From NCBI RefSeq assembly GCF_000825685.1, contig NZ_CCXM01000001.1, forward strand, positions 434,001-498,000: a stretch of DNA of 64,000 nt. Reading direction: 5' to 3'. The translations under genes were made by a program, and so were the position numbers. The stretch is from Rickettsia hoogstraalii. Its GTDB lineage: Bacteria; Pseudomonadota; Alphaproteobacteria; Rickettsiales; Rickettsiaceae. Shown here piece after piece: positions 1-64,000 of the stretch. The number at the start of each line of letters is the position of its first letter. The stretch's first letter is position 1. The notes below the pieces were generated by a model, which was not told the origin of the DNA, made no database searches, and saw nothing but the letters and a program-made list of their open reading frames with translations.

Positions 1-617
1 CGAGTATATAAATGCTTTTTTATTAACTCATGTACTTCAAGCGGACTTAAATCTGACGCTTTAATTGTCTTTATTCTCTCAGGAAATCTATTACTTAATT
101 CTTTAAAGCAATCATAGATTTTTTTATAAAAATCTATACCTCTTATGTCAAATTTATTGCTCATATTTCGTGAATTGACTCTCTTAATAGTAGTATCCGG
201 ATCTACGTCAATAAAAAACGTAATATCCGGCATAAGAGAAGGCATTAAAGTTTTGTGCAGATTATAAACTAAATCTATGCCGTTTTCTAGCTCTAATCCT
301 TGATAACATACAGTTGAGTCAATAAACCTATCACATATTACGATATGTCCATCTTGCAGAGCCGGTATAATTTTCCGTGCCATATGATCATAACGTGCTG
401 CCATAGCTTGTAATAGCTCGGACATGGGTAATAATTCTTCATGTACTAGAATTTCACGCATTTTTTCGGCAACGGCAGTACCGCCAACTTCTCGAGTTAA
501 AATAACGGGAGTATTTTGAGATTTTAAATATTCATAGAGCATTTGAGATTGAGTAGATTTGCCTATCCCTTCCCCTCCCTCAAATGTAATAAACTTTCCT
601 TGTTTCAAATTATTCAT
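1..617 (-). CDS. tmk: Thymidylate kinase (partial, runs off window)
   Basis: Phosphorylates dTMP to dTDP with ATP in the cytoplasm. Reading the minus strand from the ATG at 617 gives [22 protein letters not shown], with the P-loop GGEGIGKST at residues 14-22, then a REVGGT segment and the CDRFIDST motif (the DR that contacts substrate). 205 residues are visible with no stop. Family members are about 200-215 residues, so only the last few codons should lie beyond the window edge. No gene follows upstream before the divergent transporter at 872; a palindromic repeat fills that gap. Confidence 0.93.
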
Positions 618-710
618 TAATTACAATTACTTTAAGCTATAACTTTATAATCATATCTCTTAAAAAAATATTTACAAGGAAGATTACATACTTATATACT
701 CCTACAAAAT

Positions 711-850
711 GAAGAGCAGTTATACGAAGCTCAATTTGGAAAAGAGGAATCGGTTTTGAAGCTTTTAACCGCAGCGTACATACAAGTAACGTGAGGATTA
801 AAAGCAAAAAACAACGAAGCCAATTTTTCAAATTCAGCGAGTATACATTA
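711..850. repeat. Palindromic repeat (family with CCGCAGCGTAC core)
   Basis: Inverted repeat with a GAAGC-TCAATTTGGAAAAGAG left arm and CCAATTTTTCAAATT right arm around a CCGCAGCGTACATACAAGTA core. It matches the element at 45047-45174 closely and the outer arms of the one at 60416-60530. It fills the gap between tmk and the divergent transporter. Confidence 0.75.
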
Positions 851-871
851 TAAATTTTAAATTATTAATAT

Positions 872-2221
872 ATGAGTAATTCATTAAGCAAAAGGGATAT
901 TTCAATCCTAATCGGTAATGCGATGGATCATTTCGATACTGCACTTTACGGGTTTCTTGCACCGTTACTTGCCGGTATTTTCTTTCCGAATCATGATAAA
1001 ATTGTTGCCTTAATACTTACCTATAGTGTTCTTGCTACATCCTTATTTACTCGCCCGATCGGTTCTTATTTTTTTGGTGTTATTGCTAAAAAATACGGCG
1101 GGGTTTTTGCTTTATCTCATTCTCTAATCGGGGTTGCTTTAACAACTAGCCTAATCGGTCTGATACCCTCTCATACCCAAATAGGCTGGCTTGCACCGCT
1201 ATTATTAGTTGTACTTAGGACGTTGCAAGGAGTATATTCCGAGGGGGAATGTGCTATTGCTAAATTATATATTCTAGAGAATAAAAACGAAAAAAAAGCG
1301 TTTAAAGCTTCTTACCTTTATCAAACCTCTACAATGCTTGGTATTATTCTTACTTCATTTATCAGCACTATAGTTTTAAATGTAGAGTATAATGAATATT
1401 GGCGGTTATGTTTCATATTTGGCGGGTTTACGGCTCTTATAGGTTATTTTTTAAGGAAGAGCGAGGATATTGTAGTAAAGTCCTCATTGTCATCCCACGG
1501 CTTGACCGCGGGATCCAATAAAAAATATAAAATTACTTTACGTAATTTTTGGATACCACGGTCAAGCCACGGTATGACACAGTCCTCTCCTCGCAATGAC
1601 GTAGTATCATCGCTATTACACGATCTAACCACAATTTGGAACAGTAAACTAAGTATCTTACGTATTAGCTTTGCCGTAGGTTTCTCATATATGACCTATA
1701 TAGTGCCTTTCGTCTTTATGAATAGTTTTATTCCGGTTATTACCGATATATCGCTTGAAACAATGATGAAGTTTAATACCGAGTTTCTGATTTTTGATGT
1801 GATTATGATTCCGATAATAGGTCATCTAACAAAAAAATTCCATTACCTTAAAATATTAAGCGGTACTCTTATTATAATGAGTTTAAGCATAATTCCTTTA
1901 TGGCTGTTCTTAAATAATTCCTCTATATGGTATGTTAATTTCGTACGTGTTTGGATTATAATACTTGGTATCGGTTTCTTAGCACCTTTGAATTGCTGGC
2001 TAAATGATTTATTTAAAACTGCCGATAAATATATGCTAGTAGGTATCGGCAGTAGTATAGGTACTTCATTAATCGGACGCCTTACCCCGTCAATCTGTCT
2101 AATGCTTTGGCATGTAACCGGCAGCTCTTTATCAATTGCGGTTTATATAACTGTAATCTCGATGGTAACTTTATGGGCTGTGAGAGAAGTTGTTGTACAG
2201 GTCAATGTCATTCCTGCATAG
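872..2221 (+). CDS. ProP-like MFS transporter with in-frame palindromic insert
   Basis: Inner-membrane major facilitator protein of the proline/betaine (ProP) type; Rickettsia carry many such copies, thought to import host osmolytes or metabolites. The N-terminal part shows the family pattern GNAMDHFDTALYGFLAPLL, the TRPIGSYFFG loop and the RTLQG...EGE segment. About twelve hydrophobic segments can be counted over 449 residues. Residues about 206-243 are hydrophilic and are encoded by a palindromic repeat (1487-1600) inserted in frame, in the position of the central cytoplasmic loop, so the reading frame survives. The substrate cannot be assigned from sequence. Whether the loop insert leaves transport intact is unknown. 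Confidence 0.85.
   Translation: MSNSLSKRDISILIGNAMDHFDTALYGFLAPLLAGIFFPNHDKIVALILTYSVLATSLFTRPIGSYFFGVIAKKYGGVFALSHSLIGVALTTSLIGLIPSHTQIGWLAPLLLVVLRTLQGVYSEGECAIAKLYILENKNEKKAFKASYLYQTSTMLGIILTSFISTIVLNVEYNEYWRLCFIFGGFTALIGYFLRKSEDIVVKSSLSSHGLTAGSNKKYKITLRNFWIPRSSHGMTQSSPRNDVVSSLLHDLTTIWNSKLSILRISFAVGFSYMTYIVPFVFMNSFIPVITDISLETMMKFNTEFLIFDVIMIPIIGHLTKKFHYLKILSGTLIIMSLSIIPLWLFLNNSSIWYVNFVRVWIIILGIGFLAPLNCWLNDLFKTADKYMLVGIGSSIGTSLIGRLTPSICLMLWHVTGSSLSIAVYITVISMVTLWAVREVVVQVNVIPA
1487..1600. repeat. Palindromic element inside the MFS gene
   Basis: Begins GTCATCCCACGGCTTGACCG and ends with the mirrored CGGTCAAGCCACGGTATGAC, followed by CCTCGCAATGAC from a second repeat family. It adds about 38 codons to the transporter without a stop or frameshift. 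Confidence 0.85.
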
Positions 2222-2259
2222 GCGGAGCTTTGCTTATAGTACCGGACAGTTTTTACTTT

Positions 2260-2376
2260 ATGTCATTCCCGCGGAAGCGGGAATCCAGAAAAAAGCATAA
2301 CTACAGCAAGCTTTTGGAATTAAAAGCTCGATTTATCTCGCTTTATGCTGGATCCCCGCTTCTGCGGGTATGACAT
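2260..2376. repeat. Palindromic element (TGTCATTCCCGC family)
   Basis: Left arm TGTCATTCCCGCGGAAGCGG and right arm CCGCTTCTGCGGGTATGACA. It lies just after the MFS gene stop and is preceded by TATAGTACCGGACA, the inverted end seen on the mobile copy at 17069-17260. Confidence 0.85.
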
Positions 2377-2467
2377 TCGGTAAGGTTGCTCTTAAGTTGA
2401 GACTCGTGTGCTTATGACATCAAGAACATTATCTAATCCCTAATAAGACTGTTGTTAGGAAAAGAAT

Positions 2468-3310
2468 TTAACAAAACGCCAAACTTAAAAGTACCCCGAC
2501 ATAATTATTAGCTCTGAACCTTGTCCTACAATCATCAGGATTCTCAATATCAAGAGTTGCTACTTGCAATGTCAATAAAATTAAAGCAGCTAAAATAGGT
2601 AAATAGTCGATATTACGGTTAGCTATCTTTGTTGCTAGGGTAAATAATAATATAAAACCTATATAACATACATAAAGCCCAAATTTAGGATGCTTGTTCT
2701 CTAAATATATGCTTAAAGATTTCACTCCTATTTTCTTATCGTCTTTTATATCCATATATCCGTAAATCGTATCATAACCGGTTGCCCAAAAACAGCATGC
2801 TAAATACATAATAATTGCTGCTAAATCAAGTTTATCCTGAACTGCCGCATACGCTATTAATGCCCCTAGCTTAAAGGTAAATCCCATAAATATTTGCGGG
2901 AAGTAGGTAATACGTTTCGTTAGCGGATATAGGCTAATCATTATTACCGCAAAAAAACCTGTATATATGGCTGTTTTGTTTAAAAGTAGCAAGATACAAA
3001 GCGAGATAATACTAAGAATAAAAAGTATAAAAATAGCATAAGAAACAGATAAAGCACCGCTTGCTAAAGGTCGGTCTTTAGTCCTTGTAACATGTTTATC
3101 AAATTTTCTATCAAATATATCGTTAATAATACACCCGCTACTCCTTGTCGTTATACTACCTAAAATAAATAACGGTAATAAATAAGCTAATTCCGTGTTA
3201 GAAGGGTTTGCAAGCAGCAATCCAAATAAAGCAGGGAAAAAAACTAATATATAAGGTACCGGCTTATCTACCCGCATTAATTTTAAAGTAAGTAAAAGTT
3301 TGTTTGGCAT
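2468..3310 (-). CDS. ubiA: 4-hydroxybenzoate polyprenyltransferase
   Basis: Integral membrane prenyltransferase that attaches the polyprenyl tail to 4-hydroxybenzoate in ubiquinone synthesis. The first Asp-rich motif reads NDIFDRKFDKHVTRTKDRPLASG and the second reads GYMDIKDDKKIGVKSL; both bind Mg-pyrophosphate in this family. 280 residues with about eight to nine membrane segments is the usual length. The start MPNKLLLTLKLMRVDKPV fits the family N-terminus. Two bases separate it from the next gene upstream on the strand, which is a broken YhcG-type gene, so linkage to a former operon is possible but not meaningful. Confidence 0.93.
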   Translation of the reverse strand: MPNKLLLTLKLMRVDKPVPYILVFFPALFGLLLANPSNTELAYLLPLFILGSITTRSSGCIINDIFDRKFDKHVTRTKDRPLASGALSVSYAIFILFILSIISLCILLLLNKTAIYTGFFAVIMISLYPLTKRITYFPQIFMGFTFKLGALIAYAAVQDKLDLAAIIMYLACCFWATGYDTIYGYMDIKDDKKIGVKSLSIYLENKHPKFGLYVCYIGFILLFTLATKIANRNIDYLPILAALILLTLQVATLDIENPDDCRTRFRANNYVGVLLSLAFC

Positions 3311-3312
3311 TT

Positions 3313-4380
3313 CTATTTTCTTATTAATTCTTTAGCAAGTTCTGCTTCTAACTCTTCAATAGTTGGGAGTTCACTTTTTATCTCTTCAGGTAGATTTTCA
3401 GTTATTTTATACTCTGCAAGTCCGATAGGTTTACTCATATCACGCAATGCATATTCTGCAAGTATATTATTTTTTGATTTGCATAAAATTAACCCAATAG
3501 AAGGGTTATCGTTTGGATGCTTTAAAATATCATCTACAACCGATAAATAAAAATTCATTTTACCGGCATATTCTGGTTTAAAATCCTTATCTTTAAGCTC
3601 AATTACTACAAAACAACGAAGTTTTAAATGATAGAATAATACATCAATATAGAAATCTTGTTCTCCTATTTCTAAATGATATTGTCTGCCAACAAAAGCA
3701 AAACCAACTCCAAGCTCAATTAAAAATTTTTCTATATGTTTAGTTAATTCTTTTTCTACTTCCCTTTCCTGCACTTCATTCCCTACACTTAAAAAATCAA
3801 AAACATATGGGTCTTTGAGCGTATAATGTGCTAGATCAGATTGAGGAGAGGCTAATTTACTTTGAAAATTTGTTACTGCTTGTCCTTGCCTTTTATGTAA
3901 CTCAATTTCAATTTGCATAGTAAGTACACTACGCGACCAACAATGTTCAACAATTTTTTCATATAAAAGATTTGGTGTTTTCTATCTTTTACTTTATCTA
4001 GTAAAAGAACTATATGAAACCACGGCAATTGTGCAGCAACCTGCTGCACAAATTCTAAATCCCTATACTCTTCAGCAAAACGCCTCATATATTAAAGGTT
4101 TCTGCTGCTAAATCCTTTCATTTCAGGAAATGCAGAATGTAGATCACGGCTTAAATTATCTATTTTTAGCACCCCAGCCATATTTTTCCTGTCGTTTAAG
4201 AATTTCATTACCTATATGATGATATAGTTTTATTAACTCACTATTTACTGACCTTGCAGCTTGATAACGACTTTCAGATACTCGAATTTTTAATTGCTCT
4301 ACAAATTCTAAATACTCTAAATTAATGTATATTTTTATCCATAAAATTTTTAGTTTAATAATAATTGGCATTATATACAT
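3313..4380 (-). pseudogene. Broken YhcG-type (DUF1016, PDDEXK) nuclease gene
   Basis: Three pieces on one strand rebuild a single YhcG/PDDEXK-family protein. The N-terminal piece (4380-4156) has the DUF1016 segment RYQAARSVNSELIKLYHHIG. A middle piece has MRRFAEEYRDLEFVQQVAAQ. The C-terminal piece (3918-3313) carries the nuclease-like core DFYIDVLFYH...CFVVIELK. Lesions seen: an extra A in an A-run after YGWGAK (near 4167), TAA in place of the Lys codon in RNL(K)YMRRF (near 4092), and a frameshift in an A-run near 3960. The C-terminal 201 residues could still be translated from ATG 3918, but as a truncated protein. Intact relatives are often carried on mobile elements; their role is poorly defined. 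Confidence 0.85.
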
Positions 4381-4497
4381 GAATTTTTATATTTTCAATT
4401 ATAGGTTTATTATTTACTAAAAATTATTAGCAATAGTTCTATTGTCATAATCACATATAACCTTTATAATAAGATTCTTGAATCAACTATAAAATCT

Positions 4498-6936
4498 ATG
4501 AAAGAATTTCCAAAAAATTATAATTTTACAGAAAATGAAAAAAAATGGCAGCAAATTTGGCAAGAGCAGCAAATTTATGCTTATGATCCAAATATTTCAA
4601 AAGAAGAAACTTATGTAGTTGATACGCCGCCTCCTACAGTTTCAGGGCAGTTACATATCGGGCATGTTTACAGCTATACACAAACCGACTTTATTGTACG
4701 TTTTCAGCGTATGATCGGTAAAAATATCTTTTATCCTATGGGTTTTGACGATAATGGTCTACCAACCGAGAGACTTGTTGAAAAGCAGAAGAAGATCAAA
4801 GCTTATAATATGTCTCGATCTGAGTTTATAAAAATTTGTGAAGAGGTAGTAGCAAGTGAAGAAGAGAAGTTTAGAAGCCTATTTAACCAAATAGCTTTAT
4901 CGGTTGATTGGAGTTTAGAGTACCAAACTATCAGTCCGTTATCACGAAAAATATCACAAATGTCTTTTCTTGATTTAGTCAAGAAAGGTGAAATTTATCG
5001 TAATGATCAGCCAATTTTATGGGATCCGGTAGATGGTACAGCTCTTGCCCAAGCTGATATTGAGGATAAGGAAAAAACCTCGTTCATGAATTATATTATT
5101 TTAAAAACCGAGCAAGGAGAGCCGCTTACTATAGCAACTACAAGACCTGAATTATTGCCGGCTTGTGTTGCCGTATTTTATCACCCTGATGACAAGCGTT
5201 ATAATCATCTAGCAGGTAAATTTGCCATAACTCCGCTTTTTAATGAGAAAGTTCCGTTGCTTGCCGATCCTTTAGTGCAACAAGATAAAGGCACAGGACT
5301 TGTTATGTGCTGTACATTTGGTGATCAAACGGATATTACTTGGTGGAAGACGCATAATTTACCTTTAAAAACTATTATCACTAAAAAAGGTACGATAGAT
5401 TTCCCTCATGATATTGCTATAGACGGATTAAAAATTAAAGAAGCTAGGACAAAAATAATAGATATTTTAAAAGAGCAGAATTTACTTACTAAACAAGAAG
5501 AGATAACTCATACCGTTAAATGTGCTGAGAGGTCAGGGGCTCCTCTTGAGATATTAACCGTACCGCAATGGTTCGTTAAAACTATATCACATAAAGAAGC
5601 GTTACTTAAACGAGCAAATGAGCTAAACTGGCGTCCTAACAATATGAAAATTCGTTTAGAGAATTGGATTAATGCCATTAGCTGGGATTGGTGTATTAGT
5701 AGACAACGTTATTTCGGTGTGCCTTTCCCTGTTTGGTACTCTAAAAGAGTGAGTGAAGAAGGTAAAATTTTATATGCCGATATTTCGCAGCTACCTGTCG
5801 ATCCATTAAAAGATTTACCTATTGGTTATAGTAAGGAGGAAGTAGAACCTGATTTTGACATAATGGATACTTGGGCAACAAGTTCCGTTTCGCCTCAACT
5901 TTCTACTCATGGCATTTCTGACGATTTCGCCGTTAATAAAGATAGACACGATAAATTATTTCCGATGGATTTAAGACCTCAAGCACATGAAATTATCAGA
6001 ACTTGGGCATTTTATACTATCTTAAAAGCTCATTTACACCAAAATACTTTGCCGTGGAAAAACATCATGGTAAGCGGTTGGTGTTTAGCTGAAGATCGAA
6101 GCAAAATGTCTAAATCTAAAGGCAATGTTTTAGTTCCTGAAAAGCTGCTAGAACAATACGGTTCCGATTTAATACGTTATTGGTCGGCAAATTCAAAACT
6201 AGGTGCTGATACCGCCTATTCTGAAGACGTTATGAAAAACGGCAAACGGCTTGTTAATAAGCTGTGGAATGCCGCTAAATTTGTTTCTATACATTTTGAG
6301 AAATTAAAAGATGAAGATAAACAAGAAAATCTTTTAGATATTAAAGAAAAAATCACTAACGAGTTTGATCAGTGGATGATTAATAAGTTAGTAGAATTAG
6401 TTAAGCTAGCCACAAATGAGTTACAAAACTACGAATATGCGAATGCTATGCATCTGACGGAAAAATTCTTTTGGGCGATATTTTGTGATAATTATTTAGA
6501 AATAAGCAAAACAAGAAGCTATGACAAGGAAAACAAAAACCCACAAGGACAATATAGTAGCATATTAACTTTATATCATGTTATGCAAATTTTACTAAAA
6601 CTATTTGCACCTTTCATGCCCCATATTACCGAAGAATTATACCAAATATTATATAGTGAAAATTCTATTCACGTTAAAGGTAACTGGGTTAATTACGGTG
6701 ACTTAAATTATGAAATCGATGCAAAAGGAGCAGAAGGACTGCTTGAAATCCTAGATATCGTCAGAAAATTCAAAGCTGAGAAGAATCTATCTATAAAAGC
6801 TCCGATAAAATTGCTTAAAGTTAGCGGCATAGTATTATCTGCAGAATTAACGGAAGATTTAAAAAACGTCACATCAGCGGAAGAAATACAATTTGAGGCT
6901 CAAGGTGAAAAGATTAAAGTCGATGTTATCCTTTAA
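4498..6936 (+). CDS. valS: Valyl-tRNA synthetase, short form
   Basis: Charges tRNA-Val with valine. The class I signature HIGH is at residues 53-56 ([12 protein letters not shown]) and KMSKS is near 536-540 ([11 protein letters not shown]). The editing domain segment [13 protein letters not shown] is present. At 812 residues it is much shorter than the about 950 of E. coli ValS and lacks an obvious long C-terminal coiled coil. The family literature describes rickettsial ValS as an archaeal-type enzyme; the [14 protein letters not shown] stretch is compatible with that, but I infer it and have not tested it. The last 14 bases overlap the next gene, so the two are probably co-transcribed. Confidence 0.96.
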
Positions 6937-7705
6937 AAATATTATAGGCTTAATATTACTTATCTTTGCCGGTATATTTTTTTATGCTTATATATTAGAA
7001 CATGACTGGCGATATGTAACTTTAAGAGATGAAGAAGTAAAAAAATACAGGATTAGCGAGGAAAAAGCTATTGCCCTTTATCAGTTAATGAAAGACACTC
7101 ATGAGCTACTTGGTAAGAATAATATTAATTATTGGATAGAAGGCGGCACTCTGCTTGGAGCTGTTAGACATCAAGGTATAATTCCTTTTGACGATGATCT
7201 AGATATCGGTATTATGCATGAAGACGAAATACATTTGCAACAAATATTACCGCAATTTGAGCAACTCGGTTATACTGTTTCTTTTAAGAGATCTTACAAT
7301 ATATGCAAAAAAGTATGTTTAGATATTTTCGTATTTCATAAAGAAAATAATAAATTTGTTCATTTTAATCAAAGCATGCGTAATAAATATCCAAATGATT
7401 TTTTTTATGATTATGAATTATATCCTTTAAAAAAATATAAATTTGGTAGTATAGAAGTATATGGCCCATCTGAATATAAAGAGTATTTAAATAGACAATA
7501 TCTAGAATGGGATAAATATGCAATAATATACAGCCCTCATAGCTTACATTTACCTTTTTTATCGAATATCGAGAAAAAAACCAAATTTATATTAACGCCG
7601 GAATTGTTAAAACCGGCTCAGCCACTCGGACCTCTAGAAGATAAAGTGAATATAGTCAATTCAGCTACATTTATTGGTATGTGCGAGGATATGGCTTATA
7701 ATTAA
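6923..7705 (+). CDS. LicD-family protein, membrane-anchored
   Basis: LicD proteins take part in adding phosphocholine or related phospho-groups to surface glycans. The signature is clear: [28 protein letters not shown], with the GG and DDD residues of the nucleotidyltransferase-like fold. A single N-terminal membrane segment ([14 protein letters not shown]) suggests an inner-membrane anchor. I chose ATG 6923 ([10 protein letters not shown]) over the ATG at 6893 because the longer start would overlap valS by 44 bases and add a basic, unconserved leader. The exact transferred group cannot be read from sequence. With the GT10 and GT25 genes at 11-13 kb it suggests glycan decoration. Confidence 0.85.
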
Positions 7706-7757
7706 ATGTCGAAATGGTCAAGGCTATTCCGATATTTATAACGAAATGGTCATAATA

Positions 7758-7925
7758 TTATGACTGCTCTCCCATTAGAGGAATTTCAGTTACAGGATCA
7801 TTAATATCAATCTGTATTAAACTACTCTCTTGATGATATTCAATACTAACATCAAGCGGCGATTGTAAATGCTTAAATATTATTTCAATAACCTCAGGCT
7901 TACCTGTGCTATTTGCTATTTCCAT
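7758..7925 (-). CDS. Small hypothetical protein, 55 aa
   Basis: A 55-codon frame reading MEIANSTGKPEVIEIIF... and ending ...IPLMGEQS. Its ATG at 7925 lies 3 bases after the stop of the larger minus-strand gene, with an AGG ribosome-binding site within the end of that gene, so the pair may be translationally linked. No family recognised. An 11-base direct repeat CGAAATGGTCA occurs at its 3' side (about 7710 and 7742). Confidence 0.45.
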   Translation of the reverse strand: MEIANSTGKPEVIEIIFKHLQSPLDVSIEYHQESSLIQIDINDPVTEIPLMGEQS

Positions 7926-7928
7926 ATA

Positions 7929-9284
7929 CTAACCTTTTTGAGGCATATATGGAGTAAGCTTTTCAATATATTTTAAATAACCTTTTTCAAGAGCCCGACT
8001 AAAGAGATTTTCCTTTACTTCCTTAATAGAAGAACGCTTAAGTACATTATCAATGGTCTCTGAATTCCCATTGTCAAGCACCGTTCTTAAATAATATTCA
8101 TCTACTACATTTTCAGAAGACTTAAGTACTTTATTGAGAATATCCTTATTCCATTTTTTCCATGATTGATCAAATCCACTCCACATATCTATCTTTTCTA
8201 CTCGCTCAAGGAACATATCAACAATCTCCAAGTCTCCTATATTACAAATAGAATCTACCAAACCACCACTAATCTTCAATGTTGAATTATTAAGTATTAT
8301 CTTGATCAATTCCTTATCGTTAGCTTTTAGAGCATGAGAGAGAGCGTTATTACCTAACATAATTGAAGGATATTTAAAAATCATTTCATTAAGTTTAGGG
8401 CTTTGGATAGAAGATAATTTCTTTTCTCCATTTGCAAAATTACTAATACTTATTTCTGCTATATGTTCATTTAATAATTCATCAAGAATAGTTAATTTAT
8501 TATCATCCATAGCTATAGCTGTTTTAAACAGAATATCCGTTTTTAATAAATCTTTCATAAAAGGTTGCTTAAAAAGCTTTCTTAGAGTTTCTAACTTCAT
8601 ACCTTCATACATTTCAGGGGAGTAGTAACCGTCTTTTAATTTAGAAAGAAATTTTTCAGACTCAATTTTGTTCCACTTAACCCAACCTTCGAAGTAACTA
8701 TTTCTATGTTCTTCATATCCTTTTCCAGCCTTAATTTGGTAATCTTCAAAACTCCAATTTTTCATCTCTTCGCTTTCTTCTAGGATATCTTGATAATTTT
8801 CTGAAGGGCTTATTTGTTTCAATATTTCCTTTATAGCTTCCGGCTTGGATTGCATAAATTCTACAATTAGTTTTTCTGTATTATTAGTAGTAAGATGTTC
8901 AGCTTTTTCCATATTATCGGCATATTCATCTGCATTATTATAATTTGCCATCTTAATCTTCTGTAATTCAGTATTTACAGCATTCCCTAACTCAAATAAA
9001 ATGCTCTTAAAAACTTCGGAGGCATCACTCATGTCTGCATCAATAATTATTTTTTTTGCTGATAATATACAGCAAGCACCAAATTGTTTAACACCAAGGT
9101 ATTCCCGCTCATCGCCTGCAAACTCTATAGTATTAATTCCTGCTTCTGCCGCATTCGTAATAAGCTGAAGTATAGGAGTAAAATCTCCGCATAGATCATC
9201 CATTAAATCTATAAGTTCTTTTAATTCTTCTGTTCTTTCTTCAGTAACTTTAGTAAAAACAAGATTGTAATTTTTAAATAACAT
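7929..9284 (-). CDS. Unknown protein with degenerate ankyrin-like C-terminus
   Basis: 451 residues with no signal peptide and no membrane segment. Residues about 255-445 contain weak helical repeats with ankyrin-like spacing (LGNNALSHALKANDKELIKIILNN; LVDSICNIGDLEIVDMFLER; YYLRTVLDNGNSETIDNVLKR), each missing some consensus residues. The N-terminal 120 residues are not recognised. An AAGGGG ribosome-binding site precedes ATG 9284. Ankyrin-type proteins in obligate intracellular bacteria are often candidate effectors, but there is no direct evidence here. A tiny gene follows 3 bases downstream. Confidence 0.7.
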   Translation of the reverse strand: MLFKNYNLVFTKVTEERTEELKELIDLMDDLCGDFTPILQLITNAAEAGINTIEFAGDEREYLGVKQFGACCILSAKKIIIDADMSDASEVFKSILFELGNAVNTELQKIKMANYNNADEYADNMEKAEHLTTNNTEKLIVEFMQSKPEAIKEILKQISPSENYQDILEESEEMKNWSFEDYQIKAGKGYEEHRNSYFEGWVKWNKIESEKFLSKLKDGYYSPEMYEGMKLETLRKLFKQPFMKDLLKTDILFKTAIAMDDNKLTILDELLNEHIAEISISNFANGEKKLSSIQSPKLNEMIFKYPSIMLGNNALSHALKANDKELIKIILNNSTLKISGGLVDSICNIGDLEIVDMFLERVEKIDMWSGFDQSWKKWNKDILNKVLKSSENVVDEYYLRTVLDNGNSETIDNVLKRSSIKEVKENLFSRALEKGYLKYIEKLTPYMPQKG

Positions 9285-9499
9285 ATTATCCCCTTTATTT
9301 ATGCTTTTGAAATTGCGATAATACAGTTATTATTAACAAAATGTCAATCAAATTATTAATTTTTTAATATTTAATTAATATATTTAAAATAATTAATGCA
9401 AATTATGAGGTACTTTAGTATTATTTAGTATTAAAATTAAACATTGCTAACCGAAGTCGAGCCGGTTAATAACTTAACATTATTGCAAGAAGACACTGC

Positions 9500-9684
9500 C
9501 CGCATGGATACCACCTCGTCATTGCGAGCGACTGAAGGCGTTGTTGCATGGATCGGTTTTCCGCTATTAGCGAGAAGAATTACGCAGTAATTCGACGAAG
9601 CAATCCAGTTAAAAAATTCTGATTTACAGAATTTTTTTAATTATTTTTCTGGATTGCCACGTCGCTTCGCTCCTCGCAATGATG
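9500..9684. repeat. Palindromic elements upstream of rmuC
   Basis: Composite of two GTCATTGCGAG-family copies. The inner arms are GCGAGAAGAATTACG...GCAATCCAG and TCTGGATTGCCACGTCGCTT...CTCGCAATGA. It fills most of the 440-base gap between the gene starting at 9284 and rmuC; the remainder (9290-9490) is AT-rich with no feature I can name. Confidence 0.85.
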
Positions 9685-9727
9685 ATATCCGACTTTGGTT
9701 AGTAATCCCAAAACTCAAACTTATTCT

Positions 9728-11014
9728 ATGCCTTATTTATTACCTATTACCGCAGCTACGCTACTTATTTTATTAGCTTTAATAATTTGGTTTTATATAA
9801 AAACTAAAACCTTAAAAACGCAGCTACAATTCTTATCGGAGCAGAATCTAGAAATTAGTAATAATAACCAACTACTGAATCAAGAGAAAATAGGGTGTTT
9901 ACAGAAAATTGAGCAATTGAAGTGCAAAGTAGAATATCAAGAGCAGACTATTAAAGATTCGGAAAAAATAAGAGAAGAGTCATTTTCATCGGCTAAAGCT
10001 GCGTTATTTGATCTTGGAAAAGATTTATCCAAGCAATTAATCGAAATTCATAAAATGGAAAACACGGCTGCAAGAGAGCTAGCCGAGAAAAATATCGCTA
10101 CCGCTTCAGGGAAGTTTAATAGCGAATTTGAGCGGTTGATTACTATGGTAGGAGCATTAAATAAAGATATAGAGCAATCAAAAGGTACGGTTGATTTGAT
10201 AAAACAGTCGCTACTTTCTCCTATCGGTGCGGGGTTACTTGCTGAAATTACGCTTGAGAATATCCTGAAATCGTCAGGCTTACGTCCTAATTTAGATTTC
10301 ATTATGCAATACGGCTTAACTACAACAGATAGCGGAAAGCTAAGACCTGATGCTCTTATTTTTCTTCCTTCCGGTAATTTAATGGTCATTGATTCCAAAG
10401 CTTCAAAGTTTCTAGTTGATGAGCAGGATAATAGCGGGAATCTTAGCAAAACTATGAATTATCATTTAAAATCTCTAGCTAATAAAGACTATGCCGAAAA
10501 TATTTTAACTAATCTAAACAAAAAGGATCAGAGCTTTAACAATGTTATTACTTTAATGTTTTTGCCAACTGAACAAGCGGTCGAGAAAGTCATTGCAGCC
10601 GACCCTGAATTTTTACAAAAAGCTTGGAGCTGTAATATCTTTCCCGTAGGACCTGCCGGGCTTATGAATATGCTATCATTTGCAAAATTTCAAATTACCG
10701 ATCATCGTCGTTCGGAAAATTATAAGGTAATCATTGAAGAAGTGAGAAAGCTATTAAGCTCCATCGGTACTATGGCAGATTATTCTCAAAAAATCGGTAA
10801 TAACCTGCATAATATGGTTACTAATTATGATAAATTTGCTGCCTCGTTTAATCGTAATTTTATGTCGAGAGTTAAGAATATTCAAAAACTCGGCATTGAT
10901 TCAGGAAATCAAGCCATGCCAGCAGCATTAGAGCGTTATCAAATCGTTTCCTCTAAATCTGAGATTATCGAAGTAGAAGCAGAAAATCCACCACAAATAG
11001 AAGAAAAATTATAA
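9728..11014 (+). CDS. rmuC: RmuC-family DNA recombination protein
   Basis: RmuC proteins limit inversions at short inverted repeats in E. coli and carry a nuclease-like C-terminal domain. Here an N-terminal membrane anchor (PITAATLLILLALIIWFYI) is followed by a coiled coil (residues about 25-90) and the RmuC core with GAGLLAEITLENILKSSGL, LRPDALIFLPSGNLMVIDSKAS and FLPTEQAVEKV. ATG 9728 is preferred to an upstream TTG at 9695, which lies against repeat sequence. An anti-inversion protein is of interest in a genome full of palindromic repeats, though any link is only inference. Confidence 0.9.
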   Translation: MPYLLPITAATLLILLALIIWFYIKTKTLKTQLQFLSEQNLEISNNNQLLNQEKIGCLQKIEQLKCKVEYQEQTIKDSEKIREESFSSAKAALFDLGKDLSKQLIEIHKMENTAARELAEKNIATASGKFNSEFERLITMVGALNKDIEQSKGTVDLIKQSLLSPIGAGLLAEITLENILKSSGLRPNLDFIMQYGLTTTDSGKLRPDALIFLPSGNLMVIDSKASKFLVDEQDNSGNLSKTMNYHLKSLANKDYAENILTNLNKKDQSFNNVITLMFLPTEQAVEKVIAADPEFLQKAWSCNIFPVGPAGLMNMLSFAKFQITDHRRSENYKVIIEEVRKLLSSIGTMADYSQKIGNNLHNMVTNYDKFAASFNRNFMSRVKNIQKLGIDSGNQAMPAALERYQIVSSKSEIIEVEAENPPQIEEKL

Positions 11015-11045
11015 ATAAATTTTTCTCGTAATAGGTAATTTAAAT

Positions 11046-11188
11046 AGACTTCTTGCGTAATTAAACTTATAGTGAGGAATTTGTAGGAGACACGAAGCAC
11101 AGGACCGCAGCGTAGTAAATCTACGTGAGGATCCGAGCATCGGATCGACGTACAAATTACCGCTAGAAGTTAATTACGCAAGAAGTCT
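11046..11188. repeat. Palindromic repeat with 19-bp arms abutting a start codon
   Basis: Perfect inverted ends AGACTTCTTGCGTAATTAA and TTAATTACGCAAGAAGTCT enclose a core with CCGCAGCGTAGTAAATCTAC and GTGAGGATCC. It is related to the element at 60878-61020. Its right end lies only two bases before the ATG of the GT10 gene. Confidence 0.85.
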
Positions 11189-11189
11189 A

Positions 11190-12133
11190 ATGTTAAAAAA
11201 ACTTTCCATAATTTGTATAACCATATTGTTACTATGTGTAAGCCTATATAAGATTAAAGCTCCTGAAAAAGAAAACAAACTTGTTATAAGAGTGAGCTTT
11301 ATTAATATGTGGCCGGGCTTTACAATAGACGAGCTACCGTTGATAAAAGAAATCATTGAAGAAAACGGACGAACAATTGTTATAGATCATGACAATTATG
11401 ACCTTATTATTGATAGTGTTTTTGGTCAAAGAAATATTAGTAATAAAGATAGTATAAAGATATTTTTTACCGGTGAATCCCTTAGACCAAAGCTAGAAAA
11501 TTATGATATATCTATAGGTTTTGATTATATAGATCATCCAAATTATATAAGAATACCTTTATATTATATGTATTTTACTAATGAAGTCAGTACTGAATAT
11601 AAACGCTCACAATGCAATCCAAACAAACCGTATTTTGCTTGTTTCTTAGTCTCTAACGGTATAGAAAATCCTGAAAACGACGGTTGCATAGCAAGAAATC
11701 GATTTTTTCATAAATTGTCGCTATATAAAAAAGTAGTAAGCGGCGGTAAATATTTAAATACTGAATCTACAATTATACCAAAAGAAAAAACTCGTGAATG
11801 GTTATCTAAATGTAAATTTGTTATTGCTTTTGAAAATAAAACATATGAGAAGGGTATGTTACCGAAAAACCTTTTCAAGCTTATTTAGCAGGAGCAGTAC
11901 CTATATATTATGCAGATAAAAGTTATATTAAAGATATAAATCCTAATGCAGTAATATTTGCTAAAGATTACTCAGAAGAAGATTTATATAATTATATTAT
12001 TTCTGTTGATAAAGATGATGAAAAATATTGTAAGATATATAACAATAAGATTGTACCGACTTCAGAAAATAATTACATCGCAGTAAAAGAAAAATTAAGA
12101 AAAAAATTATTACCTTTATTAAATAATCTATAA
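11190..12133 (+). pseudogene. GT10 fucosyltransferase-like gene, 2-bp frameshift
   Basis: Encodes a membrane-anchored protein (N-terminal segment ISIICITILLLCVSLY-like) of the glycosyltransferase family 10 type, known for alpha-1,3-fucosyltransfer to surface glycans. The first 232 residues read in frame to FVIAFENKTYE, then a doubled GA (GAGA at 11847-11850) shifts the frame to an early stop at 11888. Skipping the two bases restores EGYVTEKPFQAYLAGAVPIYY and about 80 more residues, including the family donor-binding segment, ending at TAA 12131-12133. That stop overlaps the ATG of the GT25 gene (TAATG), so the intact form was translationally coupled. Dead gene, sequencing error or phase-variable switch are all open. 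Confidence 0.85.
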
Positions 12134-12987
12134 TGCGACAAATTAAAAAATATTTTTTTATAATATCAATTATAATTATTTGTTTATTATTGATTTTCAT
12201 ATTTTTAAAAACTTATCAAATAGGCTCTGCTCCACTTGAAGAAAAAGATATTAAAATTTTTATAGTAAATCTAGATCGCAGCACTGATAGATATAACAAT
12301 ATTAGTAAACAATTCGACAATAATAATTTATCCTATGAAAGGTTTAGTGCAGTAGACGGTTATAATTTATCTATAACAGATACAGCGGGAAAAAGATTTA
12401 CCGGCTTAGATGTAAAAAATAACCCTGCTCTTTTATCCCTTGATAATGGTTATACTGTACTTTGTCCTTCAGAAAATATAAATTATTTTTCCGATAGCAA
12501 AATATTAAATCATAATTTAACGGCAGGTGAACTAGGTTGTTATTGTAGCCATAGAGAAATTTGGCTTAAAATGGTTAGAGAAAATATACCTTATGCCCTA
12601 ATAATAGAAGATGATGCTATACTAAATGACGATTTCCGTAATAAATTTTTAACAATGCTTAAGCATTTACCTACCGACTGGGATTTAATTTATTTGTTCT
12701 TGTCACATTCTAAAAACAAAATATTTTATAATATTTACAATAATCCGTATTTAAAGAAGATAGGTCATGGTGGTTACTTTAATACAACTACAGGTTATTT
12801 AATACACTTAAAAGCTGCTCAAAAACTTCTTGAATATAGCAAAAACTTTACTTTAGAGATTGATAATGTAATGTACCAAGCTTTTATACATAGCGAAGTG
12901 CAATCCTATGTCACCTCGCATTTTTTAATACATGCAACACTTAATTCTGAAGATTCTATTATATTTGAAATGGGAAGAACACATTAA
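12133..12987 (+). CDS. GT25-family (LPS-type) glycosyltransferase
   Basis: Glycosyltransferase family 25, typically adding galactose or other hexoses to lipooligosaccharide. It has an N-terminal membrane anchor (IISIIIICLLLIFIFL), the opening motif IKIFIVNLDRSTDRYNNI, the FSAVDG turn, the GELGCYCSHREIWLKM block and the acidic IIEDDAIL metal-binding motif. 284 residues is a normal length. Its ATG overlaps the stop of the broken GT10 gene, so its own translation may suffer from the upstream frameshift. Donor and acceptor sugars cannot be determined here. Confidence 0.87.
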   Translation: MRQIKKYFFIISIIIICLLLIFIFLKTYQIGSAPLEEKDIKIFIVNLDRSTDRYNNISKQFDNNNLSYERFSAVDGYNLSITDTAGKRFTGLDVKNNPALLSLDNGYTVLCPSENINYFSDSKILNHNLTAGELGCYCSHREIWLKMVRENIPYALIIEDDAILNDDFRNKFLTMLKHLPTDWDLIYLFLSHSKNKIFYNIYNNPYLKKIGHGGYFNTTTGYLIHLKAAQKLLEYSKNFTLEIDNVMYQAFIHSEVQSYVTSHFLIHATLNSEDSIIFEMGRTH

Positions 12988-13065
12988 ATAACGTAAACTT
13001 TACAATCTTAACCTAGGTTCGGACATTTAATAGAATAATCATAATTAATCAAATATCCCCAGAAC

Positions 13066-14978
13066 CTAAGCATGGTACTTCTTCTGTAGCATCAATACCA
13101 ATAACTGTATCATGTTTGTGCCTGAGGCAATTTTATTAAGCCAAGTAAGGGTAGTAGCGGTTTTCTCAGCAATATTTTTACCTGCACTACTAATTGCCTT
13201 ACCAACATTTAAATCCGATATAGCAGTTGTTAAAACATCTATTAAAGTTGCAAGACTTAAGAATTTTAAATCTTTAATAGACTCAAACATTATTAAAGGT
13301 ACTATCGCTACAGTCAATCTTGCCGCATCATTATAGTAAAACTTTTGAAAAAACACATCATTAGTTAATTTTTCGCCGGTGATATTTTCTATAACTTTAT
13401 TACCACAATATGTTGATACCAATAAAGAAGCAAGACGCATTAATTTAACAGAAGTTGATGCATAAAACATTGGATCTTCATAAAATTCTAATTCTGGATT
13501 ACGAAAATAAAAACAGATATAATCTAAAATCAGTGTGGCTATTGCCGAACACATAGCAGTACTCTTCCATCCATGATAGGTACTAATGTCTGATTCAATA
13601 TTGTTAAAATCTATATCTTGATTGGTAAGTTTATTATATATTGCCTGAAGTTTTATTTGCGTATTCTTATCTTTTTCAGAATGTTTATATAGTAACTGAA
13701 AATATGGTTTAATTTCTTCAGCTGTAAATTTCTTATTCTCAATTAAAGCCGGTACAATTTTATCATGCAAAAATTTAATTAATTTATTTTGCATAAAATT
13801 TGTAACTTTACTTTGTTCTTCTACTACTCCTGCAGCTGCAGACCATCGCAAAGCCGCATATACAATTATACGATTAATAATATCATTATTTAATAAATCG
13901 ATAGGCTGTAACCCTAAATTAGCAGCATATCTAAAACAAATCGCAGTTGTATTTACGGCATCATTAGCAAAGCTTGGAGTGTAATCAAATAAAAATTTAA
14001 TATCTTCAGCATTTTCATTGTTATTTTCTAATACTTGAAACACATTATTATTAATCTCTTTAGTTTGTCTATTTGATAAGACCGTACCTGGAAAAGATAA
14101 TAAAATTTGTAGCATCGCAAGGCTAGTGGTCGGTAAAGCACATAATTCATACCAAGGATCCTCTTCATCAATTACATACGAACGTAAAGCAATTACACCA
14201 GCTATAAGAGCAGCATAAGTAGCTGCTATTTTACCTGAATGGTTGCTAACTAAATCTGATTTTTCAGTTAACCAAGAAGCAATTTTATGATCTTCATTAT
14301 ATTTATCAGTAGCTTTTTCTATTCTAATAAGACTTTGCTCTAATGAATTAAGATAATTTGCAAAATTTAAATGAGCTTTTTTTACTATATTAAACTCGGT
14401 TTCATAAGAGGAAGATACATTTAAAGTATTTGTAAGTAATATTGCTTTAGCTATAAGCGATATAAAAAATACTCTCTCGTTAGAGGATATGCCATAGCAT
14501 CGATTTCTTTGGCTGCTTTAATCAAGCTTTCAGATTGATCTAAATTATTTTTTAAAAATCCTTGGGCTTTAGTAACAAGGGTACTAAACTCTAGTGAATT
14601 TATATCCCCTATATTATCTAGCATAGAATCAATGATATTCTTGTTTTCTACTCCTATTAGCTCCTGTAGCTTCATACATAAAAAATGATCTCTGTTATTT
14701 ATTTCTTTGAAACAATTTTCCCACTGAGAATCACCAATATTCTGATCTTGATACTTTCCGGTAGTAGCTGTTTTACTTAACATTGTTTCTAAATATTGAG
14801 TATAAATAAAACTTTGATCTAGTATCGTTAAATCTTTAAAATTTTTATCACAGAACCATATTTTCAATACCTCACCTAAATTAAAACTAGCAAGTGCTGT
14901 AGTAGTTTTCCATAATCTTACGCCTAAATTTGATATATCATTATAATATTTTATTATTACTTCTAGTTTATTACTCAT
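13066..14978 (-). pseudogene. Unknown ~637-aa membrane protein split by one-base indel in T-run
   Basis: Two minus-strand frames (14978-14451 and 14115-13066) are joined by open sequence. After GAGTATTTTTTATATCG the first frame ends YRL-stop, while adding one T to the T6 run (14464-14469 on the plus strand) gives EYFFISLIAKAILL and an open frame to the stop at 13066. The N-terminal half is soluble and helical; the C-terminal half has hydrophobic segments (IAATYAALIAGVIAL, STAMCSAIATLILDYICFY, LVSTY). No family recognised. Both parts keep normal codon use, so the lesion is recent, a sequencing artefact, or read through by slippage. Confidence 0.7.
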
Positions 14979-15266
14979 AATTTCAATTAAATAAATATTA
15001 AAGTTAAAATAAAAAATATAAAAATCTCTTAATATTTATTCAAATCTTTTATATGTAATCATTTATAATTTTTAATTATTTTATTATGAGATAACATTAA
15101 AATCACACACGGGCAATGCCGGTTTATGATAAGAGAGAAGAGTATTGGGGTATAAAAGTTTTTAACCAAAAAACAATAGTTGTGGACATAACATATCCTT
15201 TTTTATCTTCTATTTACAACAGGATCTAATTAATGATATAAAAAATATCAAATCGTTTATATTATA
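14979..15266. other. Intergenic region without recognised feature
   Basis: About 290 AT-rich bases between divergent genes. It must hold the promoters for both directions, but I see no pair of -35/-10 boxes good enough to call, and no repeat of the families seen elsewhere. Confidence 0.5.
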
Positions 15267-16559
15267 ATGAGAATACTAGTAACAGGAGCTAACGGCTTTA
15301 TTGGATCATATATTACAGCTGAATTATTAAAGAATAATTATGAAGTAATATGCTGTGTTAGAGATGTTGAATCTACCAGGAAAAAATTCCCTACTGCAGA
15401 AGTGATATATTGTGATTTTAATATAGACCTAACCCCACAAAGCTGGATAAATAGATTAAATAATATAGATATAGTTATTAATGTATCAGGTGTATTAACG
15501 TCTAGTCATGCTAATGATATTGAAAATGTTCATGTCAATGGTCCAAAAGCTCTATTTAAGGCTTGTACCCTTACTAACGTAAAAAGAATTATTCATATTT
15601 CAGCTCTTGAAATAGATGATGAAGAAAACACTGCTTATGCTTTAACTAAAAAAGCAGCTGAAGCATATTTACAAAAATTAGAAAATCTAGATTGGGTGAT
15701 TTTACAGCCATCTCTTGTTTACGCAAGCGGTTGTTACGGTGGTACCTCACTATTTAGGGCTCTTGCAACATTACCGTATTTTATTCCTTTAATAGGCGAT
15801 GGTTTACAACAATTTCAACCTATTCATATTGATGATTTAACGAAAGTAATTATTCACTGTATAGAAAGAGAAGGAAAAATCCACAAATTATTAAAAATAG
15901 TTGGACCAGACATAGTTACCATGAAGGATATCTTGCTTGGATTTAGAAGATGGCTTGGAGTTAATCCTGGAAGACTAATTAAAATTCCTCTAATATTCAT
16001 TAAAATAGCAGCTAAATTAGGAGATTTTCTAAAAATAGGACCTATTAACTCTACTGCGTATAATATGTTACTTCAACCTAATATTGCTGATAAAAAAGAT
16101 TTTATCGATTTTACTTCTATAATCCCTAGAAACTTGCAACAAGGTTTTGCAACCGAACCTTTAACCGTACAATCCATATGGCACGCTAGGCTTTATTTTC
16201 TAAAACCTGTGATAAAAATTGTCTTAGGGCTATTTTGGATAATGACAGGAATTATTTCAAGCATTTTTGCTTATGATGCTAGTATGCAAATTATAATATC
16301 ACTAGGATTTGACAAACAAATAGCACCTTACATATTATATGGAAGCTGCTTTACAGATATTATTCTTGGAATTCTACTAATTATCAAAAATAAAATAAGT
16401 AGAATATGTAGTTTACAAATTTTATTAATACTAGCTTATACTATACTATTAACATATCTTAAGCCAATATTGTTGCTAGATCCGCTTGGTCCGATATTTA
16501 AAAATATTCCAATAATATTACTTACTTTAGTATTAATGGCGATAGAACGAGATAAATAA
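15267..16559 (+). CDS. SDR-type epimerase/dehydratase fused to DoxX-like membrane domain
   Basis: The N-terminal about 220 residues form an extended short-chain dehydrogenase with NAD-binding GANGFIGS (residues 7-14) and the active-site YALTK (Tyr-x-x-x-Lys). The C-terminal about 120 residues form four hydrophobic segments of the DoxX-like type (IVLGLFWIMTGIISSIF, YILYGSCFTDIILGILL). The substrate is unknown. Its stop codon overlaps the ATG of a DUF2269-type gene (TAATG), a pairing that suggests a joint membrane-linked redox function; this is inferred. Confidence 0.85.
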   Translation: MRILVTGANGFIGSYITAELLKNNYEVICCVRDVESTRKKFPTAEVIYCDFNIDLTPQSWINRLNNIDIVINVSGVLTSSHANDIENVHVNGPKALFKACTLTNVKRIIHISALEIDDEENTAYALTKKAAEAYLQKLENLDWVILQPSLVYASGCYGGTSLFRALATLPYFIPLIGDGLQQFQPIHIDDLTKVIIHCIEREGKIHKLLKIVGPDIVTMKDILLGFRRWLGVNPGRLIKIPLIFIKIAAKLGDFLKIGPINSTAYNMLLQPNIADKKDFIDFTSIIPRNLQQGFATEPLTVQSIWHARLYFLKPVIKIVLGLFWIMTGIISSIFAYDASMQIIISLGFDKQIAPYILYGSCFTDIILGILLIIKNKISRICSLQILLILAYTILLTYLKPILLLDPLGPIFKNIPIILLTLVLMAIERDK

Positions 16560-17024
16560 TGGATTATCTTTTTATAAAAACTATTCATATTATTAGCTCT
16601 ACCATTTTATTTGGTACTGGAATCGGTACTGCTTTTTTTATGTGGTGGGCAAATATAACCGGCGATTTGAATGCAAAGGCATATGCAGCTCGCACTACAA
16701 GTTATAGCTGATCTTCTTTTTACTACTCCAACTGTGATAATTCAACCGATTAGCGGCATAATATTAGTAAATATGCTTGGCTATAATTATTCTGATTTAT
16801 GGCTTATCTTAACTTATATCGGATACATAATCGCCGGTAGTTGTTGGCTTCCGGTGGTATGGATTCAAATTCAACTACGAAATATGGCATTTGAAGCATT
16901 AAAACAGAGAACTCCCCTACCGGAAAAATATTATAAATTATTTAAATTATGGTTCTACCTAGGCTGGCCAGCATTTATCAGTTTGATTATTATTTTTCTC
17001 TTAATGGTATTTAAACCGTTATAA
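16559..17024 (+). pseudogene. DUF2269-family membrane protein, frameshifted
   Basis: From ATG 16559 the frame reads MDYLFIKTIHIISSTILFGTG... to ARTTSYS and a stop near 16708. A shift of one base near 16698 (run ACTACAAG) joins it to VIADLLFTTPTVIIQPISG and the remaining two to three membrane segments, ending at 17024. Together these give about 155 residues, the normal DUF2269 length, with four membrane segments. The start is coupled to the SDR-DoxX gene. A shortened protein from ATG 16671 is possible but would lack the first membrane segment. Confidence 0.75.
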
Positions 17025-17048
17025 TATTAGTTTAGGATAAATATTCGG

Positions 17049-17345
17049 TGTCATCCCGTGGCTTGACCTATAGTACCGGACAATTTTCAAAAAGCTCTCG
17101 ATGTCATCCCTGCGAAAGCAGGGATCTATGCTAAAAAAATCTTGATTTCAAAGATTTTTTTATTAGATAATTTTTTTCAAATAAAGCTTTAAAAAGCTTT
17201 ATTTGACTGGATTCTTGCTTTCGCGGGAATGACATAAAGTAAAAATTGTCCGGTACTATAGGCTTGACCACGGCATCCAGTTAAAAATACTAAAATTATT
17301 AGTATTTTTTATTGTTTTTATGGACCTAGTTAGCAAGCGAACTAG
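17049..17345. repeat. Outer palindromic element interrupted by a second element
   Basis: Starts GTGTCATCCCGTGGCTTGACC, is split after that, and resumes GGCTTGACCACGGCATCCAG after 17260. It ends with ACTAGGTGACAC near 17352. Uninterrupted copies of the same sequence lie at about 40720 and 51800. This repeat occupies the 390-base gap between the DUF2269 gene and clpX. Confidence 0.88.
17069..17260. mobile_element. 192-bp palindromic element with inverted ends and 9-bp target duplication
   Basis: Ends are a perfect 19-bp inverted repeat, TATAGTACCGGACAATTTT at 17069 and its complement ending at 17260. GGCTTGACC is present on both sides (17060-17068 and 17261-17269) but only once in uninterrupted copies of the outer repeat, as expected for a 9-bp target duplication. 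The inside is a TGTCATCCCTGCGAAAGCAG hairpin. No coding capacity. Confidence 0.85.
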
Positions 17346-17418
17346 GTGACACAGTGGGTTTTACCGGTCCACGCAACAATGCCTCCTCGCAATGACGGAA
17401 AAAACGATCCACACATAT

Positions 17419-18696
17419 TTACGCCGGTATATCTTCAATAATCGGTTGTTTTTTGTTTGATTTTGTAGAAATAAGAGAGGTCATTATCGGTTCTACTAAG
17501 CCGTTAACTACCTCTTTTGTAATAGTAACACGCTGTTTTTTTAGCTCAGCAACTTTATACATACTATCAAGCAAAAGATGCTCAAGTATTGAACGAAGTC
17601 CTCTTGCTCCCGTCTTTTTAGCTAGAGCTTTTTCAGCAATAGCTTCTAGTGCAGAATTCTCAATTACAAGCTCAGCATCATCAAGCTCAAATTGTTTCTG
17701 ATATTGCTTTACTATGGCGTTCTTAGGCTTAGTTAGAATTGTAATTAAAACTTCTTTGTCTAACTCATCTAAAGTAGTAACGATGGGTAACCTACCGATA
17801 AATTCAGGGATTAAACCGAATTTAGTTAAATCCTCAATCTCTAGGGATTTAAGAATCTCACTATTATTTTTCTCTTTATCTATATTTACGTTAGCTGCAA
17901 AGCCTATAGAACTATGATTAGTTCTTGCGGTTATAATGCTATCAATCCCCATAAAAGCACCACCGCAAATAAATAAGATATTTGAAGTATCTAACTGTAC
18001 GAAATCTTGTTGCGGGTGTTTCCTACCGCCTTGAGGAGGCACGGAAGCAACTGTTCCTTCCATAATTTTAAGTAATGCCTGCTGTACTCCTTCACCCGAT
18101 ACATCCCGTGTAATAGAAGGATTCTCCGATTTACGGGCAATTTTATCAACCTCGTCAATATAAATTATACCTTTTTGTGCTTTTGCTATATTAAACTCAG
18201 CTGCTATCAATAAGCGTAGTAATATATTCTCAACATCTTCACCGACATAACCGGCTTCCGTTAAGGAAGTAGCATCTGCCATAGTAAAAGGTACATCTAG
18301 AATTTTAGCGAGCGTTTGCGCAAGTAAAGTTTTTCCTGAGCCGGTAGGACCGATCAATAAAATATTCGACTTATTAAGCTCAACGTCATTATTGCCGGAT
18401 TGTACATATTCAAGTCTCTTATAATGGTTATAAACCGCTACTGCTAAAATCTTTTTAGCTTGGTCTTGCCCAACTACATAATCGTTTAGAATTGCACATA
18501 TTTTTTGCGGCGGTGGAATTGAAGAAGTAATTTGCTTTAACGCAACTTTACTTTCTTCTTTCATAATATCCGTGCATAAATCTATACATTCATCACAAAT
18601 AAATACCGCAGGACCTGCTATTAGTTTTTTTACTTCATGTTGTTTTTTACTACAAAACGAACAAATCAATTCTTTTTTATCAGCTTCTACTACCAT
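17419..18696 (-). CDS. clpX: ATP-dependent Clp protease ATP-binding subunit ClpX
   Basis: Hexameric AAA+ unfoldase that feeds substrates, including tmRNA-tagged proteins, to ClpP. The zinc-binding domain has Cys12, Cys15, Cys34 and Cys37 (ICSFC...FICDEC). Walker A is GPTGSGKT at 116-123 and Walker B is [10 protein letters not shown] near residue 180. The GFAAN and EFIGRLPI segments follow. 425 residues is the standard length. In this window it joins ssrA and sspB as parts of one tagging and degradation route. clpP is not in the window. Confidence 0.97.
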
Positions 18697-18736
18697 TAAC
18701 TTTCTTTTTTATGTTTATTTTAACAATTCTTATTAT

Positions 18737-18840
18737 CGTCATAAGCTACGGAAATTACAAAGTAATTGTACGTCCGCAATCTCAAGATATTTGACGAGAT
18801 TGCCACGCAGCCTACGGCTGCTCGCAAGGCATTGTTGCGT
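18737..18840. repeat. Degenerate palindromic element overlapping GNAT gene end
   Basis: GTCATAAGCTACGG...GAGATTGCCACGCAGCCTACGGCTGCTCGCAAGGC, a worn GTCATTGCGAG-family copy. It supplies the last codons (residues CEQP) and stop of the acetyltransferase, so it has rewritten that C-terminus. Confidence 0.7.
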
Positions 18841-19375
18841 ACATATAATAATCTTTATGCTCATTTGCAACTATTTCGTATTTTTTAAGGATTCCCTCCC
18901 TAGCAAAACCGCATCTCTCAAGAAGATTAATCGAACGAAAATTATCAGTAATTACTGTTGCCTGTACTCTTATAATACCAATATAATCAGCAAATTTTAA
19001 AATATTCTTTATAGATTTTAACATCATACCTTGACCCCAAAAATTAGGATCTAGATCATAACTTATTTCTGCTCTATGATGCTCTAGATTTATTATATTA
19101 AACCCTGCTGTACCTATCAATTTATTATCGTCTTTAAGGGCAATTCCCCAATAAAAGCTTCTATGATTTTTATATAAACTAGACCAATAACGTATTTCTT
19201 CCTTAGCTTCTTCTAAGTCTTTAGGTCTATTACTATCAGTTATATAAATATCCATTTCCGACTTACTCATATAATTAAAATAATCTTGTGCATCATCTTC
19301 GACTAACGCACGTAAAACTATATCGTTTAAATCAAGTACAGGAAAAGGAGCATATAAATATTCTCTATTTATCAT
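18812..19375 (-). CDS. GNAT acetyltransferase (RimJ/RimL type)
   Basis: 187-residue acetyl-CoA-dependent N-acetyltransferase. The fold is shown by [22 protein letters not shown] at the start, the strand [20 protein letters not shown] and the acetyl-CoA-binding block [19 protein letters not shown], followed by [19 protein letters not shown]. The acceptor is unknown; RimJ-type enzymes modify ribosomal proteins or small molecules. It overlaps queC by four bases (ATGA type), so it is probably co-translated with it. The last few residues come from a palindromic repeat. Confidence 0.87.
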
Positions 19376-20055
19376 ACATATTTAATCGGGTCTTGTATAT
19401 TATTCTTTTTAAAAGCATCAAGCCTTATCATACAAGCAAGGCAATTACCGCAAGATGAATCATCTTCAGTAGATTCATAACATGATATAGTATTTTTGTA
19501 ATCTACACCAAGTTCGAGGCCGGTTCTAATTATTTTCTCTTTAGTCATATCAATTAAAGGCGTATGAATAGTAATTTTTTTACCCTGTATTCCCATATTG
19601 GTTGCTAAATTTGCCATTTTTTCAAAAGATTTAATATATTCAGGACGACAATCAGGATAATTTGCCGAATCGCTTGTATGCACACCTATAAAAATGTCTT
19701 TTGCTCCTATTACTTCTGCATACCCTAGTGCATAACTTAAAAATATCGTATTACGAGCAGGCACGTAAGTAACCGGCACATCTTCAGGTAGTTCGTTTAC
19801 ATCGTGATAATGCGGAACATCTATATTATCATCGGTTAAAGCAGAACCACCGAAAGCTCGTAAATCTATATCAACAATCTTATGCTGCTTGACGTTATAT
19901 TCTTTTATAAGCTCCTTAACTTTCCGAAGCTCTGCATTATTACGTTGTCCGTAATTAAAACTCATAGCATAGATTTCATAACCCATTTCTCTTGCTATTG
20001 CAAGAACCGTAGCAGAATCTGCTCCGCCGCTAACTAAAATAACTGCTTTTTTCAT
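19372..20055 (-). CDS. queC: 7-cyano-7-deazaguanine synthase
   Basis: Converts 7-carboxy-7-deazaguanine to preQ0 for queuosine synthesis, using ATP and ammonia. The PP-loop [12 protein letters not shown] is at residues 8-19, and the zinc-binding cluster [20 protein letters not shown] is near the C-terminus. 227 residues is typical. Its partner tgt, which inserts the base into tRNA, is at 51987-53072. The first 26 bases overlap a HicB-like gene, and the end overlaps the acetyltransferase gene. Confidence 0.95.
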
Positions 20056-20395
20056 TGTTTACCGATAAAGTTAATTTTTGAGATACTAGAGCATTTAAAC
20101 TAATTTTTGCTCTAAGTGCTTCAAGTACTAAAGCTCGATGCACACGTTTATCTACTCTAACATTAAACTGCCCGCTATACTCTTTCCTAAACGGAGCGAA
20201 GGGAATAGATTGATTATGACTTATATAACTTTCTTTCATTAAAGTCCAAGCTTGTTGTAATTCTTGCAGTGCTTTTTCAGGCGAATTGCCAAAAGCCGAT
20301 ACGTTCGGTAGCTCTTCAAATCTTGCTAGCCAATCTCCATCCGTATCTTTAAAAAGCTCTATAGTAAACCCGTCAAATGCGTCATTTGTTTTCAT
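20030..20395 (-). CDS. HicB-like antitoxin-family protein, orphan
   Basis: 121 residues. The N-terminal half matches the HicB partial RNase-H-like fold ([32 protein letters not shown]). The C-terminal half is a ribbon-helix-helix DNA-binding segment ([32 protein letters not shown]). No HicA toxin frame is visible on either side, so it is either a solitary regulator or a relic of a HicAB module. It overlaps queC by 26 bases and may be its promoter-proximal partner. A short inverted repeat AGTTTgtctatatataAACT lies upstream (about 20407). Confidence 0.8.
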
Positions 20396-20485
20396 CTTGT
20401 ATATTCAGTTTGTCTATATATAAACTATATTGTAATTAAATAAAATTATGAACTAAAAAATTATTCAAGAATTAAAAAACGTAGG

Positions 20486-20513
20486 GTAAGAATCTTACTT
20501 GTAAATTTCTTAC
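20486..20513. promoter_or_regulatory. Inverted repeat, likely operator of the vapBC relic
   Basis: GTAAGAA and TTCTTAC arms are separated by 14 bases that themselves contain TTAC/GTAA half sites. The site lies about 45 bases before the AbrB-type gene start and just upstream of a TATAAT-like box (20524-20529). Antitoxins of this type usually bind such sites for autorepression. Confidence 0.5.
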
Positions 20514-20556
20514 TTTTAGTATACTATAATTCTAATGATAAAATTATTTTATAATT

Positions 20557-20782
20557 ATGAAAATATCTACTAAGGGACAAATTACCATACCTATTAATAT
20601 CAGAAGTAAATTAGGAATGCTGCCTAATACTGAAATTTCTTTCGTTTTACATAAAGATGGAGTTTTTATTAAAAAAGAAAAAAAATTCCAATCAAAGAGG
20701 TATAAAATTAATACAACAATTATCAGGTAAGAGTACATCAAATATGTCTACCGATGAAATAATGAAATTAACTAGATCATGA
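20557..20782 (+). pseudogene. AbrB/MazE-type antitoxin (vapB-like), frameshifted
   Basis: Reads MKISTKGQITIPINIRSKLGMLPNTEISF, the swapped-hairpin AbrB DNA-binding domain used by VapB/MazE antitoxins. An A8 run near 20675 takes the frame to an early stop; with A7 it continues as NQRGIKLIQQLSGKSTSNM...MKLTRS and stops at 20780-20782. That stop overlaps the ATG of the PIN-domain relic (20779), as in intact vapBC operons. Confidence 0.8.
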
Positions 20783-21186
20783 TTTTAGTCGATAGCAATA
20801 TAAATACTAGATATTATAACTTTTGATAATAATTGGTATGAGTGGTCTTCAGATCAAATAAAATTATTTTCGCAATTTCATGAACTTATAATTAATGATA
20901 TTATTTATACTGAAATATCAATTGGGTTCAAAAGAATAGAAGAGTTAGAAGCTACAATAACTGAAAATTTTTTTAAACTTACCCCCATGTCTACAGAAGC
21001 ATTGTTTTTAGCAGGCAAAGCCTTTCAAAAATATAAATTGAACGGTGGTATTAAAAATTCAATATTACCGGATTTTTTATTGGTGCTCATGCAAGTATAT
21101 TAAAGATAGACTTATTAACACGAGATGTAAGTCGATATAAAACGTATTTTCCAAAAATAAATCTTATTACTCCTAAATATTCTTGA
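20779..21186 (+). pseudogene. PIN-domain toxin (vapC-like), at least two frameshifts
   Basis: Starts MILVDSNI with the first catalytic Asp of PIN domains. One extra A near 20803 must be skipped to continue LDIITFDNNWYEWSSDQ, giving ELIINDIIYTEISIGF. A T6 run at 21073-21078 needs one more T to give PDFFIGAHASILKIDLLTRDVSRYKTYFP, which carries the remaining acidic residues. It ends at TGA 21184. Both halves of the module are broken, so no active toxin is expected. Confidence 0.82.
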
Positions 21187-21227
21187 CTAAATCCTTCTGA
21201 TAATCTAAATTTACGTTGTTAATTTAT

Positions 21228-21305
21228 GGCGGGTGTAGCTCAGTTGGTTAGAGCATCAGGTTGTGGTTCTGAGGGTCGCGGGTTCGAAACCCGTCACTCG
21301 CCCCA
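21228..21305 (+). tRNA. tRNA-His (GTG anticodon)
   Basis: Full cloverleaf of 78 bases with encoded CCA. The acceptor arms GGCGGGTG and CACTCGCC pair over 8 bp, which is the extra G-1:C73 pair that marks histidine tRNAs. The anticodon loop TTGTGGT has GTG at 21263-21265. The D-arm is GCTCAGTTGGTTAGAGC and the T-arm is CGGGTTCGAAACCCG. Confidence 0.97.
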
Positions 21306-21321
21306 TATTTTGGGGTTGTTG

Positions 21322-21407
21322 CCGTCATTGCGAAGAGCAAAGCGACGCGGCAATCTAGTACAAACGTCCTGAGATTGCCACGCTCCTTTTAGTCACTCGC
21401 AATGACA
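21322..21407. repeat. Palindromic element (GTCATTGCGA family)
   Basis: CGTCATTGCGAAGAGCAAAG at the left and CACTCGCAATGAC at the right, with GGCAATCTAG and GAGATTGCCACG as inner arms. Lies between the tRNA and the ABC exporter. Confidence 0.85.
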
Positions 21408-21417
21408 TTTTTTTCTT

Positions 21418-23148
21418 ATGGATATCAAACTTTTATATAGACTGATTAAGTATCTAAAGTTCTATAAAAAAGACTTGATCATCGTTATGATTTCTTTACT
21501 TAGCGTGTCAGCTTCATTATTACTAATCGGTAGTGTTTTTAGAAATTTAGTTGATAACGGCTTAAGCCAAGACCATATTTTATCGGTTGATAAATCTATA
21601 TTATATATTTGTTTATTAATTATCATCTTAAGTATTGCTAGTTTTTTCCGTTCATATTTTATCAATAATGTTGCTGAAAAGACAGTTAATCAAATAAGAA
21701 AAGAAGCTTATAGTAATTTAATTAATTATGAAATTGAAGAGTTTGAAGAACTAAAAATCGGCGATATAACTTCACGCCTAACAAATGATATAGATCAAAT
21801 ATCTACTCTCATAGTTAATTTCTTATCTTTTTTTATTCGCAATTCAGTGATGCTAATTGGCGGCGTTACTTTAATGTTTTTTGAAAGCTTTAAACTCGCT
21901 TCTATAGTAATTATTACCATTCCTATCTTATTAATTCCTTTAATTAAATTCGGCAAGCATGTTAAGGCTTTATCTAAAAAAGCTCTAGAATCTAAGTCAC
22001 TTTTAGCATCGGATATTGATGAAACTTTTAATAATATTAGAGCTATTTATGCTTTTAACAATCAAACAAATAAAATTGCCGATTTTGATACTAAACTACA
22101 AAATTATTTAACATACTGCAAAACCCGTTTAAAAATTCGTGCTTTATTCTTTGCGATTTCAATAGCAATTATATTTCTTGCAATTACTTTAGTTGTTTGG
22201 ATTGGAGCTTCGGATATAGTTAAAGGGAATTTATCTGCCGGTCAAATTATCTCGTTTATTTATTATGCTATTATTGCCGGCTTTAGTAGCGGCGGTATTT
22301 TTGAGCTACTAAGCGAAGTGCATTTACCTGTTACAGCCCTTGAGAGAATAATTACAATTATAGATAAGACACCTATAGCACATAATAATTATTTAGAATT
22401 AAATAATTCCGATCCAATCTCGATAGAATTTAAAAATGTCGATTTTACCTATCATTCAAGACCTAATTTAAGGATTATTAATAATATGTCTTTGAAGATA
22501 AATGCCGATAAATTTATCGGTATTATAGGCAGATCAGGCGGAGGCAAAAGTACCTTGATGCAGTTACTGCTGCGTTTTTACCGGCAAGAAAGCGGCACTA
22601 TCCTTATTAACAATCAAGATATAACTCTTTCAAATCCTGCTGAAATTCGTAAATTAATTGCCTATGTTCCCCAAGAAGCTAACATTTTTTCCGGCACTGT
22701 AAGGTCCAATATTATATTCGGTAATACGCAAGCAAGCGACGACGAAATAAATGAGATAATAAAAATTACGGGAATAGAAGAATTTGCTGCTAAACTTCAT
22801 GACGGTATCAATGCTAAAATCGGTGAGAGAGGAGTTAGATTATCAGGAGGACAAAAACAAAGGATAGCTATTGCTAGAGCATTATTACGTAAACCACAAA
22901 TTTTACTTCTTGATGAAGCAATGAGTGCTTTAGATACGATGAGCGAGCAGAAATTACTAGAATCTATAAAAGAAATAATGAAAGGGAAAATTATTATATC
23001 AATTGCCCACCGGATTAGTAGTATAGAATCAGCTGATTATATTTTAGTGATAGATAAAGGAGGAGTAGTCGCTGAAGGATCACATAATGATTTATCTAAA
23101 AACTCAGAAATCTATCGTAATATTTGCAGAGAACAACTAACAATATAA
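21418..23148 (+). CDS. MsbA-like ABC exporter (fused permease and ATPase)
   Basis: 576 residues, the half-transporter architecture of MsbA/lipid exporters. Six membrane segments occupy residues 15-310 and an ATPase domain residues 335-576. Visible motifs are Walker A GRSGGGKSTL, signature LSGGQKQR, Walker B ILLLDEA and the switch histidine in ISIAHR. It likely functions as a homodimer in the inner membrane and may flip lipid A, which fits the lpxI, lpxK and lpxL genes here. Rickettsia have more than one msbA-type gene, so the symbol is not assigned and a peptide or drug substrate is possible. Confidence 0.88.
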   Translation: MDIKLLYRLIKYLKFYKKDLIIVMISLLSVSASLLLIGSVFRNLVDNGLSQDHILSVDKSILYICLLIIILSIASFFRSYFINNVAEKTVNQIRKEAYSNLINYEIEEFEELKIGDITSRLTNDIDQISTLIVNFLSFFIRNSVMLIGGVTLMFFESFKLASIVIITIPILLIPLIKFGKHVKALSKKALESKSLLASDIDETFNNIRAIYAFNNQTNKIADFDTKLQNYLTYCKTRLKIRALFFAISIAIIFLAITLVVWIGASDIVKGNLSAGQIISFIYYAIIAGFSSGGIFELLSEVHLPVTALERIITIIDKTPIAHNNYLELNNSDPISIEFKNVDFTYHSRPNLRIINNMSLKINADKFIGIIGRSGGGKSTLMQLLLRFYRQESGTILINNQDITLSNPAEIRKLIAYVPQEANIFSGTVRSNIIFGNTQASDDEINEIIKITGIEEFAAKLHDGINAKIGERGVRLSGGQKQRIAIARALLRKPQILLLDEAMSALDTMSEQKLLESIKEIMKGKIIISIAHRISSIESADYILVIDKGGVVAEGSHNDLSKNSEIYRNICREQLTI

Positions 23149-23158
23149 AGGGATATGT

Positions 23159-23328
23159 CATTGTTGCGTGGATACCACCCCGTCATTGCGAGCAGTCGTA
23201 GACTGCGTGGCAATCTAGGAAAAGATTAAAAAAATTCTGTAAATCAGAATTTTTTACTAGATTGCTTCGTCAATTGCTATGCAATTTCCTCGCAATGACG
23301 GATAAGCCGGTCCACTCAACAATACCTC
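23159..23328. repeat. Nested palindromic elements downstream of ABC exporter
   Basis: Outer arms CATTGTTGCGTGGATACC and GGTCCACTCAACAATACC enclose an inner CGTCATTGCGAG...CTCGCAATGACGG element with TTCTGTAAATCAGAA at its centre. Confidence 0.85.
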
Positions 23329-23419
23329 ACGGGCATGACAATACAGTATATAATTGATATATTTGTTACAATAAAAGTTCTATAGTATAAAAAAATTTAA
23401 ATGTTTAATATAATTTAGC

Positions 23420-23447
23420 TTGAAAGCTGCTGTGGCTTTGTTATAAT
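23420..23447 (+). promoter_or_regulatory. Sigma-70-type promoter of small secreted protein gene
   Basis: TTGAAA at 23420-23425 and a perfect TATAAT at 23442-23447, 16 bases apart, about 30 bases before the coding start. It is the clearest promoter I found in the window. Confidence 0.6.
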
Positions 23448-23477
23448 CATAATTACAAAACAAAAAAGGTTTACAAA

Positions 23478-23726
23478 ATGAAAAATTTATTAAAGATTTT
23501 ATTAATTCTAGCTTTCGCAAGCCCAGTATTTGCTTCATCAATGCAAATGCCTGACCCAGCTTCAGTTACAACAACCCAAATACAAGCTATGAGTACTGAC
23601 GATCAACAAGCTTGGGTTGCTAGTTTAACAGCAGATCAGTATAATATGTTAAGTCCTGATGTCCAAAAGTGGGTAATGGAAAATACTACCGATGCTCAAA
23701 AACAAGCTTTAGGAATTAATCAGTAA
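23478..23726 (+). CDS. Small secreted hypothetical protein, 82 aa
   Basis: A Sec signal peptide (MKNLLKILLILAFASPVFASS) with an A-x-A type cleavage region around residue 19 precedes about 63 residues of polar sequence. The mature part is rich in Q, D and T and has a loosely repeated pattern (TTTQIQAMSTDDQQAW / SLTADQYNMLSPDVQKW / NTTDAQKQAL), each unit with an acidic-Q turn and a hydrophobic end. It is presumably periplasmic or exported. AAAGG precedes the ATG and a strong promoter lies upstream. No family recognised. Confidence 0.75.
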   Translation: MKNLLKILLILAFASPVFASSMQMPDPASVTTTQIQAMSTDDQQAWVASLTADQYNMLSPDVQKWVMENTTDAQKQALGINQ

Positions 23727-23756
23727 TATTTTAATTGATTTTTAAAATTGATAGGG

Positions 23757-23918
23757 GACTGTTAACAAAATAATTCTAATTGATAATTAAAAAGAATTTT
23801 TAGCGAAAATTAATAAGATTTTTGAAGGAATAGTTAATCCTATTTCAAAAAAGTTTTATAATTTACAGCAAAAGTAAATTTAATTAGCTTTAAAATTTAT
23901 TTTGTTAATAGTTCCATA
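23757..23918. repeat. Long inverted repeat with GTTAACAAAATA-type ends
   Basis: Ends GGACTGTTAACAAAATAA and TTATTTTGTTAATAGTTCC are near-perfect complements. The inside contains AATCCTATTTCAAAAAAG, shared with 56885-56990. A short derivative lies at 53116-53170 and a relative at 27557-27712. No coding capacity. Confidence 0.75.
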
Positions 23919-24076
23919 TGTTAGAAATAATTATTCTTAACATATATCACTAAAAGTTTCTGCTTTCACTTCTTTTCAGTCTTCCTGTTATCGTGTCATG
24001 TATATACTCATTGATAAATAAAAATTGCTAGACGAGTATAAATATTCATTTATTCTTTCTTTAGTAAAATAATAGA

Positions 24077-24296
24077 TTGTCATTCCTGCGGAAGCACATG
24101 AGTGTCAACTTAAGACTCTATGTCATTCCCGCAAAAGCGGGAATCCAGCATAAAGCGAGATAATCGAGCTTTTTAAAAAATATAATAAAAAATCTTTAAA
24201 ATTAAAGATTTTAACATGGATCCCTGCTTTCGCAGGGATGACACCTAGTGAGATTCGCCTTAAGTTGACACCTATACGCTTTTGCGGGAATGACAT
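24077..24296. repeat. Nested palindromic elements before the efflux gene
   Basis: An outer TGTCATTCCTGCGGAAGC...GCTTTTGCGGGAATGACAT element is interrupted by a GTGTCAACTTAAGACTC ... CCTTAAGTTGACACC unit that holds another TGTCATTCCCGCAAAAGCGG hairpin. The rest of the 600-base gap (23919-24076) shows nothing recognisable. Confidence 0.8.
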
Positions 24297-24327
24297 CGTC
24301 AACGCAACCTAAAACTAACAATTACTT

Positions 24328-25503
24328 ATGAAATTACTTATTACCGTAATCGTCATGGAAATACTCGCTGGAGCGGAAATAGATTTATTCGTTCCAAGCT
24401 TCCCTGAAATACAAGATACATTCAACCTTTCAACTTTTATGACGGAACTACTACTCGGTGTAAATCTAACCGCTTATTGTATTACTTCGCTTATAGTTGG
24501 TAATTTAGGAGATAGGTACGGACGCAGACCGATTATTATACTCGGTTTACTGATTTTTAATCTTGGTAGTTTATTTTGTGTATTTGCAAATAATTATGAA
24601 GCTATATTATTTGGAAGATTTTTGCAAGGATGCGGGATATCATCGGTTGCAGTGCTAGTATATGTTGTTCTTGCCGATATTTATTCGGTACAAGAGCAGC
24701 AGAGATTAATGGGTATTTTAAACGGCACTATTGCCCTTTCTATGGCAATAGCACCGGTTATAGGTAGCTACGTCAATTTATTTTGGGGCTGGCGTGGTAA
24801 TTTTGTTTTATTGCTTATAGTAGGTTTGATTAGTCTAATTCTTGGCATATTATTTATTCCAAAAAGAGAAGTTAATAAAAAAATACGTATTTCTTTAAAA
24901 GAATATATACCTATATTCAAATCGCCAAAAGCTATATATTATATACTTACAATGATATTTCTTGCACAAGGATATTGGATATTTATTGGGATTGCTCCTA
25001 TTTTATATATGCAAGATTTAGGTGTAACTTTAGAATATTTCGGACTTTATCAAGGAGCAATGGCGGCTCTATTCTCAATTATGAGCTTTTCAAGCGGTTA
25101 TTGTTTTAAAAAATTCGGTATTAAAAATTGCTTCTATTTTGGAGTTATATTTATAATACTATTCCTACTAGGAAATAGCATATTAGTTGTATATAATATT
25201 AATAATCCTTTAACCATAACAATAGTTACTTTATTATTATCTCTTGGCGTGATATATCCGATTAACATATTATGGCCGCTGCTTTTAGAAGCTATTCCGG
25301 ACGGCAAAGCTCGAATGACAGCTATGTTTACTGTGGCTAGATTGATTTTAACGGCATTTGGGTTGCAATTAGTAGGATTTTTATATAACGGTACTTTTAC
25401 CCCTCTTGGCATTACTATATCCATTGTTACACTATTTGGGTTAGTAACATTACCTAAATTATTTAAGTACGATAAAGTCTTTGAGATTTCTGATAGAGTG
25501 TAG
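24328..25503 (+). CDS. MFS multidrug efflux protein, Bcr/CflA type
   Basis: 391 residues and twelve membrane segments. The family markers are the opening DLFVPSFPEIQDTFNLS, the loop GNLGDRYGRRPIIILG (MFS signature A) and RFLQGCGISSVAVLVYVVLADIY. Bcr/CflA proteins expel drugs such as bicyclomycin, sulfonamides or amino acids by proton antiport; the substrate here is unknown. It stands alone between repeat elements, with no obvious operon partner. Confidence 0.87.
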   Translation: MKLLITVIVMEILAGAEIDLFVPSFPEIQDTFNLSTFMTELLLGVNLTAYCITSLIVGNLGDRYGRRPIIILGLLIFNLGSLFCVFANNYEAILFGRFLQGCGISSVAVLVYVVLADIYSVQEQQRLMGILNGTIALSMAIAPVIGSYVNLFWGWRGNFVLLLIVGLISLILGILFIPKREVNKKIRISLKEYIPIFKSPKAIYYILTMIFLAQGYWIFIGIAPILYMQDLGVTLEYFGLYQGAMAALFSIMSFSSGYCFKKFGIKNCFYFGVIFIILFLLGNSILVVYNINNPLTITIVTLLLSLGVIYPINILWPLLLEAIPDGKARMTAMFTVARLILTAFGLQLVGFLYNGTFTPLGITISIVTLFGLVTLPKLFKYDKVFEISDRV

Positions 25504-25515
25504 AGGCCTTTGTTT

Positions 25516-25600
25516 CGTCATTGCGAGCGACTACAAGGAGCGTGGCAATCTCAGGAAATAAAAACTAGATTGCCGCGTCGCTTCGCTCCTCGCAATGACA
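25516..25600. repeat. Palindromic element (GTCATTGCGAG family)
   Basis: CGTCATTGCGAGCGACTACA and its mirror TTCGCTCCTCGCAATGACAG, with GTGGCAATCTCAGG and CTAGATTGCCGCGTC as inner arms. It ends 17 bases before the lolC/E start codon. Confidence 0.88.
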
Positions 25601-25616
25601 GTTTGGATGTAAAAAA

Positions 25617-26864
25617 ATGATCAATAACAATTTTATTTTCAAGATAGCTTTCAGATATTTTAGAGCTAAGAAAAACGAAAAATTTGTTTCTATTATTTCT
25701 GCTTTTTCTTTAGTAGGCGTAATGATTGGCGTTGCAGCATTGATAGTAGTCATGTCCGTTATGAACGGTTTTCATATAGAGCTTACTAAAAATATTATTG
25801 GGTTAAATGGGGATATAGTAATAAATCGGCAAGGCGGTAGTATTGATAACTATGAAGAGATTAAAGCCAAACTCCTAAAGCAAGATTATGTAAAGCATGT
25901 AACATTCATCGCTCACGGTCAAGCTTTGGCTCTCGGTAAAAGTAATAACAGCGGTGTGCTTGTTAAAGGTATGAAATTAAAGGATCTAAGTTTAAGAAAT
26001 GAAATTTTTAAAAATATAAATTTCGGTAGTTTTGATGATTTTCACGGCAAAAACGTAATAGCACTCGGAGAACAATTAGCAAGTAATTTAGGCGTAACAA
26101 TTGGGGATAAGATTAGATTAATTTCACCAAATTCAGTTTCTACCGCCTTTGGCAGTATGCCAAGATCAAAAGAATTTAAAATTATCGCAATTTTCAATAG
26201 CGGTATGTATGATTATGATTTGACAACGGTATTAATGCCGCTTACCGCAGCACAAAATTTCTTATCTCTCGGCGACGATATTAATTTAATTGAAATTAAT
26301 AGTCTAGACCCCGATAAAGCTCTTGCATATTCATATAAAATACAATCATTATTAGGTCCAAACCTATATGTATTTAATTGGCAAACCTTAAATTCACAAT
26401 TTTTAAGTGCCCTTGCTGTTGAGCGTACTGCTATGTTTACTATTCTATCTTTAATTATTACGGTTGCCGCATTTAATATTATTTCAAGCTTATTTATGCT
26501 TGTTAAAGATAAAACTTCAGATATTGCAATTCTTAGAACTATGGGAGCAAGCACTAAGCAAATAATGCTTATTTTTATCTATAACGGAATGTTTATAGGA
26601 TTACTTGGCACAACACTAGGTGTAATCCTTGGTGTTACTTTCTCTTATAATATTCAAACTATCAAGAATTATTTGGAGCGTATAACAGGTACTAAAATTT
26701 TTGAGGCAGCTATTTATTTTCTTTATAGTTTACCTTCAAAAGTAAGAGCTGAGGATATTATTTTAATTACCTCTTTATCTATAATATTGTGTTTTCTTGC
26801 GACAATTTATCCTTCTTATAGAGCTTCAAAATTAAATCCCGTGGATGCCTTAAGATATGAATAA
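25617..26864 (+). CDS. Lipoprotein-releasing ABC transporter permease (LolC/LolE)
   Basis: Inner-membrane subunit that releases mature lipoproteins to the LolA carrier. The opening IAFRYFRAKKNEKFVSIISAFSLVGVMIGVAALIVVMSVMNGF is the family hallmark: first membrane helix plus the MNGF motif. A large periplasmic domain (about residues 50-265) and three C-terminal helices with the FtsX-type ILRTMGAS segment follow. 415 residues is standard. Only one LolC/E-type gene is present here, as in alphaproteobacteria where a single LolF-type protein serves both roles. It overlaps lolD by 8 bases. Confidence 0.93.
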   Translation: MINNNFIFKIAFRYFRAKKNEKFVSIISAFSLVGVMIGVAALIVVMSVMNGFHIELTKNIIGLNGDIVINRQGGSIDNYEEIKAKLLKQDYVKHVTFIAHGQALALGKSNNSGVLVKGMKLKDLSLRNEIFKNINFGSFDDFHGKNVIALGEQLASNLGVTIGDKIRLISPNSVSTAFGSMPRSKEFKIIAIFNSGMYDYDLTTVLMPLTAAQNFLSLGDDINLIEINSLDPDKALAYSYKIQSLLGPNLYVFNWQTLNSQFLSALAVERTAMFTILSLIITVAAFNIISSLFMLVKDKTSDIAILRTMGASTKQIMLIFIYNGMFIGLLGTTLGVILGVTFSYNIQTIKNYLERITGTKIFEAAIYFLYSLPSKVRAEDIILITSLSIILCFLATIYPSYRASKLNPVDALRYE

Positions 26865-27522
26865 TACAGTCCTCATTTTAAAAAATATCTCAAAACATTA
26901 CAGCCAAGGCAAAACTATTGTTAGAGTACTCGATGATCTTAATTTAACGGTTAATGAGGGTGAATTAATCGCTATAATAGGTTCTTCAGGTAGCGGCAAA
27001 TCAACTTTACTGCATATTGCCGGCTTGCTTGATAAACCTACAAACGGTCAAGTCATCATACCAAATAGCAAGTATCAAAAATATCATCTCATTCGTCTTC
27101 ATTATTTAGGTTTTATCTATCAACAACATCACTTACTTAAAGATTTTACCGCTCTTGAAAATGTTATTATGCCAAGGCTTATTAGCGGTCTTGATCAAAA
27201 AGAAGCAATAGAAGATGCAACAAAGATATTAGATGATTTAGGGCTTGGGAAAAAACTCTATAATATGCCCGGAGAATTATCGGGAGGAGAACAACAACGG
27301 GTCGCTATAGCTCGGAGCTTAATTAATAAGCCAAAAATTATTTTAGCAGATGAACCGACAGGTAATTTAGATCCCAAAACTACAAATGAAGTATTTAATT
27401 TATTTTTAAAAGTAGCAAAAGAACAAAACACCACAGTTATTATGGTAACACATAACCATGAGTTAGCACATAAAATGGATAAATTATATAAGCTAAAGCA
27501 CGGATTATTAAATATAGCTTGA
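26857..27522 (+). CDS. lolD: Lipoprotein-releasing ABC transporter ATPase
   Basis: ATPase partner of the preceding permease. Walker A is GSSGSGKSTL, the Q-loop is YQQHHLL, the signature is LSGGEQQR, Walker B is IILADEPTGNLD and the switch is MVTHNHE. 221 residues is the usual LolD length. Its start lies inside the end of the permease gene, so both are made from one transcript and translation is probably coupled. Together they would power lipoprotein sorting to the outer membrane. Confidence 0.95.
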   Translation: MNNTVLILKNISKHYSQGKTIVRVLDDLNLTVNEGELIAIIGSSGSGKSTLLHIAGLLDKPTNGQVIIPNSKYQKYHLIRLHYLGFIYQQHHLLKDFTALENVIMPRLISGLDQKEAIEDATKILDDLGLGKKLYNMPGELSGGEQQRVAIARSLINKPKIILADEPTGNLDPKTTNEVFNLFLKVAKEQNTTVIMVTHNHELAHKMDKLYKLKHGLLNIA

Positions 27523-27556
27523 TTTAAAGCTCAAAAATTCTAATAATTATATATAG

Positions 27557-27712
27557 ATTCTGTGAAAATTTCTAAAAAGATTTAATTTTGGCTCTTTTTT
27601 GCTGCAAATTATAAGATTTTTTTGAAATATGAATAACATCTTATCAAAAATCTTATTAATTTTCGCTAAAAATATCCCAAAATAGTAAATCAATTAGAAA
27701 TTTTCACAGAAC
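27557..27712. repeat. 156-bp inverted-repeat element upstream of CE protease gene
   Basis: Perfect 16-bp ends TTCTGTGAAAATTTCT and AGAAATTTTCACAGAA. The core contains TGCAAATTATAAGATTTTTT and ATCTTATTAATTTTCGC, shared in part with the elements at 23757 and 56885. It has no coding capacity and ends about 30 bases before the protease gene start. Confidence 0.78.
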
Positions 27713-27742
27713 CTAATATTCTTTTAATAAAGGTTAGTAATA

Positions 27743-29641
27743 ATGGCTGAGCCTATTATATTTACTCTTTTACTTGGCAATAAAGATCAGATATTAGAAA
27801 GAATAAACAATCAGGAAGCTCAAAATAAACTACCTATTATCCCGCTTCAAGTTAATAAAGAATCACATATATCCGATAAAGAACGTATTTTTTCGGAAAT
27901 CTTAGAAAAATCCCGCAAAGAGGGCAAAACACCGATTTTTAACATTCAACTTAACAATAATAATGTAAAACCAATTTTTCGGGTACAAGATTTAATTAAT
28001 TCGCAAAATTTAAATATAAAAACTACTATTACTTTTGATCAATATAATTCATTAACCCAAAATCCTGAGCTAGAAGCTTATTGGAAGCAAATTATGGAAA
28101 AAGTTGATCATGTTTTTTTCACAAATGAAGCAGATCAAAATTTAGCTATAGCCGATGGTATAGTACCAAAAGATAAAACCACTACAATTACGGATATAAG
28201 TTTAGTAACATCTGTTTTTAACAATCTTGTATATGATCGTGAAATTGACCAGTTGCTATCCGGTACGATACCTGACAAAGCAAAATTAGACAAACTCATA
28301 AAAACAGCTAAAAATCAAGGTGGTAGAGTAATTATAGAAACTTGGCCTCTTTCTGCAGACGAAGCAACAAATCTTATCACTGCTAAATTCGGTATTACCT
28401 CTGAAGATCAAATTTACGGATTGAAACTTGAAATTAATGAAATCTTAAAAGATCCAAATAATGCTGCTGAAAACTTTAAAAAATATGTATCACAAATATC
28501 TAGACAATTTCAAAAAGATTTAGATAAAGCTGAGGTAAATCCTATTGACTTTAATTTTAATACAAAGAAAGTTATGAAAGATAGAGCTGAGGATATACAA
28601 AAAGAACAAACAACATCATATGAACCTCTACAAGAAAACCAACCACAACAGCAAGATTTTTTTAGAAGAGTTTTTAACTATTTTAAAGATATAGTAACTA
28701 GTTTTAAAGAAACAATATTTGGCAATAAAGAAGAACCTAAAACTCAAGAATCAACAACTCTAACTACGGAAGCAATGACGCAAGAACAGCAAGTAGTTGC
28801 TGTCCCTTCTATAACTCAACCGGAACAACAAGCTTCTGTGAGTAATACAAAACCATGGGAAGAACTAGGAATTACACAAAAAATGTATGAAGAATCTCTG
28901 CAAGCAGAAAAACAATTAATTAAATCGCTAATAGAACCAAAAATACCTGAAAAAAAATCATCACCGGTTATAAATACTGAAGATACTGAAGCTCAAGCCG
29001 GTATTTATAATACAGAAAATATAAAACAACCTAAGTATTTATACACTGAAGATGATATAAAAAATATACTGGAAGCAAATATAGATAAGAATAAATTCTC
29101 TATATTTCATCACGCCTCTTTAGAAGAGCCGGAAATACTAAAAGATACTCTTCATGCTACAGGAGAGGGTTTACTATTAGATAACAAATCTGCAATTATA
29201 CCACTAAATACAGGACATAAACATTGGTTACTCTTGGCAGCTAGTAAAGATGATAAAGGTAATATAAACTTTATTTATAATGACCCCTATGGTGAGCCAT
29301 TAGAAACTCGTCCAAAAGTAACAGAATATATTAACGAAGTTTATCCCGGTGCAAAAATAATAGATCTAAACACCAAACAACAAGAAAACGCTTATGATTG
29401 CGGAGTTTTCGTATGCGATAGTGCAATAAAATTTTCTAAAGGTCAAAAAATTCTAACTACTGAAGAATCTAAAGGACAGGGTATAAATTTAAGAAAGGCT
29501 CAAGCTAATACACTATTAATGCAACAGCAAACACAAGAAATCGTGAGACCGTTAAAAACAAATTCTGTACAGCAATCAAGTAATAAATTTCAAGAATTAG
29601 TGAAGAATCAAAAAACAAATGATCACTCTAGACGACTCTAA
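27743..29641 (+). CDS. Predicted CE-clan (Ulp1/RickCE-like) cysteine protease effector
   Basis: 632 residues. The C-terminal domain (about 430-575) has the full CE-clan catalytic set in order: His494 in HKHWLLL, Asp514 in YNDPYG, Gln547 in KQQEN and Cys553 in YDCGVFVC. Bacterial members of this clan act on ubiquitin or ubiquitin-like proteins, or as acetyltransferases; a Rickettsia bellii member called RickCE is described as a deubiquitinase. The N-terminal 300 residues are unrecognised and helical; residues about 310-385 form a Q/T/E-rich linker. There is no signal peptide, consistent with type IV secretion, which I infer. AAAGG precedes the ATG. It sits between two repeat elements. Confidence 0.85.
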   Translation: MAEPIIFTLLLGNKDQILERINNQEAQNKLPIIPLQVNKESHISDKERIFSEILEKSRKEGKTPIFNIQLNNNNVKPIFRVQDLINSQNLNIKTTITFDQYNSLTQNPELEAYWKQIMEKVDHVFFTNEADQNLAIADGIVPKDKTTTITDISLVTSVFNNLVYDREIDQLLSGTIPDKAKLDKLIKTAKNQGGRVIIETWPLSADEATNLITAKFGITSEDQIYGLKLEINEILKDPNNAAENFKKYVSQISRQFQKDLDKAEVNPIDFNFNTKKVMKDRAEDIQKEQTTSYEPLQENQPQQQDFFRRVFNYFKDIVTSFKETIFGNKEEPKTQESTTLTTEAMTQEQQVVAVPSITQPEQQASVSNTKPWEELGITQKMYEESLQAEKQLIKSLIEPKIPEKKSSPVINTEDTEAQAGIYNTENIKQPKYLYTEDDIKNILEANIDKNKFSIFHHASLEEPEILKDTLHATGEGLLLDNKSAIIPLNTGHKHWLLLAASKDDKGNINFIYNDPYGEPLETRPKVTEYINEVYPGAKIIDLNTKQQENAYDCGVFVCDSAIKFSKGQKILTTEESKGQGINLRKAQANTLLMQQQTQEIVRPLKTNSVQQSSNKFQELVKNQKTNDHSRRL

Positions 29642-29674
29642 TATACTCTTATAAGAATAAGTAGTATACTTGAT

Positions 29675-29770
29675 ACAACTTTAAAAAGAGCAAGAAATCC
29701 ACAAGACGAGGATCGTAGACTTAATACGTGAGTACCGCAGCTCTACGACATAGCCAATTTTTGAAGTTCT
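29675..29770. repeat. Palindromic repeat (CTTCAAAAATTGG family)
   Basis: Arms ACTTTAAAAAGAGCAAG and GCCAATTTTTGAAGT enclose AATACGTGAGTACCGCAGCTCTACGA. The same core is found in opposite orientation at 60727-60838. Confidence 0.75.
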
Positions 29771-29851
29771 ATCTTAGTATAATAAAAAAACATTAGGCAA
29801 AATTTCTAATTCCTAATATAATTATTTATAGTTAATTTATATTTAACAAAA

Positions 29852-31126
29852 ATGACTACCATACTTGTGATCGTTATTATAATAATAATTGCCTTATCTG
29901 CTTTATTTGCTGCTACCGAAACTGCTATTACCGCCTCCTCGCCGGGGAAGATTCATAAGCTTAAAATCGCCGGTAATAAGCGTGCTAAAACAGTTTTAGA
30001 GGTTCTTAAGAAAAAAGAAAAGGTCATAGGAACTTTATTAATAGGTAATAGTTTAATCAATACAGTTTGTACCACTATTGCTACTACTCTCTTTATTAGC
30101 TTTCTTGGAGATAATGGACCTATTGTTGCTTCCGGCGTTATGGCTTTTATAATTATTGTTTTTGCCGAAGTAGTACCGAAAGCAATAGCCGTTGCTAAAC
30201 CTGAACAATTAGCATTAAAAATGGCTTCAACTATCGTAATATTTTTAAAGCTTTTCAAACCTATTAATATTGCTCTTGATTACATTACAAAAATATTTTG
30301 CTTCATATTTCGTATTAATTTAAATCCTCAAATATCAGGAACGGAAGAAGTAAGAGGCGTGATTGAGCATTACCACCAAGAAGGCGGAGTTTATAAATCC
30401 GATCGTAATATGCTCGGCGGGATATTAGATATACGTAATATGACGGTATCGGAAATTATGACTCACAGAAGTAGTATTATAGCCCTTAATATCGACCTAC
30501 CTCATGAAGTGATAATCAAAACTTTATTATCGGGCGCTCATACACGTATACCTTTATGGCAAGATAATAGAGATAATATAACAGGGATTCTCAATCTAAA
30601 AGATTTGCTTAAGGCATTATACGAAAATAATAATGATGCAAAAAAAGTTGATATTAATAAACTTCTAACTCCACCTTGGTTTATCCCTGAGAACGCACTT
30701 GTAGTAGACCAGCTACATGCATTTAGAGAACGTAATAATCATTTTGCTTGTGTTGTAGATGAATATGGTGATTTACAGGGAATTATTACTCTTGAAGATG
30801 TTATAGAAGAAATCGTAGGACCTATTACCGATGAACATGATAGACTTAATAATGAAATTATCAAGAAGTCTAATACCGAGTTCATTATAAAAGGAACTAC
30901 AACTATTAGAGATATTAACCGAGAACTTGATTGGAATTTATCGGATGAGGATGCAAACACTATAGCAGGATTAATAATCCATAAAATTGCTAGAATTCCA
31001 AATCAAGGAGAAGTAATTGAAATATTTAACTTTAAAATAATAATTTTAAAGAAAATTGCCAATAAGATTGATAGCGTAAAAATTACCGTATTACTTACTA
31101 CCGAGAAAACAATAAGCAGTGAGTGA
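29852..31126 (+). CDS. CorC/HlyC-family (CNNM + CBS) membrane protein
   Basis: 424 residues. An N-terminal CNNM (DUF21) membrane domain has the markers ALFAATETAITAS, GNSLINT and FAEVVPKAIA. It is followed by paired CBS domains (IMTHRSSIIALN ... TRIPLWQDNRDNITGILNLKDLL; HFACVVDEYGDLQGIITLEDVIEEIVG) and a C-terminal CorC/HlyC domain. Such proteins are tied to Mg/Co export or, in older annotations, hemolysin C; ion transport is the better-supported reading. It overlaps ccmF by 8 bases, an unusual pairing that implies one transcript. Confidence 0.88.
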   Translation: MTTILVIVIIIIIALSALFAATETAITASSPGKIHKLKIAGNKRAKTVLEVLKKKEKVIGTLLIGNSLINTVCTTIATTLFISFLGDNGPIVASGVMAFIIIVFAEVVPKAIAVAKPEQLALKMASTIVIFLKLFKPINIALDYITKIFCFIFRINLNPQISGTEEVRGVIEHYHQEGGVYKSDRNMLGGILDIRNMTVSEIMTHRSSIIALNIDLPHEVIIKTLLSGAHTRIPLWQDNRDNITGILNLKDLLKALYENNNDAKKVDINKLLTPPWFIPENALVVDQLHAFRERNNHFACVVDEYGDLQGIITLEDVIEEIVGPITDEHDRLNNEIIKKSNTEFIIKGTTTIRDINRELDWNLSDEDANTIAGLIIHKIARIPNQGEVIEIFNFKIIILKKIANKIDSVKITVLLTTEKTISSE

Positions 31127-33134
31127 AATCGGTAATTTTTTACTGCTAACAACGATGTGCTTAAGCGGGATGTCGATTGTTGTTGGTTTATCAAGGCGTC
31201 ATTGCGAGCGACTAAAAGGAGCATGGCAATCTAGAAAAAATAACTTTACTGGATTGCTTCGTCAAAACTTACAGTTTTTCCTCGCAATGACGAATATCTG
31301 CTACCCCTTCTACATAGCTGCCTCATGTGCTATACTTGCCTTTTTTACCCTAGTCTATGCTTTTATTATTTCTGACTTTTCACTACAAAATGTCTTTTTA
31401 AACTCTAGTACTTTAAAACCTTTAATATATAAAATAGCCGGTAGTTGGTCGAGCCACGAAGGCTCAATATTATTATGGTTTTGTTTATTACAAATCGTTA
31501 GTTGCTGTTATATATTTTTACTTAAAGATAACCGACTTAAATTTTTATCTATTATTATTCTATCAGCTATACAATTATTTTTTAGCAGTTTTATTTATTT
31601 TACCTCCAATCCTTTTAACGTGTTTTCTTTCGCTCCTAAAGAGGGGCTTGGACTAAACCCGATGCTACAAGATATTGCTTTGAGCATCCATCCTCCGCTG
31701 CTTTATTTAGGCTATGTTAGCTACGCCGTACCGTTTACTATTGTTTGTGCCTCTATGTCATTCCCGCGTAGGCGGGAATCCATTGCTTCTTTTATAAAAT
31801 TTTTACTGGATTCCCGCCTACGCGGGAATGACATAAAACTTCTCAAAACATTTTCCAATATCGGTATCTTATTTACTACCATAGGAATTAGCCTTGGTTC
31901 TTGGTGGGCATATAGAGAACTCGGCTGGGGCGGATTTTGGTTTTTCGATCCGGTAGAAAATATTTCGCTATTTCCTTGGTTATCCGGAATTATGCTACAT
32001 CATTCTATAATAGTTACTACCAAAACAAACCGAATGCAAAACTGGGTGATAATTTTATCAATCGTTACTTTTTTATTAGTAATATTTAGTACTTTTTTAG
32101 TACGTTCCGGTTTTATTACTTCAATTCACTCTTTTGCATTCTCACCTGAGAGAGGAATATACCTGCTTGGAATATTTTTGGTTATGGGGATTGGTAGTAT
32201 TGGGTTGTATACTTCCACGTCATTGCGAGGAGGTGCATCAGCATCGACGAAGCAATCTCAGGAAACTAACCGAGATTGCCACAGCCACTATCGTGGCTTC
32301 GCAATGACAGGTATAACCCTCGGCAATATATTCTTCCTACTTAGCCTTATTGTGCTAATAGCTGCCACACTTTACCCGCCAATTTACTCTTTATTTGACG
32401 ATAAACCTATTATTATTAGTGAAACATTTTTTGTTAATAATTTTATTATATTCGTTATCCCTATTCTTTGTACTATAGGATTATTTACTACCAGAAGCTC
32501 TATTAAAAAACATATTATAATTCTAATATTATCTCTAATAATTACTTATTTAATATCATTAAAAGTAACATTTAGTGTTATATCGATTTTAACTATAATC
32601 GCATCTATATTTTTGATGCTTCATAATGTTCATTGTCTTTTGATTAAAACTAATTATTTTAAAAATAGACTTAAAGCAAGTGCTGCTAGTATGATCCTTG
32701 GGCATTTTGGTTTTGCACTAATTAGCTTTAGTATTACAACGAATGCATTATTACAAAGTGAAATGGATTTTACCGGCAGAGTAGGAACAAGTAAAACATT
32801 TAACGAATTTAAAATAACATTGCAAAATATTAAGTTTGCTCAAGGTAAAAATTATTATAGACAAATCGCTGAATTTTGGCTTGAGGATAATAGCCGTAAT
32901 ATAACTATATTAAAGCCAGAAAATAGGCTTTATATAGTTGAGAAGAGCTTATCGCAAGAAAGTGATATATACTCTTACTTATCATATGATCTTTACGCAG
33001 TTTTAAGTAATATAGACGGCGATATAATTCATGCTAAAATATATTATAAGCCAATGATGAGCTTTATTTGGCTTGGAATTATTCTTACCGCTTTCGGCTT
33101 TTTTATTGCACTAATCAGAAAAAATTCTAGCTAA
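31119..33134 (+). CDS. ccmF: Cytochrome c maturation protein CcmF with three in-frame palindromic inserts
   Basis: Inner-membrane heme lyase component that attaches heme to apocytochrome c. The tryptophan-rich heme-handling motif GSWWAYRELGWGGFWFFDPVEN is intact, as are SWSSHEGSILLWF and SIHPPLLYLGYVSYAVPF. Three stretches are foreign: residues about 25-57 (SRRHCERLKGAWQSRKNN...), 213-239 (MSFPRRRESI...DSRLRGNDI) and 367-397 (TSLRGGASASTKQSQ...). They are encoded by palindromic repeats at 31192, 31755 and 32218, all in frame. They appear to fall in loops between membrane segments. 671 residues against about 640-650 in the family is consistent with roughly 90 added residues and some losses. 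Confidence 0.9.
   Translation: MSEIGNFLLLTTMCLSGMSIVVGLSRRHCERLKGAWQSRKNNFTGLLRQNLQFFLAMTNICYPFYIAASCAILAFFTLVYAFIISDFSLQNVFLNSSTLKPLIYKIAGSWSSHEGSILLWFCLLQIVSCCYIFLLKDNRLKFLSIIILSAIQLFFSSFIYFTSNPFNVFSFAPKEGLGLNPMLQDIALSIHPPLLYLGYVSYAVPFTIVCASMSFPRRRESIASFIKFLLDSRLRGNDIKLLKTFSNIGILFTTIGISLGSWWAYRELGWGGFWFFDPVENISLFPWLSGIMLHHSIIVTTKTNRMQNWVIILSIVTFLLVIFSTFLVRSGFITSIHSFAFSPERGIYLLGIFLVMGIGSIGLYTSTSLRGGASASTKQSQETNRDCHSHYRGFAMTGITLGNIFFLLSLIVLIAATLYPPIYSLFDDKPIIISETFFVNNFIIFVIPILCTIGLFTTRSSIKKHIIILILSLIITYLISLKVTFSVISILTIIASIFLMLHNVHCLLIKTNYFKNRLKASAASMILGHFGFALISFSITTNALLQSEMDFTGRVGTSKTFNEFKITLQNIKFAQGKNYYRQIAEFWLEDNSRNITILKPENRLYIVEKSLSQESDIYSYLSYDLYAVLSNIDGDIIHAKIYYKPMMSFIWLGIILTAFGFFIALIRKNSS
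31192..31290. repeat. In-frame palindromic element 1 in ccmF
   Basis: GCGTCATTGCGAGCGACTAA at the left and CTTACAGTTTTTCCTCGCAATGACG-type right arm, with GCAATCTAG/CTGGATTGC inner arms. It adds about 33 codons directly after the first membrane segment. Confidence 0.9.
31755..31835. repeat. In-frame palindromic element 2 in ccmF
   Basis: ATGTCATTCCCGCGTAGGCG and its mirror CGCCTACGCGGGAATGACAT form an almost perfect hairpin of about 80 bases that adds about 27 codons. Confidence 0.92.
32218..32309. repeat. In-frame palindromic element 3 in ccmF
   Basis: CGTCATTGCGAGGAGGTGCA and GTGGCTTCGCAATGAC ends with GCAATCTCAGG and CCGAGATTGCC inner arms; about 31 codons are added. Confidence 0.9.
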
Positions 33135-34676
33135 TTTGAACCATCACATTTAAGGTTTAAAATTTTAATACTATTCGGATGATCAGCTCCGAATTTTTCT
33201 ATCTGATTATTACGGAATTTTTCATACCAAAATTTCTTAGGTAAAGTGCAACTAGCTTTAGCGGCTGCAAAATACATATTACTTATTTCATACACATTTT
33301 TCATATTTTTTTTATAGTTATTCCAATATATATTTTCAGCAGTAGCATAAGCATCTACCGCCTCCTCATTTTGATTAAGTAACACTAGTGCATCCCCTTC
33401 AGCAAAGAATGTTTTTGCCAAATCTATATCCGGTGATATAATAATTATTAGGTCTAGTTGGATCATTAAAGAAAATTGCTTTAGCTTTTTTGGCATATTC
33501 TAGAGCTTCGGTAACATCACCGAGTCCTAGCTTTGCTCTTGATTTTTTGGTAAAAATTCGTCCAAATACTTGATTTTCCTCTTTTTTACTCGATTTATTC
33601 ATATCATATACTTGTTCTAATAAAGAAAGAGCTTCCTGATGTTTCTTAAGATTATTTAATACATCTACTTTTAATGAGATATGAACCGGTAAGAAATAAA
33701 TCTTGAGGTTTCATGCCGTTTTCGATACAAGCATTTATAGTATCGTCAATTCTTCTTAATGCTTCATAATTTTTACCTTGAATATTAAACAATTTAGAAA
33801 GCTGATAAATATCATCGTCTAGACTATGCTTATCTTCAGTAATAGAATTTAATAATTCTTTTGAAAAACTTTGATTATTAAGCAATGCTATCCCATATAG
33901 TAATCTTTTAGCACTAGGGTTTAATTCATTGCTAACAAGTTTTATATTTAGCTCAATTTTATCCTTAGAGGCTTTTATCGTTTTCTTATATTCCTCTAAG
34001 CTCAAACCTTGTACTTGATTTAATATTTGTACTCCTTGAACTACGAGAATCGGATAGCCTCCAAATTCTTGAGTCAAAAAATTTATTAATTCCGGATTTT
34101 TATTTTCCAATATATTTTTTGCAAGTAATGCAGTTTCCGACTTAGTGAAAGCATTTGCTTTGATTATATTAGATAATAATTCATCATCTTGAGAACAAAC
34201 TATATATTACCGTTATATTCCCAATTAATAAAATCCTCTATTTTCTTATTCTCGCCTATTTTTAAATTATCAAATACCAATAACCATTTATCCTTGTTTG
34301 CTAGATAACCCATTAAATCTTTCCTCATCACTGCCATATCTTCTGAAATCACCGGTGATTTTACCTCGGTATTAATAGCTTTAGATAATTTGAGTAATTG
34401 CTGCTCTATATTTAGATTACAATCAATAAACCAAATTATGTTATAATTATCTTTATTTTCATAAGCGTACATTCTAGCAAGCTGCGTTTTACCCATACCG
34501 CTTACCCCTACTACACTAGATTGCTTGTATTTATTAAGATTTTCTTTTAGTTTTTCCAATTGCGATACATGATTTATAAAATAGCTAACCGGTACAACTA
34601 AATTAGATATTTGACTTTGAGCAAATATACTTCCGCTTATTAGAAGCATAATAATCCCTAATATATATTTTTTCAT
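33131..34676 (-). pseudogene. Broken NB-ARC/STAND NTPase with signal peptide and TPR-like C-terminus
   Basis: At least four minus-strand pieces rebuild one protein of about 510 residues. The first (34676-34200) begins with a Sec-type signal peptide (ILGIIMLLISGSIFAQSQ), then Walker A GVSGMGKTQLA and Walker B KWLLVFDNL. The second (34110-33652) continues FLTQEFGGYPILVVQGVQIL, typical of the winged-helix region after NB-ARC. The last pieces contain helix pairs such as LNQNEEAVDAYATAENIYWNNYKKN, resembling tetratricopeptide repeats. Frameshifts lie near 34197, 33650 and 33430. A signal peptide before an ATP-binding domain is unusual, since ATP is absent from the periplasm. Confidence 0.78.
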
Positions 34677-34810
34677 AATATTTATTAATTTTAAATTTCT
34701 AGCTGTAAAGCTTTATATCTTTTCGACTAAAAGTCAATAAAAATTTGAGGTTAATGAAGATATTGCACTGGGTAAAAAATTAGGTGATATCATTCTCGCA
34801 TAGCATTGCC

Positions 34811-34987
34811 CGCGTGGATAACTATAGTACCGAACAATTTTTATTCTATGTCATTCCCGCGTAGGCGGGAATCCAGAAAAAAAGTATAAGTACAGAAAAT
34901 TTTTGAAATTAAAAGCTTGATTTATCTCGCTTTATGCTGGATTCTTGCTTTCGCAGGAATAACATCGGTATCCATACAACAAGACCT
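34811..34987. repeat. Palindromic element, first of two near-identical direct copies
   Basis: CGCGTGGATAACTATAGTACCGAACAATTT flank (shown in part) then TGTCATTCCCGCGTAGGCGG ... CTTTCGCAGGAATAACATCG. About 177 bases, almost identical to 35207-35386. Confidence 0.88.
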
Positions 34988-35017
34988 ACTCGCAAGGCAT
35001 TGTTGCGTGGACCTGCT

Positions 35018-35143
35018 TTTCCGTCATTGCGAGAAGAATTACGTAGTAATTCGACGAAGCAATCCAGTAAAAAATTCTGATTTACAGAATTTTTTTATTA
35101 TTTTTTCTGGATTGCCGCGTCGCTTCGCTCCTCGCAATGACGA
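35018..35143. repeat. Palindromic element between the two direct copies
   Basis: CGTCATTGCGAGAAGAATTA...GAAGCAATCCAG and CTGGATTGCCGCGTCGCTTC...CTCGCAATGACG, with TTCTGATTTACAGAATTTTT at the centre. The cluster 34690-35400 holds repeats only, with no gene. Confidence 0.88.
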
Positions 35144-35206
35144 TTAGATATCCACGCAACAAGACCTCCTCTCAATGACGACTTTCAGTATCCACGCGGG
35201 CAATGC

Positions 35207-35386
35207 CACGCGTGGATAAGTATAGTATCGAACAATTTTTATTCTATGTCATTCCCACGTAGGCGGGAATCCAGAAAAAAAGTATAAATACAGAAAATTT
35301 TTGAAATTAAAAGCTCGATTTATCTCGCTTTATGCTGGATTCCTGCTTTCGCAGGAATGACATCGGTATCTACGCAACAAGACCTG
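35207..35386. repeat. Palindromic element, second near-identical direct copy
   Basis: CACGCGTGGATAAGTATAGT flank then TGTCATTCCCACGTAGGCGG ... CTTTCGCAGGAATGACATCG. It matches the copy at 34811-34987 at almost every base, including the flanking CGTGGATA and CAACAAGACCT sequences, so one is a duplication of the other or both inserted the same way. Confidence 0.88.
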
Positions 35387-35404
35387 TAGGCACGAAGAAA
35401 GAAT

Positions 35405-35442
35405 AAAAAAAAGCCCCCTTTTTTCAAAGAAGACTTTTTTCT
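35405..35442 (-). terminator. Rho-independent terminator of ompB
   Basis: On the minus strand AAAAAAGTCTTCTTT pairs with GAAAAAAGGGGGCTTTTTT, giving an about 11-bp stem with G-T pairs that runs into a T8 tract. It lies 36 bases after the ompB stop and before the repeat cluster. Confidence 0.7.
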
Positions 35443-35477
35443 TTAGAAAGTTATAAACTTGCTAATCGGGAGAGCGA

Positions 35478-38400
35478 TTAGAAGTTTACACGTACTTTTA
35501 AAGTACCTTGATGTGCAGTATACTTACTTGCAGCATTGAAATCATAACCGATTCCGTATTCCATCTTAGCATCAGGTCTTATGCTTGCACTTAAACCTAC
35601 ATTGTAAGATGTTTTAGCAGTTCTGTCAGGCTGGCTGATGAACGGAGTAACTTGTCCATCTAACTGAGACTGAGTTTTAGATAATCTACCATTTACTTTG
35701 TGAACTACAAAAGCGTGAGCTTCCGGATATACCGCAAGATCAGTTATATTCATAGTACCACCAGCTACTTTAGCACCTACTATTAAATCGGTTCTATCGC
35801 TAAACTTGCTGTTAACTTGCTTGTTTGCAACTGTTGTACCGGTTTCTTTGTAGTTTTCGTCAGAAGATTTTAAGTAGCTAAGTCCTGCCATTGGAGTTAC
35901 TAATACACCTTGCATTGCATTGTAATCATAACCGACCATTAAGTTACCACCGAATGTCATGTTATCGTAATTACCGGCAGCAATTTGCTTATTCATCTTA
36001 CCGTTAGCATCGAAGAAGTAACGCTGACTTTTGTTTTTCACTTGGTTTAAGCTAAATATTGCACTACCTTGAGCAAAGAAGTTCTCAACAAGCTGCTGGG
36101 CACCATATAGAGAGAATGAGAGACCGTTAACGTCGGTTTTATCACCTTTCTTATAATCTTGGTGTTTTATATCGGTTTTAGTAATACCGATAGCAGCACC
36201 GATCATTAAGTTATCGTTAGCTAGCGTATCTAAACCGATTACGACACCGGTGGTTTTAGCTTTATAACCAGCTAAACCGCCTTTCTTACTTTGATGTGCA
36301 TCAGTATAGAAAGGTTTTGCCCATATACCGTAAGCTACATTGTCAACAGCTTCGTCACCTGCAGCAACCGCAGCCGGTATTGCTCCAGCTTCAGGTCCAG
36401 CCATTTCAGCAGTTTCAGGAGTACCTAAATATCTAAGAGCACCTAATCTGTTACCAAGTTGAGCTTGGATATCTTTAGCTACATCTAATTGTGCATTAGT
36501 TACGGCTGCACTTGTATCGGTAGTAATAGCTCCAACAAAGTTAGCAGAATTAGCACTATTTTTAGCATTATTAACAAGATTACTATATGCTGCAGTATTG
36601 GTTTCGGCTAAGAATGTTGCAACGTTCTGACCTACACCCGATGCACCTGCAAATGGGCTATTTGTGATATCATTAGTAACTACGTTTGCTGCATTGTTAG
36701 TACGTGTTATTACATAATCTTGGTTAGCAGCACGTATTAAATCGTAATTTACGAAACGATTACTTCCGGTTACAGCAAAGTTAGGACCTCCTAAAGTACC
36801 GTTAAATCTAGCACCACCTTGGATTAAAATATAAGTTTTTGTACCGCTGAAATTTGCATTGGCATTATCTTGTACATTAATAGTTGTTGTTCTTGTAGTT
36901 GTTGCATTAACTTTAGCATTTTCCGCAATAACGATATGACCTATTACACCTGAACTATCGGAGGCTATGTTTAACGTTGTGCTAAGAGAAGTATTGCTTC
37001 CCCATGTTGAAGTACCGCTTGCAAATGTTAAGGTATTTGTTACAAGGTCAATATTACCGTTAATAGCAGTAGTACCGCCGCCTAAAGTTACATTCGAACC
37101 AGCAACATTTAAGTTAACATTACCAAAATTAGTTGCGGTAGAATATATATTTCCTAGTAATTTTTCTAATGAACCGGCAGGACCCGTAAATTTCACAGAA
37201 GCTACAGGAGTATCAGAGCTACCTATATTACCGACAGACGCTCTACCTAAGTAAGTTACAGTACCGTTATTAGCTTTAACAGTAGAAACCATACTTGTAG
37301 CAGTAGAGTTTGTACCGTCAACAAAAATTACATTAGAGTTACCGTTAACACTTCCAAGGGTAATTTTACCATCAAAATCTTTTCCAGCTGTACCACCTGT
37401 AGTAACAGTTACACCATCCTCGATTATTGCGTTAGTTGCAATAATGCTACCTAAGTTGTTATAGTTTGTAGTAAAATTCACTTCCTCCAACTTTGGATTA
37501 CCATTCTTGAAACCTAAACCGTAAATCGTACCTGGAGTATTAGGAACGCCGCCGTTAAGCTCTATAGTACCTTCATCATTATTTACGGCAAATAAAGTTG
37601 CATATACTGTAGCATCATTAACAGTAATCGTATTATCACTTGCAAGTCCAAGACCTATGATGTTATTTTGATCACCGATTACTTGACCTGGAACAATTGT
37701 GCTATCAACATTTGTAACAATCAATCTAGGAGCATTAAATCCACCGCCTGCTACCTTATTACCGACAGTACTTTTAATTGTTAAACCGTCTAATAGGATA
37801 CCGCTAGCTAAGAATAAACTTGCTCCTAAACTTGCATTTGCAAAAACAACTGTATCAGTCACCGCACCAGGATTAGCTGCATTACCGATTTGATTAATCA
37901 CTACGTTACCAGGACCGGAAACTGTTACTTGCTTTAATTCATTAACAACTCTAGCTTGTTTGTTTACTGTTACGGTAATAGGATCAGCGTTAACGAATTC
38001 TACTATACCGGTATTATCGACAGATGTGAAAAGATCTGTAGTATAATTACCGCCGATTTGTAAGGTAGAATTACCTTCAATTGTAGTTTCACCGTTAAAT
38101 GTTGCATTACCTAAGAAGGAAGCCGTACTACCATTATTTAATTCTACAGTATTAAACCTATTACCTTGTTGTCCACCGACTGTACCGCTTACTATATTTG
38201 TTCCACCCGCAGTAAAGCTGAACGTACCAACGTTAGGAGTAGCAGTAGTAATATTAGTAGCATATAAATTAACACCTTTACCGACATTTAATGTTGTGGC
38301 ACCACCAGCTGGAGCTTCAAAATTAATCTCTGCAAGTGGGTTTGTAGCACTACCTAAATTTGTACCGGCTGCAAGAGTCATATTATTATTAATAGGATTA

Positions 38401-40436
38401 AATATTATTTTACCTTGACCGGCAGCATTCGTAGTTTTTGTTATTAAGTAAGTATCGTGAGCGAATTGTACTGAACCGTTATTTCCAATAACTAACTCGT
38501 TAATAGCAACATCACCGGCATTTAAAACTGTTTTACTTGAGCCGATATTAAATTGTCCAAGAGTTTTATTATTAGCTGCAATAGTACCAATATTACCTTT
38601 AATAGTTAAAGTTTGAGCATTTGTTAGGCTACTCGCATCAACAACACCTGTTTTATCAGTAGTTATAGCTAAATCAAAATCAACTAAAATATTATTTTGA
38701 GTGCTTGTTAATTTAATAGTACCACCGTTAGCTTGGAAATCAATCATTCTACCGGCATTAGCACCGATAATATTTGCTCCACCAAGAGTTAATGTTTTTG
38801 AAGCATCGTTAGCTAAAGTAATACCTTGTAACGCAGCATTACCACCACCGTTACCTATATCACCGGTAATTGTAGCACTTCCATCTAACTGAATAGCACC
38901 ACCTGCAAGAGCACCGCCAATAAGAGCAGTTTGGTTAACTTTACCGTTTATAACTGTACCGTCAGCAAGTTTAAAGACAGAACCGGCATTTCCTAAACGT
39001 AACTCGGCAGTATGTGTTCCTGATAATTGAACAACTCCGACACCTGCTGCTTCGATTGCTTTAATATTATTTGTCACTGCAACATTTGCATCAGCATTAC
39101 CGCTTGCTAAAGTACCGTTAGCAGCAAAAGTTATCACACCTGCAGTATTACCGTTATTACTAGCATCACCTGTGAAATTACCTGTAAGAGTCTTAGTATT
39201 AGGAACCGTAATTTGTACTGCAAGATTACCGAAATCAGTAGCACCAAAATTTGAATTTTGAGTTATTGCAACTTTAGAAGCTGCTGTTTTAAAGGCAGTA
39301 GTACCGTCTGTACCAACATCAACTATGTGGTCAAAGTTTACTTGTCCGCCTGCATTAGTACTTTGTATAACCATGTCTTTAGCATAAACTTGTCCAGCGA
39401 CTGTTGCTGCATTTCCATTAGCTACGCTAACAACAAACCCTGCAGCTCTACCAGCTCCATTATTGGTACCTATTACTGCACTAGCAGGACCTGCATTAGC
39501 TATAAGTTGACCGGCTACTGCAGTAGTGTTAAATTCGATAATACCTTTTAGATTACCGCCTAAACTTCCCGTAACGTTAAAGTCGGTAGCAGCACCATTC
39601 TTACTTAATAATACTAATCTACCTGTGCCGTCTGTTCCATTAAAATTAATAGTAACATTAGCTGCTTGTAAATTTAAAACATTACCGTTAGTAGGATCAG
39701 TATTGAAAATGAAACCTTGACCGTCACCGATATTAATTGTCTTAACAGTAGCAAAAGTTTTATCTGAAACTTGAATAAATCCATTAGTAACATTTAATGT
39801 ACCGTTAGCACCATTAGCTATTACAGCATTATCTCCAAGTATAAGAGGAGCTTTTTGAGTTGTAGGGTTTGTTAAATTAAATACTAATGTAGAAGCCGCA
39901 GCACCAAAATCTATTGTTCCTACGCCGCTAAGATCATTATTGGCAATAGCATTACCACCATTTAATTGGACAACAATATTTTGAGCATTTTTTGTAACAG
40001 CAGCTTGTCCAGCATTAATACCTTGACCTGTTATGGTAAGAGTTTTACCGGCACCAAGAGTAAAATTAAAGAAGTTAGCTTTATTAGCATCATTAGTGAT
40101 AAATCCTAAAGTAGTATCTTCACTAATTGTCACTGCTAAATTGTTTGCAGTATCTAAAAACAAACCGTTAAAACTACCGGCTGGAGTATTAAAATTAATA
40201 CCATTATTAGCATTAGCCGTAATAACTGCATTTGGAGCAACTGCAAGATTTGCAAGAGCGGCAGTTTGGTCAAATCCCGCACCATCAACAGTTGTAGCAG
40301 CTCCAGCCGTCGTTCTATTCTGCTGTGTAGCAGCACCCATAGCTGAGCCTGCGAAGCCGGCTACTATGGTAGCTGTAGAAGCAGTTACCAATCCTGCGGA
40401 AATTAATTTTTTTAGAAAATTTGGTTTTTGAGCCAT
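35478..40436 (-). CDS. ompB: Outer membrane protein B autotransporter (rOmpB, Sca5)
   Basis: Major surface protein and type V autotransporter, known to mediate adhesion and invasion. 1652 residues. The signal region MAQKPNFLKKLISAGLVTAS...AGSAMGA is followed by a passenger rich in A, G, N, T and V (about residues 40-1350) with the beta-helix character of this family. The C-terminal translocator (about 1360-1652) starts near NVAYGIWAKPFY and ends with the outer-membrane signature LKVRVNF (terminal Phe). In known rOmpB the passenger is cleaved from a 32-kDa beta domain. A terminator follows and a promoter precedes it, so it is monocistronic. Its length fits spotted-fever and transitional group proteins. 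Confidence 0.98.
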   Translation of the reverse strand: MAQKPNFLKKLISAGLVTASTATIVAGFAGSAMGAATQQNRTTAGAATTVDGAGFDQTAALANLAVAPNAVITANANNGINFNTPAGSFNGLFLDTANNLAVTISEDTTLGFITNDANKANFFNFTLGAGKTLTITGQGINAGQAAVTKNAQNIVVQLNGGNAIANNDLSGVGTIDFGAAASTLVFNLTNPTTQKAPLILGDNAVIANGANGTLNVTNGFIQVSDKTFATVKTINIGDGQGFIFNTDPTNGNVLNLQAANVTINFNGTDGTGRLVLLSKNGAATDFNVTGSLGGNLKGIIEFNTTAVAGQLIANAGPASAVIGTNNGAGRAAGFVVSVANGNAATVAGQVYAKDMVIQSTNAGGQVNFDHIVDVGTDGTTAFKTAASKVAITQNSNFGATDFGNLAVQITVPNTKTLTGNFTGDASNNGNTAGVITFAANGTLASGNADANVAVTNNIKAIEAAGVGVVQLSGTHTAELRLGNAGSVFKLADGTVINGKVNQTALIGGALAGGAIQLDGSATITGDIGNGGGNAALQGITLANDASKTLTLGGANIIGANAGRMIDFQANGGTIKLTSTQNNILVDFDLAITTDKTGVVDASSLTNAQTLTIKGNIGTIAANNKTLGQFNIGSSKTVLNAGDVAINELVIGNNGSVQFAHDTYLITKTTNAAGQGKIIFNPINNNMTLAAGTNLGSATNPLAEINFEAPAGGATTLNVGKGVNLYATNITTATPNVGTFSFTAGGTNIVSGTVGGQQGNRFNTVELNNGSTASFLGNATFNGETTIEGNSTLQIGGNYTTDLFTSVDNTGIVEFVNADPITVTVNKQARVVNELKQVTVSGPGNVVINQIGNAANPGAVTDTVVFANASLGASLFLASGILLDGLTIKSTVGNKVAGGGFNAPRLIVTNVDSTIVPGQVIGDQNNIIGLGLASDNTITVNDATVYATLFAVNNDEGTIELNGGVPNTPGTIYGLGFKNGNPKLEEVNFTTNYNNLGSIIATNAIIEDGVTVTTGGTAGKDFDGKITLGSVNGNSNVIFVDGTNSTATSMVSTVKANNGTVTYLGRASVGNIGSSDTPVASVKFTGPAGSLEKLLGNIYSTATNFGNVNLNVAGSNVTLGGGTTAINGNIDLVTNTLTFASGTSTWGSNTSLSTTLNIASDSSGVIGHIVIAENAKVNATTTRTTTINVQDNANANFSGTKTYILIQGGARFNGTLGGPNFAVTGSNRFVNYDLIRAANQDYVITRTNNAANVVTNDITNSPFAGASGVGQNVATFLAETNTAAYSNLVNNAKNSANSANFVGAITTDTSAAVTNAQLDVAKDIQAQLGNRLGALRYLGTPETAEMAGPEAGAIPAAVAAGDEAVDNVAYGIWAKPFYTDAHQSKKGGLAGYKAKTTGVVIGLDTLANDNLMIGAAIGITKTDIKHQDYKKGDKTDVNGLSFSLYGAQQLVENFFAQGSAIFSLNQVKNKSQRYFFDANGKMNKQIAAGNYDNMTFGGNLMVGYDYNAMQGVLVTPMAGLSYLKSSDENYKETGTTVANKQVNSKFSDRTDLIVGAKVAGGTMNITDLAVYPEAHAFVVHKVNGRLSKTQSQLDGQVTPFISQPDRTAKTSYNVGLSASIRPDAKMEYGIGYDFNAASKYTAHQGTLKVRVNF

Positions 40437-40475
40437 AATTTTTTCCTATATTTAAGTTAAAATTTAGTACCTAGT

Positions 40476-40505
40476 ATTAAAACAAACTTATCAAACGTGA
40501 GTCAA
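40476..40505 (-). promoter_or_regulatory. Likely ompB promoter
   Basis: On the minus strand TTGACT (plus-strand AGTCAA 40500-40505) and TTTAAT (plus ATTAAA 40476-40481) are 18 bases apart, about 40 bases before the ompB ATG. The spacing and position fit a sigma-70 promoter. Confidence 0.5.
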
Positions 40506-40679
40506 TATATCCCGCATTTGATAAGGAAATAACCTAATATTTTGTTTCAATAGTTTCTAAACTACGGGCTGAGCATACTATATATTGTATATAATTACAA
40601 GCATCGCTGTAGTTTTTTTATAAAGTTTTAATAAATGTTATATTTTTATCACATTGGGGTTATGACACACGGGTCGTCA

Positions 40680-40956
40680 TTGCGAAGAGGCATTGCCCGC
40701 GTGGATCAATTTCACCTCTGTCATCCCGTGGCTTGACCACGGGATCCAACCTTTTATGTCATTTCCGCGTGGCATTGTTGCGTGGATACCGATGTCATTC
40801 CTGCGAAAGCAGGAATCCAGCATAAAGCGAGATAAATCGAGCTTTTAATTTCAAAAATTTTCTGTATTTATACTTTTTTTCTGGATTCCCGCTTTCGCAG
40901 GAATGACATAAAGAGCATTTACCGGTCCATGCAACAATGCCTCCTCGCAATGACGA
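40680..40956. repeat. Multiply nested palindromic elements
   Basis: CGTCATTGCGAAG...CTCGCAATGACG ends enclose GCATTGCCCGCGTGGATC/TCCATGCAACAATGCC arms, an uninterrupted GTCATCCCGTGGCTTGACCA unit near 40720, and a TGTCATTCCTGCGAAAGCAG hairpin. They fill the gap between the ompB promoter and the RelA-type gene. Confidence 0.85.
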
Positions 40957-40961
40957 AAAAA

Positions 40962-41567
40962 CTACTCTTCATTAAATATTAGCACTTCAGCAGTATTTTC
41001 CCATTTTAGCATTTCGTCGTATTTAGTATCCCAAATACGCATAATTTCTTTTTCATATTCTACAATTTGCTCTTCTAATCCTTCAAATTGTTTCACCATT
41101 TGACGTGCTTTAGAAAGTATCGTGTCATTACTAACGTCAAAAACTTTTTTCAAATGACGGTCTTGTTCTTCTTTGTAATTTAAATGAGCCGCTCTACCAA
41201 GCTCAGCATCTTTATGCATATCTTCACTTCTTATCTGTATTTCAAAATTACGTTTAGAGTATAAAAGCTGCATTATATTATGAAGAGACTGATAGTCGTT
41301 GCTTTTTGGTCTATTGATATAATCTTTGGTGTATAACCAATCTAAATGCGGAGAACTCTTAACTACGTCCAAAGCATTATAGCATAGAGCTTTAGATTTA
41401 ACTATAACCCTACATGCAATTAAGTCTTTCAACGCATCAATCGGCACTTTTTTCCTTTTCATCTTTTTTAAAACAGAATAAGGTTCTTTAAGACGCATAT
41501 ATATCTCATTTTCTATATCTGCTTTATTTAAATCTTCTTTAAGCAGATTAATAATATCACAAATCAA
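40962..41567 (-). CDS. Stand-alone RelA/SpoT synthetase-domain protein
   Basis: 201 residues covering the (p)ppGpp synthetase domain. Seen are the start of the domain (YMRLKEPYSVLKKM), LKDLIACRVIV, the nucleotide-contacting DYQSLH (usually GYQSLH) and EIQIRSEDMHKDAELGRAAH, which keeps the catalytic Glu of the E-x-Q-I-R motif. The HD hydrolase half, TGS and ACT domains of full SpoT are absent. The size resembles small alarmone synthetases, but known rickettsial copies are usually regarded as split spoT genes. The hydrolase half lies separately at 54796-55527. Activity cannot be judged from sequence; the Gly-to-Asp change is a caution. Confidence 0.85.
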   Translation of the reverse strand: MICDIINLLKEDLNKADIENEIYMRLKEPYSVLKKMKRKKVPIDALKDLIACRVIVKSKALCYNALDVVKSSPHLDWLYTKDYINRPKSNDYQSLHNIMQLLYSKRNFEIQIRSEDMHKDAELGRAAHLNYKEEQDRHLKKVFDVSNDTILSKARQMVKQFEGLEEQIVEYEKEIMRIWDTKYDEMLKWENTAEVLIFNEE

Positions 41568-41944
41568 ATCCCCCTCCTGCTACCTAAAATTCTATATATC
41601 TCTATTCTTAGTAAATATTACCTATAGCTTTTAGAACTTAAATCCACAAGATTGTTCATAATACTATTCAAGTAATTTATAAAATTAATTCTTTAACTAA
41701 AAATTAAAAAACAGATTAATAGTAAAAATAAATTTTTCAATAAAATTGTTTAATTAATTTTAACTTAGATTAATTGGATAGATCTGTTTCATCGTCATTG
41801 CGAGAAGAATTACGTAGTAATCAGGGCGAAGCAAGGAAGAAAAAAAATTCTGATTTACAGAATTTTTTTAATCTTTTTCTGGATTGCCACGTCGCTACGC
41901 TCCTCGCAATGACGGCTCAGGTATCTACGCAATGACGAATAGCA
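41568..41944. other. Intergenic region with one palindromic element
   Basis: Holds the CGTCATTGCGAG element (41792-41914) near nagZ and about 220 AT-rich bases upstream of the RelA-type gene in which I see no clear promoter or gene. Confidence 0.5.
41792..41914. repeat. Palindromic element (GTCATTGCGAG family)
   Basis: CGTCATTGCGAGAAGAATTA left and CTACGCTCCTCGCAATGACG right with TTCTGATTTACAGAATTTTT at the centre. The left arm is damaged (GGCGAAGCAAGGAAG in place of GACGAAGCAATCCAG). Confidence 0.85.
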
Positions 41945-42889
41945 TTAAGCAATTAACAGGTCAGAAAATTTATCTATAGAACTTTCCGAAACACTACCTA
42001 GAACTTCAGACATTTTGTTAAATTCTCCGGTACATTCAAGCACTATATCTACACCTGCATCTAAAACTCCTTTGGTAATATCTACCATACTACCGCTTAA
42101 AGCTTTCATATCTATTGCATCGGAAATAATAAGCCCTTTAAAGCCGATATTATTTTTAATATAGTCTATAACTTTTTTTGATAGGGTGGCAGAATTCTCA
42201 GAATCAAGAGCTTTGTAAATTATATGTGCCGTCATAGCAAGTTTAATATTATCGTGCTTCGCTAGCTCCTTAAATACTTTAAAATCTGTATCCTCTAGTT
42301 CTTTTAAGCTAGTATCAACAATAGGTAACCCTATATGGCTATCTACTTTAGCTCTACCATGCCCTGGAATGTGCTTGATGCAAGCCACGACTTTCTCTTC
42401 TTGTAATCCGTCTATAGCAGCTAAACATAAAGGTACGACTACTTCCGGCTCTGAACCAAAACTTCTATCTCCGACTATCTTGTCTGCTCCTTCGTGAATC
42501 AAATCCGCTACCGGAGCAAAATCTAGATTAATACCTACTTCTCTTAGCTCTTTGCCTATATTGCTATAGTTTTGTTTGCACTTTTGCACATCAACGAAAG
42601 TTTGAGCAGCCGGAGCGTCATAAAAAGTCGGTGCTATGAGCCTTTTTACCCTACCGCCCTCTTGATCTATAGAGATGATAGTATTTTCTCCTAACACTTC
42701 TTTTATATCTGCAATAAGCTTAATAAGAGTTTCTTTATCCTGCTCACCGTTATCATTCTTTCTAATATTACGACGGAATAAAATTACACTTAAAGGATTA
42801 TGCTCTTCAAATAATTCTCTTTCAGCATCGGTTAATTCAGGACCGGATATGCCTATAATTACCGGCTTTACCATTTGTCTTATTGTCAT
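41945..42889 (-). CDS. nagZ: Beta-N-acetylhexosaminidase (muropeptide recycling)
   Basis: Glycoside hydrolase family 3 enzyme that removes GlcNAc from anhydro-muropeptides during cell-wall recycling. The family signature KHIPGHGRAKVDSHIGLP carries the active-site loop, and LIISDAIDMKAL has the nucleophile Asp. I start at ATG 42889 (MTIRQMVKPVIIG), which has a good AAAGGAG ribosome-binding site, rather than at 42928. 314 residues is close to the family norm. It is followed upstream by the MerR-like and IHF genes on the same strand, with a gap of about 40 bases. Confidence 0.9.
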   Translation of the reverse strand: MTIRQMVKPVIIGISGPELTDAERELFEEHNPLSVILFRRNIRKNDNGEQDKETLIKLIADIKEVLGENTIISIDQEGGRVKRLIAPTFYDAPAAQTFVDVQKCKQNYSNIGKELREVGINLDFAPVADLIHEGADKIVGDRSFGSEPEVVVPLCLAAIDGLQEEKVVACIKHIPGHGRAKVDSHIGLPIVDTSLKELEDTDFKVFKELAKHDNIKLAMTAHIIYKALDSENSATLSKKVIDYIKNNIGFKGLIISDAIDMKALSGSMVDITKGVLDAGVDIVLECTGEFNKMSEVLGSVSESSIDKFSDLLIA

Positions 42890-42931
42890 AATATTCTCCT
42901 TTCTTGTCTTTAAAACGTAATATGACAAGTA

Positions 42932-43228
42932 CTATACGCAAGTCATCAAGGAATCGGCAAGAATTTTTTTTATTTGAAGAGATAAATTATGGAAGTTGGT
43001 AAGTAATATATCAACTTTATCGGTAGACAGAGATGTAATATCTTTCTTTAAAGATTTTTGAAGTAGATCGATATCATTAACGGTATAATATTTCCTATTA
43101 TTTATTTTATAATTAGATAAATCAGGGATTTTTGTCTCTAGATATCTTAATTGATGTAAAGCAATATTTAAATGCTTAATTACCTCACCAGCAGAATAAT
43201 ATTTTTTTGTTAGCTTATTGTTTGTCAT
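42932..43228 (-). CDS. MerR-like helix-turn-helix regulator
   Basis: 98 residues. The N-terminal winged-helix pattern [29 protein letters not shown]...[17 protein letters not shown] is typical of MerR-family regulators, here without an effector-binding tail. In proteobacteria a MerR-family gene commonly follows ihfA, and that order is kept: it overlaps the IHF-type gene by 14 bases. Targets are unknown. Confidence 0.8.
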
Positions 43229-43505
43229 GTTCGTTAACTAGGGCTTTTAATTTGGAAGACGGGACAAAACGCAAATTCTTTTTTGATTCTATAATTATTG
43301 GTGATTTAGTATGAAAATTTATTCCGGGACGTGGATTTTTTTGTTTAACCTCAAAACTGCCGAAATTCTTTAAAGTTAACTTTTGCTCTTTTGCTATTTC
43401 TAAAATATTAGAAAAAACCGTATTAACTATTTCCTCGCATAAATTATTTGAAAAACCTAATTTGGAGCTTAACATGGTTGCAATTTTTTCTTTGGTAATA
43501 GTCAT
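43215..43505 (-). CDS. IHF/HU-family DNA-binding protein
   Basis: 96-residue histone-like protein that bends DNA. The hallmarks are the opening [16 protein letters not shown], the [41 protein letters not shown] block with the DNA-inserting Pro, and KLKALVN at the end. The RPG loop is followed by INFHTKSPI instead of RNPKTGEEI, a mild divergence. Its place before a MerR-like gene points to IHF alpha (himA), but HU cannot be ruled out, so no symbol is given. Confidence 0.87.
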
Positions 43506-43532
43506 AAATAATACCGATTTTTAAGGGTACAA

Positions 43533-43630
43533 CGTCATTACGAGGAGAAACTATAAGTTTCGACGAAGCAATCTCAGGAGTTTATCCTATTTCATGAGAT
43601 TGCCGCGTCGCTTCGCTCCTCGCAATGACG
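43533..43630. repeat. Palindromic element (GTCATTACGAG variant)
   Basis: CGTCATTACGAGGAGAAACT left and CGCTTCGCTCCTCGCAATGA right, with GAAGCAATCTCAGGAG and CATGAGATTGCCGCG inner arms. Confidence 0.87.
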
Positions 43631-43638
43631 TTAAAAAA

Positions 43639-44095
43639 TTACGAATTTGCTTTTTCTTTATTATATTCGTTAATATTTTTATTTAGCTCTTCTAATTTAT
43701 CCACTAGGTGCTGACGTATTTCTTCTTGCTTCCTACTTTTTTATAATCTTCCATTTTTGCTTTTACATCATCTATAGATTTTTGCAGTTCTTCACCTTTT
43801 TTATCTTTCTGATCTTTCACATTCTTTTTTATCTCTGCAACGCTTTGTGCTATCTGATCATAAGTATTGCTTAAGGTCTGATTAAATTTATCGGCTCCCG
43901 TTTGAGCTAAGTTTGTTAAATTGTCTTTATAATTCCTGTAAATTTTCGGTAATTGTTTTTGTACTGCTTGTAGCTACTTCTTCAGTTTGCACTTCATTTG
44001 CTTTTGTTTCATCCTTGGTAGGCGAATCTGCAAAAATGCTAGGTGTTAATAATAATGTAGCGGTAGCCCCTAGTGTTTATTAATATTCTTTTCAT
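43639..44095 (-). pseudogene. Broken secreted helical protein
   Basis: From ATG 44095 the sequence encodes, across three frames, a signal-peptide-like start (MKRILI, then TLGATATLLLTPSIFADSP), a T/E-rich linker, and a helical body (NLTNLAQTGADKFNQTLSNTYDQIAQSV...) that ends EELNKNINEYNKEKANS. Frameshifts lie near 44078 (signal peptide), 43935 and 43742. The C-terminal segment resembles the end of the adjacent intact gene at 44108-44422 (DDLSKKIEQYNNKYK), so the two are probably tandem relatives. Confidence 0.7.
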
Positions 44096-44107
44096 TATAT
44101 TCTCCGA

Positions 44108-44422
44108 TTATTTATATTTATTGTTATATTGTTCAATTTTCTTACTTAAATCATCAAGTTTTTTCACAAGAGTTTTTCTATATTCTTCCACTTTATCATC
44201 TTTAATTTTCTGATAATCCAGTAACTCTTTCGTTAAATTTTTATATTGCTCTTTTATAGTTTCTAAAGAATGGTCTTTAGCATATTCCTCTAAATCATTA
44301 ATTTTGACGGATAATTTATCCGCTACTTCATGACATTTTTTATTAAAATCGGCAGTAATAATTTTAGCAGAATCCTTAAGGTTTTTATGTAATTCTTCAA
44401 GTGCTTCACCTATAGTTCTCAT
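44108..44422 (-). CDS. Small helical (phasin-like) protein, 104 aa
   Basis: 104 residues, almost entirely amphipathic helix with many K/E/D and heptad-like leucines (EALEELHKNLKDSAKIITADFNKKCHEVADKLSVKINDLEE). It has no signal peptide or membrane segment. The helical pattern recalls phasins and other coiled-coil proteins, but no family can be assigned. It is followed 12 bases downstream by a broken relative that once had a signal peptide. Confidence 0.7.
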   Translation of the reverse strand: MRTIGEALEELHKNLKDSAKIITADFNKKCHEVADKLSVKINDLEEYAKDHSLETIKEQYKNLTKELLDYQKIKDDKVEEYRKTLVKKLDDLSKKIEQYNNKYK

Positions 44423-44565
44423 AACACCTCTTTTTGAAAATAGTTAATAAAAGTTAAACTTAAATATTATATATTCAGAATCATAAATAATATAATCTTA
44501 AAAAGCAATTTTAAAAAATACCTATTTAATATATAGTTATTGTATAAAATAAATTTGAGGATATT

Positions 44566-45033
44566 ATGACATTAGAACTAGGAAAAAAAGCTCCTGATTT
44601 TTCGCTGCACATAGGTAACGATAAAATAATTAAACTATCGGATTTAAAAGAAAAATTCGTAGTATTATATTTTTATCCGAAAGATGATACACCAGGATGT
44701 ACTATTGAAGCACAAGATTTTAATAGGCTAAAACCGGAATTCGATAAACTTAATACGGTAATTATTGGAGTATCTAAAGATAAGCTTGACTCTCACGATA
44801 AATTTAAAGAAAAATATAGTTTGGGATTTGATTTGGCCTCTGATGCAAATTCAAATTTGTGTGAACAATTAGGGGTATGGATAGAAAAATCAATGTTCGG
44901 TAAAAAATATATGGGCATTGATAGAGCTACGTTTTTACTTGATAAGGAAGGAATAGTTAAGCATATTTGGCGTTCGGTAAATGCTAAAAATCACGCCCAA
45001 GAAGTACTTGAAAAATTAAAGACTCTACTCTGA
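44566..45033 (+). CDS. bcp: Bcp-type thioredoxin-dependent peroxiredoxin
   Basis: 155-residue peroxiredoxin that reduces peroxides. The active site reads YPKDDTPGCTIEAQDF: the peroxidatic Cys is present (about residue 46), but the usual resolving Cys five residues later is Gln. Another Cys occurs in SNLCEQLGVW (about residue 103). So it either works as a one-Cys enzyme or resolves through the distant Cys. GAGGA precedes the ATG. It stands alone, followed by a palindromic repeat. Confidence 0.92.
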   Translation: MTLELGKKAPDFSLHIGNDKIIKLSDLKEKFVVLYFYPKDDTPGCTIEAQDFNRLKPEFDKLNTVIIGVSKDKLDSHDKFKEKYSLGFDLASDANSNLCEQLGVWIEKSMFGKKYMGIDRATFLLDKEGIVKHIWRSVNAKNHAQEVLEKLKTLL

Positions 45034-45046
45034 GTAAATGAAGAAT

Positions 45047-45174
45047 AGTAGACGAAGTTTAATTTGGAAAAGAGCAAGGCGTTCCATATTTTTTGACCGC
45101 AGCGTACATACTAGTACGTGAGGATTAAAAAATATGGAGCAACGACGCCAATTTTTCAAATTAAACGAGTATAC
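45047..45174. repeat. Palindromic repeat (CCGCAGCGTAC core)
   Basis: AGACGAAGTTTAATTTGGAA left and AATTTTTCAAATTAAACGAG right around CCGCAGCGTACATACTAGTA. It is nearly the same as 711-850 and lies between the convergent ends of bcp and the acyltransferase gene, where its stem could serve both as terminator. Confidence 0.8.
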
Positions 45175-45175
45175 A

Positions 45176-46048
45176 TTATTTCTTCCATCTATTGTGAAAC
45201 CAGAACCATTGAGAAGGATTTTGCTTAACCCATGCTCCTAGCATTTGATTAATATTAAGCATAATATTATAGCAATCAACTTTATTATCACCGGTTTGCT
45301 CAAACTTTAATTGCGGGTGAACTATTACTTTAAAATAACTGCCTTTAGTTCTAATGATTTGGCAAGGTATAATTGGATATTTATACTGCAAAGCAATTTT
45401 AGCTATGGCGTTTGCAGTCATAGCAGGATATCCTAAAAAAGGCACTTCAATTCCATCGTTCATTTTTTGATCAACAAGCATAACAATAGATTCACTCTCC
45501 TTGATAGCCCTAACTAAAGCTCTGCTACCGTCAGGACCTTTCGGTATAAGCCTCAATTTATCACTAGCCCGACTTTCATTAATTAGCTTATTAACATACG
45601 GGTTATTTGCCTTACGATAAATTACGGCAAATTTCGGATAAGATTTATGCAGAAGATTAAGACCGATATCCCAATTGGCAAAGTGACCGCTAAATAATAA
45701 AAAGGGTTGCTCTCCTAGCTTTTTAATATTCTCAATACCTATTATCTCGGCTCTATTTTCTAACTCGGTTTCGCTCATTTTATTAACATAAGCACTCTCG
45801 CCTATAAATCTGCCGAAATTATCCCAAGTTTGATCTATGATTTTTTCAACATCACACATATCGCCGAATACTGCTTTAATATTTCGTCTAGCAATTTTAT
45901 TAACGGCGAATAATATACCGACTTTTCTTGCTATAAAACTACAAATATCTGCTGCTTTATCTACACCGAATATTCCTATTACTTTAAGGAATATAACGAC
46001 GATAAAATACTCAATTAAATATCTGAGCTTTTTTAAAAATTTTTTCAT
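45176..46048 (-). CDS. lpxL: Lipid A lauroyl-type acyltransferase
   Basis: Adds a secondary acyl chain to the Kdo-lipid A precursor on the inner membrane. The catalytic H-x4-D motif is present as [15 protein letters not shown]. The substrate block [41 protein letters not shown] is typical of HtrB/LpxL. One N-terminal membrane segment ([18 protein letters not shown]) anchors it. 290 residues matches the family. It overlaps lpxK by 38 bases. An LpxM-type role cannot be excluded from sequence. Confidence 0.9.
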
Positions 46049-46991
46049 TTAATAAATCAGGATTATTGATAGATAATTCTACATCTAAACAAGTAATATC
46101 ATTATAGCTAAATTCATTAAACTTAACATAATCTTTTCGTGTAGTAATTAAGGTAGCATTATGCTCTTTAGCTAATGAATATAAATTTTCTAAATCTGCT
46201 TGTAAATAATTATAATGATCAGGAAAAATTTTGTAATCGGTTATATTCAGTCCATAATTTTTTAAAGTCGAAAAGAAACGCTCAGGATTACCGATACCGC
46301 TAAAAGCAAAATAATTTTTAGTTTTATCTATATTATTTGAAGGAACTATTTGAGCATTTATTAATTTATTGACATAAGGAGTTAAAATATTCGGTATTTT
46401 ATCATTGGTACTACTGACTAAAAAAATTAAATCAGCTGCATCAAGGGCTTTATTTGGATATTGTCTTAAAGGACCAGCAGGAATTAGAAAGCCATTGCCG
46501 AAAAGCCTTTGGCTATCTACTGAAACTATAGTAAAATCTTTATGAAAATAAGGATTTTGTAGGAAATCATCAATTATTATTATATCAGGTTTAAGCTCGT
46601 TAATTAATGGTAAAATCTCTTTAATATTTTTAGTAGCAATAACTGTTCCATACTTTGCAAGTATTACTCCCTCATCTCCTACCTCTAATGCTGTATGTCC
46701 TTGATGTATGGTAGTTGCACTTTTAAGGTTACTACCATAAGCCTTAGTTACTATTACAAAACTTACATTTTTAGCTCTCAGTAATTTGGCTAGATACATT
46801 ACTATCTGTGTCTTACCCGTACCTCCTACGCTACAATTACCGACACAAATAACTTTAGCAGGCAACATAATAGGACGTGCTAAACTAGCTCGTAAATAGC
46901 CTAAAAATTGATATATCAAGCTTATAGGCAAAAGCAAATAAGCTATAATATTTCGCTTCTGCCAAAATTCAGGATATAAAAGTTTGATCAT
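46011..46991 (-). CDS. lpxK: Tetraacyldisaccharide 4'-kinase
   Basis: Phosphorylates the lipid A disaccharide at the 4' position. The P-loop is [18 protein letters not shown], preceded by the N-terminal helix region [27 protein letters not shown]. It continues with [24 protein letters not shown] (normally DDGxQ; here DDFLQ) and the LRQYPNKAL segment. 326 residues is standard. The gap to the M23 lipoprotein gene is three bases and lpxL overlaps its end, so the three form one operon for the cell envelope. Confidence 0.93.
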
Positions 46992-46994
46992 AGT

Positions 46995-47849
46995 TTAACA
47001 TTTACGGCAGTTAAAAATAAAGTCAAACGGATTGATTGCTTTGTTGTCTAGTAGAATTTCAAAATGCAAATGCTCACCCGTAGCATTACCGGTTTTTCCT
47101 TGTATACCGATAAATTGACCCCGCTTAATTTTATTTCCTTCCTTAACTGACATTTCCTTTAAATGAGCATATTTCGTAACAAATTTGCGTCCATGTTTAA
47201 TCTCAACAAAATTCCCGTAATCAGGTGCTCTAGCGGCTTTTATAACAATTCCGCTTGCTGCTGCATATATCGGTGCTGCTTTTTTAGCTTGTAAATCAAT
47301 ACCGCTATGGAAACATTTCTTTTTTCTTTTCTTTTTATGAGGACTTTTCCTAGTTCCGTAATGGCTAGTAATTTTCGGCTCATATTCCGGCATCATAAGC
47401 GGTATTGTACTAATTATTTTATCAAGCTTGGTTAATTCCGAGATATTATTCCTATGAGTTTGTTTTTTTGCAAAATAGCTAGCTTCCGGTTTAGAAAGAA
47501 ACTTATATTTTGAATTTAGTTTTGTTACAACTGCCTTTATATCAGCTATTTTTATTTCGGCTGCTTTATTAAATTCTGCCGGATTTTTATTATGGAATTT
47601 TTGTAGAAAAATCTTATTTTGTTTAGGGTTATTAATTATTAGACCTAAGTTTTTTGCATATATACATTTGCTATTTTTATTTGTTAAATCATACTGTACT
47701 ACTAAATCCGCATGACTGATTTTATATTTTTGCTTTAATTGAGATGAAGTTACAGAAAGTAAAGTAGTATCGCTAGACTCTTTAATACTGCTACAACCTT
47801 GAACAAGAAAAACTATAAGCAGTAAAAATATATATTTTTTAAAAGACAT
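46995..47849 (-). CDS. M23-family lipoprotein (NlpD-like)
   Basis: 284 residues. The lipoprotein signal ends FLVQGCSS, so the Cys at about 19 is probably lipidated. The middle has a degenerate LysM-like stretch (LKQKYKISHADLVVQYDLTN). The C-terminal LytM/M23 domain has HSGIDLQAKKAAPIYAAASGIV, YAHL and GEHLHFEILL, so the metal-binding H-x3-D and H-x-H residues appear to be kept. NlpD-type proteins either cut peptide cross-links or activate amidases at division. First gene of the operon with lpxK and lpxL. Confidence 0.87.
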   Translation of the reverse strand: MSFKKYIFLLLIVFLVQGCSSIKESSDTTLLSVTSSQLKQKYKISHADLVVQYDLTNKNSKCIYAKNLGLIINNPKQNKIFLQKFHNKNPAEFNKAAEIKIADIKAVVTKLNSKYKFLSKPEASYFAKKQTHRNNISELTKLDKIISTIPLMMPEYEPKITSHYGTRKSPHKKKRKKKCFHSGIDLQAKKAAPIYAAASGIVIKAARAPDYGNFVEIKHGRKFVTKYAHLKEMSVKEGNKIKRGQFIGIQGKTGNATGEHLHFEILLDNKAINPFDFIFNCRKC

Positions 47850-47921
47850 TAAAAGTAAATATACGTAAATTTTAAATTAAGAGATGCACTTAAATATTTC
47901 GTTAATTTTTCTAATTCCTCT

Positions 47922-48646
47922 TTATATATTTGGAGGATTAATTAACATTAACCCACACTTTACCATATTTTTATCATTATTTAAAAGCTCATATTCAATA
48001 ATTATAGTTTCTTTAAATCCGATATTCTTGTAGTTGTGGTAAAAATCACGGACTAAAGATAAATCTTTTATAGGATACCAAATTAAGACTGTATTATTAA
48101 GAACTCGTAGCTTAATTTTTTTAAGTGCTTCGAGCAATTTTTGAAACTCATTTTTGACCTCAAAAGGTGGATCAAGAAAAATTAATCCTCTATTTTCTTT
48201 AAACGGTAGAAAAGCTTCAATCGCATTATAAGCATCTAATTATAAGCATCTATATTATGCGTATTATTCGGTAGTAGTTTTTTTTAAAACTCAAGTAATC
48301 ACTTGGATGAAGCTCACAGGCAATTAAACGATCATTCGGTCGTAATAATTGTTTAATTATAAAAGGTGAACCGGGATAATAATTAAGACCTGCTAGATTT
48401 ACTATATTTAAGAAAGCCGTTAGAAACTCAGGAATAGGATTCGTAAGTTTTAATAATTTGTCAATGCCGTTATTACTCTCTAAAGTCTTAGAAGCCGCCT
48501 CTGAGTTTAAATCGTAAAGACCAAGACCCGCAAAAGCATCTAAACCGCAAAAGGTTTTTCTTAAGCTGTTCTAAAATGCTACTTAGCACTAAATGCTTGA
48601 CTATATCAGCAAAATTGCCTGCATGATAAATATGACGATAGTTCAA
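47922..48646 (-). pseudogene. rlmJ: Broken 23S rRNA adenine methyltransferase (RlmJ)
   Basis: Pieces on the minus strand reconstruct the RlmJ family, which methylates A2030 of 23S rRNA. The start NYRHIYHAGNFADIVKHLVLSSILEQL (TTG 48646) is followed after frameshifts by DAFAGLGLYDLNSEAASKT, PGSPFIIKQLLRPNDRLIACELHPSDY, the catalytic GLIFLDPPFE (D-P-P-F) and a C-terminal LNNTVLIWYPIKD...GLMLINPP. A tandem duplication of TATAAGCATCTAAT near 48228-48256 and further indels break the frame. The gene is dead. Confidence 0.88.
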
Positions 48647-48648
48647 AA

Positions 48649-48823
48649 TTATAAACCGTATTTCTTTTTTAACAATTCTGTTACTTCTTCTGAAGTAAGA
48701 AGTTTATCACTATTATTATTTCTTCTTGCTAAAGCAATTTCTGCATCTTCTCTATTTTCTTTTAATTCACGTAAGTAATTCTTAATTTCCACCCATATTA
48801 ATTGAGCTTTACTAGCCATAAAA

Positions 48824-48831
<8 letters not shown>
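48649..48831 (-). CDS. Small hypothetical protein behind the Fic relic
   Basis: 60 residues, charged and helical (MASKAQLIWVEIKNYLRELKENREDAEIALARRNNN...EEVTELLKKKYGL). Its ATG at 48831 overlaps the TAG that ends the RhuM-Fic relic, so it is the next gene of that former operon. The C-terminal EEV-x-ELLKKKYGL tail is like those of small antitoxins, but no family can be named. The better internal start may be ATG 48819 (MASKAQ). It could be a leftover of a broken module. Confidence 0.45.
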
Positions 48832-51746
<2,915 letters not shown>

Positions 51747-51754
51747 CTACTCGA

Positions 51755-51948
51755 TGTCATTCCCACGTGGCGTTGTTGCGTGGATCAATTTCGCCTCTGT
51801 CATCCCGTGGCTTGACCACGGGATCCAGTTAAAAATACTAAAATTATTAGTATTTTTTATTGTTTTTATGGACCCCGTGGTCAAACGAACTAGGTGACAC
51901 AGTGGATTTTACCGATCTACGCAACAATGCCACGCGGGAATGACATCG
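51755..51948. repeat. Three-layer nested palindromic elements
   Basis: Outer TGTCATTCCCACGTGG / CCACGCGGGAATGACA, middle CGTTGTTGCGTGGATCAATT / CGATCTACGCAACAATG, and inner GTCATCCCGTGGCTTGACCA ... AACTAGGTGACACAG. It shows two successive insertions into older repeats, between ligA and tgt. Confidence 0.85.
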
Positions 51949-51986
51949 AACAGGTTTTTCTAGGTCATATGATAAAACAAACCCTC

Positions 51987-53072
51987 TTAAGAATCAAAAT
52001 CAAAATCTTTACCTAGTTTAATATATTCTCTAATGCGGCTCATGAGGTTTTGAAAATATGTTAGATTATGCCACGTCATTAACATTGCTCCAAGTATTTC
52101 ACCGATTCTAACTAAATGATGCAGATAAGCTTTACTATAGTTTTTACAAGCAGGGCATAGGCAATCATGTTCAAGCGGCTCGTTATTATCGGCATATTTG
52201 CTATTGCGGATATTTACCGTGCCGTATTTGGTAAAAGCCTGACCGTTACGACCTGAACGTGTTGGGATTACACAGTCAAACATATCTATACCTCGGCGTA
52301 CAGCACCGATAATATCAGCAGGCTTACCGACTCCCATTAAATAGCGCGGCTTATTTTGCGGTAGAAAATCGGGAGCATAATCAAGTACTTTAAACATAAG
52401 CTCCTGCCCTTCGCCTACTGCAAGCCCGCCTATAGCATAACCCTCAAAATCGAGTCCTACTAAATCTTTAGCTGACTCCTCACGTAATTCTTCGTAAACA
52501 CTACCTTGAATAATACCGAATTGTGCATATCCATCTCGTTTAACAAAAGCATTGCGCGATCTATTCGCCCATCTAGTCGTAAGCTGCATAGAAGTTTTAG
52601 CTTCTTCAAAGGTTGCAGGGTAAGGCGTACATTCATCAAAAGCCATAGTGATAGTACTACCGAGTAAATGTTGTATTTCGGTAGAACGCTCAGGCGTTAA
52701 CATATATTTATCACCGTTAATATGAGAGCTGAAACTTACTCCCTCTGCAGTTATTTTGCGTAACTTCGATAACGACATTACCTGAAAACCGCCGGAATCG
52801 GTTAATATCGGCTTATCCCAATTCATGAATTTATGCAAACCGCCAAGGTGTGCTATACACTCGGCACTTGGCTGAAGCATTAAATGATAAGTATTGCCAA
52901 GGAGTATATCTGCTCCCGTTTCAACTACTGATTCAGGTAGCATTGCCTTAACAGTGCCTCTAGTCCCGACCGGCATAAAAGCAGGAGTGCGAATCTCTCC
53001 ATGTGCAGTTGTTATAACACCGCTTCTAGCTTTTTTATTCTGATGATGAATATTAAAAGAAAATTTTGACAC
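51987..53072 (-). CDS. tgt: tRNA-guanine transglycosylase
   Basis: Exchanges guanine at the wobble position of Asp, Asn, His and Tyr tRNAs for a queuosine precursor. Active-site markers are [11 protein letters not shown], the second catalytic Asp region [18 protein letters not shown], and the zinc site [19 protein letters not shown]. The length of 361 residues is typical of the bacterial enzyme. One substrate tRNA (tRNA-His) and the pathway gene queC are also in this window. Confidence 0.97.
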
Positions 53073-53115
53073 TAATAATCACTTATTTTTAAAAGCAATA
53101 TCTTAGCATACTATA

Positions 53116-53170
53116 GGACTGTTAACAAAATAATTTTAAAGCTAATTAAAGCTATTTTGCTAACGGCTCT
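53116..53170. repeat. Short inverted repeat (GTTAACAAAATA type)
   Basis: GGACTGTTAACAAAATAATT and AGCTATTTTGCTAACGGCTC form a hairpin of about 55 bases, a shortened relative of 23757-23918. It lies between the tgt start and the end of a broken gene. Confidence 0.65.
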
Positions 53171-53175
53171 ATAAT

Positions 53176-53575
53176 TTATCCTGGAATATAAAAATTAAGA
53201 TTAAAGGTCGCAATACTTAAAAAATCATCAAGCATTGAACCACAAAGTTTTAACTCAGTATAAGATTTATTATATATTTCCGTTTTAATCAGTCCAAGTA
53301 AATATAAAGTCCCAATTACTGAAAAGAGAACTATACTGTTTGGAGTGTTTAATAATTTATCTTCAATAAAAGCAGCAATGGTTCCTTTAGGCTCGTGTAC
53401 GATTTGAGCAACTAGCTCTCTTAAAATAGCATGATCAAATGAGCTTTGCTCTAAGATTTTTAATATAGTGAAATTATTTTGCCGACAATATGAATTAAGG
53501 AGTTCTCTACGACGCTTACGATCTTCAGAATTTGAAAGTGGTGTTAGAAAGATTATTTTTTTTAGTGGAAGTCAT
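53176..53575 (-). pseudogene. Unknown ~132-aa protein, frameshift in A8 run
   Basis: From ATG 53575 the sequence reads MTSTKK, then an A8 run (T8 at 53557-53564 on the plus strand). Removing one base opens the frame to IIFLTPLSNSEDRKRRRELLNSYCRQNNFTILKILEQ...LNLNFYIPG and stop 53176. The start weakly recalls the N-terminal strand of serine resolvases followed by a helix, but the usual catalytic pattern is absent and I do not assign it. The C-terminal half (NTPNSIVLFSVIGTLYLLGLI) is hydrophobic. Confidence 0.55.
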
Positions 53576-53609
53576 TTTGATTTGCCCCGTTTAGTTAAAC
53601 TTAGATTTT

Positions 53610-53850
53610 TAAGTTCTAACCACCACAAAATATTTTATGGTGGTTGGGGAGTTCAAAGAAACCGCGACTAACAGTTTACAATAGATTTTAAGCTTAAAGT
53701 AACCCTTAAGCTCTGGACATGTCTATCGTCATCCCCAACCATAAGTGATGAGGATTGCACCATTTTATGGCTGATGCATATACCATAATCGCAAAAGGCT
53801 TTGAAACCCCGAAATAGCATTTTTCTATTTCGAGTATAATTCTATATATA
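53610..53850. other. Structured intergenic region of unknown role
   Basis: Contains an AACCACC...GGTGGTT hairpin (53618-53644), a second CCCCAACCATAAG copy near 53733, a TAAGC/GCTTA hairpin near 53692-53712, and CGAAATAG-CATTTTT-CTATTTCG near 53812-53832. Protein coding is poor in all frames. It could be a leader or small RNA of the minus-strand relic gene, or a worn repeat. Confidence 0.35.
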
Positions 53851-53875
53851 ACTTCCCAAAAAAGTCAATTAATAC

Positions 53876-54226
53876 TTAAGTTTTATTATTTTTTTCCTTT
53901 TCTAATCTAGTTTGTACCTCTATAAGCTTTTGGCAAAATGCGATAAAATTCCTCGCTGCTTGTCGTGCTTGTCCTTCTGTGATTTCACCGTTATAAGCAT
54001 TGTAAATAGCTTTAACTACATTATTAAATTGGCATTGCTAACTAAAGAGAAATGTCATACCGTGGCTTGTCCACGGTATCCAGGAAAACAACTTAAAATA
54101 CTAGATGTTTAGGTATTTTTTTTGGATCCCGTGAATAAATCACGGGATGACATTGAGTTTTTTTATTATTATCTCTCTTTAGTTAGCAATGCCTTTAAAT
54201 TTTTCTTTTATTGTTTTTTTATTCAT
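53876..54226 (-). pseudogene. Small helical-protein gene split by palindromic insertion
   Basis: ATG 54226 opens MNKKTIKEKFKGIAN and then hits TAA inside a palindromic element (54031-54193). Past the element the frame QFNNVVKAIYNAYNGEITEGQARQAARNFIAFCQKLIEVQTRLEKEKNNKT runs to a stop at 53876. The two parts together give a helical protein of about 62 residues. The insertion brings an in-frame stop, unlike the tolerated inserts in ccmF. No family recognised. Confidence 0.6.
54031..54193. repeat. 163-bp palindromic element with 19-bp perfect arms
   Basis: Arms GGCATTGCTAACTAAAGAG and CTCTTTAGTTAGCAATGCC are exact complements. Inside are GTCATACCGTGGCTTGTCCA and ATAAATCACGGGATGACATT arms. It interrupts a small gene. 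Confidence 0.85.
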
Positions 54227-54428
54227 AATGTTATTCTTTTCTGTTAATGATAATTTTTTCAACTCTAAATAATTATATTTATAGGTGAATTAAATTTATA
54301 TAACTATAATTATTGCAATCAATAATTATAGTTATTGACTTATTTTAATTACTTCTATAGATTACTTCTCTTAAATGATAATTAAACTCTGTCATTCATA
54401 ATATAATCTAATTTTTAAGAGTTAAAAT

Positions 54429-54590
54429 ATGAAAAATAAAGAAGAAGAAACTTTAACCTCTGAGTTAATAATAGATGAAGAGGAGGAAAAGCGTTTAAAA
54501 GCTCAAAATGCAAGGAAAGAGCTTAAGTTAATATTAATAACATTTGCTATTATTTTCACTAGTTTTTTAACTTTTTGTTATCTTTTTTAA
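54429..54590 (+). CDS. Small single-pass membrane protein, 53 aa, possibly frameshifted
   Basis: MKNKEEETLTSELIIDEEEEKRLKAQ... is an acidic N-terminal part followed by one membrane segment (LILITFAIIFTSFLTFCYLF) and a stop. The stop comes from a T6 run (54583-54588); with five T the frame would go on as NYIEEKAAEYKLQQEQEAKVNNKTE to TGA 54664-54666. The longer version, a bitopic protein with a charged coiled tail, looks like the original. A short protein may still be made. Function unknown. Confidence 0.5.
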   Translation: MKNKEEETLTSELIIDEEEEKRLKAQNARKELKLILITFAIIFTSFLTFCYLF

Positions 54591-54795
54591 CTATATAGAA
54601 GAAAAAGCAGCAGAGTATAAATTACAGCAAGAACAAGAAGCAAAAGTAAATAATAAAACAGAATGAAGTTGTTTAAATACAATGTAATCAAAAGTTATTA
54701 ATCTATTTAGAGTTAAAAAATTATTTGTTATTGCAATTTTTTAACTTTTGCTTTAATTGCAATCAACTATTATTAATATAAATAAAATAACTTTT

Positions 54796-55527
54796 ATGGA
54801 AGATATAAGCTCTTGGAAAGAAAAGTTTGAAATTTGCATTTACGCTGAAAAGCTGATTGATAAACTCGAATATTTAAACGATAAAGTAAAAAATCCCGTT
54901 GATATAGAAGAAGTCAAAAAAGGTATCTACTACGCCCGTAAACATCACGGCTTGCAAATGCGTCAATCGGGCGATCCTTACTACTCTCACCCAATTGAGG
55001 TAGCGATTATGCTTGCGGAGTTTGTAGCAGACGAAGCCCCTAAGCTTTTTACTTCTAATATGATAAATACTGCTCTACTTCACGATACTATTGAGGATAC
55101 AGAGCTTACTGAAAAGATGATCATCAAAATTTTTGGTAAAGAAATAGCAAAACATGTAGAAGGTTTAACTAGAATCAAACCTTATGGAAAAATCAGTGCC
55201 GAGGAAAGCTTAAACCTGTTAATCAAACAAAAAAGATATGATACCGCACTTATAAAATTATTTGATCGTATTCATAATGTACAAACATTAGCAGCTAAAT
55301 CACCTGAAAAAGCAAAGAAGATCATTTTGGAAACATTTAAGAAATTTCTAGTTGTTGCTATACATTTAGAGTGTTATGAAATTGAAGAAAAGTTTAATGA
55401 AATTTGCTATAGGTTTTTATACAAAGACAAATTTTCTCAACAAAAACAAATATCATTATTCACCATGAATAACCTGCTTCTTTTTCCAACTTTTGAAAAT
55501 GATTTAGACCAAACATACAAATTATAA
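54796..55527 (+). CDS. Stand-alone SpoT-type (p)ppGpp hydrolase domain protein
   Basis: 243 residues with the HD-type hydrolase domain of SpoT. Markers are GIYYARKHHGLQMRQSGDPYYSHPIEVA, the metal-binding HD-x-x-ED as LLHDTIEDT, and KLFDRIHNVQTLAAKSPEK. No synthetase, TGS or ACT domains follow, so it resembles a small alarmone hydrolase made by splitting spoT. I prefer ATG 54796 (MEDISSWKEKF) over an upstream TTG at 54757. The matching synthetase-only gene is at 40962-41567. It ends within the 3' end of the opposing MFS relic. Confidence 0.87.
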   Translation: MEDISSWKEKFEICIYAEKLIDKLEYLNDKVKNPVDIEEVKKGIYYARKHHGLQMRQSGDPYYSHPIEVAIMLAEFVADEAPKLFTSNMINTALLHDTIEDTELTEKMIIKIFGKEIAKHVEGLTRIKPYGKISAEESLNLLIKQKRYDTALIKLFDRIHNVQTLAAKSPEKAKKIILETFKKFLVVAIHLECYEIEEKFNEICYRFLYKDKFSQQKQISLFTMNNLLLFPTFENDLDQTYKL

Positions 55528-56845
55528 GTAATGGAACCATCACAACAAACAAACCATATTGACCCAAATATTTTGTTAAATATATAATTCCAAACGAAGT
55601 AATTATATACATTAAGGCTCTAGAAACAGCATATATCATACTACTATAAGTAAAGCGTTTAAAAACCGGAAAATGCCTAAAAAAGATTGAAACAGCAGGA
55701 ACAGTATCAAATGAACATATTATCAAACCTATTTGAATTAAAAGAAGTTGGAAAGGTGTAGTTGTACTTTTTAAAAGGTATGGTGAAAATAGAATAAATA
55801 TAAAAAGCAACGCTAATTTTACTCTAAGAATTTTTAAAGGATATATTTTATAACTTAGAAAACATATTAAAGACATACTAGCTAGGTGGAACATTGAAAT
55901 AATAAAATTATGATGAATAACCTGAGCTGCACTATATCCAAATGAATTCTTTAAAACTTCACCACAAGTAATATAAGTATAGTAGAAACATATGGGCCAA
56001 GCACAGCTCATTATGAAAAAATATATAGTTGTTTTCTTATTAGGTTTTTGGTTAAAAATCTCATCGTTTTTTAATTCTTTTTTGTCGATATTTGCTTTTT
56101 CATATTTTCGTAAAAGTCTAGCACTTGCATCTACAAAATCAGGTGTTTCTCTAAGATGAGTTCTAGCGTAACCTCCCACAACTGCAATAATTGCACCTAT
56201 CCAAAAGGCAAGACGCCAATTAAATCCTTGAGTAGTAACCAAAGATGCTATAGCTAAAGCCGCAGTTGTCCCAATTACTGATGCTACGGCGATAAAAGAA
56301 ACTACAGGATATTGTATAGGTGGTTTTGTAATTTCAGTTAAATAAAGTTCTGCTCCTACTATTTCACCTACAGAAGCCATACCTTGAATTGCTCGGCAAA
56401 TTGTGATTAATACAGCAGCAAAATAACCTACACTTGTTCATAAGTAGGAGCATTCGCCATAATTATACAGGATAAAGCCATTAAGGTAGTTGTCATAATA
56501 ACAGTAGATTTTCGTCCTAATTTATCACCTATTCGACCGAAAACATATGCTCCTAGTGGTCTAAATATAAAGGTAGAACAAAAGGGTAAAGGCAGAGAGA
56601 AGAGAAGCTGCACTAGAATCATATTTAGGAAAGAACAATTCATTTAACAATACTGCTAAATGGACATACAACATTAAATCAAAATACTCAAGAAAAGTAG
56701 CTGTAGATAAAATTCCTGTGGCTTCTTTTTGTTCTCTTGTTAAGCTTCTCTGTTCTTTTTCATAGCCTAGCATAAATTTTTTACAAAAAATTAAATTGTA
56801 AAGAAACTTATACTGTTTTATATAAAAGTCAATAGGAAATTTCAC
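55460..56845 (-). pseudogene. Broken ProP-type MFS transporter
   Basis: Three pieces in different frames restore a ProP-type transporter: ATFLEYFDLMLYVHLAVLLNELFFP; then STFIFRPLGAYVFGRIGDKLGRKSTVIMTTTLMALS; then CRAIQGMASVGEIVGAELYLTEITKP and the remaining eight or so membrane segments. One break is near 56600. The other, near 56428, looks like a doubled GT after the Glu-Gln codons (EQ then VGYFAAVLITICRAIQG in the shifted frame). The last 306 residues stay open from ATG 56380 but lack the first four membrane segments. Considered dead; the intact relative is at 872-2221. Confidence 0.87.
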
Positions 56846-56884
56846 TTTACACGATAAATAAGAAAATGAAGTGCAACTTAATAT

Positions 56885-56990
56885 ACTTCGTGGATTGAAT
56901 AAGATTTTTTAAAGAATAGTTAATCCTATTTCAAAAAAATCTTATAATTTGCAGCAAAAAAGAATTTAATTATTTATTAGCACAATAAAT
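56885..56990. repeat. Partial copy of AT-rich inverted-repeat family
   Basis: AATAGTTAATCCTATTTCAA followed by AAATCTTATAATTTGCAGCA is shared with 23757-23918 and in part with 27557-27712. One end is missing. The rest of 56846-57132 has nothing recognisable. Confidence 0.6.
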
Positions 56991-57132
56991 ATGTGATAAA
57001 TAAACTAATTGAAAGAAAAAAATGAGTAATATATAGTAATGGTTCATTTTTAGATTGAAAAGCAAAAAATACTATACTATCGTTGGTAGTTATAATTAAA
57101 TATATTAAAAATATGCTTTTTCAATCACTAAA

Positions 57133-57456
57133 ATGATTAAATCATATTTTAAGTTGAAAACTGCAAGATCGTTATCATATGAAGAACTTCAAAATGATCA
57201 GCAATTAAGCGAATTATTTGGAGATTCTTTAAACTATTTTATTGATAATTTTATAACAAAATCTGATAAATCAGTTGTAGCAAATAAAGCGTTTAGTATA
57301 CAAGATGAATATAACAATACTCATAAATTATATGCGTTTTTAGAGAAAAATAAAATATCGGACAAAACACATCAAATGCTTATATATGTTAAAGTACCTT
57401 ATATAATGACCAAAGACGACGAAGAAAGCTTAAACACTTTCAATAAACTTGGCTAA
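57133..57456 (+). CDS. Hypothetical protein, 107 aa
   Basis: 107 residues, mostly helical and charged, with no signal peptide or membrane segment (SLSYEELQNDQQLSELFGDSLNYFIDNFITKSDKS...). Not recognised. Codon use is like its neighbours. The region after the stop (57457-57540) has a weak continuation in another frame (SELDEANKTELFKAR), so the gene may be a truncated form of something longer. Confidence 0.5.
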   Translation: MIKSYFKLKTARSLSYEELQNDQQLSELFGDSLNYFIDNFITKSDKSVVANKAFSIQDEYNNTHKLYAFLEKNKISDKTHQMLIYVKVPYIMTKDDEESLNTFNKLG

Positions 57457-57548
57457 GATAATGTAGATTTTCCAAAATCAAAATCAGAACTCAAATAACA
57501 AGTTTAAAAGTGAGCTTGACGAAGCGAATAAGACAGAGTTATTTAAAG

Positions 57549-57573
57549 CTCGGTTTAGAATACCTAAACCGAG
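57549..57573 (-). terminator. Hairpin after the 135-aa membrane protein gene
   Basis: CTCGGTTTAG and CTAAACCGAG make a perfect 10-bp stem with a 5-base loop. It lies 10 bases after the stop of the minus-strand gene; the T-tract after it is poor (CTTTAAAT), so termination strength is uncertain. Confidence 0.5.
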
Positions 57574-57583
57574 AAATAAATTA

Positions 57584-57991
57584 CTACTTACCTAAAAGTG
57601 GATGTGGATGATGTGGATATGTAACATTTTTTAAGAATTTTCTTTTAATATAAGTACATACTAAAAATGTCAGTATGGTACTTGGAACATAGCGAATTAT
57701 CGTAGGTAAATATCTTATTAAGGTCTTAGTTGAGACTAAGTCAGTAAACGGCGTACTTATGCTCTCTACTAACTCTCTACTTTTTGATCTTAAACAATCT
57801 AAAGTACGATATCTATTTTTGTATTTTAAATAACATCTAACAGCTTCAATAACCATAGAAGATATAATAGAAATTATTCCGCTTTGCATAAGAAAATAAA
57901 ATTCCATACTATCCGAACAATAACAATAATTAGCAATAATTATTAAAACTAAACCTAGAATATTAAAAAAAATAGACAAATGGTTTGCCAA
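57584..57991 (-). CDS. Hypothetical membrane protein, 135 aa
   Basis: 135 residues with two N-terminal membrane segments (IFFNILGLVLIIIANYCYC; FLMQSGIISIISSMVIEAV), a polar middle rich in R, S and T (NRYRTLDCLRSKSRELVES), and a further hydrophobic helix (YVPSTILTFLVCTYI), ending with a His/Pro-rich tail (YPHHPHPLLGK). No family recognised. A perfect hairpin follows its stop. Confidence 0.6.
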   Translation of the reverse strand: MANHLSIFFNILGLVLIIIANYCYCSDSMEFYFLMQSGIISIISSMVIEAVRCYLKYKNRYRTLDCLRSKSRELVESISTPFTDLVSTKTLIRYLPTIIRYVPSTILTFLVCTYIKRKFLKNVTYPHHPHPLLGK

Positions 57992-58091
57992 GAGATTTTA
58001 ACATTGAATTACCTATTTCATAAGAATAGCGAGCAACACGCCTGCACCAAAAGCGTAGGCGAGATTCCGCAAAGGGTGGTCACGTGTCGAC

Positions 58092-58301
58092 TCACATAAA
58101 TCCGCTAACATTAGCCTTACCTTTATCTATTCCTTTATCTTTATAATGTTGTTCCATAACGGATGATAAATTACCTAACTGCTCATCTAGAATATCTCCG
58201 GATTTACCTTTTAAATTACGTAATCTTGAAACTAAGCTTTCAATATCTTTTTTGATACCTTCGACATCTTCTTTAGCAGAGTTTGAATTTGATTCTTTCA
58301 T
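58092..58301 (-). CDS. Small helical hypothetical protein, 69 aa
   Basis: 69 residues, polar and helical with heptad-like spacing (EDVEGIKKDIESLVSRLRNLKGKSGDILDEQLGNLSSVMEQHYKDKG). The start region AAAGGAG-TAAATT-ATG gives a good ribosome-binding site. The pattern recalls DUF883/ElaB-type ribosome-linked proteins in length and helix content but lacks their C-terminal membrane segment here, so no assignment is made. Confidence 0.6.
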   Translation of the reverse strand: MKESNSNSAKEDVEGIKKDIESLVSRLRNLKGKSGDILDEQLGNLSSVMEQHYKDKGIDKGKANVSGFM

Positions 58302-58400
58302 AATTTACTCCTTTATTAGTTTACATTTTGTTAAGCAAATTACTTTGCTTACAATTATAAGATACTCCTCTTGTAAACACTTTACAATAGCTTAAACAAT

Positions 58401-58429
58401 AAAAAAACCGAATCTAGTTTAGATTCGGC
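58401..58429 (-). terminator. Rho-independent terminator on the minus strand
   Basis: CCGAATCTA-AAC-TAGATTCGG followed by TTTTTTT is a textbook terminator. It would end the sspB-rnhA-NDUFA12-mlaD transcript, but a palindromic element (58470-58696) now lies between it and mlaD. Confidence 0.8.
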
Positions 58430-58469
58430 TGAATTTAATGATTTTTTATTTCGTATTACTTCTACTTTC

Positions 58470-58696
58470 ATAATACCAGACATTTTTTATTCTATGCCAT
58501 TCCCGCGAAAGCGGGAATCCAAAAAAAAGTATAAATACAGCAAATTTTTTAAATTAAAAGCTCGATTTATCTCGCTTTATGATGGATTCCCGCTTTCGCG
58601 GGAATGACAGCGAGTAGGTTTTTCGATCCATGCAACAAAACCCTACTTTTAGCTAGGATGACATCGAGATCTTTTTAAAGAATGTCCGGTACTATA
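58470..58696. repeat. Palindromic element with TATAGTACCGGACA-type ends
   Basis: Ends ATAATACCAGACAT and ATGTCCGGTACTAT surround ATGCCATTCCCGCGAAAGCG ... CTTTCGCGGGAATGACAG. The end sequence matches that of the mobile copy at 17069-17260. It abuts the mlaD stop codon. Confidence 0.85.
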
Positions 58697-59146
58697 CTAT
58701 TTACTACCAAATGAAGAAACAATTTTATTAATTAATGATTCAATATTAATTGCTGATTGAGTATATCTTATCTCTTCATTAGCCGCTAAATTTTCATCAT
58801 CATTACCAGGCACAATTGAAATATATTTACCTCCAAGTAACCCGCTGGTGACTACTTGGGCTTTAGAATCTTTAGGTATTTTAACATCATCATTAATATT
58901 TAGATATACACTTGCATAAAAGCTATTCGGATCTAAAGTAATTTTCTTTACACTACCTATTTTTATACCTGAGATCATTACGTCGCTTCCGACTGCTATA
59001 CCCTCTGCACTCTGAAAATTAGCAGTTACCTGATAACCTTTTGAGCTAGTTATAGAACTACCTGTTTTGTAGGCAAAAATCAAAAATAGCAAAGCAATAA
59101 TTAATACTATAAAGCCGATAATTGTTTCAATAATGTTCTGTTTCAT
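58697..59146 (-). CDS. mlaD: MlaD-family phospholipid transport protein
   Basis: 149 residues. An N-terminal membrane anchor (TIIGFIVLIIALLFLIFAY) and an MCE domain (VTANFQSAEGIAVGSDVMISGIKIGSVKKITLDPNSFYASVYLNI ... GLLGGKYISIVPG) are those of MlaD, the periplasmic substrate-binding part of the Mla system that keeps phospholipids out of the outer leaflet. mlaE and mlaF are not in this window. It is the last gene of a run with sspB, rnhA and the NDUFA12 gene, 24 bases after the latter. Confidence 0.9.
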   Translation of the reverse strand: MKQNIIETIIGFIVLIIALLFLIFAYKTGSSITSSKGYQVTANFQSAEGIAVGSDVMISGIKIGSVKKITLDPNSFYASVYLNINDDVKIPKDSKAQVVTSGLLGGKYISIVPGNDDENLAANEEIRYTQSAINIESLINKIVSSFGSK

Positions 59147-59170
59147 TGTTTTTTATATTTTATTAATTAA

Positions 59171-59464
59171 TTACGGTTGCCATCTACTATATTTAAGATT
59201 TGATACTTTAGGCTTAGCTATTCTATCGTTCTTTTGCCAGGGAAAAAGCTGAATATTTTTCGGTATCTCATTTACTAAATGATGTAACCAAGCGTGCCAA
59301 CTCGGCGGAATTTTTGTAGGTTCATTTACATTCTTATAAATAACAAACCTCCTTGGACGCCCTAAATAATCAATATTACGGCTTTCATAATATTGATTCA
59401 AAAATTCATCTTCTCCTACTTTTTTGTGAAAAAAAGTAATAAAAAACTTATCTATCCACGACAT
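59171..59464 (-). CDS. NADH:ubiquinone oxidoreductase accessory subunit, NDUFA12 family
   Basis: 97 residues matching the NDUFA12/B17.2 family, an accessory complex I subunit shared by alphaproteobacteria and mitochondria. The markers are [49 protein letters not shown] and a C-terminal [10 protein letters not shown]. It overlaps the end of rnhA by 13 bases. Its neighbour mlaD is a common partner in related genomes, as I recall; the two are not known to share a function. Confidence 0.9.
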
Positions 59465-59910
59465 TTTAAAATTTCTATAGCAGTTTCTCTTCCTTGCACT
59501 GCAAGTTTATCGGCAGCAATATTACCGCTATTATTTGCATGACCTTTTACCCATTTCCAAATAATAGTATGTTTACTCAATTCTGCGTATAATTTTTGCC
59601 ATAAATCGGCATTTTTAACGGGTTCATTGTTGCTTTTACACCAATTATTTTTTATCCAATTATGAATCCAAGCGGTAATTCCCTGTTGCAAATATTTACT
59701 ATCGGTATAAATCTCAATATTACAAGATTTTTTTAAAATCCTTAATGCTTCAAGGGCTGCCGTAATTTCCATACGATTATTAGTCGTATCCAACTCATAC
59801 CCAAATATTTCTTTGCTAGTATCATTAAATTGAAGTAAAGCTCCCCATCCTCCAGGACCGGGATTACCTGCACATGCACCATCAGTATATATAACTACTT
59901 TTGAATCCAT
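59452..59910 (-). CDS. rnhA: Ribonuclease HI
   Basis: Degrades the RNA strand of RNA-DNA hybrids. The catalytic residues are in place: [17 protein letters not shown] (first Asp), [13 protein letters not shown] (Glu), [14 protein letters not shown] (second Asp) and [19 protein letters not shown] (His and last Asp). 152 residues is standard for the single-domain enzyme. It sits 9 bases after sspB and overlaps the next gene by 13 bases, so all are in one transcript. Confidence 0.96.
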
Positions 59911-59919
59911 ATATGGGCA

Positions 59920-60393
59920 TTAACTAGGTTTAGAAGAGTTACGAAACTTATCTAACATTATAACATTTGGATTTGGAGATAATGAAGTTTTATAACTTTT
60001 ATTATTACTTATTTCCTCTTCATGTTGGTGATTTTCTTGTATATTTAACGACTGATTAAAAGTTAGGCTGTAATTATTATTGGAATCAACAAAGCTAATA
60101 AGTGCATCAAAAGGTACGTAAATTATTTCTTTAACACCGTCAAAACTTACCGTTAAGGAAAAACCGGTATCATTTACTATTAAATTTTCAAACTGATATT
60201 GAAGTACTATTGTTATCTGTTTTGGATATGCCTGTTTAACTTTTGAAGGTAAAATTACCGCAGGGTTATCGGTTCTGTACGATATATATATTAACTGATC
60301 CCAATATAAATTTTCATGCTGAATTTTTGCTAGAATTTTTTTCACAAATTCTAGCATATATTCATTCACAAATTTTTTATATTCAATATTCAT
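59920..60393 (-). CDS. sspB: SspB-type ClpXP adaptor
   Basis: 157 residues of the alphaproteobacterial SspB group, an adaptor that delivers tmRNA-tagged proteins to ClpXP. The substrate-binding fold shows NLYWDQLIYISYRTDNPAVILPSKVKQAYPKQITIVLQYQF and DTGFSLTVSFDGVKEIIYVPFDALISFVD. After a flexible linker the C-terminal LSPNPNVIMLDKFRNS provides the ClpX-binding tail (x-x-V-x-x-L-D-x-F). It lies about 140 bases downstream of the ssrA coding piece on the same strand. clpX is at 17419-18696. Confidence 0.9.
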   Translation of the reverse strand: MNIEYKKFVNEYMLEFVKKILAKIQHENLYWDQLIYISYRTDNPAVILPSKVKQAYPKQITIVLQYQFENLIVNDTGFSLTVSFDGVKEIIYVPFDALISFVDSNNNYSLTFNQSLNIQENHQHEEEISNNKSYKTSLSPNPNVIMLDKFRNSSKPS

Positions 60394-60415
60394 ACAAGAA
60401 AAATAAATAAAAATA

Positions 60416-60530
60416 GGTCGACAAAGTTTAATTTGAGCAGTTCACGTCATTGCGAGCAAAAACTGTAAGTTTTAATGACGATATCAGCCGTTTTTAGGCA
60501 ATGCCAATTTTTCAAATTAAACGAGTATAC
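60416..60530. repeat. Composite palindromic repeat 3' of ssrA
   Basis: Outer arms GACAAAGTTTAATTTGAGCA and AATTTTTCAAATTAAACGAG are those of the 45047 family; the middle is a fragment of the GTCATTGCGAG family (CGTCATTGCGAGCAAAAACT). It lies between ssrA and sspB. Confidence 0.72.
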
Positions 60531-60534
60531 GCGT

Positions 60535-60717
60535 GGGGTTTTTCTGTTGCCCGGCAAACCCCCAGCCGCGTAGGGTTAAGCTGCTAAAGCTGCACCTACA
60601 TAACGATTATTATCGTTTGCGTTTCTTTGTTTTGACCCATACGGCAAAAGCCGTCGGCGGAATCATCCCGAGTAAAAGCAATCTTTTTATTAGGTACGTC
60701 GATCCTATTTCGCCCCC
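60535..60717 (-). ncRNA. ssrA: tmRNA coding piece (two-piece, permuted ssrA)
   Basis: This half carries the 5' end of mature tmRNA and the tag reading frame. It starts GGGGGCGAAATAGGATCGACG, with the tmRNA D-loop consensus GGATCGACG. The first seven bases pair with CGCCTCC of the acceptor piece at 61022-61070 (seven pairs, one G-U). The tag frame is at 60620-60576. It ends with a GGGGTTT...AAACCCC hairpin near 60535, taken as the 3' limit; the true end is not certain. The order acceptor-spacer-coding on the minus strand is the circularly permuted layout known in alphaproteobacteria. Confidence 0.92.
60576..60620 (-). other. tmRNA proteolysis tag reading frame
   Basis: GCA to TAA reads ANDNNRYVGAALAA and stop. 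The start AND matches the E. coli tag (ANDENYALAA) and the final ALAA is the ClpX recognition end. With the alanine carried by tmRNA the added tag would be 15 residues. Confidence 0.93.
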
Positions 60718-60726
60718 ATAAAATAC

Positions 60727-60838
60727 TCGATGAACTTCAAAAATTGGCTCCGTCGTTCTACAAGAGCTGCGGTGCTCACGTATTAAGTATACGCTCCGCT
60801 CCTCGCCTTGTGAACTCCTTGCTCTTTTTGAAGTTGAT
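60727..60838. repeat. Palindromic repeat inside the ssrA spacer (1)
   Basis: GATGAACTTCAAAAATTGGC left and GCTCTTTTTGAAGTTGATC right around AGCTGCGGTGCTCACGTATT. It is the same family as 29675-29770 and ends 10 bases from the 5' end of the coding piece. Confidence 0.85.
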
Positions 60839-60877
60839 CTTCGTATTGCTTACTTATTTAGAGTAATACATATTTAA

Positions 60878-61020
60878 ACTTCTTTAAATAACGAAGCTAA
60901 TAAAGAGGAATTTGAAGGAGACACTTCACCTCGAACCGCAGCGTACAAGCAAGTAACGTGAGGATGAGGGGTAAGAATCGACGTATAAATTACCTTTAGA
61001 AGCAAGTTATTTAGAAAGTT
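60878..61020. repeat. Palindromic repeat inside the ssrA spacer (2)
   Basis: Ends AACTTCTTTAAATAACGAAG and CAAGTTATTTAGAAAGTT enclose ACCGCAGCGTACAAGCAAGT; related to 11046-11188. It begins one base after the CCA end of the acceptor piece. Confidence 0.85.
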
Positions 61021-61021
61021 T

Positions 61022-61070
61022 TGGTGGAGGCGTCGGGTACTGCCCCCGAGTCCGCAACCTCTATTCTAAA
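61022..61070 (-). ncRNA. ssrA: tmRNA acceptor piece (3' half of permuted ssrA)
   Basis: On the minus strand it reads GAGGTTGCGGACTCGGGGGC... to CGCCTCCACCA. The T-stem TCGGG/CCCGA carries the loop GGCAGTA in place of TTCGA-type sequence, as reported for alphaproteobacterial two-piece tmRNA. CGCCTCC pairs with the first seven bases of the coding piece; A is the discriminator and CCA is encoded (61022-61024). The 5' boundary near 61070 is a guess. 304 bases of spacer separate it from the coding piece and are made almost wholly of two palindromic repeats. Confidence 0.9.
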
Positions 61071-61105
61071 TTACGTTTATTACTATAGCTATATTAGCAC
61101 CAAAT

Positions 61106-61134
61106 ATTATGCCTTAATTTGATTAAAATGTAAA
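61106..61134 (-). promoter_or_regulatory. Likely ssrA promoter
   Basis: On the minus strand TTTACA (plus 61129-61134) and CATAAT (plus 61106-61111) are 17 bases apart. Transcription would start near 61098, about 30 bases before the presumed acceptor piece. Suggestive only, in AT-rich DNA. Confidence 0.45.
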
Positions 61135-61223
61135 GGTCAAATAAGAATTCTAGATTTATATTAAAAATGGACTTATATTATTTGTATACTTCATAATAAA
61201 TATTACTTTTTGAAAAATATTTT

Positions 61224-62036
61224 ATGCTACCAAATCTTGGAATTATCGCAGGCAGAGGTTCATTACCTTACTTAATAGCAAGTAACTATAGAAAGCAAGG
61301 CGGCAATTGTTATATAGCAGCAATTAAAGACGAAGCTGATATAGATCAAATTAAAGATTTTGAATATAAGATTTTAAAAATCGGTATGATTGGTGAAGCT
61401 ATAAAATATTTTAAGGATAATGAGGTACAAAATATTATTTTTATAGGCGGAGTTAATAGACCGAATTTTAAAAATTTATCCGTAGATAAAACAGGCGGTT
61501 TATTGCTTTTCAAAATAGTTGGGCAAAAAATTCGAGGAGATGATAATTTGCTAAAAATAGTAGCGGATTTTTTTGAAAGCTATGGTTTTAAAGTAATTTC
61601 AAGTAACGAAATATATAAAAATCAACAAGGTAACTCCAATATTATAACTGATACCACCCTTACGAATTCAGATAAAAATGATATTGAGCTTGGAGTAAAA
61701 TTGTTGAATCATTTAAGTTCATTCGATATTGCACAATCGGTTATAGTTGAAAATGGTTACATACTTGGTATAGAGGCTGCTGAAGGGACGGATAATTTAA
61801 TAGCGAGATGTGCAAATTTACGTAAAAATCCTTATGGAGGAGTGCTAGTAAAAATACCGAAATTAGGTCAAGATAATAGACTAGATATGCCAACAATTGG
61901 TCCTGATACTATAAAGAATCTTGCTAAATATAATTACAAAGGAGTAGCGATTCAGAAAAATAACGTAATTATAGTCGAAGAAGAATTAACTATAAAACTC
62001 GCTAATGAACATAAAATTTTTATAACAAAATGTTAG
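61224..62036 (+). CDS. lpxI: UDP-2,3-diacylglucosamine pyrophosphatase, LpxI type
   Basis: Cleaves UDP-diacylglucosamine to lipid X and UMP in lipid A synthesis, replacing LpxH in alphaproteobacteria. The family (DUF1009) shows LGIIAGRGSLPYLIASNYRKQGG at the start, FIGGVNRPNF, GDDNLLKIVADFFESYGF and LGIEAAEGTDNLIARCANLRK...GGVLVKIPKLGQDNRLDMPTIGPDTI. 270 residues is normal. It overlaps coaE by 7 bases. It supplies the step before LpxB; lpxK and lpxL are at 45-47 kb. Confidence 0.93.
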   Translation: MLPNLGIIAGRGSLPYLIASNYRKQGGNCYIAAIKDEADIDQIKDFEYKILKIGMIGEAIKYFKDNEVQNIIFIGGVNRPNFKNLSVDKTGGLLLFKIVGQKIRGDDNLLKIVADFFESYGFKVISSNEIYKNQQGNSNIITDTTLTNSDKNDIELGVKLLNHLSSFDIAQSVIVENGYILGIEAAEGTDNLIARCANLRKNPYGGVLVKIPKLGQDNRLDMPTIGPDTIKNLAKYNYKGVAIQKNNVIIVEEELTIKLANEHKIFITKC

Positions 62037-62602
62037 CAATAGGTATTACCGGTAGCTATGCATCGGGGAAAACTTTTATTTTGGATTATTTAGCAGAAAA
62101 AGGATATAAAACTTTTTGTGCCGATCGATGCATAAAAGAATTATATCAAGATTTGAGCGTACAAACTCAAATCTTGAAATCACTCCCTGAACTTGAGTCT
62201 TTCAATATCGGAAAAATTAGTAATTTAATCTACAATAACGACCTAGCTAGAGAAAAACTACAAAATTTTATTTACCCATTACTAATAGATAAACTCATTT
62301 TATTTAAAAAAGAAAATGCTAATGCCAAATTTGGCTTTGCCGAAATACCGTTGCTTTATGAAGCTAAATTTGATAAATATTTTGATTTTGTCGTAACAAT
62401 ATACTGCTCTGAAGAAATAAGAATGCAAAGAGCAATAACGAGAACTTCATTTGATATAGAGATTTATAATAAAATCAAAGAAATTCAACTATCACAAGAG
62501 AGCAAAATAGCAAAAGCAGATTTTGCTATAAATAGCGGCGTTGATATGTTAGACTTGGAAAAACAAATAGAGAAGCTAATAAAGGATTTGAAAGCAAGGT
62601 AA
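62030..62602 (+). CDS. coaE: Dephospho-CoA kinase
   Basis: Last step of coenzyme A synthesis: ATP-dependent phosphorylation of dephospho-CoA. The P-loop is GITGSYASGKTFILDYL (residues 5-21), followed by the CADRCIKELY motif, FAEIPLLYEAKFDKYFDFVVTIYCSEEIRMQRAITR and a C-terminal DFAINSG. 190 residues is the usual length. Its ATG lies within the end of lpxI, so the two are co-translated. In related genomes coaE often precedes dnaQ, which follows here after a palindromic element. Confidence 0.94.
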   Translation: MLAIGITGSYASGKTFILDYLAEKGYKTFCADRCIKELYQDLSVQTQILKSLPELESFNIGKISNLIYNNDLAREKLQNFIYPLLIDKLILFKKENANAKFGFAEIPLLYEAKFDKYFDFVVTIYCSEEIRMQRAITRTSFDIEIYNKIKEIQLSQESKIAKADFAINSGVDMLDLEKQIEKLIKDLKAR

Positions 62603-62629
62603 TTCTCGCTATTAGCGAGGAAATGTTGT

Positions 62630-62850
62630 CTTGTTGCATGGCACTTATGTCATTCCCGCGTAGGCATTGTTGCGTAGACCCCCAGTCGTCATTGCGAGAA
62701 GAATTACGTAGTAATTCGACGAAGCAATCCAGTTAAAAATTCTGATTTATAGAATTTTTTTAATCTTTTTCTGGATTGCCGCGTCGCTTCGCTCCTCGCA
62801 ATGACGGTTTTGGTATCCACGCAATAACACCCGCTCGCAATGACGATTTT
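62630..62850. repeat. Nested palindromic elements between coaE and dnaQ
   Basis: GTCATTCCCGCGTAGGCATT and GCATTGTTGCGTAGACC enclose a complete CGTCATTGCGAGAAGAATTA ... CGCTCCTCGCAATGACGG element with TTCTGATTTATAGAATTTTT at its centre. Confidence 0.87.
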
Positions 62851-62873
62851 AAAAGACTAATAAAGGATTGGGA

Positions 62874-63563
62874 ATGTCGAGTTTAAGAGAAATAATTTTA
62901 GATACCGAAACTACGGGACTTGACCCACGACAAGGTCACCGAATCGTCGAAATCGGTGCAATTGAGATGGTGAATAAGGTATTAACAGGCAGGAATTTTC
63001 ATTTTTATATTAATCCTGAGCGAGACATGCCGTTTGAGGCTTATAGAATTCATGGCATATCCGGCGAATTTTTAAAAGACAAGCCTCTATTTCATACAAT
63101 AGCCGATGATTTTTTAGAATTTATCTCAGATAGCAAACTTATTATTCATAATGCTCCTTTCGACATTAAGTTTTTAAATCATGAATTATCATTATTAAAG
63201 AGAGCGGAAATCAAACTTTTAGAACTGTCCAATGCTATAGACACTCTAGTTATGGCTAGAAGTATGTTTCCAGGCTCAAAATATAATCTTGACGCATTAT
63301 GTAAAAGATTTAAAGTTGATAATTCAGGTAGGCAGCTTCACGGGGCTTTGAAAGATGCGGCATTACTTGCAGAAGTATATGTGGAACTAACGGGTGGTAG
63401 ACAATCCGCTTTTAAAATGGTTGATAAATCTGCCGGAATAAGTAATTTAGCAACTAATCAAGTAAATAACAAAACAGAGCAAGCTACTATTGTTATTAAA
63501 CCTACAAAAGAAGAGCTGCAAAAACATAAAGAGTTTCTTAGTAGTATTTTAAAAACTGCTTAG
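62874..63563 (+). CDS. dnaQ: DNA polymerase III epsilon subunit (proofreading exonuclease)
   Basis: 3'-5' exonuclease of the replicative polymerase. Exo I is [24 protein letters not shown] (catalytic DTE), Exo II is [17 protein letters not shown] and Exo III is [15 protein letters not shown] (H-x4-D). The C-terminal part beyond residue 190, which normally binds the alpha subunit, ends [19 protein letters not shown] use ATG 62874 ([10 protein letters not shown]) rather than the TTG at 62868. 229 residues is typical. Confidence 0.95.
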
Positions 63564-63568
63564 TAAAA

Positions 63569-63688
63569 CGTCATTGCGAGGAGCCGTAGGCGACGCGGCA
63601 ATCCAGAAAATAATTAAAAAAATTCTGTAAATCAGAATTTTTTACTGGATTGCTTCGTCAAAACTTACAGTTTTTCCTCGCAATGACG
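63569..63688. repeat. Palindromic element (GTCATTGCGAG family)
   Basis: CGTCATTGCGAGGAGCCGTA and CTTACAGTTTTTCCTCGCAA ends, with TTCTGTAAATCAGAATTTTT at the centre. The same right arm occurs in the first ccmF insert. It fills the gap between dnaQ and surf1. Confidence 0.88.
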
Positions 63689-63714
63689 ATTATCAACCTT
63701 CCTTAAACTTACCT

Positions 63715-64000
63715 ATGAAAACAAACTTCCTTGTACTTATAACTTTTATAATACTCATCTCTTTAGGCTTTTGGCAGCTTAGTCGTTTAAAAGAAAAGAA
63801 ATTATTTTTAGCCTCAATGCAAGCTAATCTTACCTCACCAGCAATTAATTTAGCAGAAATTCAAGACAATTTACCTTATCACAAAGTAAAAATTACCGGT
63901 CAATTTTTGCCTAATAAAGACATATATTTATACGGTAGAAGGTCAATGTCGAGTGAAAAAGACGGCTATTATTTAGTTACTCCTTTTAAAACCATAGAAG
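63715..64000 (+). CDS. SURF1-family cytochrome oxidase assembly protein (partial)
   Basis: The first 95 residues of a SURF1 protein, which helps assemble heme-copper cytochrome oxidase in the inner membrane. The N-terminal membrane segment leads into the family motif FIILISLGFWQLSRLKEKK, followed by VKITGQFLPNKDIYLYGRRSM...GYYLVTPFKT (G-x-F and LVTPF). The rest lies past the window edge. It fits with ccmF and ubiA as part of the aerobic respiratory chain. Confidence 0.9.
   Translation, partial: MKTNFLVLITFIILISLGFWQLSRLKEKKLFLASMQANLTSPAINLAEIQDNLPYHKVKITGQFLPNKDIYLYGRRSMSSEKDGYYLVTPFKTIE

Follow-up and report, generated by a model that had tools for sequence, protein, structure and literature searches.

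A palindromic MITE-like family of Rickettsia with probable 9-bp target duplications and a preference for the axis of hairpin repeats

Rickettsia genomes contain families of short repeated palindromic units known as RPEs (for example RPE4, TIGR03777), which are found between genes as well as in frame within genes. Among repeats of other bacteria, those of the REPIN/RAYT type depend on an HUH (Y1) transposase and are not known to make a target duplication. IS903 uses 9-bp targets and prefers symmetric sites with G/C ends. Tn5/IS50 likewise has 9-bp targets and favors symmetric sites with G/C at the ends (PMC1525189). The REP-targeting insertion sequences ISRm22 and ISPsy8 insert into chromosomal hairpin repeats at the axis of palindromy and are flanked by direct repeats of fixed length (6 bp and 3 bp); both are autonomous, and the hybrid direct repeats of ISRm22 have been put down to recombination between copies (PMC1525189). 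IS1272 of the IS1182 family also takes a hairpin structure as its target, but its inverted-repeat-replacing transposition swaps out the stem-loop without any duplication (PMC5678879). For RPEs, the table of a review has a question mark under target duplication (PMC2229807), and a paper on R. japonica leaves undecided whether the RPE-4, RPE-6 and RPE-7 sites are hot spots that took up inserts of different origins or the remains of one insert that diverged. Insertion of ISs at REP axes, hairpin targeting by IS1272 and MITEs are already known. A search of open-licence papers returned no report of target duplications for Rickettsia palindromic repeats or of the family described here, and no hairpin MITE family that targets the hairpin axis of another repeat.

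The locus studied here lies in a window of 64,000 nucleotides from Rickettsia hoogstraalii, which is the whole stretch of DNA that was analysed. The initial annotation described a 192-bp element at 17069-17260 with perfect 19-bp inverted ends, which is correct to the base. It also described a 9-mer, GGCTTGACC, that flanks the element on both sides and occurs singly in uninterrupted copies of the outer repeat near 40720 and 51800. We confirmed that GGCTTGACC is present once each at 40730-40738 and 51809-51817, where it forms the middle of CCGTGG-CTTGA-CCACGG in the copies at 40726 and 51805. The element belongs to a family with ends that we call TIR1, and the end of a second family (TIR2) is located nearby. 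The features of the window are as follows.

17069-17260, plus strand: TIR1 MITE, orphan, non-coding, 192 bp (sequence, genome copies, fold)
17069-17087, plus strand: left terminal inverted repeat TATAGTACCGGACAATTTT (end comparison)
17242-17260, minus strand: right terminal inverted repeat, identical to the left in 19/19 bp (end comparison)
17060-17068, plus strand: left copy of the target site duplication GGCTTGACC (one changed copy at orthologous empty sites)
17261-17269, plus strand: right copy of the target site duplication GGCTTGACC (sequence)
17049-17068, plus strand: left half of the outer hairpin repeat, broken at its axis; RPE-4-like as judged from similar copies (sequence, ortholog comparison)
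17261-17352, plus strand: remainder of the outer repeat on the right-hand side of the insertion, with an approximate right boundary (comparison with the intact relatives at 40726 and 51805)
17366-17383, minus strand: TIR2-like end GGCATTGTTGCGTGGACC (sequence, TIR2 end definition)
40726-40742, plus strand: empty intact target hairpin CCGTGGCTTGACCACGG (sequence)
51805-51821, plus strand: empty intact target hairpin CCGTGGCTTGACCACGG (sequence)
58469-58696, plus strand: TIR1 end pair (L029), 228 bp, left end diverged, no recognisable 9-bp duplication
2235-2248, plus strand: single TIR1 end, no paired partner end
34823-34836, plus strand: single TIR1 end with 1 mismatch, no paired partner end

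The 192-bp element forms a single long hairpin, with a folding energy of -51.8 kcal/mol under DNA parameters (z -11.8), and none of 200 shuffled sequences folded as well. Its end sequence TATAGTACCGGACA matched the window eight times with up to 2 mismatches, compared with 0.28 matches expected from shuffles. The TIR2-like end at 17366-17383 suggests a TIR2-type MITE that has the outer repeat as its core and no visible left end; the focal structure is probably a TIR1 MITE within a TIR2-type MITE that has lost its left end.

Of 23 Rickettsia genomes, 19 contain TIR1 ends, defined as YATAGTACCGGACANTTTT with no more than 1 mismatch. When 174 genomes were sampled across the Rickettsiales, TIR1 was present in 12, every one of them Rickettsia, and in none of the 161 sampled genomes outside that genus. 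The exact sequence TATAGTACCGGACANTTTT was found in 32 stretches of a contig collection of 257 billion bases, where about 7 would be expected by chance (a rough count of 4^-18 per position on both strands); 28 of them are Rickettsia, and in the remaining 4 no inverted partner came within 2 mismatches. Organisms named in records that carry the exact pattern are, among others, Rickettsia australis, R. rhipicephali, a Bemisia tabaci symbiont and two beetle endosymbionts. TIR1 had no match in plasmids and none in viral contigs. Among 237 distinct ends, chosen on positions 2-14, T occupies positions 16-19 in 202 to 230, a table biased by a fetching pattern that favored T at these positions for most regions. 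As an independent check, exact 14-base ends followed by a base other than T at position 17 occurred at only 6 sites in 5 of the 23 genomes; the conserved end therefore extends beyond position 14. Past about position 20 the sequence is variable.

Paired copies were defined as TIR1 ends 70-450 bp apart within the fetched regions, excluding duplicates from named records (L225-L256), pairs with an intervening forward end and pairs no more than 20 bases from the end of a locus. This gave 73 copies, covering most TIR1 sites (14 of the 40 sites in genome G013 and a few others, such as G003:954976, lie outside the set), and 61 loci once orthologs were merged. Fifty-four of the 73 copies are 87-206 bp long without recognisable coding content. 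Five selected stop-free peptides from three copies had no NCBIfam match at E up to 1, four peptides from TIR1 copies gave one weak Pfam match far under the cut-off, and all eight Rfam matches were under their gathering scores. An open frame runs through one of the 73 copies, and that copy has no 9-bp repeat. TIR1 copies are short and non-coding, with terminal inverted repeats and a fixed 9-bp duplication, as MITEs are. Copies L063 (1001-1205, 205 bp) and L083 (1001-1087, 87 bp) are long and short forms at one orthologous locus that differ by the loss or gain of the middle part between two core hairpins; therefore, cores also shrink or grow in place.

In L036 (G000:C1:590680-590846), TIR1 ends surround another hairpin core (GTCATTGCGAG...), as though one end pair could take up different cores. 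L010 (G000:C1:20413-20549) is a 137-bp copy with a variant end, TATAGTACCCTACG, and the 9-bp duplication ACCAACTCT; this end forms one MITE-sized pair and otherwise single sites, and is found in other Rickettsia genomes too. Two TIR1-like sites 1.9 kb apart (G000, 1189566 and 1191434) were rejected as MITEs, being located in a coding-looking direct repeat.

An exact 9-bp direct repeat was present at the boundary of 24 of the 73 copies, and 11 more matched at 8 of 9 positions. The only other exact direct repeat of 3 bp or longer was one of 8 bp in an A-rich run. When the boundaries were shifted by 1 to 6 bases in either direction, no copy reached 8/9, and random pairing of left and right flanks gave 6.7 such copies on average and never more than 14. 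Because 35 copies have the repeat at the true boundary and none at shifted boundaries, the 9-bp repeat is beyond chance. With orthologs merged, the duplication is found at 32 loci. Thus, when TIR1 ends were sought in the genome and its relatives and their flanks tabulated, the 9-bp signature of the focal element recurred across the genus.

The duplicated sequence indicates where the element inserts. The target hairpin is about CCGTGR-N5-YCACGG, and the duplicated 9 bases comprise the five loop bases and two stem pairs, which would place the cut symmetrically around the hairpin axis. The loops vary (CTTGA, TCAAG, ATAAA/TTTAT, ACAAG, CTCGT) while the CCGTG/CACGG stems are mostly kept, and either the stem sequence or the structure may therefore be read. 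Under a loose pattern, 26 of the 35 copies with duplications have a half-hairpin at each flank, 2 have one just at the left flank, 2 just at the right flank, and 5 have none (L055 and L074 with exact repeats; L076, an ortholog of L074, L065 and L106 with 8/9). Across all 73 copies, one or both flanks are half-hairpins in 53, and neither flank is in 20. Since the window contains only 4 intact hairpins in 64 kb, random insertion would strike one about once in ten thousand times; a looser pattern in 800 kb of genome G022 gave 178 matches on both strands, or roughly 90 hairpins. A hairpin is thus the preferred target of TIR1, not a required one. The insertion proposed in the initial annotation is supported, but the annotation missed that the target is a hairpin axis, that this target is reused, and that a second MITE family uses it also.

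Orthologous empty sites were found at the focal locus and at two other loci. At the focal locus, genomes G002 and G001 have the outer repeat without the element and with one changed 9-mer (GGCTTGACT and GGCTTGTACC), and other relatives are without the outer repeat. Two copies of genome G005, one in a hairpin-type repeat (L101) and one in other DNA (L106), correspond to empty sites in G022 with one 9-mer each (GGTCAAGCG and CATAAGATT). Most other orthologous G022 sites are rearranged and uninformative. Copy L055 was considered as an empty-site case outside hairpins and rejected, as the ortholog in G001 has the insertion too and the site in G006 is rearranged. Empty sites already holding two 9-mers, which the initial annotation had named as evidence against insertion, were absent from all four comparisons; discrete MITE-like insertion with a 9-bp target duplication, as it had proposed, agrees with the single 9-mer at each of them.

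Empty sites alone are no proof of gain over precise loss. It is conceivable that the relatives lost the element precisely between the 9-bp repeats, as direct repeats are generally known to allow precise deletion of what lies between them, and Amiri et al. in 2002 are said to have argued for RPE loss through flanking short repeats in Rickettsia. G001 and G002 may also be close kin, in which case one loss could serve both. However, loss at those sites would still need a prior insertion to make the duplications, and L101 and L106 add two further sites that are empty in G022. We therefore consider loss in place of gain unlikely, and favor insertion of TIR1 at these sites.

The initial annotation had suggested looking for a transposase whose terminal repeats match. 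No transposase with its own TIR1 ends was found in a genome-wide search for the PF01609 and IS701 types or within the wide TIR1 pairs; an autonomous partner sharing the ends was thus missing for TIR1, as is the case for many MITEs. Seven wide pairs were examined: two contain transposases (L126 and L095), three contain ordinary genes by Pfam (L060, L096 and L292) and two are about 500 bp (L115 and L293). The IS701-type transposase in L126 of genome G019, which is also broken by an IS630-type element, was taken for a passenger, because this type is nearly confined to G019 (130 matches, compared with 2 weak ones in a single genome of the 22 other Rickettsia) and because in L122 a TIR1 end runs directly into this IS. 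A broken IS256-family transposase in G005 (L095, 1888-3152) between TIR1 ends 4.3 kb apart also looks like a passenger, since inverted sequences unlike TIR1 closely bracket it (about 1855 and 3157). Around PF01609 transposases, searched in 7 Rickettsia genomes and matched in 4, there was no nearby TIR1 end with fewer than 2 mismatches, only scattered matches at 2-3 mismatches. The TIR1 transposase gene may be lost or unsampled.

The second family was seen at the focal locus itself. In G022, another insert with GGTGTTGTTGCATGG / CCATGCAACAACGCC ends occupies the same hairpin position and is flanked by GGTCAAGCC twice. In the fetched loci, a set biased because most were fetched for TIR1, 11 distinct hairpin halves run into a TIR2 end (at least 5 being focal-locus orthologs), compared with 66 that run into TIR1 and 70 intact hairpins. 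Among 50 TIR2 pairs from 864 kb of contiguous sequence and two IS loci, the 9-bp repeat was perfect in 7 and 8/9 in 7, with no repeats at boundaries shifted by 1 to 4 and a match of 6/9 or worse in 34. Of these 14 duplications, several are at CCGTGG-type hairpins and most at other repeats. CCGTGG hairpins form the core of some TIR2 MITEs, one of them in G022 block B at 105273-105435. The surrounding stretch of block B (about 105091-105530) is nested, with a TIR1-like end, a GGCATTGTTG-ended repeat, a GGCGTTGTTG-ended repeat with the 9-bp duplication CTTCGCTCC, and CCGTGG hairpins.

Genome G020 has two IS copies with TIR2-like ends about 1150 bp apart and an open IS5-family transposase (NF033579, 228 bits, cut-off 140). 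These copies (L215 and L216) have GGCTTTGTTGCATGG-type ends; their flanks do not match, and a duplication of their own was not seen. No solved structure matched the IS5 transposase. The IS is a likely autonomous partner for the TIR2 palindromic repeats that are common in Rickettsia, and its presence demonstrates a DDE system with 9-bp MITEs in the genus, with ends unlike TIR1. TIR2 has both the GGCTTTGTT-like ends and the 9-bp duplication of IS903/IS5-type MITEs; TIR1 has the 9-bp duplication, but its ends are unlike the GGCTTTGTT... ends of IS5-family ISs in these genomes. Could the IS5/IS903-like transposase that serves TIR2 also move TIR1? Both families have 9-bp duplications (at least 8/9 in 14 of 50 TIR2 pairs and none at shifted boundaries), TIR2 ends are located at the same hairpin point as TIR1, and the G020 IS carries TIR2-like ends. 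Nevertheless, the TIR1 and TIR2 ends look dissimilar by eye and a DDE transposase is as a rule specific for its own ends, which makes a shared transposase rather improbable.

Full copies without a direct duplication, which the initial annotation had held to count against insertion, do exist: 38 of the 73 paired copies have no direct repeat of 8/9 or better, next to the 35 that carry it. Five copies have perfectly inverted 9-mers (L117, L082, L060 at 5651-5856, and the orthologs L063 and L083), with GGCTTGACC at one boundary and GGTCAAGCC at the opposite one, or the corresponding pair for GAATAAATC. Such pairs are not given by simple insertion and probably arose by recombination across the two arms of the outer repeat. 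The two hairpins of the outer repeat are inverted relative to each other, so that recombination between arm copies with loss of the middle would give mixed or inverted flanks, and half-hairpin flanks of this kind were seen in L079, L291, L269, L117, L082, L060 (at 5651) and L063. Some of the 38 copies carry different half-hairpins, as recombination would give, and not all fit this. That homologous recombination or gene conversion between host repeats spreads TIR1 without any transposition, the 9-mers being parts of the outer palindrome, is nonetheless very improbable, for although the mixed or inverted half-hairpins in several copies indicate that recombination probably occurs, the direct repeat is fixed at 9 bp with none at shifted boundaries, is also found at five copies without hairpin flanks, and corresponds to a single 9-mer at orthologous empty sites.

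Taken together, the results demonstrate that TIR1 is a discrete unit with fixed ends, exact 9-bp repeats, a preference for hairpin axes and empty sites. The reading that best explains them, to which we assign a probability of roughly 0.85, is that the focal element is a copy of a Rickettsia-specific TIR1 MITE family whose conserved ends, about 19 bp long, enclose a hairpin core, and which inserts at hairpin axes with a 9-bp duplication by means of a DDE transposase acting in trans. In this model the transposase would bind the TIR1 ends and make a 9-bp staggered cut centered on the hairpin axis, gap repair would leave the duplication, and later recombination between copies would produce the mixed or inverted flanks. 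Unlike ISRm22 and ISPsy8, the mobile unit is a MITE that is itself a hairpin and has 9-bp repeats, and its target is often the core of a MITE-like repeat. Unlike IS1272, TIR1 leaves the stem-loop halves in place and duplicates 9 bp, and its target duplication also separates it from repeats mobilised as REPIN/RAYT elements are.

The relationship to RPEs was examined with NCBIfam models. Five peptides from three outer-type copies other than the focal one (1440-1640, 51740-52000 and 40660-40960) were scanned. The peptide from 1440-1640 matched RPE4 (TIGR03777) with E 1.8e-4 and 21.5 bits, below the cut-off of 23.95. The two peptides from 51740-52000 touch RPE4 (E 0.18) in one case and the Wolbachia element model WPE (E 0.026) in the other, while two from 40660-40960 had no NCBIfam match. 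Two of the three outer-type copies thus touch RPE4 or WPE, all below cut-off, whereas the inner TIR1 element, unlike the RPE families, matches no RPE model in NCBIfam. Because the outer type is near the RPE4 cut-off and the inner element matches none, an orphan MITE family appears to insert into RPE-4-like hairpins. Judged from these sequences, the target would be RPE-4-like, and the moving TIR1 unit, which nothing in the scan marks as an RPE, would form a MITE family of its own. The initial annotation had concluded that RPE-like units move; MITE-like movement is supported, but with no NCBIfam match at E up to 1 the moving unit is better regarded as a separate MITE than as an RPE.

Palindromic repeats of Rickettsia have long been called selfish. 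With 32 duplicated loci, empty sites, a shared hairpin target and an IS that matches TIR2, their spread becomes a testable transposition problem. We tentatively propose, as a possibility somewhat short of even odds, that hairpins are the landing pad of a set of Rickettsia MITEs, in which at least two families with unlike ends (TIR1 and TIR2) choose the same axis and MITE-borne hairpin cores become targets in turn, so that palindromes nest and intergenic DNA grows. If so, part of the diversity of RPE-4, RPE-6 and RPE-7 would be the product of serial targeted insertion. Insertion into the hairpin of another repeat would be a plausible way for selfish DNA to persist while leaving genes unbroken.
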